This document shows, one piece after another, positions 1 through 40,025 of a DNA stretch of 40,025 bases (positions are counted from its first letter, which is position 1; every line of letters starts with the position of its first letter). The DNA comes from Candidatus Thermoplasmatota archaeon (GTDB taxonomy: Archaea > Thermoplasmatota > SW-10-69-26 > JACQPN01 > JAJPHT01), in contig DATLGO010000105.1 in the NCBI GenBank assembly GCA_035540375.1, positions 1 through 40,025 of the forward strand, in the 5' to 3' direction. The notes beneath the pieces were generated by a model. That model worked only from the letters and a program-made list of their open reading frames with translations. It was not told the DNA's origin and did not search any database. A program made the position numbers and the translations under genes.

Positions 1-315
1 CGCCTCCATGGGCGGCGTGCCGGTCGTCCGCGCCGCGCGCCAGGCCCCCCAGGCGAGGCGGAACATGAGACCGGCCCCGACGAGGGAGACGACCGCGAGC
101 GCGTCGGGGAAGCGCGCGAGGATCGCGATGGCGCCGAACCACGCGAGGAGCAGGAAGAGCGTGTCCGCGGTCGCGGCGCCGAAGCCGACGCGCGCGCCCG
201 ACCACCAGCCGTCGCGCGCGGCGCGCGCCGCCATGAGGACGTTGATCGGCCCCGGGGGCGCGGCGAGGGAGAGACCAAGAAGGATGCCGGCCGCGAACGG
301 CTCGACGAGGCTCAC
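1..315 (-). CDS. LysE/RhtB-type exporter, partial (N-terminal 105 residues)
   Basis: Reading the minus strand from a GTG at 313-315 gives a membrane protein whose N-terminus shows the LysE-family signature: a first hydrophobic segment ending in APPGPINVL, then a GW..G...GFGAATAD stretch and a second and third hydrophobic segment. LysE/RhtB proteins export amino acids or related small molecules across the cytoplasmic membrane; the substrate cannot be read from the sequence. The gene runs off the left edge, so the C-terminal half is missing. No ATG is available in frame upstream and no ribosome binding site is obvious, so GTG is chosen. It lies downstream of the lysine-rich peptide gene on the same strand but is separated from it by two hairpins. 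Confidence 0.72.
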   Translation of the reverse strand, partial: MSLVEPFAAGILLGLSLAAPPGPINVLMAARAARDGWWSGARVGFGAATADTLFLLLAWFGAIAILARFPDALAVVSLVGAGLMFRLAWGAWRAARTTGTPPMEA

Positions 316-347
316 GCTCGGATGAGAAGAAGATGAGGAGAAAAGAG

Positions 348-388
348 TTCCTCAAGAGAGGAAAAAGATGAAGGGGCCAGAAGCCCCC
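348..388 (-). terminator. Two tandem hairpins with T-rich tails (minus strand)
   Basis: Downstream of the lysine-rich peptide gene, minus-strand RNA can form GGGGC-TTCTG-GCCCC (383-387 with 373-377), followed by a T-rich run, then a second hairpin TTCCTC-TCTT-GAGGAA (358-363 with 348-353), followed by CTCTTTTCTCC. Both fit intrinsic termination of the short gene at 402-497 before the exporter gene. Confidence 0.55.
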
Positions 389-401
389 AAGCGCGAGACC
401 G

Positions 402-497
402 TCACTTCTTGCGCTTGGCGGTCTTCTTCGCGGACTTCTTGGCGCCCTTCTTGGCGGTCTTCTTGGCCTTGGTCTTGCGAGTCTTCTTGGCGGGCAT
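402..497 (-). CDS. Very small lysine/alanine-rich basic protein (31 aa)
   Basis: ATG at 495-497, TGA at 402-404. The 31-residue product is built almost entirely of Lys, Ala, Thr and Arg, with repeated KK pairs spaced every three to four residues (AKKTAKKGAKKSAKKTAK), like the tail of histone H1 or of small bacterial H1-like proteins. A GGGAG ribosome binding site lies 5 nt before the ATG, a TATA-like TTTTTATG lies about 45 nt upstream, and hairpins with T-rich tails follow the stop, so it has the full layout of an independent gene. Binding nucleic acid by charge is a plausible role, by analogy only. No folded domain can be present at this length. Confidence 0.72.
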   Translation of the reverse strand: MPAKKTRKTKAKKTAKKGAKKSAKKTAKRKK

Positions 498-550
498 AAT
501 GCTCCCAATGCTCCGTGCTCTATGGAACGAGACCGTAGCATAAAAACGTT
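498..550 (-). promoter_or_regulatory. Promoter and RBS of the lysine-rich peptide gene
   Basis: On the minus strand a TATA-like TTTTTATG at about 540-547 lies 43-50 nt from the ATG. Transcription would start near 518-520, leaving a leader of about 20 nt that carries GGGAG (502-506) just before the start codon. This is one of the few leadered genes here. Confidence 0.5.
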
Positions 551-702
551 GTCACTTGTCCCCGCGGCACGCGGGAACGCGCGCGATCGCGTCGTCGCGT
601 CGCGCGAGACGCGCTTCCGCATCGCTTCGTCGTGTCGCGCGCGCGCTTCGCGGATGATCGCAACCTCGCGTTTTTCCTCGCGAAATCGCCGTTTTTCGCG
701 TC

Positions 703-1815
703 TCACTCGTTCGGGCGCGGAAGCATGCCGCTGCGCTTGACGTACCAGTACGAAGCGCTCGTCGCGACGATGGTGGAGCCCGCGATGAGACCGATGTACC
801 ATCCGCGGTCGGCCGGCGTCAGCTCGAACGCGCCCGCCGCGAGGACCGTCGCGATGGTGTTCGGGACGAGCACCGCGGTGCCGAGGATGGTCAGGAATGC
901 CGTCACGTACGCCATCCGGTTGTTCAGGGACTGCAGCTGGTTGTTGTAGATGGACTGCAGGACCTCGAGGCCGCTCGCGAGAACGTCGCTCATGTGCTCC
1001 GTGAGCTGGATGTGGCGTTGCACGTTGTCGGCGAGCAGGGCTACGCGGGCGAGCAGCGTCTCGTCGTCGGACACCATCTCCGCGTCGCCATGGCGGAGGT
1101 TCTGGATGACGTCGAGCGAGGCCCAGAGCGTGTCGAGGTAGGCGATGAGGGCGTGCTTCATCTCGTAGATCTGTCGCCCGACCTCCTCGCGGTTCGGTCC
1201 CTTCTTCTCCAGAAGCGCGCCGCTGATCCGCACGCCGTGCTCCTCGATGCTCCTCAGGCCGTCGAAGTTGCGGTCGTTGTTCTCGTTGAGGATTCGCGTG
1301 AGGACGATCGTGACCGTGTCCTGGGGATTGAGATTCGCGGGAATCTTCCGCAAAAAGGTGTCCGCGTAGCGCGCCATGCGGGCCATGCGGTTCACCTTCT
1401 TCTCTTCATGGAGCGTGAGGACGAGCCCCTCGCGGACGAGCACGATGAGGGGGTGGACGGAGACTTCGAGCTCCGCGACGCGCGCGACCGGGAGGAGGAG
1501 GCCGAGCTCGGAGTCCCGGTCCTCGTACTCGGAGAGGTTGCCGGACGCGAGGAGCGTCTCCACGAGGCTTCCGCCGAAGCCGAGGAGCGTCGCGATGCGC
1601 TCGCCGTCCGTCCGGAGGTCCGAGACGGCGAAGTTCACCCAGGCGATGCTCGTTTTCGTGAGCGTCGGGATGAACTCGGCGGGAGAGGTGCCGTAGAGCC
1701 GCACCGGCTTCCCGCCCGTGAGGAGGCCCACGCAGACGCCGGGAGGGTCGCCCGCGGTCGAGATGGTGTCGCGCGAGGACCGGACCGGCCGCCGCTCCGA
1801 TGGCGTATCCTTCAC
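703..1815 (-). CDS. CorA-like membrane transporter lacking the GMN motif
   Basis: 370 residues. The architecture is that of CorA-type divalent cation channels: a long soluble N-terminal part with a beta-rich region, a helical section (residues about 200-290) leading into YNNQLQSLNNRMAYVTAFLT, then two hydrophobic segments at the C-terminus and a short basic tail (YVKRSGMLPRPNE). In classic CorA the loop after the first TM helix carries Gly-Met-Asn and selects Mg2+; here that position reads VLAAGAFELTPADRG and GMN is absent, so the ion specificity is open. The GTG start at 1813-1815 is chosen because a TATA element at 1837-1843 lies 25 nt upstream, which fits a leaderless mRNA. Diverges from the small membrane protein gene at 1870. 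Confidence 0.75.
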   Translation of the reverse strand: MKDTPSERRPVRSSRDTISTAGDPPGVCVGLLTGGKPVRLYGTSPAEFIPTLTKTSIAWVNFAVSDLRTDGERIATLLGFGGSLVETLLASGNLSEYEDRDSELGLLLPVARVAELEVSVHPLIVLVREGLVLTLHEEKKVNRMARMARYADTFLRKIPANLNPQDTVTIVLTRILNENNDRNFDGLRSIEEHGVRISGALLEKKGPNREEVGRQIYEMKHALIAYLDTLWASLDVIQNLRHGDAEMVSDDETLLARVALLADNVQRHIQLTEHMSDVLASGLEVLQSIYNNQLQSLNNRMAYVTAFLTILGTAVLVPNTIATVLAAGAFELTPADRGWYIGLIAGSTIVATSASYWYVKRSGMLPRPNE

Positions 1816-1835
1816 GATCCGCGAAGCGATGCGCG

Positions 1836-1846
1836 ATTATTAAAGG
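1836..1846. promoter_or_regulatory. Shared TATA element for divergent genes
   Basis: The AT-rich stretch GATTATTAAAG is a plausible TATA box on both strands. Its centre (about 1840) is 25 nt from the GTG at 1815 (minus) and 30 nt from the GTG at 1870 (plus), the spacing for leaderless transcripts on both sides. It is the only AT-rich patch in the 54-bp gap. Confidence 0.6.
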
Positions 1847-1869
1847 AAGCGTGGCCCGCGAAGCCTTAT

Positions 1870-2187
1870 GTGACGCACCCTCGATGGGCGGCCGTGGCTC
1901 GTCGTTCACGCGAACTGGCGCGCGAGGAGGTCCGGAGCCTCGCGGCTCGCCTCGTGGGGATCGCCATCCTCGTCATGGGGGCGGGCCTCCTCGTCGGCGG
2001 CGTCGTGGTCGCGCTGAACGTTTCCGTCTTGGGGGGCGTTCTCCTGGCCGTTTTCGGCCTCGCGCTCCTCGTCGGCGGTCTCCTCTTCTCGCTCGTCCCT
2101 TTCCGTCTCGAGGAGCTTCGCGAGCAGGGGCTCGCCTACCGGGCCCGCGTCCGCGAAGAGCGGCGCGGCGACGACCGCCGCAACTAG
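1870..2187 (+). CDS. Small two-TM membrane protein (105 aa)
   Basis: GTG at 1870-1872 follows a TATA element by 30 nt; an overlapping ATG at 1868 runs straight into TGA and is not usable. The protein has an Arg-rich cytoplasmic N-terminus, two Gly/Val/Leu-rich membrane segments joined by a short turn (residues about 32-52 and 56-76), and a charged C-terminal tail rich in Arg and Glu. I do not recognise the family; small archaeal two-TM proteins of this type are common and mostly uncharacterised. Its TAG stop shares the bases CTAG with the stop of the convergent subtilase gene. Confidence 0.65.
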   Translation: MTHPRWAAVARRSRELAREEVRSLAARLVGIAILVMGAGLLVGGVVVALNVSVLGGVLLAVFGLALLVGGLLFSLVPFRLEELREQGLAYRARVREERRGDDRRN

Positions 2188-3407
2188 CAGGCGGCCGCGA
2201 GCGCGCGCCCGGCGTCGAGCGATCCGTGTCCGTAGATCCAATCGTGGCCTTTCGGACCGCGGTCCTTCGCGGTCGATACGAGCACGGCGCGGACGTCGGC
2301 CGCCGGAACGTGGGGACAGCGGGACATGATGAGGGCCGCGGCGCCGCTCACGTGGGGCGCGGCCATGCTCGTCCCGTCGAGCGCGCAGTAGTGGGGCGAG
2401 ACGTATCCGTCGAGGAGGCACACGCCGCCGAGGACCGAGGCGGGCGCCATCGCGCTCACCACGGCTTCCCCCGGAGCGCTGATCTCGAGCTCGGGTCCGC
2501 GGCTCGAGAACCAGGCGAAGTCGCCATGAGGGCCGCGCGAGGCGGCGACCGCCATGTACTCGGGGAGCGCCGCGGGGTAGGCCACGCAGGGCGCGCAGCC
2601 GGCGTTTCCGGCCGCGGCGACCAGGAGGGCGTCGCGGGAGGCCGCGTAACGCCCCGCCTCCCGGAGCGCCTCGCACGTCCCGGCGTCGCATTGGCCGCCG
2701 AGGCTCATGCTGATGACGCGCGCGCCCGCATCGGCAGCCATGACGACCCCTTGAATGATGGTGAGCCACGGGCCGACGCCCGCGTCGGTGAGGACCTTGA
2801 TGCTCATGATCGAGACCCCGGGCGCGACGCCCGCGATGCCCTCGCCGTTGTTCGCGGCGGCGGCGATGATGCCCGCGACGTGCGTGCCGTGCCCGTATCC
2901 GTCGACGTTGCCGAGCCCACAGTGTCGCGCGCAGGCTTCGACGAGATCAGGATGCTGCACGAAGACGCCGGAGTCGAGGACGGCCACGATCACGCCCTCC
3001 TGCCCCTGCTCCGAGCGCCACGCGCCCGTGAAGTTCGCGACCGCGGGCCCCCACTGTCGATGATAAAGCGGATCGGCGGGGGGATTCGGCGTCATCGCGT
3101 TCAGGTCGAGGGCGCGGGCCAGGCCGTCGCGGCCCACGTAGTCGGTCCACGGGGCCGCGTCGAGGCGCGCCGCGAGGTCCGTCGCCCGTCCCTCGTCGAC
3201 CGCGATGAGCCCGATCTGGGGGATGCGCTCGACGACCGTTCCGCCCATGAGACGCACGCGCTTTTCGGCCTCGTCGAGCGCGAGGTCCCCCACGCCGACG
3301 AGAAGGAGCGGCGTTCGGACCTCGGCGCCCGCGCCGGCGACGGGCATCGATCCTGCGAGCATGAGAGCGACGAGGACGAGCGTCGCCGCGCGGGCCTGGA
3401 CGGACAT
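2184..3407 (-). CDS. Secreted subtilisin-like serine protease (S8 family)
   Basis: 407 residues. A signal peptide (residues 1-28, hydrophobic VLVALMLAGSMPVAGAGA) is followed by an inhibitor-I9-like propeptide (about 33-95) and the catalytic domain. The catalytic triad is visible: Asp145 in VIVAVLDSG, His173 in GHGTHVAG, Ser347 in GTSMAAPHVSG, with oxyanion Asn268 in AAAGNAG. Ten or so cysteines occur in the mature part, several in close pairs (C240/C245, C271/C274, C330/C341), suggesting disulfides and an extracellular location. No C-terminal anchor is present. The ATG at 3407 is chosen because it starts the signal peptide; an upstream extension would be Arg/Ser-rich non-coding-like sequence. 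It lies 43 nt after tsr3 on the same strand. Confidence 0.93.
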   Translation of the reverse strand: MSVQARAATLVLVALMLAGSMPVAGAGAEVRTPLLLVGVGDLALDEAEKRVRLMGGTVVERIPQIGLIAVDEGRATDLAARLDAAPWTDYVGRDGLARALDLNAMTPNPPADPLYHRQWGPAVANFTGAWRSEQGQEGVIVAVLDSGVFVQHPDLVEACARHCGLGNVDGYGHGTHVAGIIAAAANNGEGIAGVAPGVSIMSIKVLTDAGVGPWLTIIQGVVMAADAGARVISMSLGGQCDAGTCEALREAGRYAASRDALLVAAAGNAGCAPCVAYPAALPEYMAVAASRGPHGDFAWFSSRGPELEISAPGEAVVSAMAPASVLGGVCLLDGYVSPHYCALDGTSMAAPHVSGAAALIMSRCPHVPAADVRAVLVSTAKDRGPKGHDWIYGHGSLDAGRALAAAC

Positions 3408-3450
3408 CGCGCCCGTCGTGGCGTCCGCCGTGGATGATGTTCGTGAAACT

Positions 3451-4002
3451 CTATTCTTCGACGGTTGTGCCGCCGGCGGACTCGGGCTCGTCCGGAACGA
3501 AATCGCGCTGGGCCGCCACGACCTCGCCGCTCGTGCGCGCCGCCGCATAGGCGTCGAGCGGTTCCTTGTTCAGGACGAGGAAGGTCGGTCCCCAGATGAA
3601 CTTGGACATCATCGCCTCGGCCTGTTCGCGGGCGCCGAGGATGTAGGCGGAGGCGGCGAGGGCTTCGGCCGTCGAGAGCATGAAGGGCCGTCCGTAGTTC
3701 ACGGGGTTCGCGGCGAGAAGGTAAGGCAGCGCGCGCGGCTCCGTCTTCGCGCGGGCCTCGGGAAACACCTCCTCGGCCTTCTTCCACGAGCAGTCGAGGG
3801 CGACGAGGCCGCGGCGCTCGGCGGCGGCGACGTCCTCGCGCGAGAGCGCCTTCTCCGAGAAGGGATCGAGGAGGATGGAGCCCCGGGGAATCTGGGCGAC
3901 CTTGTGGAAGAGGGTCGCGAGCTCGAACCTGGCGAGCTTGCGCGCCGTATTTTTCTTCGGATCATCCTGCGAAACGTGGTAGACGAGGACCTTCACGGTC
4001 AT
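3451..4002 (-). CDS. tsr3: Tsr3-type rRNA aminocarboxypropyltransferase (DUF367)
   Basis: 183 residues. The family hallmarks are clear: an N-terminal segment starting KVLVYHVSQDDPKKNTARKL, LDCSWKKAEEVF (about 69-80), RALPYLLAANPVNYGRP (90-106), LSTAEALAASAYILG (109-123) and KFIWGPTFLVLN (134-145). Tsr3 transfers the 3-amino-3-carboxypropyl group of S-adenosylmethionine to a hypermodified base of small-subunit rRNA during late ribosome maturation. The ATG overlaps the TGA of the upstream taw2-like gene as ATGA, so the two are almost certainly cotranscribed and translationally coupled. The C-terminus ends in a short acidic tail. Confidence 0.93.
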   Translation of the reverse strand: MTVKVLVYHVSQDDPKKNTARKLARFELATLFHKVAQIPRGSILLDPFSEKALSREDVAAAERRGLVALDCSWKKAEEVFPEARAKTEPRALPYLLAANPVNYGRPFMLSTAEALAASAYILGAREQAEAMMSKFIWGPTFLVLNKEPLDAYAAARTSGEVVAAQRDFVPDEPESAGGTTVEE

Positions 4003-5066
4003 GAGGCGACCTCCGGTCCGATGCGGACCTCCGCCACGGCATGGACGATGCCGGGCGCGTAGTTCTTCACGACGCGTTCGCGAAGCACCTCGGCGGAGCG
4101 ACCCGCGGCCCGCGCGGCCTCGACGACGGCGCCCGACACCTCCTCGCGCCAGCGATCGGCGGGCGCGGTGTCGTGGAAGTGCAGCACGCCCCCTTCGCGC
4201 TTGAGCGCGTCGAGGCTCACGGGAAGGAAGGCGCGCGTTCCGCCGACGTATCCCATGAGAACGCGGTCGGCGAGTCCGCGCGGCGCCACGTCGCGATTGT
4301 CGCCGAGCCGCGCTTCGACGACGTCCTCGACGTCGTTCAGGCGCACGTTCTCGACGAGGTATCGGAACGCGGCCGGGTTCTTCTCGCAGGCCACGAGCTT
4401 CGCGGGCTTCGCGTACACGGCGATGGGCAGGGTAAAGTAGCCGATCCCGGCGAACAGGTCCACGACCGTTTCGCCCGCGGCGGGCGTTCGCGCCGCGAGC
4501 GTGCGCTCGTGCGTGTTGCCCGAGCTGAACATGATGCGCGCCGCGTCGAGCTTGTAGAGGATGCCATTCTCGACGGCCACGGTCTCCGTGACCGATCCGT
4601 GAAGGACGCGGGCGGCCATCTCGCGGAACTCGCCCGCGACGCCCGCGGCGTCCTCGAGCACGGTCTTCACGCGGAGGGCCTCCGCGAACGCCTCGGCGAC
4701 GAGCGTCTCGGCGTCGCGGAGGGGCTCGGGAATCCTGAGCAGCACGACGTGGCCGAGTCGCTCCCATTTCCTCGGGACAAGCTCGAGCTTCTCGTCGGGG
4801 ATCCTGCCCCGCAGCCGGTCGATGACGATGTCCCGCGGCTCGCGCGGAGGGCGCGCCCCGTCGGAGGCGCTCTCGACCACCTCGCCCCCGAAGTCCCGCG
4901 CGACGCGCTCGGCGCGGGACGGGTCGAGCACGGGGATGTCCACGCGGCCATCGTCGCGCCGATGGATCCGCCGCCGCGCGTCGAGATTGGCCTCGCGCGA
5001 CAGCCGCGTGCGGGCGGCCTCGGCAAGCAGCGCAGACACCCTGACCGCATGCGTCTTATAGAGCAT
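3999..5066 (-). CDS. taw2: Taw2/Tyw2-type tRNA(Phe) wyosine aminocarboxypropyltransferase (Trm5 superfamily)
   Basis: 355 residues, class I SAM-dependent fold. Features seen: N-terminal domain, then EKLELVPRKWERLGHVVLL, RIMFSSGNTHER (residues 177-188), the SAM motif VVDLFAGIGYF (201-211), CEKNPAAFRYLVENVRLNDV (227-246), and a late GGVLHFHDTAP stretch. MFSSGNTHER plus the HFH segment point to Tyw2/Taw2, which adds an aminocarboxypropyl group to the wyosine precursor at tRNA(Phe) position 37, rather than to the m1G37 methyltransferase Trm5; the call between the two is inference. A CATAAGC element about 30 nt upstream of the ATG suggests a leaderless mRNA. First gene of a two-gene operon with tsr3. 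Confidence 0.85.
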   Translation of the reverse strand: MLYKTHAVRVSALLAEAARTRLSREANLDARRRIHRRDDGRVDIPVLDPSRAERVARDFGGEVVESASDGARPPREPRDIVIDRLRGRIPDEKLELVPRKWERLGHVVLLRIPEPLRDAETLVAEAFAEALRVKTVLEDAAGVAGEFREMAARVLHGSVTETVAVENGILYKLDAARIMFSSGNTHERTLAARTPAAGETVVDLFAGIGYFTLPIAVYAKPAKLVACEKNPAAFRYLVENVRLNDVEDVVEARLGDNRDVAPRGLADRVLMGYVGGTRAFLPVSLDALKREGGVLHFHDTAPADRWREEVSGAVVEAARAAGRSAEVLRERVVKNYAPGIVHAVAEVRIGPEVAS

Positions 5067-5099
5067 CCCATCATCATCGGAGCGGATTGGTCGCTTATG
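5054..5099. promoter_or_regulatory. Interlocked divergent promoters of taw2 and the surface protein gene
   Basis: Only 30 bp separate the two ATGs (5066 minus, 5097 plus). The TATA-like CTTATAG for the plus gene (5054-5060) lies inside the first codons of taw2, and the CATAAGC for taw2 (minus, 5093-5099) overlaps the ATG of the plus gene. Each promoter is therefore embedded in the other gene's 5' end. Confidence 0.45.
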
Positions 5100-7253
5100 C
5101 GTGGTAGGCTATTTGCGGCTTTCGCGCTCGTTCTCACAATTGTCCTCACGGGCATCGGCCCCGCCTTCGCCGCGGTCGGGAGCGACCCGAATCCGGCGGC
5201 CGCGGAGTGGATGGTCTCCGATTACGCCGTCACCCTGACGGGGGCCGCCCAGCTTTCCCTCAGCGCGACCCTCGCGGTCCACAAGGCACGCGTGGAGGGC
5301 TCGACGTTCTCGGCCCGAGAGATGCGCGATACCCACAACAGCGGCTCCAATTTCGCCGCGAAGGTCGAGGCGGCGGTGCGCGAAAGCGCCCGCGAGACGC
5401 TCGAGGCGAGCTTCCCGGGGAGCGTCGTCGACGTGTCGCCGGTCAAGATGGACCTTCCGTCCCTTCAGGCGGCCGGTTCCGCGAGCGCCTACGAGCCGGC
5501 GCCGCGCCTGACGTTCACCGCGACCGTGGCCCTCGATCGCGGATCGCAGGGTCTCTCATCCTTCAAGGACGAGGCGCTCGACGCGGCGCTTGCGGCCGGC
5601 GCGGCGTACAAGATCGATCTCAACCTCAAGGCCGACCCCGGCCACAACGTGACGTATACGATCGGCGCCGCGAACGGTCGCGCCTTCAGCGAAGTCACGA
5701 GCGGAACGCTCGAGGGCGGGAAGGGACGTTTCGTGATTTCCAATTGGAAGGGCGCATCGGCCGCCACGACCGCGGCCTCGCTCAAGCTCGTGGATCCGGC
5801 GGCTCCCCGCTATACGGCGGAGGATGTGCGCAACATCGTCACCCTTGCCATTCCCACGTTCCAGCTCGACGAGAACGACCGGCTGGGGCTCTCCGTCTCC
5901 GTGGTCACCGAGATCCGCGTCCTCGCTCTCGCGGACGACTTCAAGGACGCGCTTCCCGCGCGGGTGACGCTCCCGTTCGCGAGCGCCGACGGCATCCGGG
6001 CGCTGCATGCCGCGGGCGCCATCTCGGACGTCATGCTCGCCGACGCGGAGGCCAAGCTCCGCACCGCGGTGGCGTCGAGCCTTGATGCCGTCCTCTCCGA
6101 GCGCACGGCCATCCTGGGCGGCTTCGACCGCGCGACGATCGAGCGCGCGGCGGCCTCGCCGCACAAGGCGGAACCCCCGCTCGTCTTCAAGGCCACTGTG
6201 AACGGCTCCCGCGCGGTCCCGGGCGCGACCTCGGACGACATCCGGTCGGCGCTCGACATCGGCGCCACCTTGACCTTCGAGCTCGACCTCGCGGCCGCGG
6301 CGCGTCGCAACATGAGCTACGTCGTGCAGGTTCCGACCATCCGCGCGGTCTCGTCCCCGGACGGCGTTCCGGGCGCGACCGCGAACGAGGTCCGCTTCAC
6401 CCTGGCGAACGCCGCGGGCGCTTCGCCCCTCTCGCGCACCGTGAAGCTGAACGTGCGCGACGCGACGGCCCAGCCCGCGGACCACGCGGAAGCCGCGCTC
6501 GACGTCGTCGTGGACCTGAAGGACCTCGACGTCACCCTCGCGGGCGCCGCGGCGAACGATTTCGGAAACCTCCACATCGACGTGAAGGTGCGCGGCGACC
6601 TTGCCTCCATCGAGGTCCCCGCGAGCCTCCGCTCCGCCCTGCCCTCCGGCGTCCGCATCGACTACCTGTCGGCCGACAGCATCCGCCGGCTCCTCGAGCG
6701 CGGCGCGATCGCGCAGTCTGACATCGACGCCGTGGAGAAGGCCCTTCTCGACAACATGACGAAGAAGCTCGGCGCGGCGCTCGGCGGCAATGTCGCGGTC
6801 GCGGGCGGGTTCGACCGTTCGACGCTCGCCGCGGGCTCGAAGGATCCGATCTCGTTCAAGGCCCAGGCCAGCCTCGTCAAGCCCCTCTCGGGCGCGGGCG
6901 CCGCGAGCGGCCAGGCGATCGCGCTGTACACGACGAAGCAGTCGTTCGACCTCCCGAAGATCGAGGGCCTCGACACGACCTACACGGTCATCCTCCCTCC
7001 GGGCCTCGCCGTCGCGGGCGGGGACGCCCAGGGCGGCTCGTTCGAGGCGACGAAGGTCGACGGCCGCGACGCGTTCCGCGTGAAACCCTCGGGCGATTCC
7101 GCGAAGACGACGGTGAGCATGGCAGTCACGCCCTCCTTCGTGGTCGTCAAGTTCTGGTACGTCGTCCTCGCCATCGTCCTGCTCCTCGCGCTCGTGTTCG
7201 GGACGCCGCTCGCGCTCGCGATCCGCAACAGCCGCCGCAAGAAGGCCCAATAG
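5097..7253 (+). CDS. Membrane-anchored surface protein with three internal modules
   Basis: 718 residues. Signal peptide at residues 1-25 (LFAAFALVLTIVLTGIGPAFA), a large extracellular part, one C-terminal TM helix (about 688-708) and a basic tail (NSRRKKAQ), so N-out/C-in. The extracellular part contains three modules of roughly 200 residues starting near residues 53, 263 and 492. Modules 2 and 3 align most clearly: LPARVTLPFASADGIRAL against LPSGVRIDYLSADSIRRL, and ILGGFDRATIE against VAGGFDRSTLA, each followed by a beta-rich stretch (LVFKATV, ISFKAQA). I do not recognise the family. The ATG is chosen because it starts the signal peptide. It could be an adhesive or cell-wall component; this is inference from topology. 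Confidence 0.8.
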   Translation: MRGRLFAAFALVLTIVLTGIGPAFAAVGSDPNPAAAEWMVSDYAVTLTGAAQLSLSATLAVHKARVEGSTFSAREMRDTHNSGSNFAAKVEAAVRESARETLEASFPGSVVDVSPVKMDLPSLQAAGSASAYEPAPRLTFTATVALDRGSQGLSSFKDEALDAALAAGAAYKIDLNLKADPGHNVTYTIGAANGRAFSEVTSGTLEGGKGRFVISNWKGASAATTAASLKLVDPAAPRYTAEDVRNIVTLAIPTFQLDENDRLGLSVSVVTEIRVLALADDFKDALPARVTLPFASADGIRALHAAGAISDVMLADAEAKLRTAVASSLDAVLSERTAILGGFDRATIERAAASPHKAEPPLVFKATVNGSRAVPGATSDDIRSALDIGATLTFELDLAAAARRNMSYVVQVPTIRAVSSPDGVPGATANEVRFTLANAAGASPLSRTVKLNVRDATAQPADHAEAALDVVVDLKDLDVTLAGAAANDFGNLHIDVKVRGDLASIEVPASLRSALPSGVRIDYLSADSIRRLLERGAIAQSDIDAVEKALLDNMTKKLGAALGGNVAVAGGFDRSTLAAGSKDPISFKAQASLVKPLSGAGAASGQAIALYTTKQSFDLPKIEGLDTTYTVILPPGLAVAGGDAQGGSFEATKVDGRDAFRVKPSGDSAKTTVSMAVTPSFVVVKFWYVVLAIVLLLALVFGTPLALAIRNSRRKKAQ

Positions 7254-7289
7254 TCAACTTGACGTGCCGACCCGGCGTTCCCGGCCACC

Positions 7290-8312
7290 ATGGCGAAGAC
7301 GCTCGTCCTCGGCGGGACGGGGTTCATCGGCGGCGCGGTCGTGGCGGCCGCGGCCGCGCGCGGCCCCGTCCGGGGCCTCACGCGCGGTCGACGCGCCGTG
7401 CCTCCCGTGGACGGCGTGGAATGGCTTCCGGGCGACCTCGGCGACCCGGCGTCGCTCGAGGCCGCCTTCGCGGGCGTCGACACGGTGCTCCACGCGGCCG
7501 GGCACTATCCGCGCCTCGGCATCCACAAATCGGAGGCGCTCGCGCGGGGCATCGCGGAGACGCGCAACGTCATCGCCGCCGCGCGGGCCGCGCGCGTGAA
7601 GAAGCTCGTCTACGTATCCTCGCTTTCCACGCTGGGCCCTCCGCGCGCGGGCCGGGACGAGGCCGACGAGGGGGACCGGTACGTTCCCGGGGCCGTCGAC
7701 AACGCCTACTTCGCGGTGAAGTACGCAATGGAGACGGAGCTTCTCGCCGCGCGGGACGTCCCCGTCGTGGCGGTCGTGCCCACGTTCGTCTTCGGTCCCG
7801 GGGACGTGAAGCCGACGAGCGGGCGCCTCGTCCTCGCGGTCGCGCGCCACCATCTGCCCGCCTACGTCGAAGGGCACGTCAACGTGGTCGACGTGCGCGA
7901 CGTCGCGGAGGGCGTGCTCGCGGCCGCCGCGAAGGGCAGGGCGGGCGAGCGCTACATCCTCGGGAACGAGAACGTCGTCCTCTCCGAATGGCTTGCGCTC
8001 GTCGCGGAGCGCGCAGGGGCGCCCGAGCCGAGCATCGCGCTTCCGTACGAAGTCGCCCGCGCGATGGCGGTCGCGTCGGAATCCGCGACGGACGCGACGC
8101 GGAAGCTCTCGAAGACGCTCCCCCCGGGACCGTGGCAGGCTTTCATCCGCAACCCGGTGCAGGTCAGCCTCGAAGCGGTGGATCTCTTCCATCACGCGAC
8201 GTGGGTTTCGACGGAAAAGGCCGCGAAGGAGCTCGGCTGGGCCCCGAAGATCGGGAAGGCGAGGTCGATCGACGACACGCTTGCGGACTTCAAGGCGCGC
8301 GGCCTGTGGTGA
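7290..8312 (+). CDS. NAD(P)-dependent epimerase/dehydratase (extended SDR)
   Basis: 340 residues. Rossmann dinucleotide-binding motif GGTGFIGG at residues 8-15, an acidic GDLGD segment about residues 48-52, VYVSSLSTLG (catalytic Ser region about 108-117) and the active-site Tyr140-x-x-x-Lys144 in AYFAVKYAMET. VVPTFVFGPGD and VNVVDVRDVAEG are typical of the extended family (nucleoside-diphosphate-sugar epimerases, dihydroflavonol-reductase-like enzymes). The substrate cannot be told. It follows the surface protein gene by 36 nt on the same strand, so cotranscription is possible. Its stop TGA abuts the stop of the convergent Lrp-like gene, forming TGATCA. Confidence 0.9.
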   Translation: MAKTLVLGGTGFIGGAVVAAAAARGPVRGLTRGRRAVPPVDGVEWLPGDLGDPASLEAAFAGVDTVLHAAGHYPRLGIHKSEALARGIAETRNVIAAARAARVKKLVYVSSLSTLGPPRAGRDEADEGDRYVPGAVDNAYFAVKYAMETELLAARDVPVVAVVPTFVFGPGDVKPTSGRLVLAVARHHLPAYVEGHVNVVDVRDVAEGVLAAAAKGRAGERYILGNENVVLSEWLALVAERAGAPEPSIALPYEVARAMAVASESATDATRKLSKTLPPGPWQAFIRNPVQVSLEAVDLFHHATWVSTEKAAKELGWAPKIGKARSIDDTLADFKARGLW

Positions 8313-9290
8313 TCAGCTGCCCCGCGCGCGACCCGCGGCGGGCGCCGCGGGCTGCGTGAGGACGGGTACGGACACGATCGGCTGTCTCTCGCGCTCGAGC
8401 GAGGCGATGCGGCGCGCGATCTCCTCGTCGACCCATTGGTCGTAGCGGTAACGCGTGCTGATCTTGAAGTACGTCCGCGTGACGCCGGGCAGGTTCTTCA
8501 CGAGGTGGCGCGCCTCCTGCGCGGCCCGGAGGTTCGGACGGAACATCGTGATGCTCACGCCGGGCGGGTCGTCCATCGGCCACGCCGCGTACGGTTTCGG
8601 GAGGGCCGAGAGGGCCGCGTGGCGGTATCGGTTGGATTCCAGGAAGACCATGAGGTTGAAGAGGACGAGACCCGAGGCTTCGCTCGTCGACACGAAGGGC
8701 GCGATGTGGAGCGCGTCCTTCTCGAGCATCGCGGCAAGCCGCTTCTTGACGGTCTTGAAGCTCGCCCCCGTCTCCTGCACGATGTCCTTGAGCGCCTTGC
8801 GCCCGTCCTTCCGCAGCGCCTTGACGATGCGCCAATCCACGAGACCGAGCTTGACGTCGCGCGCGGATTCGCTCGCGCACGACGGGCAGCCGATCGTGTG
8901 ACCCGGCGCCTTGCCGACGAGCTCCGACGCTCGCTTGACGATCGCGTCCAGGTCCTCCTCGTCGCGGTGGAGGACGGAGACGATGACGGAGTTGTCGAAG
9001 GTGATGTCGAGGGTGCGGACGGGCCCGATCGACCCCACGTTCTTCAGGATGTCCTTCTCGCGCTCCTCGAGCTTCTCGACGTTCTGGAAGACGAGGATGC
9101 ACATGCGCATGCCGAGGAGGCTCGGGGCCGGGCTGCCGAAGAATCCCTTGAGGACGCCCTCCTCCTCCATCTTGGCGACGCGCGCCTTGACGGCGTTCCC
9201 CGAAAGCGAGACGGATCGGCCGATCGCGTCGTAGGGTTTCCGCGCGTCCTCGTAGAGGTGCGTCAGGATCTGGAAGTCCAGCTCGTCCAT
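8313..9290 (-). CDS. Lrp/AsnC-like transcription regulator with two HTH domains
   Basis: 325 residues, about twice the usual Lrp length. First winged HTH at residues 1-50 (MDELDFQILTHLYEDARKPY, LSGNAVKARVAKMEEEGVL), then a RAM-like beta-alpha region (60-130) and a CPSC pair (C135, C138). A second AsnC-type HTH follows at about 148-195 (LGLVDWRIVKALRKDGRKAL, GASFKTVKKRLAAMLE), with a second ligand-binding-like region to about 295. This tandem layout looks like a fusion of two Lrp halves and would place two DNA-binding heads in one chain. The CxxC could bind metal or sense redox. A TAAATTTATT promoter lies about 45 nt upstream. No adjacent target is obvious; the gene may be autoregulated. Confidence 0.85.
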   Translation of the reverse strand: MDELDFQILTHLYEDARKPYDAIGRSVSLSGNAVKARVAKMEEEGVLKGFFGSPAPSLLGMRMCILVFQNVEKLEEREKDILKNVGSIGPVRTLDITFDNSVIVSVLHRDEEDLDAIVKRASELVGKAPGHTIGCPSCASESARDVKLGLVDWRIVKALRKDGRKALKDIVQETGASFKTVKKRLAAMLEKDALHIAPFVSTSEASGLVLFNLMVFLESNRYRHAALSALPKPYAAWPMDDPPGVSITMFRPNLRAAQEARHLVKNLPGVTRTYFKISTRYRYDQWVDEEIARRIASLERERQPIVSVPVLTQPAAPAAGRARGS

Positions 9291-9329
9291 GGATTCACTC
9301 GGCGATCACGGGATGGCGCGCGGGGGCGC

Positions 9330-9341
9330 TTAAATTTATTG
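9330..9341 (-). promoter_or_regulatory. TATA element of the double-HTH regulator
   Basis: The minus strand reads CCAATAAATTTAAGC here, the most AT-rich patch of the neighbourhood. It lies about 45 nt from the ATG at 9290, predicting a leader of about 20 nt. Confidence 0.55.
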
Positions 9342-9397
9342 GACACACCCTCCCATGATCCGAAGTCGGCCGTCCAACCGTTCGAGATGGCGGAGGG

Positions 9398-9868
9398 CTA
9401 CTCGACCTTGTAGTCGTCCACCTCGATGGACCCGGGACGGCCCGGGGGCGGGGGAGGCGGAGCGCCTCCGACGGGGCCCGTCACGAAGGCGCCGCGCTTG
9501 CGGGCGTAGCGGCGCGCGGCCCACCGCACGGGCGGAAGGACCAGGAGCACCGCGAGCCCGTCCGAGAGGATGCCCGGCCAGATGAGGAGGAGCCCCGCGG
9601 CCAGGTTGAGGAGGCCGTTCACGAGCGAATCCTCGACCCCTTCGCCCTTCGCGAAGGCGCGGCCCGCCTGCACCATGCCCGCCACGCCTCCGAGCCGCAC
9701 GACCCAGGCCCCCAGGAATACGTCGAGGAGGAACCACGCGACGGCGACGACGAGCACCTCGCCGAACGTTCCTCCGACGAGGCGCTCCGTGATGAACCAG
9801 CTCGCGACGGGGTCCGCGACGAGCGTCACCGTGGCGGCGCCGACGAGGAAGCGGCGGGCGAGGCCCAT
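9398..9868 (-). CDS. FxsA-like membrane protein
   Basis: 156 residues. It shows the FxsA-family plan: a first hydrophobic region, GTFGEVLVVAVAWFLLDVFLGAWVVRLGG, an AGRAFAKGEG segment, and then LLNLAAGLLLIWPGILSDGLAVLLVLPPVR, where the 'aGxLLxxPGxxxD......PPvR' pattern is diagnostic. The C-terminal tail is Arg-rich and then Pro/Gly-rich (PPPPPPG). FxsA is an integral membrane protein known for relieving phage F exclusion in E. coli when overproduced; its normal role is unclear. Stands alone between the regulator and the LVIVD lipoprotein gene on the same strand. Confidence 0.8.
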   Translation of the reverse strand: MGLARRFLVGAATVTLVADPVASWFITERLVGGTFGEVLVVAVAWFLLDVFLGAWVVRLGGVAGMVQAGRAFAKGEGVEDSLVNGLLNLAAGLLLIWPGILSDGLAVLLVLPPVRWAARRYARKRGAFVTGPVGGAPPPPPPGRPGSIEVDDYKVE

Positions 9869-9908
9869 GCTTCTGGGGAGCCGCGCCGCCCGATTAAGGC
9901 TTGCGGGG

Positions 9909-11264
9909 TCAGCCGGCGAGGGTGGCGTGCGTCGACTCGAGCACGTAGAAGCCGTTCACGTAGTCGGCCGCGAAGAGCCACTGGCCCTTGCCGGCGACGT
10001 CGAACATGACGGGGCCCCCTCCGAGGTTGAACCCGATGCAGCACTTCTTCGGCGCGACGGGACGCCAGCCGTTGTCCATGACGGGGGTCGCGTAGCCCGT
10101 CACGACCGGGTTCGCGGGGTCCGCGAGGTCGAGCGTCCAGATGCCCGCGTGGTAGTGGCTGAGGTAGAGCGTGCTGTTAACGAGGCGGAAGTCGTGCGCG
10201 CTGAAGAGCAGGTTGTCGGACCCGTGGTTGCCGGGATTCGTCCACGTGTTCAGGAGCTTCGGCTTCGCGAGGTCCGTCGCGTCGAGGATCCACACCGGCG
10301 AGGCCATCTCGACGTGGCGGTTCTCGAACACCTCGCTTCCGACGACGATGATGCGCTTGTCGCCGCGGATCTCGCCATGGACGGTATGCACGTACCACGG
10401 AGCGCCCGCGCCGCCGGGGATCCAGGTCGCGATCTCCCTCGGCAGCGCCGGGTTCGAGATGTCCACGATCTTGAGCCCCTCGTACGCGTAGGCCACGTAC
10501 ATGACGGGCTTCTTGAGGATCGGGTCGTCCATCACGAAGAGGTCGTGGCCGTAGATGTCGCGGATCGCGTACGTCGCGGCGTCGCCCGGGTTGCCGATCG
10601 GGAGCTTCAGGAGCCCGTCGGGCGTCGCCGTCGCGTACCGGCCGACGAGCTCGAGCTTGCCGCCCTTCCATTCGAGGATGTGGACGCCGAAGTTGAGCGC
10701 GAAGACGTACTGCTTGCCTCCGAGAACCGCGGCGTAGACCGTGTGGCTGCCGTAATCGCCCGCGGGCGTGTAGAGCGCGACCTCCTTCGGGGCCGCGGGG
10801 TCGCTCACGTCCACCGCGAGGATGCCCTTCTTCGAGCCTTCCGAGGCGAGGAAGACCGTCTTGCCGTCGCCCGAGAACATGATCTGCCGGTCGCCGCCCG
10901 CGACGCCCGGGTCGTGGAAGCGCCCTGCGATGGTCGGGACCCGGGGATCGCTGACGTTCACGAGGTAGAAGCCGCGCGTCTCGTCGCCCGCGACGGCGAC
11001 GGCGACGAGGTCGCCGTGCATGTCCACCGCGTGCGCCGCGGGGAGCTTCGTGCGCTCGGCGAGCGGGAGCCACGCGGCGATGGACATGTTGAGCGTCTTG
11101 TTGTGCTCGGAGGCGTCCCAGTGGTCGTGCTTGCGCACGAGCGGATCCAGGTTGATGGGTACGGGCAGATCGACGTCCGCGCCTTTCCCGCGGTTGTCGA
11201 GCGCGCTCACGCAACCGGCGAGCGCAAGGGCGAGCACGAGGGGGACGACGAGGACGCGGCGCAA
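9909..11264 (-). CDS. Secreted LVIVD-repeat beta-propeller lipoprotein
   Basis: 451 residues from a TTG at 11262-11264. The N-terminus is a lipoprotein signal, RRVLVVPLVLALALAGC, with the lipobox Cys at about residue 17. The mature protein has repeated blades of the LVIVD type: FYLVNVSDPRVPTIAGRF, GILAVDVSDPAAPKEVALY, LKIVDISNPALPREIATW, VWILDATDLAKPKLLNTW, IWTLDLADPANPVVTGY. These repeats form an extracellular beta-propeller, anchored by the lipid. Several HTVHG/HDHWD-like His/Asp clusters could bind metal. In-frame ATGs further upstream would give an unusually long n-region and overlap the TATA-like CTTATGG near 11303-11309, so the TTG is preferred. The function of this family is unknown. 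Confidence 0.82.
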   Translation of the reverse strand: MRRVLVVPLVLALALAGCVSALDNRGKGADVDLPVPINLDPLVRKHDHWDASEHNKTLNMSIAAWLPLAERTKLPAAHAVDMHGDLVAVAVAGDETRGFYLVNVSDPRVPTIAGRFHDPGVAGGDRQIMFSGDGKTVFLASEGSKKGILAVDVSDPAAPKEVALYTPAGDYGSHTVYAAVLGGKQYVFALNFGVHILEWKGGKLELVGRYATATPDGLLKLPIGNPGDAATYAIRDIYGHDLFVMDDPILKKPVMYVAYAYEGLKIVDISNPALPREIATWIPGGAGAPWYVHTVHGEIRGDKRIIVVGSEVFENRHVEMASPVWILDATDLAKPKLLNTWTNPGNHGSDNLLFSAHDFRLVNSTLYLSHYHAGIWTLDLADPANPVVTGYATPVMDNGWRPVAPKKCCIGFNLGGGPVMFDVAGKGQWLFAADYVNGFYVLESTHATLAG

Positions 11265-11569
11265 GGAATCAGCCCCGGGAAGCGGCCCAGGCCGCCCGCG
11301 CTCCATAAGCATTGTGGGGGCGGCGTCGCCCGATCGCCGGGACGCGGGCGGGTCGGGGTGGCGCTTGATTCTACAAACCATCCAAGGTCCTTATGTCCGC
11401 CATCCTGCCATGATCGGGTGTCGACGGCCGCCACCCGGTCGTCGTCCCACGACGACGACCTCGTCGTGCGTCAGACCATGCATGCCGCGCCGGCGAAACT
11501 GCGACGTCCGTCGGCGCGGCGTGCCTCCCACGCCTTCTTTCGAGGACGTTCGATCCCGCCCGGACGGAT
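11265..11569. other. Intergenic region with a strong hairpin
   Basis: About 300 bases without a convincing gene. It holds the TATA-like element of the LVIVD gene (minus, about 11303-11309) and a 9-bp inverted repeat GGTCGTCGT (11438-11446) / ACGACGACC (11452-11460) that could end the minus-strand transcript of the gene at 11570. The rest carries no codon pattern I trust on either strand. Confidence 0.5.
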
Positions 11570-11983
11570 TCACGAGACGTTGACCACGAGCTTCCCGCGA
11601 TGCTCCCACGCCGAGACCGGCTCGGGCCCGGACCCGAGCCAGGGTCCGCGCGCATACGTGGCCCGCATCACGATCTGGCCCTCGTGGCGTCCCGCGCGGT
11701 CGAAGACGACGCGCTCGACGAGCTCCCCGTGCTCGTTCTGGGACGCGAGCGGCAGGTCGCGCGTCTCGCGCGTCGCGACGACGCTCGGGCCGCCCGCGAA
11801 GGTCGCCTCGAGGCGGAAGCCCCAGGCCTCGTTCTGCCGGCTGCGCTCCGCGATGCCGCACACGAGCACGAGGTCGACGGGCTGGCCTCGCGAGGCGGAC
11901 ACGTCGAGGCGCGCGGGGGCGCGGCCGGTGGCCTTGTCGCCGACGACCTCGCAGCTCCCGAGCACGACGCGGACGGGGTCCAT
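11570..11983 (-). CDS. Small predicted beta-sandwich protein (137 aa)
   Basis: No signal peptide, TM helix or recognised motif. The sequence alternates hydrophobic and polar residues in strand-length stretches (RVVLGSCEVVG, ARLDVSA, VDLVLVCGI, GFRLEATFAG, GQIVMRATYA, KLVVNVS) as expected for an all-beta, Ig-like fold. It begins 49 nt after topA on the same strand and is probably cotranscribed with it. Its C-terminal pattern (EGQIVMRATYARGPWLGS...KLVVNV) resembles the protein at 25119-25535 (EGRYSLVASQEESSWGS...AFTIEI), hinting at a paralogous pair. Function unknown. Confidence 0.62.
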   Translation of the reverse strand: MDPVRVVLGSCEVVGDKATGRAPARLDVSASRGQPVDLVLVCGIAERSRQNEAWGFRLEATFAGGPSVVATRETRDLPLASQNEHGELVERVVFDRAGRHEGQIVMRATYARGPWLGSGPEPVSAWEHRGKLVVNVS

Positions 11984-12032
11984 GGGGGTCGGGAGCCGCT
12001 CCGGGCGCTTGAAGCCACCGCGCGACGGTCGC

Positions 12033-14186
12033 TCAGGACCCCTCTTCGATCTCCTCTTCCTCGGGGGTCTCCTCGGACTCGGCCGCGGCGGCCGCCTTCG
12101 AGGCCTCCTCGGCCTCGCGCTCGGCGCGGCGCGCCTCGCGGGCCTGCTGCTCGGCGTTCTCCATGCCCTTGCAGCCGAGCGTGAGGCACGTCGTCCAGGG
12201 ACGCTTGCCCTTGTTGATGACGCGGATCGACGGCGCGCTGCAGACGGGGCACGTGCCTTCGCCCTGCACGATCTTGCCGTACTGCGGAAGCGGGTACGTC
12301 TGGTCGCATTCGGGCCAGGTCGAGCAGCCGACGAAGCGCTTGCCGGACTTCGAGCGGCGCATGATGAGCTTGCCCTTGCCGCACTTGCCGCAGGGGCCGA
12401 TCGTGTTCTTGTCCTGCATCGCCTGGCGGATCTCCTGGGCCACCTCGGGGCGGTGCTTGTCGAGCGTCTCGAGGACCTGCGCGAGGATCGTGCGGCTGTC
12501 CTTCACGACCTCTTCGAAGGTGATCTTGCCCTCGGCGATGTCGTCCATCTCGAGCTCGAGCTTCGCGGTCATGTCGGGCTTCGCGATCATCTCGGCGTGC
12601 TTCCCGAGCGCGCTCGTGACCGCGAATCCGATCTCCGTCGGCTCGGGCGGGTTGTTGCGGACGTAATCGCGCTTGTAGAGCTTGTCGATGATGTCCGCGC
12701 GCGTGGCCTTCGTCCCGAGGTTGAGGTTTTCCATCTCCTGGATGAGGCGGCCCTGGCTCAGGCGCTTCGGCGGCTGCGTCGTCTTCGCGAGGACCTCGGT
12801 CCGGACGAGGGGAACGCGCTCGCCCTCGGAAAGCGGCGGAAGCTCCACGTCCTTGCCCTGGCTGTAGCGGTAGAACGCGCGGAAGCCGGGCTTCACGAGG
12901 AGCCGGCCGGAGGACTTGAACGGCTCGCCCTGGACGTCGAAGCCGACGTTGAGGTTCTCGTACACGGCCGAATCGGAGAGCGTCGCGAAGAAGCGGCGCA
13001 CGACGAGCTCGTACACCTTCCAGTGGTCGCCCGTGACCTCGGCGCGCATCGCGACCTCGACGGGGTGGATCGGCGGGTGGTCGGTCGAGGTCTTCTTGCC
13101 GGCGGTGGGCTTGAGATCGGGCTTCTCGAGCAGGATGCGCGCGTCGTCCTTGAACGCGCTCTTCTCCTGCGCGAGCTTCTCGAGGATCTCGCGGAGGTTC
13201 TCCGTCGGCGGGTAGACCGTGTTGTCGGTTCTCGGATACGAGATGAATCCGTTCGTGTAGAGGTCCTCGGCGACGCTCATCGCGCGCGCGGCGCTCATGC
13301 CGAGCCCCGTCGCGGCGCGGAGGAACGACGTCGTGTTGAAGGGATCGGGGGCCTTCTCCGTGCGCTGCGTGCGGTCGATGGACTTCACGAGGGCGTCGCG
13401 GGCGCCCGCGAGGCGGCCGTACGCCGCGTTCGCGGCGGCCTCGTCCCAGAAGCGGTCCTCCTGGTGCGAGGCCGCGAACTCGGCGCCGCCTTTCGTGAGC
13501 GTCGCGTGGATCTCCCAATAGGCCTTCGGGATGAAGGCGCGGATCTCCTTCTCCTTGTCCACGATGAGCGCGAGGGTCGGCGACTGCACGCGGCCGACCG
13601 AGAGGAAGTCCGCGCCGCGCTGGCCGGACGAGAGCGAGATGAAGCGCGTGAGCGCGGCGCCCCACGCGAGGTCGATGACCTGGCGGGCCTCGGCGCTCTT
13701 CGCGAGATTGTGGTCGAGCGGCGCGAGGTTCTCGAACGCCTTCTTCACGTCCTCCTTCGTGAGCGAGGAGAAGCGGGCGCGCTTGACCTCGACTTCGGGA
13801 TTGACGTCGAGCACGATGGACAGGCCTTCGACGCCGATGAGCTCGCCTTCCCGGTCGAAGTCGGTCGCGATGATGACCTGGTCGGCCTTCTTCGCGAGCT
13901 TCTTGATGGCGTCGGCGATCTTCTTCGCGTCCTTGTCGACCGACTTCTTCGGCTCGGCCCAGACGAGCTCGTTGAGCTTGGCGAGGGACCACCGGGTATG
14001 CTCCTTCGGATAGTCGAGGGAGACGATGTGGCCGCGAAGACCGATGACGGAGTATTCGGTCTTCTTCTCCTTCCACTCGTACACGTTGACGCCGCTGACC
14101 TCGTGCTTGTCGGCGTCGCCGTCGCTCAGGTTCTTGGCGATGCGCGCGGCGGCGATGTCCTTCTCGCTGATGACGAGGATCTTCAT
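12033..14186 (-). CDS. topA: DNA topoisomerase I (type IA), archaeal
   Basis: 717 residues. TOPRIM domain at the N-terminus (MKILVISEKDIAAARIAKNL; acidic ATDFDREGELIG about residues 107-118), the DNA-binding/gate domains with FLSVGRVQSPTLALI, and the catalytic Tyr317 in GFISYPRTDNT that forms the 5'-phosphotyrosyl link. Near the C-terminus are two Cys4 zinc ribbons (GPCGKCGKGKL...GCSTWPEC and TCPVCSAPS...CLTLGCKG), then a long Ala/Glu-rich charged tail (last ~45 residues). The enzyme relaxes negative supercoils by single-strand passage; no helicase domain is present, so it is not reverse gyrase. The promoter (GATAAATAACC, 14221-14230) sits about 40 nt upstream, beside a Z-DNA-prone tract. Confidence 0.96.
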   Translation of the reverse strand: MKILVISEKDIAAARIAKNLSDGDADKHEVSGVNVYEWKEKKTEYSVIGLRGHIVSLDYPKEHTRWSLAKLNELVWAEPKKSVDKDAKKIADAIKKLAKKADQVIIATDFDREGELIGVEGLSIVLDVNPEVEVKRARFSSLTKEDVKKAFENLAPLDHNLAKSAEARQVIDLAWGAALTRFISLSSGQRGADFLSVGRVQSPTLALIVDKEKEIRAFIPKAYWEIHATLTKGGAEFAASHQEDRFWDEAAANAAYGRLAGARDALVKSIDRTQRTEKAPDPFNTTSFLRAATGLGMSAARAMSVAEDLYTNGFISYPRTDNTVYPPTENLREILEKLAQEKSAFKDDARILLEKPDLKPTAGKKTSTDHPPIHPVEVAMRAEVTGDHWKVYELVVRRFFATLSDSAVYENLNVGFDVQGEPFKSSGRLLVKPGFRAFYRYSQGKDVELPPLSEGERVPLVRTEVLAKTTQPPKRLSQGRLIQEMENLNLGTKATRADIIDKLYKRDYVRNNPPEPTEIGFAVTSALGKHAEMIAKPDMTAKLELEMDDIAEGKITFEEVVKDSRTILAQVLETLDKHRPEVAQEIRQAMQDKNTIGPCGKCGKGKLIMRRSKSGKRFVGCSTWPECDQTYPLPQYGKIVQGEGTCPVCSAPSIRVINKGKRPWTTCLTLGCKGMENAEQQAREARRAEREAEEASKAAAAAESEETPEEEEIEEGS

Positions 14187-14220
14187 GGCGGCAGCCTGCT
14201 CCGGACGATGCCGGGGCGGT

Positions 14221-14230
14221 TATTTATCGT
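14221..14230 (-). promoter_or_regulatory. TATA element of topA
   Basis: Minus strand ACGATAAATAACC lies about 40 nt upstream of the topA ATG, giving a leader of about 13-15 nt that includes a GGAG (14200-14203 area). Confidence 0.6.
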
Positions 14231-14253
14231 TTCGGGGCTCGTTCTCACATCTA

Positions 14254-14313
14254 GCACGCGCGCGTCACGCGCCCGCGCGCGACGCACACGCGTCACGCGC
14301 GCGTGCGCGCGCG
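14254..14313. repeat. Alternating purine-pyrimidine (Z-DNA-prone) CG tract
   Basis: Nearly unbroken CG/CA alternation. The purest part, 14294-14313, is 20 bp of perfect pyrimidine-purine alternation (nearly all CG); 14283-14293 and 14254-14265 are also alternating. The tract lies 25-85 bp upstream of the topA TATA box in the 345-bp gap to the divergent zinc-ribbon gene. The remainder of the gap (14314-14500) is GC-rich with no gene that I can support. Confidence 0.7.
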
Positions 14314-14531
14314 AGGCCCGGCCCTGCGCGCCAAATCGGCCGGTCCGGACCCGGCCCTGACCGATCCCGGACCCGGGCTTCTCGGTCCCGGCGCCGTCGC
14401 CCGACATTCCCGCGACGCTCCCGGCGCGCGCGTCCGAGCGGCCGACGGGATGACGTGAAAGGTGAAGTGTCAACGTCGACCCGGCGGTCGCGGGCAACTC
14501 CTTAAGTACGATGCCCGCCCCCTTAGGGAGG

Positions 14532-15011
14532 ATGAACTCCTCTACACCTACCGCGCGCTCCGCCGCGCCCCCCCGCGTGCAGATCGAGGTGACCTGCACG
14601 GCGTGCAACCAGACGGCGACCGTTCCTTTCCAGCCGACGCCCGGTCGACCGGTCTTCTGCGCCGCGTGTTTCGCGAAGCGCGGCCCCACCGCGTTCGGCG
14701 CGCGCGGCGGTGGCTCGCGCCCCCGCACGTTCGGCACGGACCTGAACCGGTCGGCGCCGAAGAAGCGCATGCTCTCGCAGGGCCGCAAGGCCCACTTCGT
14801 GTACGACGTGCTCGAAGTGCTGACGCGCGAGGGCCAGATGGCGGAGGAGCAGCGCCGCGCCTTCGTCGAGATGCTTTTCACCCGCGGCTCGCGCCAATCC
14901 ACGGAGGCGGCCCGCGATTTCCTCGCCGAGAAGCAGGGGGACGAGACGGTGACGCCCGTCGAGGCGGCCCGCATCGACCGGCTCCTCGAGCAATACTCCT
15001 TCCGCCGCTGA
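14532..15011 (+). CDS. Zinc-ribbon protein with CxxC-x17-CxxC domain (copy 1)
   Basis: 159 residues. The N-terminal domain has C22-x2-C25 and C43-x2-C46 separated by 17 residues, with VPFQPTPGRPVFC between them, the layout of the CxxC-x17-CxxC zinc-ribbon family. After a Gly/Arg/Pro-rich linker comes a helical domain beginning KRMLSQGRKAHFVYDVLEVL and containing FVEMLFTRGSRQST. The C-terminus is LLEQYSFRR. ATG 14532 is chosen over ATG 14511 because a CTTAAGTA TATA box is centred near 14505 and because its paralogue at 16743 aligns from this residue. Probable nucleic-acid or protein binding; function unknown. Confidence 0.8.
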   Translation: MNSSTPTARSAAPPRVQIEVTCTACNQTATVPFQPTPGRPVFCAACFAKRGPTAFGARGGGSRPRTFGTDLNRSAPKKRMLSQGRKAHFVYDVLEVLTREGQMAEEQRRAFVEMLFTRGSRQSTEAARDFLAEKQGDETVTPVEAARIDRLLEQYSFRR

Positions 15012-15022
15012 TCGAGCGGTGT

Positions 15023-15065
15023 CCGCGGGCCCTTGCGGGCCCGCGGCGCGCCTTCGGGCGCTTTT
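15023..15065 (+). terminator. Double hairpin terminator between convergent genes
   Basis: A perfect 10-bp stem CCGCGGGCCC-TTGC-GGGCCCGCGG (15023-15046) is followed by GCGCC-TTCG-GGCGC (15048-15061) with a UUCG tetraloop and then TTTTCTC. It ends the zinc-ribbon transcript just before the stop of the minus-strand beta-helix gene. Confidence 0.75.
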
Positions 15066-15066
15066 C

Positions 15067-16602
15067 TCATCCGCGCGTCGGCGCGCGTTGGACGGACTCG
15101 TCGTAGTGGATGTCCTCGCCGACGTCGCGGAAAACGTTCCCGACGACGGTCCAGGCCGTCGCTTTGTCCATCTCCGTCGCGGCGATGCCGTACTGCGTCC
15201 CGGCGATGCTGTTCTGGACGATCGCCACGTTCGCGGCGCGCACGCCTTCGAGTCGGACGCCCGCGGGCGCGTCGGCGCCGAGGTGCTTCCCGAACACCGG
15301 CACGAGCGCGACCGCGCTCGATGAGCGGGCGTTCGAGAGCTCCACGTTGTTCCCTTCGATGAGGAAGTCGACGTCCTTGGTGCCGCGAACGAGGATGGCG
15401 TCCATCGGCGCGTCGACCCACCGGAGGCCCGTCGTGCGATCCTTCGCGGCGAAGGTCACGCTGTTGCGGAGGATCATGAACGATCCCGCGTACTCGTGGT
15501 CCTCGTCGAGCTGCTTCTCCCCGTCGTCGTGCGCGTGCCCCTGCTTCTCGTTCCTGTGGTAGCGGTCGTCCGCGCTGAAGACGTCGACCACGAGCGGCCC
15601 GCCGATGAAGGTGTTGTCTTCGACGGAGATGCGCGTGAAGTGCACATGGGGCCCCACGAGGCTCTCGTCGGGTTCGCTGCGCGCGGTGCGGTCGTCGCCC
15701 GCGTGACCCCGGTCGGTGTACGCGAAGGCCGCGCCCTCCTCCACCGTCACGTGGTTGCGGCGGAACGCGGCCTCGTGATACCGGATCGAGTGGTCGTGCG
15801 CCGCGCTCTTCGCCTTGTCGCCGTGGTTGTGGCTGTGGCAATCGAAGCAGCTTGCGTGGTGATGGCCGTGGAGCTGCATCTCGACGTAGCCGACGATGAC
15901 GTTGTCCTCGAACAGGGCGCCGTCAAAGCCGTCGATGTTGAGCACGATGCGGTCGCGGAACCACGGCGTGAGGCGGCCGAGGTCGTCCATCACGTCGCGG
16001 AAGGGATGGCTCGGCGCCGGACCGACCTCGTTCTCGCGGAAGACCCCGTCGAAGTGGCGGATCTGGCCCACGATGCCCATCTTGTTCTTCTCGATGAGGC
16101 CGCCGGTCGCGTCGCCCGTGCGGGGATTGTTTTCGTTCACGCGGAGGTCGTCGATGTAGTTGTGGTGGACGTGCACCTTGTCGCCGTTCCAGTTGAGCCG
16201 GAGCTCGCCCGCGAAGAAGTTCTCGCGGATCACGTAGTACTGGTCCGTGTCCTTGAGGTGAAGCTCGTGGAGCACGTTGAGCCCCGTGATCACGAACGGG
16301 TCTTCGAGCGTTCCCGACCCGAGGATGTCGACGCCCTTCTCGGCGAGCGCGGCGACGTCGGGGACGCCGTCGATGACGAGCGTGGTGACCTTGACGAGGC
16401 CCGACCCGCTCGACGGGATCGTCCCGACGGCGGGAGGCCACGAGGTCCGGTCGCGGGCGTGCGCATGGGGGGTTTCGTGCGCGGGGTCCGGGTCGGCCCC
16501 GGCCGCGGGGGCGCCGCTCACGAAACCCGCCGCGAAGACCACGGCGGGCGCGGCCACGATCAAGGCGCAGGCGATCCCGGCGACGAGGATCCTGGATCTC
16601 AT
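15067..16602 (-). CDS. Secreted His-rich parallel beta-helix protein with a CxxCH motif
   Basis: 511 residues. Signal peptide MRSRILVAGIACALIVAAPAVVFA, then a His-rich linker (HETPHAHARD) and about 400 residues of short repeating strands with turn asparagines (YYVIRENFFAGELRL, VHHNYIDDLRV, GVFRENEVG, ISVEDNTFIGG, FMILRNSVTF, FLIEGNNVEL, VAIVQNSIAGT, WTVVGNVFRDVG), the signature of right-handed parallel beta-helices such as NosD/CASH proteins. In the middle lies HGHHHASCFDCHSHNHGDK: a CxxCH (c-type heme attachment pattern) inside a His cluster. A GTG 18 nt upstream (16620) is an alternative start; ATG 16602 has GGTGA before it. Likely extracellular and metal- or heme-binding; the ligand is inference. 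Confidence 0.78.
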   Translation of the reverse strand: MRSRILVAGIACALIVAAPAVVFAAGFVSGAPAAGADPDPAHETPHAHARDRTSWPPAVGTIPSSGSGLVKVTTLVIDGVPDVAALAEKGVDILGSGTLEDPFVITGLNVLHELHLKDTDQYYVIRENFFAGELRLNWNGDKVHVHHNYIDDLRVNENNPRTGDATGGLIEKNKMGIVGQIRHFDGVFRENEVGPAPSHPFRDVMDDLGRLTPWFRDRIVLNIDGFDGALFEDNVIVGYVEMQLHGHHHASCFDCHSHNHGDKAKSAAHDHSIRYHEAAFRRNHVTVEEGAAFAYTDRGHAGDDRTARSEPDESLVGPHVHFTRISVEDNTFIGGPLVVDVFSADDRYHRNEKQGHAHDDGEKQLDEDHEYAGSFMILRNSVTFAAKDRTTGLRWVDAPMDAILVRGTKDVDFLIEGNNVELSNARSSSAVALVPVFGKHLGADAPAGVRLEGVRAANVAIVQNSIAGTQYGIAATEMDKATAWTVVGNVFRDVGEDIHYDESVQRAPTRG

Positions 16603-16710
16603 CGGCTCACCGGGACGCACGACGGAGGGGCCCTTCTTAGGGTGAGTGGCGCGGTCGTTGAAGTGCCAACGGCGCCGGAATCCGTTTCCGGGGGGCGCGC
16701 CGACAGGGAA

Positions 16711-16719
16711 GGGTTTATC
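16711..16719 (+). promoter_or_regulatory. TATA element of zinc-ribbon copy 2
   Basis: GGGTTTATC is centred about 27 nt upstream of the GTG at 16743, fitting a leaderless transcript and supporting the GTG start. Confidence 0.6.
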
Positions 16720-16742
16720 AGCGGCGGGTGCTACGGTGACTC

Positions 16743-17228
16743 GTGCCGGATCCTTCGCCCGCGCGGTCGGCCGCGCCCCGGGAAGCCGTCGAGGTCACGT
16801 GCGCCTCGTGCGGCGTTTCCACCACCGTCCCGTTCACGCCCACGCCTGGTCGGCCCGTTTATTGCCGCGCGTGCTTCTCGAAGCGCTCGGGGCCCGGGTC
16901 GCCCGCGGGCGGCGGCCCTTCGCGAGGCCCTCCCCGGACGGAATTCCGGAGCGAGGCCCCGCGCGGCTCGACGACCCGTCGCCGGATGCTCTCCCAGGGT
17001 CGGAAGGCGCACTTCGTCTACGACGTGCTTGAGATCCTCGGTCGCGAGAACCGCATGGCGGGCGAGGTCCGCCGCACCTTCGTCGAGATGCTCTTCACGC
17101 GCGGCGCGCGGCAGAGCACGGACGCGGCGATCGAGTACATCGCGTCGAAGGTCGACGACAAGACCCTCACGACCGCCGAGGGGCAGCAGCTCTCCCGGCT
17201 CGTGGACCGATACTCCTTCTGGCGCTGA
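16743..17228 (+). CDS. Zinc-ribbon protein with CxxC-x17-CxxC domain (copy 2)
   Basis: 161 residues from a GTG. C20-x2-C23 and C41-x2-C44 with a 17-residue spacing, VPFTPTPGRPVYC between them. A variable linker follows, then MLSQGRKAHFVYDVLEIL and FVEMLFTRGARQST, which match copy 1 almost residue for residue, and the same ending (LVDRYSFWR against LLEQYSFRR). The linker is the diverged part. The two copies lie on the same strand on either side of the minus-strand beta-helix gene, so a duplication with an intervening gene, or insertion of that gene, is likely. The stop TGA abuts the next minus-strand stop as TGATCA. Confidence 0.82.
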   Translation: MPDPSPARSAAPREAVEVTCASCGVSTTVPFTPTPGRPVYCRACFSKRSGPGSPAGGGPSRGPPRTEFRSEAPRGSTTRRRMLSQGRKAHFVYDVLEILGRENRMAGEVRRTFVEMLFTRGARQSTDAAIEYIASKVDDKTLTTAEGQQLSRLVDRYSFWR

Positions 17229-18722
17229 TCAGAGCAGGTTCAGCAGCGCCGCGACGACGGTCCGGTTGAGGATCCAGAGGATCATTCCAGACCCGAGCGC
17301 GAGCGCCGCCGCGAACCCCGCGACGCGGGTGATGCGGTTCCACTCCTTCCCGAGCCCCGCGTAGCGCATCGCGGTCGCGGCGAGGATGGCGACGGGTAGG
17401 CCGAAGGCGATGAAGGCGATCGTCCACGTGAGGGACTGAAGGCCGAGGAGCAGGAGGAATCCGGGCCCGACGCCGGTTTCGCCGAGCGAGGAGAGCGCGC
17501 TCGCGCCGGTCGCGCCGGCGAAAGCCACATCCCAGAGCACGAAGGACACGACGAGGCCGCCGACGTAGACCGCGAAGGCGATCGCGCGCCGTCCGAGCGC
17601 GAGGCGCGGCGGTGGCGGCTTCTTCAGGATGCGCGCGACGTACGCGGCGACCGCCGCGACCCACAAGGCGAACGCGAGGACGGGCACGAGGTCGAATACC
17701 GACGGAACGTCCGCGGTCACGAACGCGGAATTCGCGAACACGAGGTCGGGGGTGCCGCGCACGGTCCCTTGTCCGGTTCCCGTCCAGCTCGCGGTGATGC
17801 CGTCGCCGCGGAGCACCAGCGCGCGGCCGAGGGGCAGCTCCGCGCCGTCCACCGTGACGCGCCGGTCCTCGGCGCCTGCTCCGGGTACGACGACGAACGC
17901 GCCGTTGATGAAGGGGGCGACCGACACGAGCGCCTGACGCTGCGTGTCGTCGCCGAAGAAGGACGGGCCGAGCGCTTCCGCGACGGTCGCGAGCCGATCC
18001 ATCGTCGCGGCGACCGAGGCGCTCCGCGCGGGCCGGAGGTCGACGGTCGCCTGTCGCGCGTCGAGCGGGCCCCCCATCGGGACGACGGCGATCGCGCCGG
18101 TCCACTGCGCGGCGGAGAGGCCCTCGATCACGAAGGCGGTGACCTCGTCGCCGCCGGCCATCGAAGGCCCCAGGCCCTCGTTCACGGGACGGCTCGACCA
18201 TCCGGCGACCGCGTTCCCGTCCTCCGCGAGCAGGGTCACGCGGGCGTCGAACGGGATGAGCTGGATCGCCTCGCCGCGCGCCGGCGTGAAGCCGCCGCGC
18301 AGGGCTCCCGAAACCATGACGAGGCTGCTCCCGCCGCTCGCAAGCGGCGGGGCCGCGACGACGAGCGCGTGCTCGGCCGCGGCGTCGAGCGCATAGGGTC
18401 GGTCGGTCGTCGAGACGAACCCCCCCGATTCGATCACGACGGTCACGTCGCGATGGGTTTCGCGCGAGCCGCTTCCCGGGAAGGGCAGGCCGCCCTCCGG
18501 ACGGCCCGTCACGACGTCCACCACGGCCGAGGGACCGAACCGAGATCCGTCGGCCTCGGCGACGACGAAGGCGTCGTCGAAGCGGCCGGCGAACGCGAGC
18601 GCCCCGGCGGCGATCATGGTGCCGCCGTCGTGGAGATCGAGGGACGCGGCGACGTCGGAGCGGGCCGCCGCGGTCGGAAGCGCGAGGAGCGCGAAGACCA
18701 CGAGGACGGACAGGGCGCGCAT
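17229..18722 (-). CDS. Secreted/multi-TM membrane protein of unknown function
   Basis: 497 residues. Signal peptide MRALSVLVVFALLALPTAAA, an extracellular beta-rich domain of about 330 residues, and then four or five TM helices near the C-terminus (FDLVPVLAFALWVAAVAAYV; RAIAFAVYVGGLVVSFVLWDV; FLLLLGLQSLTWTIAFIAFG; AGFAAALALGSGMILWIL). A basic cytosolic loop (ILKKPPPPRLALGRR) separates the first two. No recognised motif. The ATG is supported by a TATA-like GCTTATCC 28 nt upstream (leaderless). It could be an envelope sensor or assembly factor; the surrounding surface genes are the only hint. Confidence 0.72.
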   Translation of the reverse strand: MRALSVLVVFALLALPTAAARSDVAASLDLHDGGTMIAAGALAFAGRFDDAFVVAEADGSRFGPSAVVDVVTGRPEGGLPFPGSGSRETHRDVTVVIESGGFVSTTDRPYALDAAAEHALVVAAPPLASGGSSLVMVSGALRGGFTPARGEAIQLIPFDARVTLLAEDGNAVAGWSSRPVNEGLGPSMAGGDEVTAFVIEGLSAAQWTGAIAVVPMGGPLDARQATVDLRPARSASVAATMDRLATVAEALGPSFFGDDTQRQALVSVAPFINGAFVVVPGAGAEDRRVTVDGAELPLGRALVLRGDGITASWTGTGQGTVRGTPDLVFANSAFVTADVPSVFDLVPVLAFALWVAAVAAYVARILKKPPPPRLALGRRAIAFAVYVGGLVVSFVLWDVAFAGATGASALSSLGETGVGPGFLLLLGLQSLTWTIAFIAFGLPVAILAATAMRYAGLGKEWNRITRVAGFAAALALGSGMILWILNRTVVAALLNLL

Positions 18723-18745
18723 GGACGAGGCACGCGCGAAGTCCG

Positions 18746-18754
18746 GGATAAGCA
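18746..18754. promoter_or_regulatory. Possible shared TATA element of divergent genes
   Basis: GGGATAAGC is the AT-richest patch between the divergent genes. It is 28 nt from the ATG at 18722 (minus) and 28 nt from an in-frame ATG at 18778 (plus). The plus gene also has GGAGG at 18805-18809, 10 nt before ATG 18820, so it may use a leadered start instead. Confidence 0.45.
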
Positions 18755-18819
18755 TGGTGGAAATCGACGCAATCTTGATGACGCCTCCGCGCGTCAACCA
18801 TGTCGGAGGCTGGATCGCA

Positions 18820-20154
18820 ATGCAAATCCACGCCGAGCGCGCGTTCGCCTTCGCGCTCGCCTTGACCTTTGTTCTCGTCGCCCCCGTGACCGCGGTGGCC
18901 ACCGTCGAGAAGGCCGACGTCCCCTGTCCAGGGTTCACCGACATCCCCGGCATCGGACCCGCCTGTCCCGTCGAAGGCGGATACGAGATCCTCCTCGAAA
19001 ACGGCCGGCGGTTGTTCACGCACGGCGGGGATCCGCTCCCGCCGGACCTCGGCTTCGAACCGTCGACGCCGGGCGAGGCCCCCATCGGCGAATGGGGAAT
19101 CTTTTCGGGCGTGACGCCTCGCGATCCTGTCTGCGTCTCCTCGCCGCTCGAGGCCCACGGCGTCTTGGTCTACGCCCACGCGGCCGATCGGCTTCCCCGA
19201 TACGCCGAGATGGCCCCGATCCTCCGGACGTGGATGCGCTACGTCAACGGGCTGCTCGCGCGCGACTCCGCCGAATTCGGCCTCGATTTCCGGTATCGCA
19301 TGCTCTGCGACGGCGGCTCGCTCGTCGTGCACCACGCCGTGATGCCCCGTCCGGCGTCCGAGACGTCCTTCCAGACCATCGTGACGGATCTCCAGGCCCA
19401 GGGCTACGACAACCCCTACGCGAAGTACTGGATCTGGAACGACGACACGGGCATCGTCGCGCGATGCGGCTGCGGCGGCACCGGCGACTTCATCAACGAA
19501 CCGCGCCCAAGCCCCGACAATCCGAACAACCGCGGCCCCTCCTACGGCGTGACGCACGCGTTCATGTCGGAATGGTCTCCGTTCACGATGATGCACGAGA
19601 ACGGCCACAATCTCGGCGCCGTGCTCTCCAAGGCCGCGGCCTCGAGCGGCGCGGCGCATTGCAACGACGGCCTCGACGTGATGTGCTACGCCGATGGCGG
19701 TCCGAAATCGAACTACAAGATCGTCTGCGGGCGCTACACGTTCGACTGCAACCGGGACACGTACTTCCATCCCTTCCCGCCGGCGAACTCCGTCCTCGCC
19801 TCGCACTGGAACCTCGCGCTCCCGACGAACCGCTACATCCAGGGCTGCCATTACGCGACCGGCCGCATCCCCGGATCCCTCAACGGCATCGACGTGGACC
19901 GCGCGACGGCGGTCACCGTGGACGTTCCTCCGGGATGCGGCGGCCGGGCGTTCGCGCTCTACGGCGAGTCCCTCCCCCAGACGAGCCTCAGCCCCAGCAA
20001 CTTCGACGTTTGCTGGTACGGCGCCCCCGGACTCATGCGATGCGACGCCACGGCGAGCTCGACGGAACGAGGGACTGTCCCCGCGGGCGCCACGGCGGCG
20101 CGCATCATCTACCGCTTCGGCGCGGGGAGCGCGTACACGTTGAGCATCCAGTAG
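18820..20154 (+). CDS. Secreted zinc metalloprotease (HExxH, Met-turn)
   Basis: 444 residues. Signal peptide AFAFALALTFVLVAPVTAVA, then a mature protein with about 14 cysteines. The zinc site is HENGHNLG (H259, E260, H263); the third ligand is probably His280 in AAHCND, followed by a Met-turn-like DVMCYADGG (M288). HExxH followed by xHCxD and xVMCY is a pattern I associate with secreted reprolysin/metzincin-like proteases. C-terminal of this lies a beta-rich region with further Cys pairs. ATG 18820 is chosen because of GGAGG 10 nt upstream; ATG 18778 (14 residues longer) is possible. With the subtilase at 2184 it suggests extracellular protein degradation. Confidence 0.85.
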   Translation: MQIHAERAFAFALALTFVLVAPVTAVATVEKADVPCPGFTDIPGIGPACPVEGGYEILLENGRRLFTHGGDPLPPDLGFEPSTPGEAPIGEWGIFSGVTPRDPVCVSSPLEAHGVLVYAHAADRLPRYAEMAPILRTWMRYVNGLLARDSAEFGLDFRYRMLCDGGSLVVHHAVMPRPASETSFQTIVTDLQAQGYDNPYAKYWIWNDDTGIVARCGCGGTGDFINEPRPSPDNPNNRGPSYGVTHAFMSEWSPFTMMHENGHNLGAVLSKAAASSGAAHCNDGLDVMCYADGGPKSNYKIVCGRYTFDCNRDTYFHPFPPANSVLASHWNLALPTNRYIQGCHYATGRIPGSLNGIDVDRATAVTVDVPPGCGGRAFALYGESLPQTSLSPSNFDVCWYGAPGLMRCDATASSTERGTVPAGATAARIIYRFGAGSAYTLSIQ

Positions 20155-20197
20155 CGGCTTCCGATGGCTTTAGGCGCGCCTCCCCCATGAGGGCGGC

Positions 20198-21502
20198 GTG
20201 ACCGCGTTCGCGCCCCGCGCGCTCCGGAACCTCCTCAAGGAGGATCTCGCGCGCGGATCGGGCGTGAACCTTGCGTTCACCGCGCTCCACGCTGTCCTGG
20301 GCGTGGCGGCGGCCGTGGTCGCGGCCCGGTTCCTCGGCCCCGCGGGGCTCGGCGTCGTCGCGCTCGGCTTCATGCTCCTCGAGTTCCTCAGCGCGTTCGA
20401 CAACCTGCCCACGGCCGCGTTCATCCGGGAATACAGCATCGCGCCCGAACGTCGCAAGGTCGCGACGGCCTTCGCGGCGAAGCTCGGCCTCGGACTCGTG
20501 ACCACCGTCGTCGTGCTGGCGTTGTCGCCCCTCATCGCGAGCCTGCTCGACATCCCGATCATCGTGCCCGCGGGCTTCGCGCTCATCCCGACCGTCGCCG
20601 CGTTCGGCTCGGTCGCCATCGCCGCGCGCGAGGCCCGTCGCGACAACCTGCGACGCAACGTTCCCGGCACGGTCGAGCGTCTCGTCACGCTCGCGCTCTA
20701 CGTGCTCATCCTCGTCGTCCCAGCGCTCCCCTACAGTCCAGTCGCGCTTTTCGTCGCGGCCACCGTCACCGCAAGCGTCGTGGGCTCGGCGGCGGCCTTC
20801 CTCGTCGCGCCGCCGTTCGACCCGCGCGAGGCCGATTGGCGCGAAGCGCGCGCGTATCTCTCGTTCGGCCTGCGCACCCAGACTGTGAGCCTGCTCGAGA
20901 AGACGGTTTTCTGGATCGACATCCTCCTCATCGACATCCTTCTCGGTAACCACGCGACGACCGGCCTCTACCGGGCGGCCTACAGCGTCATGGCCTACCT
21001 GCCGATGGTGGCGGGCGTCGTCACCATCATGCTCTACCCCGCGCTTTCCGAGGCCTTCGGTCACGGCCGCAAGGACGAATTCGCCCGCACGTTCTCGCTC
21101 GGGTTCTTCTACGGCCTCGCGATCGCGATCCCGGGGGCGCTTGTGGCGCTCCTCTTCCCGGAGTTCATCGTCCTGACGCTCTTCGGCCCCGGCTTCGAGG
21201 GCGCGGCGCCGCTTCTTGCGGGTCTCGCGCCCGTCGCGGTCCTCGCGGTCGCGATGATTCCCTTCTCCGTCTCGTTCCCCGCGATGAACCGGCCCGACCT
21301 CGCCTTGCGGCTGGGGCTGGTCATGGTGGTCGTGAACGTGCCCCTCGACCTCGTGCTCATTCCCGTCATGGGCCCCGTCGGGGCCATCGTGGCCACCGCG
21401 GCAGCCTTCCTCGCGGGCCTCGGATTTGCCCTGTACGCCACCCTCCGCGTCGGCGGCCGGGCGCCCAGCCTCGCTCACGTCCGGGAAGTCATGGGCCGCT
21501 GA
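20198..21502 (+). CDS. Polysaccharide/oligosaccharide flippase (Wzx-like, MOP superfamily)
   Basis: 434 residues with about 12 hydrophobic segments. The N-terminal SGVNLAFTALHAVLGVAAAVVAARFLGPAGLGVVALGFML is the standard start of polysaccharide-biosynthesis proteins of the MOP superfamily (…LGP..yG……), which move lipid-linked glycans across the membrane. The GTG start at 20198-20200 is about 28 nt after CTTTAGG, giving a leaderless mRNA. It stands among surface proteins and is followed by a histidine kinase and two glycosyltransferases, so glycan export for glycoproteins or surface polymers is likely. Confidence 0.88.
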   Translation: MTAFAPRALRNLLKEDLARGSGVNLAFTALHAVLGVAAAVVAARFLGPAGLGVVALGFMLLEFLSAFDNLPTAAFIREYSIAPERRKVATAFAAKLGLGLVTTVVVLALSPLIASLLDIPIIVPAGFALIPTVAAFGSVAIAAREARRDNLRRNVPGTVERLVTLALYVLILVVPALPYSPVALFVAATVTASVVGSAAAFLVAPPFDPREADWREARAYLSFGLRTQTVSLLEKTVFWIDILLIDILLGNHATTGLYRAAYSVMAYLPMVAGVVTIMLYPALSEAFGHGRKDEFARTFSLGFFYGLAIAIPGALVALLFPEFIVLTLFGPGFEGAAPLLAGLAPVAVLAVAMIPFSVSFPAMNRPDLALRLGLVMVVVNVPLDLVLIPVMGPVGAIVATAAAFLAGLGFALYATLRVGGRAPSLAHVREVMGR

Positions 21503-21551
21503 GGCGGTTGAGCGGAAAAGTCGTCGCGTCGGTCCGGCACGCTGTCGGCAC

Positions 21552-21593
21552 GAGTATATAGGATCGGGAACGGACCCCCGCCCACGCTGGAGG
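21552..21593 (+). promoter_or_regulatory. Promoter and RBS of the histidine kinase gene
   Basis: CGAGTATATAGG (21551-21562) is one of the best TATA boxes in the window. Transcription would start near 21583 and the mRNA would carry GGAGG at 21589-21593. No ATG, GTG or TTG lies at the right distance in frame; a CTG at 21602 does (8 nt). Confidence 0.65.
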
Positions 21594-21661
21594 AAGGTTC
21601 GCTGCCCGCGCCCATCACGACCGCTCACGGCGGAAAACGACCCACCCGCGCAGGCCTCGCC

Positions 21662-23872
21662 GTGGCGGGCGCGCTCGTTGCGGCCGCGCTTTCGCTCGTG
21701 GCGGGGAGCCTCCTTGTTCTCCTCGGCCACGCCCCCGACCCGGTCCCGGCCGGCCTCCACGAGATCAGCCAACCGAACGCGGGCGCCACCGTCGCCTTCG
21801 CGGCCGCCGTCGTTCTCCTCGCCCGGGTGGGATTCGTGTTCGACTTGGGCGGCCGGACGTTGAAGCTCGGTCTCGAGGAGACGGCGCTCTTCGTCGGCGT
21901 CCTCCTCCTTCCCGCGCCCCATGTCGTCCTCGGCGTCGCCGCCGCGGCGGTCGTGGACCGCATCGCGCTGCGGGGCCCCTCGGCGGGAAACGTCGCGGAC
22001 GCCGCTTCGATGGTCCTCGCCTCGACGCTTGCCATCCTCGTCGTCGGCGCCCTGCGCGTCGCGGGCCTCGATGCCCCGTGGGCGGGCCTCGCGGCGCCTC
22101 CCGTCTATTTCGTCGCGGCGAGCATGCTTGCGAGCGCGCACGTGGGGGCCAGCGCCGGGGCGAGCGCGCTCGACGTTTTCCGCGAGCGCTTCGCGGGATG
22201 GACGTTTCTCGGCGCCGCGCTCGCGACGAGCCTGGGCCTTCTCGTCTACGCGCTCTTCCGTCTGTCGCCCCTCGCGGCGGTCGCGGTGGTGCCCACGCTC
22301 CTCTATCTCATGCGCTTCGGGCGACTGAGCCAGCGCAAGAACGAGGAGATCCGCACCCACGAGCGCCTCGCGAAGGCCACGGCGGAGGTCGCGGGCGAAA
22401 GCGATGTCGACGGGGTGGCCCAACGGGTCATGGAGGCCTCGCTCGAGCTCCTGAGCTGCGGCGAAGTCCGGCTGTCGCTCGAGACGGAGCGCGGTCGGCG
22501 CCTGTGGTCGAGGCGTTTCGCGGAGGCGTCGACCGAAGGCATCACCGAAACGCTCGTCACGGCCGACGCGCGGCGCGTCGGCGAGATCACCATCTTCGCC
22601 CGCGCGGGCCGGGAGTCGTTCGGTCCGCGGGAGCGCCACCTGCTGCGCACGGTCGCCGCGGGCGCGACCTCGGCCGTCCTGAACGCCCAGGCCATCGAGG
22701 CGGCGCGCCGGGCCTCCCGGGATCTCGCGGAAAGCGAGCGGCGTTACCGCGATCTCTTCGACACGACGAACGTCCTCATCCTCGTCCTCGACGAGCGCGC
22801 CGTCATCGTCGACGCGAATCCCGCCGCGGCGGAGGTTCTCGGATCGAGCCCCGAGGCGCTCGTGGGCCTCGACGCCGCGACGCTCGTCCTGGACGAGGAC
22901 CGGGAGTCGTTTGCGGCCGTGCTCGCCCGGCTCGACGCGCACGACGTGGCCCGGGACGTCGAAGTCCGATTCCTCCGAGAGGACGGCGGCGTCCTGACGC
23001 TCCTCGTGGACGGCCGCACGAGCGAAGGTCAGCGCGGCGCGCGCCAGCGCGTGCTCGTCGCCCGCGACATCACGTATCTCAAGGATCTCGAGGCGGAGCG
23101 TCGGGAGGCGATGGCCCGGCAGGCCGAGAGCATCCGCCGCCTCGAGAACGCGAACCGCGAGCTCGAGGAGTTTACGCTGTGGACGACGCACGACATGCGG
23201 GAGCCGCTGAGGAGCGTGGGAACGATCGCGCGTTTCCTCCACGAGGACATCGACCACCTCGAAAAGGATGAGGCGCGGGACATGGCCCGTCGCATCCACG
23301 AGGGCGCCGAGCGATTGAAGGAGCGCGTGAAGGCGCTCCACGCCTTCAGCCGCATCGTGCAGCAGGATGACGCGTTCGAGGACGTCGACCTGAACGGCGT
23401 CGTCGATGGCGTCCTCGCGGCCTTCGAGGTCAAGATCCGGGAGAAATCCGCCGAGATCGACTGGCCCGAAGGCGGCTTCCCGACCGTGCGCGCGCAGCCG
23501 CATCGCATCGATCAGGTCTTCGCGAACCTCGTCGAGAACGCGCTCAAATACGGTCTCGCCGAGCGCCCCGTCGTCGAGCTCGCCGTCGAGGACGAAGGCG
23601 AGCGCTGGCGGTTCTCGGTCACCGACAACGGTCCGGGCATACCCGAGGAATACCGCGAGCGCATCTTCGGGCTCTTCCAGCGGGGTCCACGCACGGACGA
23701 GGCGGGCTCGGGCGCGGGCCTCGCCATCGTGAAGCGGATCGTCGAGCAGCACGGAGGCCGCGTCTGGTTGGCAAGCGAGGCCGGCGACGGCGCCACGTTC
23801 GTGTTCACGCTGCCGAAGACGAGGCCCCGCCCGGGCGACCGGGAGGCCCCCGGCGTCACCGCGAGCGTCTAG
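21662..23872 (+). CDS. Membrane sensor histidine kinase (TM - GAF - PAS - HisKA - HATPase)
   Basis: 736 residues from GTG 21662. About six to seven TM segments form the N-terminal sensor (to about 215). A GAF-like domain (about 230-345), a PAS domain (about 358-480: SERRYRDLFDTTNVLILVLD, DANPAAAEVLG), a phytochrome-kinase-like HisKA with His510 in THDMREPLRS, and the ATPase domain follow (NLVENALKYG, DNGPGIPEEYRERIFGLF, GSGAGLAIVKRIVEQHGG). It would autophosphorylate and pass phosphate to a response regulator, but none is encoded nearby. The true start may be a CTG at 21602, which has GGAGG 8 nt upstream and adds a basic KRPTR stretch before the first TM helix. Its TAG shares CTAG with the convergent GT4 gene. 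Confidence 0.9.
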   Translation: MAGALVAAALSLVAGSLLVLLGHAPDPVPAGLHEISQPNAGATVAFAAAVVLLARVGFVFDLGGRTLKLGLEETALFVGVLLLPAPHVVLGVAAAAVVDRIALRGPSAGNVADAASMVLASTLAILVVGALRVAGLDAPWAGLAAPPVYFVAASMLASAHVGASAGASALDVFRERFAGWTFLGAALATSLGLLVYALFRLSPLAAVAVVPTLLYLMRFGRLSQRKNEEIRTHERLAKATAEVAGESDVDGVAQRVMEASLELLSCGEVRLSLETERGRRLWSRRFAEASTEGITETLVTADARRVGEITIFARAGRESFGPRERHLLRTVAAGATSAVLNAQAIEAARRASRDLAESERRYRDLFDTTNVLILVLDERAVIVDANPAAAEVLGSSPEALVGLDAATLVLDEDRESFAAVLARLDAHDVARDVEVRFLREDGGVLTLLVDGRTSEGQRGARQRVLVARDITYLKDLEAERREAMARQAESIRRLENANRELEEFTLWTTHDMREPLRSVGTIARFLHEDIDHLEKDEARDMARRIHEGAERLKERVKALHAFSRIVQQDDAFEDVDLNGVVDGVLAAFEVKIREKSAEIDWPEGGFPTVRAQPHRIDQVFANLVENALKYGLAERPVVELAVEDEGERWRFSVTDNGPGIPEEYRERIFGLFQRGPRTDEAGSGAGLAIVKRIVEQHGGRVWLASEAGDGATFVFTLPKTRPRPGDREAPGVTASV

Positions 23873-25023
23873 GATTCGCGCAGCATGGCGAGGTAGACGC
23901 CTTCGAGCCGCTCGACGATGGCGCCCCAGTCGAAGCCTTCGGCGCGCTTCGCGCCCGCCCGACCCATCGCGGCCGCGCGGACGGGATCGTCCACGAGCGC
24001 GCCGAGCCGGTCCGCGAGCGTCGCCGCGTCGCCGTACGGCACGAGATGGCCCGTGACGCCCTCCTCGACGACATCGGGCACGCCCCCCACGGCCGTCGCG
24101 ACCACGGGGAGACCCGCCATGCCGGCTTCGAGGAGGACGATGCCGAACGCCTCCCACGCGCTCGGAAGCGCGAAGACGGCGGCCCCCGCCATCGCGGACC
24201 GGTAGCCCGCCTCGTCGAGATGCCCGGCGAACAGCACGCGATCGGCGAGACCGAGGTCGGCCGCCCGCTTTTCGAGGCGGCCGCGTTCCCCCCAGTCCTC
24301 GCCCACGAGCACGAGCCTCAGGCCGGGTCGCGCGGGCGCGAGCGCCGCGAAGGCGTCGATGAGGGTCGCGAGGCCCTTGTTGGAGGCGAGGCGGCCGGCG
24401 TAGAGGATGTAGGGCGTCGCGAACGGCGTCGCGGGCGCGGGGGCGCGCCACCGCGCGACGTCGAGGCCGTTCGGGACCGTGACCATCTTTCCGCGCGGGA
24501 GGAACGACAGAAGATCCTTCTCGCGGTCGGTGACGGTGAGGATGCGCGAAGCGCGCGCATAGACGGTCGCGGCCATCGCGTGGTCCACGACGCGCGCGAG
24601 GCCGCGCTTCCAGGCCGGAAGATGGTCTTCGGCCGGATGGTAATGGGGCGTGACCGCAAGCGGAATGCCTCGCCGGTGCGAGACCCACGCGGCGGGCCAG
24701 AGCTGGAAGTAGCGGTGGCTGTGGGCGTGGATGACGTCGACGTCCTCGAGCGCCCCGAGGGCGCGGAACATGCCCGGGAAGGCCGGCGCCCGCGAGAGGG
24801 GCGGGAGGCCTTCGAGCGCGGGCACGCGCACGACCTCGACGCCCTCGGGAGGGGGCGGGAAGTCCGACGGGTCCCGGCGGACCCAGGGAATCTCCGTCCA
24901 AAGATCGGTCGTGACGACGGTGACGCGGTGACCGCGCCGCGCGAGGCCGGCGGCGAGGGCCTTGACGTGGGCCTCGGCCCCGCCGGGGCCGCCGAAGCGG
25001 ACGCACACCTGCGCGACGTGCAC
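23869..25023 (-). CDS. Glycosyltransferase, GT4 family (GT-B fold)
   Basis: 384 residues from a GTG. The N-terminal domain starts MHVAQVCVRFGGPGGAEAHVKALAAGLARRGH, the acceptor side of GT-B enzymes (family glycosyltransferase 4). The C-terminal donor domain has ILYAGRLASNKGLATLIDAF, FAGHLDEAGYRSAMAGAAVFALPSAWEAFGIVLLEAGMAGLPVVAT with the E-x7-E signature, and GGVPDVVEEGVTGHLV. It would transfer a nucleotide-activated sugar to a lipid or protein-bound acceptor at the inner face of the membrane. Together with the flippase and the GT2 enzyme it forms a small glycan-assembly set. A CCTTATGG TATA-like element is 25 nt upstream. Confidence 0.92.
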   Translation of the reverse strand: MHVAQVCVRFGGPGGAEAHVKALAAGLARRGHRVTVVTTDLWTEIPWVRRDPSDFPPPPEGVEVVRVPALEGLPPLSRAPAFPGMFRALGALEDVDVIHAHSHRYFQLWPAAWVSHRRGIPLAVTPHYHPAEDHLPAWKRGLARVVDHAMAATVYARASRILTVTDREKDLLSFLPRGKMVTVPNGLDVARWRAPAPATPFATPYILYAGRLASNKGLATLIDAFAALAPARPGLRLVLVGEDWGERGRLEKRAADLGLADRVLFAGHLDEAGYRSAMAGAAVFALPSAWEAFGIVLLEAGMAGLPVVATAVGGVPDVVEEGVTGHLVPYGDAATLADRLGALVDDPVRAAAMGRAGAKRAEGFDWGAIVERLEGVYLAMLRES

Positions 25024-25043
25024 GCGGCGCCATGGCGGCGCCC

Positions 25044-25051
25044 TGCCATAA
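25044..25051. promoter_or_regulatory. TATA element of the GT4 gene, possibly bidirectional
   Basis: CCATAAGG (minus CCTTATGG) is centred 25 nt from the GTG at 25023. It is also 29 nt from an in-frame ATG at 25077 on the plus strand, but codons 25077-25118 have low GC at third positions, so the plus gene more likely starts at ATG 25119. Confidence 0.45.
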
Positions 25052-25118
25052 GGCGACCGACGCGTCCGTCAGGCAAATGGCTCACAACCTTTTTCCGCCG
25101 GGGATCGTTGATATTGGC

Positions 25119-25535
25119 ATGCATCGCGAGCGCCGCGTCCTGCGGCTGGGGACGCTCTGGATCTCGGGCGGAGCGTTCACCTTCGAGCCCGTGGAGTCCA
25201 CCGCGAAGGCCGCGGTGGGCGACGACGTCGAGGTCGGCGTGTCCGTCGACTGGCGCGAGGGGAGTCTCCTCAAGGAGACGGCCGAGGTCGTCCTCACGGT
25301 GGAGCGGGGGTCCACGAAGCTGGGACGGACGGCCCTCGAGGTGCGCGACCGGCCCGTGCTCGACGACCGCGAGATCGTGTTCCTCTTCGTTCCGATCCAC
25401 GCAAAGGCCCCGGGCCGGATCGAGGGGCGCTACTCGCTCGTCGCCTCGCAGGAGGAATCGAGCTGGGGGAGCCACCACCGCGGCGATCCGCGGACCTTCT
25501 CGCAGGAAGGCGCCTTCACGATCGAGATCGGTTGA
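25119..25535 (+). CDS. Small predicted beta-sandwich protein (138 aa)
   Basis: No signal peptide, membrane segment or recognised motif. Strand-like segments (RRVLRLGTLWI, DDVEVGVSVDW, TAEVVLTVERG, REIVFLFVPI, GRIEGRYSLVAS, GAFTIEIG) suggest an Ig-like sandwich. The start ATG 25119 follows an AACCTTTTTCC stretch by about 29 nt; an in-frame ATG at 25077 is possible but its codons look non-coding. Resembles the protein at 11570-11983 in size and C-terminal pattern. Its 3' end overlaps the end of the convergent GT2 gene by 20 nt. Confidence 0.6.
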   Translation: MHRERRVLRLGTLWISGGAFTFEPVESTAKAAVGDDVEVGVSVDWREGSLLKETAEVVLTVERGSTKLGRTALEVRDRPVLDDREIVFLFVPIHAKAPGRIEGRYSLVASQEESSWGSHHRGDPRTFSQEGAFTIEIG

Positions 25536-26388
25536 GCCTCGCCGCCTCGCGCAGGTAGCCCCAGTGGCCGGCGGCCATGCGTAGCCAGTGGAGCCCCATC
25601 ACCGCGGGGTCGAATCCGGCCGCGCGCCGCGCGTGCTCGAGGTGCCAGGGCGCCTTGACCGTCACGTCCCACACCCAACCGGGCCACGACCGGACGGAGG
25701 CGTCGCCCGCGCGCTCGGGGTGCCGCGCGACGATGATCGCGCGTCCGCGCCCGCGTCGCGTCTCCTGCCGCACGAAAGCGCGGAGGTTCGGCGGATGGTG
25801 GTGGTGGACGACGGCCTCGGGAACGTAGACGGCGCGCGCCCCCGCCTTCATGGCCCGCGCGAGGAAGTCGACGTCCTCGCAGAGGGCGCCCGGCAACGTC
25901 GGGTCGAATCGCGCGGTGTCGTAGAGCGAAGCGCGCACGCCGAGCGTCGCGCCGGAAAGGAGCGCCGACCCGTCCCGGAAGGAGCGCGCGTCGATGGCCT
26001 CGTACATGCGATCGTAGGCGCGCTCGAAGCGCGTGGAGGGACGCGAGGCGACGTGGCCGCCCGCGATGTCGGCATCGCCTTTTGCGAGGCGCCCCGCGAG
26101 GGCGGCGGCCCAGCCGGAAACGGGAATCGCGTCGGAGTCGAGGAAGAGGACGTGCTCCGCGCCCGCATCGCGCGCGGCCTCCCAGCCGGTGTTGCGCGTG
26201 TGGGCGGCGCTCGCGCGACCGGACACGACGACGCGGGCGCCCTTCGCGCGCGCGATGTCCGCGCTCGCGTCGGCGCTTGCGTCGTCGACGCACCAGACGA
26301 CGGGCGCCTGCGGGAGGACGGCGTCGAGCACGGCGCCGATCGTGCGCGCGGCGTTGCGCATCGGGATGACGACGTGCGCGCGAGGCAC
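25516..26388 (-). CDS. Glycosyltransferase, GT2 family (GT-A fold)
   Basis: 290 residues from a GTG at 26386-26388. It starts PRAHVVIPMRNAARTIGAVLDAVL, followed by VVWCVDDASADASADIARAKGA and the metal-binding DxD in VLFLDSDAIPV, then SGATLGVRASLYD and LCEDVDFLARAMKAGARAVYVPEAVVHHH, which are the GT2 fold landmarks (nucleotide-sugar site, acceptor EDVDF). A C-terminal region rich in Trp and His follows. It may elongate a glycan that the flippase at 20198 exports. GGAG lies close to the GTG. Confidence 0.9.
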   Translation of the reverse strand: MPRAHVVIPMRNAARTIGAVLDAVLPQAPVVWCVDDASADASADIARAKGARVVVSGRASAAHTRNTGWEAARDAGAEHVLFLDSDAIPVSGWAAALAGRLAKGDADIAGGHVASRPSTRFERAYDRMYEAIDARSFRDGSALLSGATLGVRASLYDTARFDPTLPGALCEDVDFLARAMKAGARAVYVPEAVVHHHHPPNLRAFVRQETRRGRGRAIIVARHPERAGDASVRSWPGWVWDVTVKAPWHLEHARRAAGFDPAVMGLHWLRMAAGHWGYLREAARLNRSRS

Positions 26389-26432
26389 GCTCCGCCAACC
26401 GGCGGCGGGGGCTTCAGGCCTCGCCCATCGTA

Positions 26433-26465
26433 GAGTAGCGGTTGGGTGGCTACTCGTATATACTT
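26433..26465 (+). promoter_or_regulatory. Inverted repeat and TATA box upstream of korAB
   Basis: GAGTAGC (26433-26439) and GCTACTC (26449-26455) form a perfect 7-bp inverted repeat with a 9-nt spacer, directly followed by GTATATACTT (26456-26465), a good TATA box. The arrangement suits a regulator binding next to the core promoter. A leader of about 60 nt, with GGAG at 26533-26536, would precede korA. Confidence 0.5.
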
Positions 26466-26544
26466 GCGACCGGTTCGAATGGACTCTCGCTTCAGGAATC
26501 ATTATGCAAGGCCCGGAGCTAGGACAAGCCCCGGAGACCCCACC

Positions 26545-28305
26545 ATGCCCATCGTGAACGCCGTGAGCTGGCGGATCGGCGGCCAGCAGGGCGAAGGCAT
26601 CGACTCGACGGGCGACATCTTCTCGAAGGCGTGCGCCCGGCTCGGTCTGCACCTCTACACGTTCCGCAACTTCTCGAGCCGCATCCGCGGCGGCCTCACG
26701 TACACGGACGTGCGCGTCTCCGAACGTCCCATCTCGGCGCGGCCGGACACCATCGACATCGTCGTTGCGCTCGGCCAGGAGGTCGTCGACGCGAGCCTCG
26801 CCGACATGACGGACGGCGGCATCCTGATCTACGACTCCGACGCGTTCACGCCGGCCCTGCCCGAGTCCTTCGGCAAGACGATCCACACCCTCGGGGTCCC
26901 CCTCACGAAGACCGCCGAATCCGCGGGCAACAAGATCATGAAGAACATGGTCGCCCTCGGCGCGTCCGCGCAGATCCTGAAGATGGACGTGCAGGTCTTC
27001 TACGACTTCGTCGAGGAGCGCTTCGGCAAGAAGGGCCAGAAGATCGTCGACATGAACAAGGCCGTCATCAAAGCCGGCGCCGAGCACGTCGCGGCGAACT
27101 TCCCGCGCGAGCACTCGTGGATCCTCGAGCGCCGTCCGCTTCCCGCGACGGGCCGCCGGCTCGTCATCAACGGCTCGAGCGCGACCGCCTTCGGCGCGCT
27201 CGTCGGCGGCTGCCGCTTCATGGCCGCCTACCCGATCACGCCCGCGACGGACGTCATGGAGTGGATCATCGACCACGTCGACGAATACGGAGGCTTCGTG
27301 CTCCAGGCGGAGGACGAGATCGCCGCGATCCACGCGTGCATCGGCGCGGGCTACACCGGCGTGCGGGCCATGACCTCGACCTCGGGCCCCGGCCTCTCGC
27401 TCATGACCGAGGCCGTCGGACTCGCGGGCTCCGCCGAGATCCCCGTCGTCATCGTCGACGTCATGCGTCCCGGACCCTCGACGGGTCTCCCGACGAAGCA
27501 CTCGCAGTCGGATCTCCTCTTCGCGATCCACGGCGGCCACGACGAGTTCCCGCGCATCGTCGTCTCGCCCTCCACGACGGAGGAGGCGTTCACGCTCATC
27601 CAGGAGGCCTTCAACGCGGCGGAGCAGTACCAGTGTCCGGTCTTCTTCCTCCTCGACCAGGACCTGAGCATCGCGCAGCAGGCGCTCGACGCGATCCCGC
27701 TCGGCGCGGTGAAGATCAACCGCGGCAAGCTCGTGAAGCCCGAGGACGTGGCGAACCTCGCGGAGGGCGCGTACCACCGCTACCAGTTCACCGACGACGG
27801 CGTCTCGCCGCGCGCGATTCCCGGCACCCCGAACGCGCTCTTCAACAGCACGGGCTCGGAGCACCAGGAAGGCGGCTTCGTCACGGAGAACCGGGCGAAC
27901 CGCACGAAGATGATGCTCAAGCGCGCCCGCAAGCTCGAGACGTACATGAAGAACCAGAAGAACGGGCACCACGCGCTCGGCGACGCATCCGCGAGGATCG
28001 GCGTCATCACGTGGGGCTCCACGCGCGGCCCCGTCGAGGAGGCGCTCGGCCGCCTCGGGAAGGACGGCGTGAAGACGAAGACGCTCGTGCTCACGCAGCT
28101 CTGGCCGTTCCCGAAGAAGGTCGTCGCGGACTTCCTCGCCTCGGTCGATACGGCGTTCGTGGTCGAGGCGAACTTCTCGGGCCAGCTCGCGACCCTCATC
28201 CAGCAGGAGATCGGCGGGCACGACAAGATCCGGCGCGTGAACAAGTGGGACGGGACGCCCTTCCGGCCCGTCGAGATCGTGGACAAGCTCAACGAGGTGA
28301 TCTGA
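26545..28305 (+). CDS. korA: 2-oxoacid:ferredoxin oxidoreductase, fused gamma/alpha subunit
   Basis: 586 residues. The N-terminal gamma-like domain has WRIGGQQGEGIDSTGDIFSKACARLG and RNFSSRIRGGLTYTDVRVS. The alpha domain starts around residue 195 with the YPITPATDVMEW motif (Tyr229) and AEDEIAAIHACIGAGYTGVRAMTSTSGPGLSLM, typical of the pyrimidine-binding half of this family, with VITWGSTRGPVEEAL near the C-terminus. With KorB it oxidises a 2-oxoacid (probably 2-oxoglutarate, by similarity to two-subunit Kor) to its CoA ester, CO2 and reduced ferredoxin. The ATG has GGAG at spacing 9. korB begins one base after its stop. Confidence 0.94.
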   Translation: MPIVNAVSWRIGGQQGEGIDSTGDIFSKACARLGLHLYTFRNFSSRIRGGLTYTDVRVSERPISARPDTIDIVVALGQEVVDASLADMTDGGILIYDSDAFTPALPESFGKTIHTLGVPLTKTAESAGNKIMKNMVALGASAQILKMDVQVFYDFVEERFGKKGQKIVDMNKAVIKAGAEHVAANFPREHSWILERRPLPATGRRLVINGSSATAFGALVGGCRFMAAYPITPATDVMEWIIDHVDEYGGFVLQAEDEIAAIHACIGAGYTGVRAMTSTSGPGLSLMTEAVGLAGSAEIPVVIVDVMRPGPSTGLPTKHSQSDLLFAIHGGHDEFPRIVVSPSTTEEAFTLIQEAFNAAEQYQCPVFFLLDQDLSIAQQALDAIPLGAVKINRGKLVKPEDVANLAEGAYHRYQFTDDGVSPRAIPGTPNALFNSTGSEHQEGGFVTENRANRTKMMLKRARKLETYMKNQKNGHHALGDASARIGVITWGSTRGPVEEALGRLGKDGVKTKTLVLTQLWPFPKKVVADFLASVDTAFVVEANFSGQLATLIQQEIGGHDKIRRVNKWDGTPFRPVEIVDKLNEVI

Positions 28306-28306
28306 G

Positions 28307-29182
28307 ATGGCGGCCCCCGCGGCGAAGACCTTCAAGGACTACGCGACGAACGAACCCTCCTGGTGGTGCCCGGGCTGCGGCGACTTCGGCGTGCTCGCGG
28401 CGATCCAGCGCGCGTTCGCCGATCTCGGCCTCAAGAACGAGGAGATCCTCCTCGTCGCCGGCATCGGCTGCTCGGGCAAGATCTCGGGCTACGTGAAGGC
28501 CTACGGCTACCACTCGCTCCACGGCCGCGCGCTCCCGCCCGCGGTCGCCGCGAAGCTCGCGAACAAGGACCTCACGGTTGTCGCGGTCGGCGGCGACGGC
28601 GACGGCTACGGCATCGGCGCGGGCCACTTCGTGCACGCGGTGCGCCGCAACGTCAACGTCACGTACATCGTGATGGACAACCACATCTACGGCCTCACGA
28701 AGGGCCAGGTCTCCCCGACCTCGGACCTCGGGTTCGTCACCGGCACGACGCCCCACGGCAACGCGGAGGCGCCGCTCAACCCGCTCGCGCTCTTCCTCAG
28801 CGCGGGCGGCTCGTTCCTCGCGCAGGGCTTCTCGGGCGACATGAAGGGCCTCAAAGACATGATCCAGGCCGCGATCGAGCACGAGGGCTTCTCCCTCGTG
28901 AACGTCTTCTCGCCGTGCGTGACGTTCAACAAGAAGAACACGTACGCGTGGTACCGCGACGTGCTCGTCTCGATGGACGGCGAGGAGATCAAGCACGATC
29001 CCTCGGACAAGCAGGCCGCGATGCGCCTCGCGCTCTCGGACAAGATCTACACGGGCATCTTCTACCAGGAGAAGCGCCCCACGCTCGAAGCGCAGGCGCT
29101 CGGCCTCCAGGGCCCGCCGCTCACGAAGCTCGACATCGAGAAGGGCTACGACTACAAGCCGATTCTCGACGAGTTCAAGTGA
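28307..29182 (+). CDS. korB: 2-oxoacid:ferredoxin oxidoreductase, beta subunit
   Basis: 291 residues. The N-terminus has WWCPGCGDFGVL (C21, C24, cluster ligands), AGIGCSGKISGYVKAYGYHSLHGRA, and the thiamine-diphosphate signature GDGDGYGIGAGHFVHAVRRN (GDGD 97-100 with the family's trailing DNHIYGLTKGQ). It completes the active site with KorA and binds thiamine diphosphate and one 4Fe-4S cluster. TGA-G-ATG links it to korA (one-base gap), so both are made from one mRNA. The 33-bp palindrome at 29242 follows 60 nt after the stop. Confidence 0.95.
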   Translation: MAAPAAKTFKDYATNEPSWWCPGCGDFGVLAAIQRAFADLGLKNEEILLVAGIGCSGKISGYVKAYGYHSLHGRALPPAVAAKLANKDLTVVAVGGDGDGYGIGAGHFVHAVRRNVNVTYIVMDNHIYGLTKGQVSPTSDLGFVTGTTPHGNAEAPLNPLALFLSAGGSFLAQGFSGDMKGLKDMIQAAIEHEGFSLVNVFSPCVTFNKKNTYAWYRDVLVSMDGEEIKHDPSDKQAAMRLALSDKIYTGIFYQEKRPTLEAQALGLQGPPLTKLDIEKGYDYKPILDEFK

Positions 29183-29241
29183 GGCGAGTGCAACGGTCCT
29201 CTCGACGGCGAACCCCGCCGACACGGGACGAGCGGCGCCAT

Positions 29242-29274
29242 GGCCGCATCGCATCTAAATAGATCGATGCGGCC
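29242..29274. promoter_or_regulatory. 33-bp near-perfect palindrome covering a TATA box
   Basis: GGCCGCATCG (29242-29251) pairs with CGATGCGGCC (29265-29274); inside, ATCT (29253-29256) pairs with AGAT (29261-29264), leaving one unpaired C and the central AAAT. The centre CTAAATAG is the TATA box of the gene starting at 29284, 26 nt upstream of its ATG. The element could be a repressor operator or, read as RNA, a hairpin ending korAB. Confidence 0.7.
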
Positions 29275-29283
29275 TGTAGCGCC

Positions 29284-30198
29284 ATGGGCCTTCGACGCAT
29301 CGCGCTCGTGGCGCTGCTCATCCTTTCCTTCATCCCCGCTCCGACGCACGGCGCTTCGCCCCCTGAAATCGTCATGCACTTCTCGGGCGAGGCCGGCGAG
29401 TGGGTCGTCCTCCACGGGTTTCTCGCCGAGCCGACGCAATCGTTCACCTACACGTCCGTCTTCGACCTCTCGATCGACAACGGCGGCGCGGAGCCGGCGA
29501 AGGCGTTCCTCGCGCGCCCCGCCCTCGTCTCCCGCCTGATCGAGGAGGACCACGCAAGCGTCCTCGGGCTCGCCGCGAACACGGTCGTGGCGACGGTCGC
29601 ACCCCACGAGAAGGATTCGATCGCGGCAACGTGGTGGACCCGATCCAACACCGCTGATTCCTATCACGTCGGATGGGCCTTCGCCGCCGGAGCCTCGGCC
29701 CCCTGGACGCTGTCCCTCCGGATCATTCCCGAGAAGGCGCTCGGCCCGGTGACGGTCGTCCGGGGCCACGGGCTCGCGTTCGCGAGCGCCCACGCCCGGA
29801 CGGAGGACGTCGGGGTCGGCATGGGCTTGTCCCGACTCGATCTCGCCTTCAACGTCCCGTCCCGGGGTTGGACGCACGTCGAGATGGACGAAACGGTCGA
29901 TGGGATTGCGCTCCGGACCCAGGTCGTCCTTCGTCAGGCGGAGTTCCCGAACGGTTATCAGCACTACGAGGTCGGCCCCGAGCTCGCTCCGGGACGCACC
30001 GCGATCGGCGCCTTCGGCAACGAGGCGGGCGACCTCTTCGCGTCGTACGCGGGGGTGGGGGCGCTCAGAACCTCGGTCGTCACGCTCGTGCACGTCCCGA
30101 TCGACCACGGTGCTTGGCCTCCGACCTGGACCCTTGCGAACTACCGCTGCGGAAGCACCACGTACCTGATGTACTGCGCAAACGCCTTCGAGGTCTGA
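29284..30198 (+). CDS. Secreted protein of unknown function (304 aa)
   Basis: Signal peptide GLRRIALVALLILSFIPAPTHG, then a soluble beta-rich protein with few charges in clusters and two C-terminal cysteines (YRCGSTTYLMYCANAF) that could form a disulfide. No TM anchor and no lipobox. Leaderless start: the ATG is 26 nt after a TATA box that lies inside a 33-bp palindrome, so its expression is probably regulated at the core promoter. I do not recognise the family. It follows korB but probably has its own promoter. Confidence 0.72.
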   Translation: MGLRRIALVALLILSFIPAPTHGASPPEIVMHFSGEAGEWVVLHGFLAEPTQSFTYTSVFDLSIDNGGAEPAKAFLARPALVSRLIEEDHASVLGLAANTVVATVAPHEKDSIAATWWTRSNTADSYHVGWAFAAGASAPWTLSLRIIPEKALGPVTVVRGHGLAFASAHARTEDVGVGMGLSRLDLAFNVPSRGWTHVEMDETVDGIALRTQVVLRQAEFPNGYQHYEVGPELAPGRTAIGAFGNEAGDLFASYAGVGALRTSVVTLVHVPIDHGAWPPTWTLANYRCGSTTYLMYCANAFEV

Positions 30199-30237
30199 CC
30201 GCTTCCCTGCCGGACAGTCCTGATCCCAACGCAATCC

Positions 30238-30254
30238 GTTTAGGCTTCGAAGCC
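30238..30254 (+). promoter_or_regulatory. TATA box with adjacent 12-bp palindrome (FMN reductase gene)
   Basis: CGTTTAGG is centred about 25 nt upstream of ATG 30266, and GGCTTCGAAGCC (30243-30254), a perfect palindrome, lies between it and the start. A dimeric regulator could bind there and block transcription start. Confidence 0.5.
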
Positions 30255-30265
30255 GGTCGCGGAGC

Positions 30266-30892
30266 ATGACCCCCGCCCCGCCGCTCCGCGTCGTCGGCCT
30301 TCCCGGAAGCCTCCGCTCCGACAGCAGCACGCGCAAGGTCGTCGCCCTCGCCCTTGACGGCGCGCGCGAGCTCGGCGCGGAGGTCGCGCTCCTCGACCTC
30401 GCGGGCTACGACCTGCCCTTGTGCGACGCGCGCGACGACGAGTCCACGTACCCCGAGGGCGTGCACCGGCTGCGCGCGGACCTGCGCGCCGCGAAGGGGA
30501 TCATCCTCGGAACGCCCGAGTACCACGGCGACGTGAGCGGGGTCCTGAAGAACGCGCTCGACCTCTGCGGCTTCGAGGAGTTCGAAGGCAAGATGCTCGG
30601 CCTCGTGGGCGTCGCGGGCGGCCGCCTCGCGGCGACGCACGCGCTCGACTCCCTGCGGCACGTCGGCCGGTCGCTCCACGCCTGGGTGGTTCCGGAGGAG
30701 GCGGGCGTCCCGCAGGCGGGGCGCGCCTTCGGCCCGGACGGGAACCTGACGGACCCTCGGCTCGAGGCGCGCGTGAAGGAGGTCGGGCGGCAGGTGGCGA
30801 GATTCGCGATGCTCCACACGATGCCCGAATCGAAGGCGTTCGTCGAGGCCTGGGAGCGCTGCTGGCCGAACCCCGGGGGCATCGCGCGTTAG
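30266..30892 (+). CDS. NADPH-dependent FMN reductase (flavodoxin-like)
   Basis: 208 residues. The first strand and phosphate-binding loop are VVGLPGSLRSDSSTRKVV, the helix-strand pattern continues with GIILGTPEYHGDVSGVLKNALDLC, and FEGKMLGLVGVAGGRL follows, the arrangement of the NADPH:FMN oxidoreductase/quinone reductase family (GSxRxxSxtrk, tPeYhg..sg.lKNalD). It would bind FMN at the N-terminal loop and reduce flavin or quinone with NAD(P)H. Leaderless ATG after a TTTAGG box, with a palindrome beside it. Followed by psmA on the same strand, 106 nt away, with its own promoter. Confidence 0.92.
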   Translation: MTPAPPLRVVGLPGSLRSDSSTRKVVALALDGARELGAEVALLDLAGYDLPLCDARDDESTYPEGVHRLRADLRAAKGIILGTPEYHGDVSGVLKNALDLCGFEEFEGKMLGLVGVAGGRLAATHALDSLRHVGRSLHAWVVPEEAGVPQAGRAFGPDGNLTDPRLEARVKEVGRQVARFAMLHTMPESKAFVEAWERCWPNPGGIAR

Positions 30893-30941
30893 GCCCGCCG
30901 CCCCAGGCGATGCGTCCACGGCCCCGCGTTTCGCTAACGGG

Positions 30942-30990
30942 TAGCTTTATGCCGGACGCCCCCTTAGTCGCTCCACCCTCCACCAGGAGA
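30942..30990 (+). promoter_or_regulatory. Promoter and RBS of psmA
   Basis: TAGCTTTATGCC (30942-30953) is a TATA-like element about 53 nt upstream of ATG 30999, and CAGGAGACC (30985-30993 region) is a ribosome binding site, so this mRNA carries a leader of roughly 25 nt. Confidence 0.55.
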
Positions 30991-30998
30991 CCTTCCGT

Positions 30999-31721
30999 AT
31001 GCAGCCCGCGCAACTCTACGACTCCGCGGCGACGATGTTCTCGCCCGACGGCCGCATCTACCAGGTGGAATACGCGCGCGAGGCCGTCAAGCGCGGCACG
31101 ACCGCCGTGGGCGTGACGTTCGCGGACGGCATCGTCCTCATGGTCGACAAGCGCGTCTCGGGCAAGCTCATCGAGGCCGCGGCCGTCGAGAAGCTGTACA
31201 AGATCGACAGCCACATCGGCGTCGCGTCCTCCGGCCTCGTCGGCGACGCGCGCGTGCTCGTGGCGCGCGCCCGCGGGGACGCGCAGAACAACCGCTACAT
31301 CTACGACGAATCCCTCGAGATCGAGGTCCTCGTCAAGAACCTGAGCGACATCCTCCAGGCGTACACGCAGAACGGCGGCGTGCGCCCCTTCGGCGCGGCC
31401 TTCCTCGTCGCGGGCATCGACTCGCGCGGCGCGCACCTCTACGAAACGGACCCCTCGGGGGCCGTCGTCGCGTACAAGGCGACCGCGATCGGCATCGGCC
31501 GCGCGACCGCCCTCGAATTCCTCGAAGCCGAGTACCGCCCGGGCCTCGCGATGGAGAAGGCCGCGATCCTCGGCCTCAAGGCGCTCGCGAAGGCCGCGGA
31601 AGCGGCCCCGCAGACGGGCGCCGCGGCCCCCGACATGGTCGTCATCTCGAAGAAGGACGGCTACCGCAAGCTCGCGCCCGAGGAAGTCTCGCGCTTCACC
31701 GCGCAGCTCCAGGGTCAATAG
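30999..31721 (+). CDS. psmA: 20S proteasome alpha subunit
   Basis: 240 residues. The N-terminus has the alpha-subunit H0 helix and signature YDSAATMFSPDGRIYQVEYAREAVKRGTTAVGV, which gates the proteasome pore and lets ATPases dock. Later blocks are KLYKIDSHIGVASSGLVGDARVLV, RPFGAAFLVAGIDSRGAHLYETDPSG and ATAIGIGRATALEFLE. Seven copies form each outer ring of the core particle; they are not catalytic. No beta subunit gene is in the window. The 3' side (31722 on) is a gene-free stretch with the repeated promoter elements. Confidence 0.97.
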   Translation: MQPAQLYDSAATMFSPDGRIYQVEYAREAVKRGTTAVGVTFADGIVLMVDKRVSGKLIEAAAVEKLYKIDSHIGVASSGLVGDARVLVARARGDAQNNRYIYDESLEIEVLVKNLSDILQAYTQNGGVRPFGAAFLVAGIDSRGAHLYETDPSGAVVAYKATAIGIGRATALEFLEAEYRPGLAMEKAAILGLKALAKAAEAAPQTGAAAPDMVVISKKDGYRKLAPEEVSRFTAQLQGQ

Positions 31722-31773
31722 CGCGCCACGAGGCCCCGGCGACGCGGAGCGCGCGCTCGGGGATCGGGTTCCG

Positions 31774-31838
31774 GAAAAGGCTGCACGAGCGCAGCAAAGG
31801 CACTATACGAGACAAGCGCCGAATCCCTCTATATTAAG
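31774..31838 (+). repeat. Promoter-associated repeat, copy 1
   Basis: Core 31790-31814 (CGCAGCAAAGGCACTATACG followed by AGACA). Fifteen bases after the core comes TATATTA (31830-31836). Weaker identity with copy 2 reaches upstream to the GGAAAAGGC..GCAC segment at about 31772. Confidence 0.75.
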
Positions 31839-31885
31839 TTTCCGCTCCGCGGCCCGTCCGAGGGCTTGCGCTCGCGGATTCGTCG

Positions 31886-31956
31886 GGAAGAAGGCCGCAC
31901 AAGGCGCAGCAAAGGCACTATACGAGACACGGCGATGATTCTTACTCTTATAGGTT
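31886..31956 (+). repeat. Promoter-associated repeat, copy 2
   Basis: Core 31905-31929, identical to copy 1 over 25 bases. A TTATAGG patch starts at 31948, 18 bases after the core. Copies 1 and 2 are 115 bp apart in the same orientation, so the upstream region may be a tandem duplication of about 80 bp. It is the nearer of the two to the gene at 32074. Confidence 0.75.
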
Positions 31957-32007
31957 TCGGTTCACAGGCTCGCGCCGGGCGCGGCGGAGCGTCGGACAGA
32001 CGTGGAA

Positions 32008-32036
32008 GCTTCGACGTCCGTCGCATCCGGTTGAAA
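32008..32036 (+). repeat. Second short repeat, copy A (5' of the helical protein)
   Basis: GCTTCGACGTCCGTCGCATC and the following nine bases match 32686-32714 at 23 of 29 positions, the first 19 with one mismatch. Lies in the leader of the gene at 32074. Contains CGACG-TC-CGTCG, a short inverted repeat. Confidence 0.5.
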
Positions 32037-32073
32037 TCCCCCCGGCGCGAACGGGTGCTCGGTGACTCCCACC

Positions 32074-32583
32074 ATGAAGCTGAAGCACGCCCTCGTGGCC
32101 GCCCTGATCGCCGTCGCCCTGATCGCCGCGCCCGTCGCGCTCGCGGGCGGCCCCTCGCCGAAGGCCCGCGAGCACGCGGATGACCACGCGCAGGAGCGCC
32201 TCGCGAACGCCGGCAACGGCACCGAGGTCGACGACGAGCACGCCTCCGACAAGCGCGAAGCCGCCTGGAACAAGTCCATGGGCGACCGCGCGAAAGCGCG
32301 CGCGAACGCGTCCGACGAATCCGACGACCGCCGCGCGAACGCCTCGAAGGCGCGCGAGGAGCGCCTTGAGAAGCTCCGCGAGATCCGCGACGCGAAGCGC
32401 GAGGACGGCAACCACTCGAAGCGCTTCGGCCTGCACAAGGGATGGAACGAGTCCAAGTTCGAGTCCCAGATCGCGAAGCTCGAGACGCTCATCGACAAGC
32501 TGTCGGAGAAGCTCAAGAAGCTCGTCCGCTTCCACGAGCGTCTCGAAGCCTACGTCGCGCGCCTCGCCGCCCGATCGAGCTGA
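32074..32583 (+). CDS. Secreted, highly charged helical protein (169 aa)
   Basis: Signal peptide MKLKHALVAALIAVALIAAPVALA at ATG 32074 (an ATG four codons upstream is less likely). The rest is almost pure charged helix: EHADDHAQERLANAGNG, REERLEKLREIRDAKRED, and a C-terminal heptad-like region (IAKLETLIDKLSEKLKKLVRF) that should form a coiled coil. Hydrophobic residues are sparse before it. No Cys, no membrane anchor. A 10-bp hairpin terminator follows. The gene sits downstream of two repeated promoter-like elements and between two copies of a second repeat. Function unknown; extracellular assembly or envelope scaffold is speculation. Confidence 0.75.
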   Translation: MKLKHALVAALIAVALIAAPVALAGGPSPKAREHADDHAQERLANAGNGTEVDDEHASDKREAAWNKSMGDRAKARANASDESDDRRANASKAREERLEKLREIRDAKREDGNHSKRFGLHKGWNESKFESQIAKLETLIDKLSEKLKKLVRFHERLEAYVARLAARSS

Positions 32584-32595
32584 TCGCCTCCACCC

Positions 32596-32636
32596 GCGGG
32601 CTCCCGTTCGGGGAGCCCGCCCTCTCCCTCTCTTCT
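32596..32636 (+). terminator. Terminator of the secreted helical protein gene
   Basis: GCGGGCTCCC-GTTCG-GGGAGCCCGC is a perfect 10-bp stem (32596-32605 with 32611-32620), followed by a pyrimidine-rich CCTCTCCCTCTCTTCTC run. Confidence 0.75.
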
Positions 32637-32685
32637 CGCGGTCCCGTCTCGGGGCCTGACGCGTCCGAATCGCGATGGTCGCGTC

Positions 32686-32714
32686 GCTTCGACGTTCGTC
32701 GCATCGCGCTCAAG
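32686..32714 (+). repeat. Second short repeat, copy B (3' of the helical protein)
   Basis: Matches copy A (32008-32036) at 23 of 29 positions, same orientation, and contains CGACG-TT-CGTCG. It lies beyond the terminator of the gene at 32074, so the gene is bracketed by the pair. Confidence 0.5.
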
Positions 32715-32813
32715 AGGCCCGCTGGGTCTGCCGGCGAGGCGCCCGCGCGCGGCGCCCCGCGCTGACAGGCCGCGGATCGGCTGGGGCCCGCGGCGGTGAC
32801 CCTTTCCTCCGCT

Positions 32814-33218
32814 TCACGAGCGATCGACGACGACGCCATCCACCACGGGCCCCCCGGGCGCATCGCGCCAGCCGGCGCGCGCGAGCTCGCGGAGCACGGT
32901 CAGGGTGGCGATGGGCAGGAACGCGTCGAGGCCCGGAATGATGTCGACGCCCGCGAGGCCGAGGGCCCAGGTCGGGCGCCCCGTGAGGCCGAGCACGAAC
33001 GCCGTCTCCAGGAGGAACGTGCCCACGGTGCCGACGACGGGCAGCGTCTCGTCGAAGATGTCGAGCACGTCGATGAGGACGGCCACCGGCAGGAGCAGGA
33101 GAAGTCCGACCGGCAGCGGACCCGAGCGCCAACGCGCCACGGCGGCGAACCGGTCGGCAAGCCAGGCGACGAGCGGAATCGCGCGCGCGACCTTGGCGGG
33201 CCATGTGTGTCGAGCCAT
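32814..33218 (-). CDS. Small membrane protein with three TM segments (134 aa)
   Basis: ATG 33218. A basic N-terminal region (WPAKVARAIPLVAWLADRFAAVARWR) precedes TM helices LPVGLLLLLPVAVLIDVLDI, LPVVGTVGTFLLETAFVLGL and a partly hydrophobic ALGLAGVDIIPGLDAFLPIATLTVL. The IIPGLDAFLPI stretch recalls small archaeal membrane proteins with a 'D.iPG.D.lP' loop, but I do not recognise the family. It has codon use like its neighbours. Convergent with the secreted helical protein gene, about 230 nt apart. Confidence 0.65.
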   Translation of the reverse strand: MARHTWPAKVARAIPLVAWLADRFAAVARWRSGPLPVGLLLLLPVAVLIDVLDIFDETLPVVGTVGTFLLETAFVLGLTGRPTWALGLAGVDIIPGLDAFLPIATLTVLRELARAGWRDAPGGPVVDGVVVDRS

Positions 33219-33328
33219 CGGCCGCTTTCCGCCGGCCTCCTGCATGAGGCTTGCTTCGCGAGGCCCGCTCGCCCGGCGCGCGTCGTTGGCGCCAGATTCT
33301 TCCAGGCGGCGGACGCCGGCGGGACGCC

Positions 33329-33838
33329 TTGCAGCCCTTCGCGGTCCTCGTCCTGCTCGTCCTCGGAACGTTCGGATTTCCCGCGGGGGCCGTGGGCGAA
33401 AACCCCTGCGGCGTCCCGCCCGAGCCCGGCGCGTCGTACACGTGCTGGTCGACGTCGGCGCCGTGTCGAGGGGCCGCCGCGGGCGCCTACTGGCGCGCGG
33501 GGAACGTGACCGCCTACGATCACCGCTGCCTCGGCGCGCAGGCGCAGCACGACGGGGCCGTCTGCCTCGGCGAAGGGCAGGTGTACCGCGCGAACGCGAC
33601 GCGGTTCGGCCATCATTGCCGCGGCGTACTCGTGCCGGCCGACCCCACGCCCGACCGCCTCGCCTGCGCGGGAGACTCCTGGGGTGAGGGCCCGCGCCCG
33701 AACGCGACCGGCCGGACGTGCCAGCGCCCCATCCCCCCGTTCGACCCCGTCGAGTTCATATATGACCTCCTCGGGCTTGTCTCGTATAGTGACTTTGCTG
33801 CGTTCCCGCGGCCTCTTCTTCCGAACCCTCATGTGTGA
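33329..33838 (+). CDS. Secreted cysteine-rich protein whose 3' end contains a repeat element
   Basis: 169 residues from a TTG at 33329-33331. Signal peptide QPFAVLVLLVLGTFGFPAGAVG, then a mature part with nine cysteines (CGVPPEPG, SYTCWSTSAPCRG, HRCLG, AVCLGEG, HHCRG, LACAG, TCQRP) and three NxT/NxS sites, consistent with disulfides and N-glycosylation outside the cell. The last 20 or so codons (FIYDLLGLVSYSDFAAFP and beyond) are encoded by copy 3 of the promoter-like repeat read in antisense, so the C-terminus may be a recent addition. Family not recognised. Its TGA lies 20 nt before the ATG of trmO. Confidence 0.6.
   Translation: MQPFAVLVLLVLGTFGFPAGAVGENPCGVPPEPGASYTCWSTSAPCRGAAAGAYWRAGNVTAYDHRCLGAQAQHDGAVCLGEGQVYRANATRFGHHCRGVLVPADPTPDRLACAGDSWGEGPRPNATGRTCQRPIPPFDPVEFIYDLLGLVSYSDFAAFPRPLLPNPHV
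33756..33815 (-). repeat. Promoter-associated repeat, copy 3 (inverted)
   Basis: Core on the minus strand, 33802-33778, matches copies 1 and 2 at 24 of 25 bases (one G to T change). Fifteen bases beyond the core the minus strand reads TATATGA (33762-33756), the same spacing as copy 1. Upstream, GGAAGAAGAGGCCGCGGGAA resembles the copy 2 flank. Lies in the coding 3' end of the Cys-rich gene. Confidence 0.75.
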
Positions 33839-33858
33839 GCGCAGCCTCCGCGTGGCGC

Positions 33859-34272
33859 ATGGACGAGATCCGCCTGCGCCCGATCGGCGTCGTGCGCTCC
33901 CCGTACCGGACGCCGCTCGACGCGCCGCGGCAAGGCGCGCTCGCGAAGGAGACCTCGACCCTCCACATCGACGACGCCTACGCGCCCGGCCTCGAAGGCG
34001 TCGCGGCGGGGCGGCGGCTCCTCGTCGTCTGGTGGGCGCACGAAGCCGATCGCGCGACGCTCGCGCGGCCCGGCACCGACGGCGTGTTCTCGATGCGGAC
34101 GCCGCACCGCCCGAACCCCGTCTGCCTCACGGAGGTCGAGGTCGCCTCGATCGAGGGCGCGACGCTCGTCGTCCGCGGCCTCGACGCGCTCGACGGCACG
34201 CCGATCCTCGACATCAAGAGCGCCGAAGCGGAGCACGAGGGCTGGAGCGCGCTTCCGCGCGGCCCGCTTTGA
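33859..34272 (+). CDS. trmO: tRNA (N6-threonylcarbamoyladenosine)-methyltransferase TrmO-like (TsaA family)
   Basis: 137 residues. Family landmarks: IRLRPIGVVRSPYRTPLDAPRQG at the N-terminus, GVFSMRTPHRPNPVCLTEVEV (the RxPHRPNP signature) and GLDALDGTPILDIKSA near the C-terminus. TrmO uses S-adenosylmethionine to methylate N6-threonylcarbamoyladenosine at tRNA position 37, so it works at the same anticodon-loop position as the taw2 product, though on different tRNAs. A GTG at 33835 would add eight residues and overlap the previous stop; ATG 33859 is preferred. Convergent with the SDR gene, stops four nt apart. Confidence 0.9.
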   Translation: MDEIRLRPIGVVRSPYRTPLDAPRQGALAKETSTLHIDDAYAPGLEGVAAGRRLLVVWWAHEADRATLARPGTDGVFSMRTPHRPNPVCLTEVEVASIEGATLVVRGLDALDGTPILDIKSAEAEHEGWSALPRGPL

Positions 34273-34276
34273 GCGC

Positions 34277-35182
34277 TCAGCGTCGGACGGGCTTCCCGCG
34301 GAGGCCCTCGCGCTGGTGCTCCAGGTCGAGGTGGCCCTCGGGCTCCCGCTTGAGCGATTTCGGGACCTCGCTTCCCACGGAACCCTTCGCGATCGTGATC
34401 CCGCCGTCGGCGCTCCAGAGCGCGCCGGTCACGTACGACGCCTCGTCGCTTGCGAGGAAGAGATACACGTTCGCCATCTCCTCCGGGGTGCCGCGGCGTC
34501 CGAGCGGCGTCGCCTCGAGGATCATCCTCTCGGCCTCCTCGTCCATCGGACCCGTCTCCGCGTGCGTCCACGCCGTGTCGATCGCCCCGGGGCAGACGCA
34601 GTTCGCCCGCACGCCGGACTTCGCGCCCTCGACGGCGAGGGCCTGCGTGAAGGCGTGGATCCAGGCCTTCGTTCCGCCGTAGATCGCGTTCTGCGGCAGG
34701 CCGACCTTGCCGCTCTCCGAGCCCGCCGACACGATGCAGCCCCGCGAGCGCTTGAGATGCGGCATCGCGAACTTGGTGACGAGGAACGTCGCGCGCACGT
34801 TGTTCGCGAGGGTGCGATCGAACGATTCGATCGAATACTCCTCGACGGGATTCATCTCCAGGAATACGCCTGCGTTGTTGACGAGGACCTCGACGCCGCC
34901 GAGCTCGCTCACGGCGGTCTCGACGCATCGGCGCGCATCTTCCTCGCGGGACAGGTCGCCCTTGTAGGCCAGCGCCTCGCCGCCTGCGCCCCTGACCTCC
35001 TGGACGACCGCGTCGACGGGATCGCTCTCGAGGCCGGCCACGAGCACGCTCGCGCCCTCCTCGGCGAACCGCTTCACGATGGCCTCGCCGATGCCCGTCG
35101 CTCCGCCGGTCACGATGGCGACCTTGTTCGCGAGCCGACCGGTCGATGAGCGAGTCCCTGGGCGCGAGGATTGCGGCGTCAT
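34277..35182 (-). CDS. Short-chain dehydrogenase/reductase (classical SDR)
   Basis: 301 residues. Cofactor motif TGGATGIG (residues 25-32), NNAG (102-105), catalytic Ser155, Tyr168 and Lys172 (SAGSESGKVGLPQNAIYGGTK), and CPGAIDTAW after it. The C-terminal extension (about residues 265-301, Glu/Lys/Arg-rich) is longer than in minimal SDRs. Substrate unknown. The start ATG 35182 is 27 nt after CCTTATCG, which lies inside the last codons of the upstream PRC-barrel gene; the transcript would be leaderless. Same strand as the two PRC-barrel genes. Confidence 0.92.
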   Translation of the reverse strand: MTPQSSRPGTRSSTGRLANKVAIVTGGATGIGEAIVKRFAEEGASVLVAGLESDPVDAVVQEVRGAGGEALAYKGDLSREEDARRCVETAVSELGGVEVLVNNAGVFLEMNPVEEYSIESFDRTLANNVRATFLVTKFAMPHLKRSRGCIVSAGSESGKVGLPQNAIYGGTKAWIHAFTQALAVEGAKSGVRANCVCPGAIDTAWTHAETGPMDEEAERMILEATPLGRRGTPEEMANVYLFLASDEASYVTGALWSADGGITIAKGSVGSEVPKSLKREPEGHLDLEHQREGLRGKPVRR

Positions 35183-35198
35183 GGGCGCGCGGCGGCAT

Positions 35199-35453
35199 TC
35201 ATGGTCGATAAGGCTGACGGCTACCGGGGATGTCCTTGAGCTCGCGGGCGAGAATGATCTCGCGTCCCGACGCGTCGCCGATGAACGTCCGCGGGACGTG
35301 CGCGCGCGTCCCGTTCTTGAGACGCACCTCGAGCGCCGCGATGGCGAGACCCTCCACGTCGAGCGATTCGACGACGCCCACGCGGCGGCCGCGCGGGTCG
35401 ACGACGGGTTTCCCTTCGATGGGGCCGGGCGGGATTCCGCTCCGCATGGTCAT
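35199..35453 (-). CDS. PRC-barrel domain protein (84 aa)
   Basis: The sequence IEGKPVVDPRGRRVGVVESLDVEGLAIAALEVRLKNG is a textbook PRC-barrel (PxxG..V.D..G..vG.v.dl......i..l.v), a small RNA- or protein-binding beta-barrel found in ribosome maturation and photosynthetic proteins. The ATG overlaps the TGA of the upstream gene as ATGA, so the pair is translationally coupled. Its last codons contain the TATA box of the SDR gene. Role unknown. Confidence 0.8.
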   Translation of the reverse strand: MTMRSGIPPGPIEGKPVVDPRGRRVGVVESLDVEGLAIAALEVRLKNGTRAHVPRTFIGDASGREIILARELKDIPGSRQPYRP

Positions 35454-35791
35454 CCCAGGTCGAAGCCTTCCTGCTTCAGCACTTCGGCAAGAGGCGCCTC
35501 GAGCCGCACCGTGTCCTGATCGATGCGGGCGAGGCGGCGCGATTCGACGTCGACGGCCCGCGTCACGAGACCCAGCTCGCGGCGCACGCCCTCGTCGAGC
35601 CCGATCACGACGCGGGGCTGGTTCTCGAAGGCTGTCGCGGCGTCCGTGATCTCGCCCACCCGGTTGCCGTCGGGGTCGACGACCCAGAGACCGAGGCGGC
35701 GAGCGGGACGGTCGAGCACGCGCTCCGCGCTCCCCACGTCCTCCTCGCCCGGGAAATCACGAACGCCCTGGATGGGTCCGCGAGGCGTCAT
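35450..35791 (-). CDS. PRC-barrel-like protein (113 aa)
   Basis: The centre RRLGLWVVDPDGNRVGEITDAATAFENQPRVVIGLDEG fits one PRC-barrel unit, followed by RRELGLVTRAVDVESRRLARID and a short C-terminal helix. It is the first gene of a two-gene unit with the PRC-barrel protein at 35199 (ATGA overlap). A heterodimer of the two barrels is possible. The start is ATG 35791; upstream sequence (35792-35841) is a short gap to the beta-propeller gene. Confidence 0.7.
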   Translation of the reverse strand: MTPRGPIQGVRDFPGEEDVGSAERVLDRPARRLGLWVVDPDGNRVGEITDAATAFENQPRVVIGLDEGVRRELGLVTRAVDVESRRLARIDQDTVRLEAPLAEVLKQEGFDLG

Positions 35792-35841
35792 GGAGAAGCC
35801 TCCGCGCAGGCGCGTCAAAAGGGATTTCGCGCCTTCATCGA

Positions 35842-37182
35842 TCAGTCGCGTCGCGCGGGGCGCCCGGCGCCGGCCGCGTCCCACGCAAGGATGGTGGCGA
35901 CGGCGAGGGCTTCGAGGGTGACGAGCATCGGCACGAGGCGGTCGGGGTCGCGGATGAGCGGTTCCTCGTCGGGGTCGAACAGGAGCAGGCGATCGTAGCC
36001 GCGCTGCGCCGTCGTACGGGCGTCGGTTGCGAGGATGTTGCCCGCGGGGCCGCCGAACGAGGCGCTCGTGGCTCCGACGACCCCGTACGTCCATCGGGCC
36101 TCGCGGCGATCGAGGTCGAGGAACACGATGTCTCCGGCAAGCGGCGCCACGACGACGTGGCGTCCGTCGCGCGAGAGCGCGGCGCCCGCGTTCGAGCCGT
36201 CGTCGTTGTGCGCGACCGCGCCCTCCGCATCGAAAGTCCAGAGGACGTCGCGCGAGGCGTCGAAGAAATCGAGGATGAATCGTCCCGGCCGCTCCTGCAT
36301 GGCGAGGATGCGGCGACCGTCCGCGCTCACGTCCACGAACGAGACGCCGCTTCCCGTGATGCGCGACCACACGAGGCGACCGGGGCCGTTCTCGGGCAGC
36401 GCGAAGAGCGAGACGGCCCCCGAGAGGTCGACGGGATCGGGCGAGAAGCCCCCGACGACGAGGATCGATCCCGTCGCGTCGAGCCGGATGCTGCGGACCG
36501 ACGCCCCTCCGCTCGTGTTCAGCAGGACGCGGCCCTCGCGCCACGCGAGCACCTGGCCCCCCTGCGTGCCGCCCGCGACGGTCCCGTTCGCGACGTCGAG
36601 GGCCCGGACGAAGCCCGGGAAGGCCACCGTGACCGGGTCCGCGAAATCGCGCAACACGAGAACGGGATTGCCGGCCGCCTGATAGGCGAGGGCGAGCGTC
36701 GCGCCGTCGGCCGCGAGCGCGAGCGGGTTGCCGGGGACGAGCTCCTGGAAACGGAGGGCGCCGTCGCGCGCGTCGAAGGCCATGAGCGTCGCGAGGGGGA
36801 AGGCGGTCGTCGCCGCGACCCAGCCTCGCCCCGCGGCGAGGGTCGCGCTCGATGTGTTGAGCGGACGGACCCACGCAAGCGATCCGTCCTCGGGATTCCA
36901 CGCGGCGAGCGCGCGCTCGGCGCCGCGGAACCGCACGAGCGTGTAGACGACGTCGCCCTCGGGGGCGACGACGACCTCGGACACCTCGACCTTCTCGGAA
37001 AGCCTGGCGTCCGGGAAGAGGAGCCGCACCGCGCGGTCCACCGCGACCGTGTGGCGCGGCTCGTGGCCGTCGTCCGCGAGGGCCGCGAAGACCGCGGTGC
37101 CGATCATCGCGACGACGCCGAACGCGATGAGGCGCGATCGACGTCGCAGGAGGGCGACGAGGCTCGCGCCTTCGGGGGCCAT
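35842..37182 (-). CDS. Membrane-anchored beta-propeller (PQQ/WD-like) protein
   Basis: 446 residues. One N-terminal TM helix (residues about 17-37, LIAFGVVAMIGTAVFAALA) acts as an uncleaved anchor or signal. About 350 residues of repeating strands follow, with blades such as LAAWNPEDGSLAWVRPL, LMAFDARDGALRFQELV, VLAWREGRVLLNTS, IVFLDLDRREARWTYGVV, ILATDARTTAQRGYDRLLLFD: the W-x-D/x-G pattern of PQQ-like propellers. A C-terminal hydrophobic segment (LVPMLVTLEALAVATILAW) may be a second TM. ATG 37182 is 27 nt after CCCTTTTCAC. Extracellular binding or sensing is plausible; no ligand can be inferred. Confidence 0.78.
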   Translation of the reverse strand: MAPEGASLVALLRRRSRLIAFGVVAMIGTAVFAALADDGHEPRHTVAVDRAVRLLFPDARLSEKVEVSEVVVAPEGDVVYTLVRFRGAERALAAWNPEDGSLAWVRPLNTSSATLAAGRGWVAATTAFPLATLMAFDARDGALRFQELVPGNPLALAADGATLALAYQAAGNPVLVLRDFADPVTVAFPGFVRALDVANGTVAGGTQGGQVLAWREGRVLLNTSGGASVRSIRLDATGSILVVGGFSPDPVDLSGAVSLFALPENGPGRLVWSRITGSGVSFVDVSADGRRILAMQERPGRFILDFFDASRDVLWTFDAEGAVAHNDDGSNAGAALSRDGRHVVVAPLAGDIVFLDLDRREARWTYGVVGATSASFGGPAGNILATDARTTAQRGYDRLLLFDPDEEPLIRDPDRLVPMLVTLEALAVATILAWDAAGAGRPARRD

Positions 37183-37222
37183 GGGCGGCCGAGGCCCGGC
37201 GGGCGTGAAAAGGGTATCGGAA

Positions 37223-38101
37223 TCACGAGAGGACGGCCGGGAGCGGAGATGTCCTCTCGTTGTCGATCTCCGAGGACTCGGCGACGACGCGGTCCGGATC
37301 GGCGACCAGCGCGACCTGGGACGCAAGGAGGCTCAAGCGCGCCGCGTCCTGCGGCACGAGCCAGGAGAACTTGAACCAGGTTCCGGGCGTCGGCGGGAGG
37401 GGGAACTTCGAGACGCAGGTCGGCCCGGCGGCGGGGATGACATTGGAGGTCAGCACGATGCGCGGCGGACTCGTCGAGGGATCCAACGGCGTGCGGAAGC
37501 CGAGACCGACCGGGATCGAGGTGACGCTCTCGCGTCCGTCGTTGTGGACGCACCCTTCGACCTCGAGGAGGAGCGGGTTGTGCGCGCTGCGTCCCGCGAG
37601 CGTGTACAGCTTCGTGTACGAGACCGCCATCCTCGTGATGAGGAAGTTGGGCTGCCAGTCGACGTCCAAAACCATGCTGGCGTCGATGTTCGAGTTCGAG
37701 GGATCGTCGTACACGACCGCGTAGCGGCCGGGCGCGGGCGTGCCGGACGGGAGGACGCGGCCCTGCTCCCAGCGGATCGTGACCTCGAGCGGCTGCCACG
37801 GCGTCACGGTGGTCGTCGCGCCTTGGGAAATGTAGTACATCGTCGGGCCGAGCGGGTCGCCGTTCGCGCGCAGCTCGAGGTCGTGGTACACGATGACCGT
37901 GTTCGGGCCCGGCGATACGTGGATCTTGAACAGGAGGGTCTCGCCGGCGGTGGCGTCGGTCACCTTCGTCCCGTCGAGCCGGAAGGCGCCGAGGAACGTG
38001 TACTGCGGATACTGGGTCTGGGCCTCGCCGGGGCTCGCGAACACGGCGAACGGGGCGAGGAGAACGGCGACCGTGAGCGCGCTCCGTAGTCCAGCCCGCA
38101 T
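37223..38101 (-). CDS. Secreted CARDB-like beta protein (292 aa)
   Basis: Signal peptide LRSALTVAVLLAPFAVFASPGEA, then two beta-sandwich regions. The first (about 35-145) contains TAGETLLFKIHVSPGPNTVIVYHDLELRANGDPL; the second ends with VADPDRVVAESSEIDNERTS, the 'D....v.E..E.NN' ending of CARDB/cell-adhesion-related domains. Two Cys (EGCVHNDG, GPTCVSKF) could form a disulfide. Probably an extracellular adhesion or substrate-binding module. Same strand as, and 40 nt upstream of, the propeller gene. Confidence 0.72.
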   Translation of the reverse strand: MRAGLRSALTVAVLLAPFAVFASPGEAQTQYPQYTFLGAFRLDGTKVTDATAGETLLFKIHVSPGPNTVIVYHDLELRANGDPLGPTMYYISQGATTTVTPWQPLEVTIRWEQGRVLPSGTPAPGRYAVVYDDPSNSNIDASMVLDVDWQPNFLITRMAVSYTKLYTLAGRSAHNPLLLEVEGCVHNDGRESVTSIPVGLGFRTPLDPSTSPPRIVLTSNVIPAAGPTCVSKFPLPPTPGTWFKFSWLVPQDAARLSLLASQVALVADPDRVVAESSEIDNERTSPLPAVLS

Positions 38102-38176
38102 GTCGACCCGCGCGGGCCACGGCCGGCGGCGTCCTTAGCGTTTGCCGTGAGCTTGTATCCGGCCCGCCGGGCGAAA

Positions 38177-38191
38177 GAAACCGTTAAATTC
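38177..38191 (+). promoter_or_regulatory. Promoter of the 77-residue protein
   Basis: GAAAGAAACCGTTAAATT contains a BRE-like GAAA and a TATA-like TTAAATT centred near 38187. Start of transcription would be near 38214, about 9 nt before the TTG at 38223. An earlier ATG at 38202 runs into a stop after seven codons and is not usable. Confidence 0.55.
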
Positions 38192-38222
38192 GCTCAAGTC
38201 CCATGGGCGCCCGAGGTCTTCG

Positions 38223-38456
38223 TTGAGGGACGTCCCGAAGGGCCCGGTTCCGCCCGCTCCGCGACCGTTCGACGCGCTTCTGCCCCGACGCCGGGAAGGC
38301 CCGCCCACCGAGGACGACCTCGCGTGGGAGCGTTACCTCGCCGCCTGCACGGATTACCTCAAGCGGCAGATGATCGTGTACCAGAACTGGCCCCAGCGCA
38401 AGGTGGGACGCCTCGGCTACACGGACGAAAAGGTGTTCGACGACCAGAACGCCTAG
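38223..38456 (+). CDS. Small hypothetical protein (77 aa)
   Basis: TTG start. Proline-rich N-terminus (VPKGPVPPAPRPFDALLPRRR) then an alpha-helical, aromatic segment (DDLAWERYLAACTDYLKRQM, IVYQNWPQRKVGRLGYTD). No signal, TM helix or known motif. A BRE/TATA promoter supports it as a real gene. Its TAG shares CTAG with the convergent membrane-anchored protein. Confidence 0.6.
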   Translation: MRDVPKGPVPPAPRPFDALLPRRREGPPTEDDLAWERYLAACTDYLKRQMIVYQNWPQRKVGRLGYTDEKVFDDQNA

Positions 38457-39049
38457 GCGCCGACCTTCGGCTCCCATACGGTGAGGAGCGAGCTGACCTT
38501 CCAGCTGACCTTCTGGTCCTGCTGGATCGGCGGCTGCGCGGGGTGGAGCTGGATGCCCGTCGCGTCGAGGAACTCGACCTTGAGCTTCCACTCGCCGACG
38601 GCCGCGTTCGCGCCCGCCTGCGGGGCGAGGCCCTTCTTCGCGGCGTTCGCGTCGTCGCCGCGCGCGGTCGTCGCGGGCGGGAGGGGGGCGACGTCGAAGG
38701 CGACGTTCACGGTGCCGGTGTCCGACTCCGCGGTCTTCGCCTCCCCGGAGGGGCTCGTGACGGTGAGCTTCAGCTTGTCCTTGCCGTTCGTCGCCGTCCA
38801 GGTCAGCGCGAACGTGGCCTTCGTGACGTTGGCCTCGGCGACCTTGAGCGCGCCGTCGGCGCTGCCCTTGAGGTTGACGCTCCCGTCGGCGGAGGGGCCG
38901 GCCTTGTCCGTCGTCGACCAGGCGACGTCGAAGGCGTTGCGGCCGCCCGTGGCCGAGCCGGCCTGGTCGCCTTCGTACTTGAACACCCCGATCATCGCGA
39001 TGACGAGGATGACGGCGCCCACGACGCCGACGATGGTGTCCTTGTTCAT
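38453..39049 (-). CDS. Single-TM anchored protein with extracellular beta domain (198 aa)
   Basis: The N-terminus MNKDTIVGVVGAVILVIAMIGVFKYEG is a TM anchor with the charge pattern expected for an N-in helix. The extracellular part is Ala/Gly/Lys-rich, with strand segments (KATFALTWTATNGKDKLKLTV, TGTVNVAFDVAP, GEWKLKVEFLDATG, QKVSWKVSSLLTVW). It looks like a beta-sandwich on a stalk. Family not recognised. No TATA is clear upstream. Confidence 0.68.
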   Translation of the reverse strand: MNKDTIVGVVGAVILVIAMIGVFKYEGDQAGSATGGRNAFDVAWSTTDKAGPSADGSVNLKGSADGALKVAEANVTKATFALTWTATNGKDKLKLTVTSPSGEAKTAESDTGTVNVAFDVAPLPPATTARGDDANAAKKGLAPQAGANAAVGEWKLKVEFLDATGIQLHPAQPPIQQDQKVSWKVSSLLTVWEPKVGA

Positions 39050-39140
39050 GACAGCCCTTCCAGGGCCGCGCGATGCGCCTCGCGTCCTTTAACGATTCCG
39101 AGGACCGCGGCCCGGCGCCTCCGGGAGGCGCGCTCCGCCA

Positions 39141-39422
39141 TCAGGCGCCCGCGGGCCGCGCGGCGCCTTTCCCGGCCGGCACGGCCGGCGATCCCGGGAG
39201 GGGCGCGAGGGCGTCCACGGGGCAGACGAGGACGCAGAGGTTGCATTCCGTGCAGCTCGAGCGGAAGAGGATGCGCCCCCGGAAGAGGTCGATCGCGTCG
39301 TGCGGGCAGACGCCGACGCAGCCGCCGCAGTCGTCGCAGGCCGTGGGCTCGAAGCGGGGCACGGCTCCCGCATGGGGCCGATTCCCTTCAAACTTGGCGG
39401 CGGGCGGAGCGGGGGCTCCCAC
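39141..39422 (-). CDS. Two-[4Fe-4S] ferredoxin-like protein (93 aa)
   Basis: Two CxxCxxCxxxCP motifs, TACDDCGGCVGVCPHDAI and SCTECNLCVLVCPVDAL, bind two 4Fe-4S clusters as in bacterial-type 2[4Fe-4S] ferredoxins. The N-terminal 30 residues are a Pro/Ala-rich extension. The GTG at 39420-39422 is chosen because the TATA-like TTAATA (centre 39451) is 29 nt upstream; a GTG at 39443 would lie too close to it. It could be an electron acceptor for KorAB or other oxidoreductases; it is not clustered with any partner. Confidence 0.85.
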   Translation of the reverse strand: MGAPAPPAAKFEGNRPHAGAVPRFEPTACDDCGGCVGVCPHDAIDLFRGRILFRSSCTECNLCVLVCPVDALAPLPGSPAVPAGKGAARPAGA

Positions 39423-39432
39423 GAGCCCCCGC
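39409..39432. promoter_or_regulatory. 10-bp inverted repeat centred on the ferredoxin GTG
   Basis: GCGGGGGCTC (39409-39418) and GAGCCCCCGC (39423-39432) are perfect complements with a 4-base loop (39419-39422) that contains the predicted GTG start. If transcription starts at the GTG the element straddles the start site, like an operator. Confidence 0.5.
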
Positions 39433-39546
39433 CCGGCTGTCACAAACCTTAATAGCCAGCCTGCGTGTCAAAGCGTGTCAAGCCGGGGAGAGGCCTGGCA
39501 GCCCTCGCGGGCGGCCGGGTTCCGCGCTTGAGTCAGGTGTTGCCCC

Positions 39547-39705
39547 ATGGAACAGGATGAAACGATGGAAGCCGGGAGCGCCCTCCCGGTGAACGCGTAC
39601 CTTCTGAGGGACGCGGAGAGCTTGACCGGCGATCGCACCCGCGGCTGGTACTTCTCGGTGCTGGTGCGGGCGAGCATGGCGCGCCTCGCGCACTGGAACG
39701 GGTGA
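39547..39705 (+). CDS. Very small hypothetical protein (52 aa)
   Basis: ATG 39547 to TGA 39705. Negatively charged N-terminus (MEQDETMEAG), then a helical segment with a Trp-Tyr-Phe cluster (GDRTRGWYFSVLVRASMARL). No signal peptide or motif. Four nt separate its stop from the ATG of the next gene, so they form one transcription unit, which is the main support for it. Codon use (GC at third positions) matches the neighbours. Confidence 0.5.
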   Translation: MEQDETMEAGSALPVNAYLLRDAESLTGDRTRGWYFSVLVRASMARLAHWNG

Positions 39706-39709
39706 CGTC

Positions 39710-40025
39710 ATGCAGACCCACCTCGCGCCGAGCGACCTGGCCCTGGCGCTCCACCGCCTCTTCGGCATGGACGACGAGGACGCGGGCGCCATCGCCGAGG
39801 TGGTCCTCGACCACTTCTCCGGCAAGGAGGAAGTGGACGACGACGACCTCGCGCCGGACGTGCGCTCGATCTTCTACACCCTCGAAGGGAAGAAGCTCCT
39901 CACGTTCCGCCGCGACGAGTACACGACGGAGGACGGCGACCGCCGCCGCGCCTTCTTCTGGCGCCTGCGCCACGAGGAGGTCCTCGCGGCCCGCGGCGAG
40001 AAGGCCCAGGCCGTCGAGATGGACG
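39710..40025 (+). CDS. Small acidic protein, partial (resembles a Thermoplasmata family of unknown function)
   Basis: 105 residues are visible; the gene continues past the right edge. The start LAPSDLALALHRLFGMDDEDAGAIAEVVLDHF is followed by a short acidic spacer, DVRSIFYTLEGKKLLTFRRDEY and GDRRRAFFWRL: a helix-helix-helix, winged-helix-like pattern. This recalls the small archaeal family DUF6015, an identification made from memory and not checked. It is cotranscribed with the 52-residue protein upstream (4-nt gap). Confidence 0.65.
   Translation, partial: MQTHLAPSDLALALHRLFGMDDEDAGAIAEVVLDHFSGKEEVDDDDLAPDVRSIFYTLEGKKLLTFRRDEYTTEDGDRRRAFFWRLRHEEVLAARGEKAQAVEMD

Follow-up and report, generated by a model that had tools for sequence, protein, structure and literature searches.

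Features at the locus

The window analysed here, a stretch of 40,025 nucleotides from a Candidatus Thermoplasmatota archaeon (contig DATLGO010000105.1), is archaeal by its genes for a proteasome alpha subunit (30999-31721) and a TrmO-like protein and contains, on the plus strand at 32074-32583, a secreted-protein gene that may start at a GTG at 32062 and has no relative elsewhere in the class of the host. About 27 nt before this GTG lies the TATA-like TTGAAAT (32031-32037, plus strand), a candidate promoter of the secreted-protein gene. The gene is bracketed by a 20-bp direct repeat, GCTTCGACGTyCGTCGCATC (95%), at 32008-32027 and 32686-32705, 678 bp apart.

A 25-bp core is found at three places in this region. 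Copies 1 and 2 (31790-31814 and 31905-31929) are identical over 25 bp, and copy 3 (33778-33802) is inverted, on the minus strand in the orientation in which the core was originally read, with one base changed (24/25). A 21-nt core pattern gives three matches in the window versus none in 100 dinucleotide shuffles. Each copy is accompanied by an AT box, namely TATATTAA 15 nt past the core in copy 1, TTATAGG about 18 nt past it in copy 2 and ATATAT about 15 nt past it in copy 3, and the matching flank GGAA.AAGGC belongs to the same element as the core (44-nt arms, 86%). The repeat, its inversion, the boxes and the flanks had all been reported in a first-pass annotation of this DNA and are borne out here. 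The same annotation suggested that the motif may be the signature of a regulon scattered through the genome, with copies expected at equal spacing before many genes. A search of the whole 3.13-Mb genome at up to 3 mismatches returned no copies beyond the three, so there is no such regulon in this genome.

Distribution across related archaea

The host belongs to the archaeal class containing MAG SW_10_69_26. A scan of 84,980 prokaryote species with a degenerate core pattern (GCAAWSNCACTMTACGAGACA) matched in two MAGs only, PXUB01 ("Thermoplasmatales archaeon SW_10_69_26") and JAIVGT01 MAG107, both of which are in the class of the window, and gave no match beyond that class. Pattern searches detected the core in G002, G003, G004 and G005, and a covariance model (R1) built on the 11 copies from pattern searches recovered a 12th, absent from its training set, in G001 (E 5.6e-8); this copy has a TATA box, a perfect hairpin and a GTTTTCT tract. 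Furthermore, R1 added six dispersed copies in G005, and a second model (R2) added the eighth copy of that genome. With these additions, the element is known from six out of seven genomes searched within the class, with three copies in the window's own genome (G000), one each in G001, G002 and G003, five in G004 and eight in G005; no copy was found in G006, which is 75% complete. In five genomes all copies lie in a single cluster, those of G004 standing in tandem with 66/83-bp spacing, and the eight copies of G005 are dispersed. The G004 array lies terminally on two short and apparently overlapping contigs (L023:37-348 and L022:1-169), and it alternates 66- and 83-bp units, the shorter of which lack the second segment.

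In a model search of 390 genomes of the phylum, matches outside the class were weak (26 bits or less), and inspection found the promoter-block-hairpin layout in none of them. Exact-pattern matches within coding sequence in G006 (C305) and G002 (C23) were judged to be due to chance, as was the sole match in IMG/VR, one sequence common to three contigs that lies in coding sequence and does not have the layout of the element.

Promoter direction

An AT box is present at all seven independent sites first found, always on the same side and 12-21 bp from the core, for which the joint chance against the intergenic background is about 4e-11. The spacing between the box and the conserved block of the element ranges from 13 to 21 nt and is exactly 15 nt in 8/8 G005 copies, and 15 nt also in copies 1 and 3. 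As the TATA box is nearly symmetric, its direction must be read from the adjoining BRE, and a BRE/TATA matrix was learned from the tRNA promoters of the same genomes with ARAGORN coordinates. The strand opposite to the original reading was favoured in 11 of the 14 promoter-bearing copies (Wilcoxon p 0.003), the score being equal or reversed in G001, G002, G003 and G005a with what is a noisy matrix; the direction is a statistical one and is not certain for each single copy.

In the window, the BRE/TATA-like promoter of copy 1 (GCGGAAACTTAATATAG, 31829-31845, minus strand) scores 10.5 versus 5.3 on the other strand (shuffle p 0.007), that of copy 2 (CCGAAACCTATAAG, 31947-31960, minus strand) 8.9 versus 4.1, and the TATA-like promoter of copy 3 (GTCGAGTTCATATATG, 33749-33764, plus strand) 6.3 versus 3.2. 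By eye, the copy 2 promoter resembles the tRNA-Asn promoter of the same genome (GGGAAACCTATTTG) and the G005g promoter (CCGAAACGTATTTG) resembles that of the G005 tRNA-Phe (TCGAAAGGTATTTG), and both the element and tRNA-Met of G001 carry TTCAAATAGG. Box association and statistical direction together thus provide what is expected of an archaeal intergenic sRNA gene, a BRE/TATA promoter of its own on the predicted transcribed strand. The earlier idea of an unusual promoter element holds insofar as the AT boxes look real and keep a constrained distance from the core, but the evidence here reverses their orientation: with the opposite strand scoring higher in 11/14 copies (p 0.003), they appear to point away from the secreted-protein gene at 32074, contrary to what had been proposed. 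Where a conserved motif adjoins an AT-rich TATA box, direction should therefore be assigned before a target gene is named.

Block, hairpin and U/C tract

On the favoured strand, the order of parts is BRE/TATA, an almost invariant block of 12-14 nt (TGTCTCGTAKAG), 5-7 variable nt, a hairpin starting with TTGCTGC and usually a U/C tract, the forms of which include CTTTTCC, CTTCTTCCC, CTCTTCTTCC, GTTTTCT and TCTTTTTC. Many copies carry an additional segment after the tract, either GAGC..GCTC or CAGCCCAG. Candidate RNA gene copy 1 (31773-31814, minus strand; R1 match of 56.5 bits, and fold) is made up of the block, the hairpin GCTGC-GCTCGT-GCAGC and the tail CTTTTCC, with a possible 3' extension to about 31745. 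Copy 2 (31886-31929, minus strand; 54.0 bits, and fold) consists of the block TGTCTCGTATAG, the hairpin GCTGCGC-CTT-GTGCGGC and the tail CTTCTTCC, possibly extending to about 31860, and copy 3 (33778-33821, plus strand; 51.1 bits, fold z -2.3) of the block, the hairpin GCTGCG-TTCC-CGCGGC and the tail CTCTTCTTCC, possibly extending to about 33850. An ORF on the plus strand that resembles a secreted-protein gene (33251-33838) includes copy 3 in its 3' end; either this ORF is truly shorter, or the RNA gene overlaps it.

The stability of the hairpin exceeds that of shuffles preserving the 5' arm (combined z -6.4, 18 copies), with poor folding at the expected position in G003, G005a, G005f and G004e, and the U/C tract occurs in 12/19 copies compared to a background of 12.8% (p 4e-7). 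The p values given here and for promoter direction are optimistic because copies within a genome are related. Pair counting in the fitted alignment gave no two-sided pair changes, the 5' arm hardly varying, so that energy, and not covariation, is what supports the stem. In G004, one TATA box serves five units, among which the block is kept in 5/5 and the hairpin in most, the remainder having diverged. A small conserved peptide was also considered. Open frames are common in DNA this rich in GC, but coding appears unlikely by eye, since TTGCTGCG, which the copies have in common, falls in more than one frame and the hairpins vary in length by single nucleotides (16 versus 17 nt in copies 1 and 2).

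A candidate family of small RNA genes

To our knowledge, there are few descriptions from uncultured archaea of small RNAs that are conserved and structured but have no known role. The element is most likely a previously undescribed small-RNA gene family of one archaeal class, and the three copies in the window would be three of its non-coding genes, a reading to which we assign a probability of roughly 0.7. It draws on computed conservation, copy numbers, box association, promoter-direction statistics, hairpin stability and tract enrichment. The zero count of two-sided pair changes and the presumed start near or inside the block hold it at this level and leave a small share to a DNA site for an activator.

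Apart from the five-unit G004 array with its one TATA, each copy would be transcribed from a BRE/TATA promoter of its own, against the direction of the original reading, so that copies 1 and 2 would follow each other as tandem genes on the minus strand, with copy 3 a gene on the plus strand. At the usual distance from the TATA box, transcription would start close to the invariant block TGTCTCGTAKAG or within it; a start inside the block means that part of it may act as DNA. The transcript would then span the hairpin (TTGCTGC...GCGGC) and in most copies reach the U/C-rich tract, yielding a predicted RNA of roughly 40-80 nt with its 5' end in or next to TGTCTCGTA and its 3' end near the tract. 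A transcript is the simplest link between promoter, hairpin and U/C tract in that order, and an RNA unit fits the G004 array (one TATA, five kept blocks) better than a promoter site does. The RNAs would most likely form a sibling set of regulatory sRNAs acting in trans, in which the invariant block, for the most part unpaired, would pair with mRNA or be bound by a protein and the hairpin would provide stability. By analogy with LhrC and archaeal intergenic sRNAs, the block is a likely contact with the target RNA or protein, and its near invariance over 12-14 nt should make that target or binding protein findable. The family, as an RNA gene traceable across a class, occurs in single, tandem and dispersed copies. 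A variant in which the class-specific RNA, expressed from single genes or, in G004, as a five-unit tandem precursor, titrates an RNA-binding protein of the class, either as a multivalent decoy or in processed form, seems unlikely, if still worth bearing in mind.

Rfam 15 contains no match at the gathering cut-off, nor, for the region around copies 1 and 2 (31650-32080), any with an E value of 5 or less. The only C/D-type matches, in one G005 copy, were weak and fell well short of the cut-off. Archaeal C/D-box guide sRNAs have a similar size range and several genes per genome. However, RUGAUGA is found in 0/19 copies of the element and CUGA in 4/19 without a fixed position, and the constant block differs from the variable guide of those RNAs. 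According to a review (PMC5867862), archaeal intergenic sRNAs range from 50 to 500 nt and many have TATA boxes. The likeness of the predicted RNAs to the trans-acting sRNA154 and sRNA162 of Methanosarcina mazei (PMC5867862) lies in a short, free-standing intergenic unit with its own archaeal promoter and a stem-loop, although no sequence relation was found (no Rfam match) and the present element is multi-copy, including a five-unit tandem array. Listeria LhrC1-5 (PMC4132741) likewise comprise several homologous copies per genome with a common short, redundant, unpaired contact motif, but they are bacterial, unrelated in sequence and have a CU-rich motif, and their function has been tested, whereas that of the archaeal element is inferred.

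Alternative explanations and neighbouring genes

It is improbable that the core is an upstream activator, that is, a DNA site ahead of the TATA box with transcription in the originally read direction (for copies 1 and 2 towards 32074). The constrained distance between AT box and core would suit such a site, and the G004 array could represent sites stacked before one TATA box, but the BRE points to the other strand, and the core, hairpin and U/C tract after the box look like a short RNA gene, the latter two parts being left unexplained by an activator. In addition, for G004, G005a and copy 3 the gene that comes next in that direction lies on the other strand, so that transcripts would be antisense to it. 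With the TATA-like TTGAAAT as a candidate promoter of its own, the secreted-protein gene need not be driven by the motif, nor is the gene needed for the element. G002 and G003 do share a gene downstream in the originally read direction, which encodes an HTH-like protein without a Pfam match (L021:8948-9499 and L020:4792-5286, both minus strand). This protein is single-copy in 7/7 class genomes and adjoins the element in these two only; it was rejected as a common regulated gene, as the core is not near it in the other genomes. A conserved transcript on that strand was likewise rejected, the downstream regions sharing nothing except the HTH gene itself.

Slightly less probable again is a cis-acting leader or attenuator, in which promoter, hairpin and U/C tract would together regulate whatever gene follows on the RNA strand. 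Co-directional genes are present behind copy 3 (trmO), the G003 copy (a membrane-protein gene) and the G004 array (an aldehyde-ferredoxin-oxidoreductase-like gene), but they have no function in common. Moreover, the RNA strand of copies 1 and 2 and of those in G001, G002, G005b, G005c and G005g leads to the 3' end of a convergent gene, with nothing to lead, so a leader function is not general.

It is very improbable that the element is a dispersed repeat of a mobile or MITE-like kind, or that it serves in replication or partition. Such a role would agree with neighbours that are unrelated from genome to genome, with copies that have multiplied locally in G000 and G004 and are scattered in G005, and with the single cluster in each of five genomes, but the copies are conserved blocks with diverged linkers and not near-identical recent copies, no shared terminal inverted repeat appears in the alignments, no transposase was seen beside the copies (as the first-pass annotation had argued in preferring an activator or unusual promoter element to a mobile one), the core is non-palindromic in sequence, unlike a dif or parS site, and an Orc1/Cdc6-type origin was rejected, since the orc1/cdc6 genes are not adjacent (25 kb distant in G005, and elsewhere on contigs different from those of the copies) and eight dispersed G005 copies are unsuited to an origin. 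G005 also contains an ORF (L165:6393-7673) that by eye resembles a Pup ligase or deamidase of the PafA/Dop type, which would be unusual for an archaeon.
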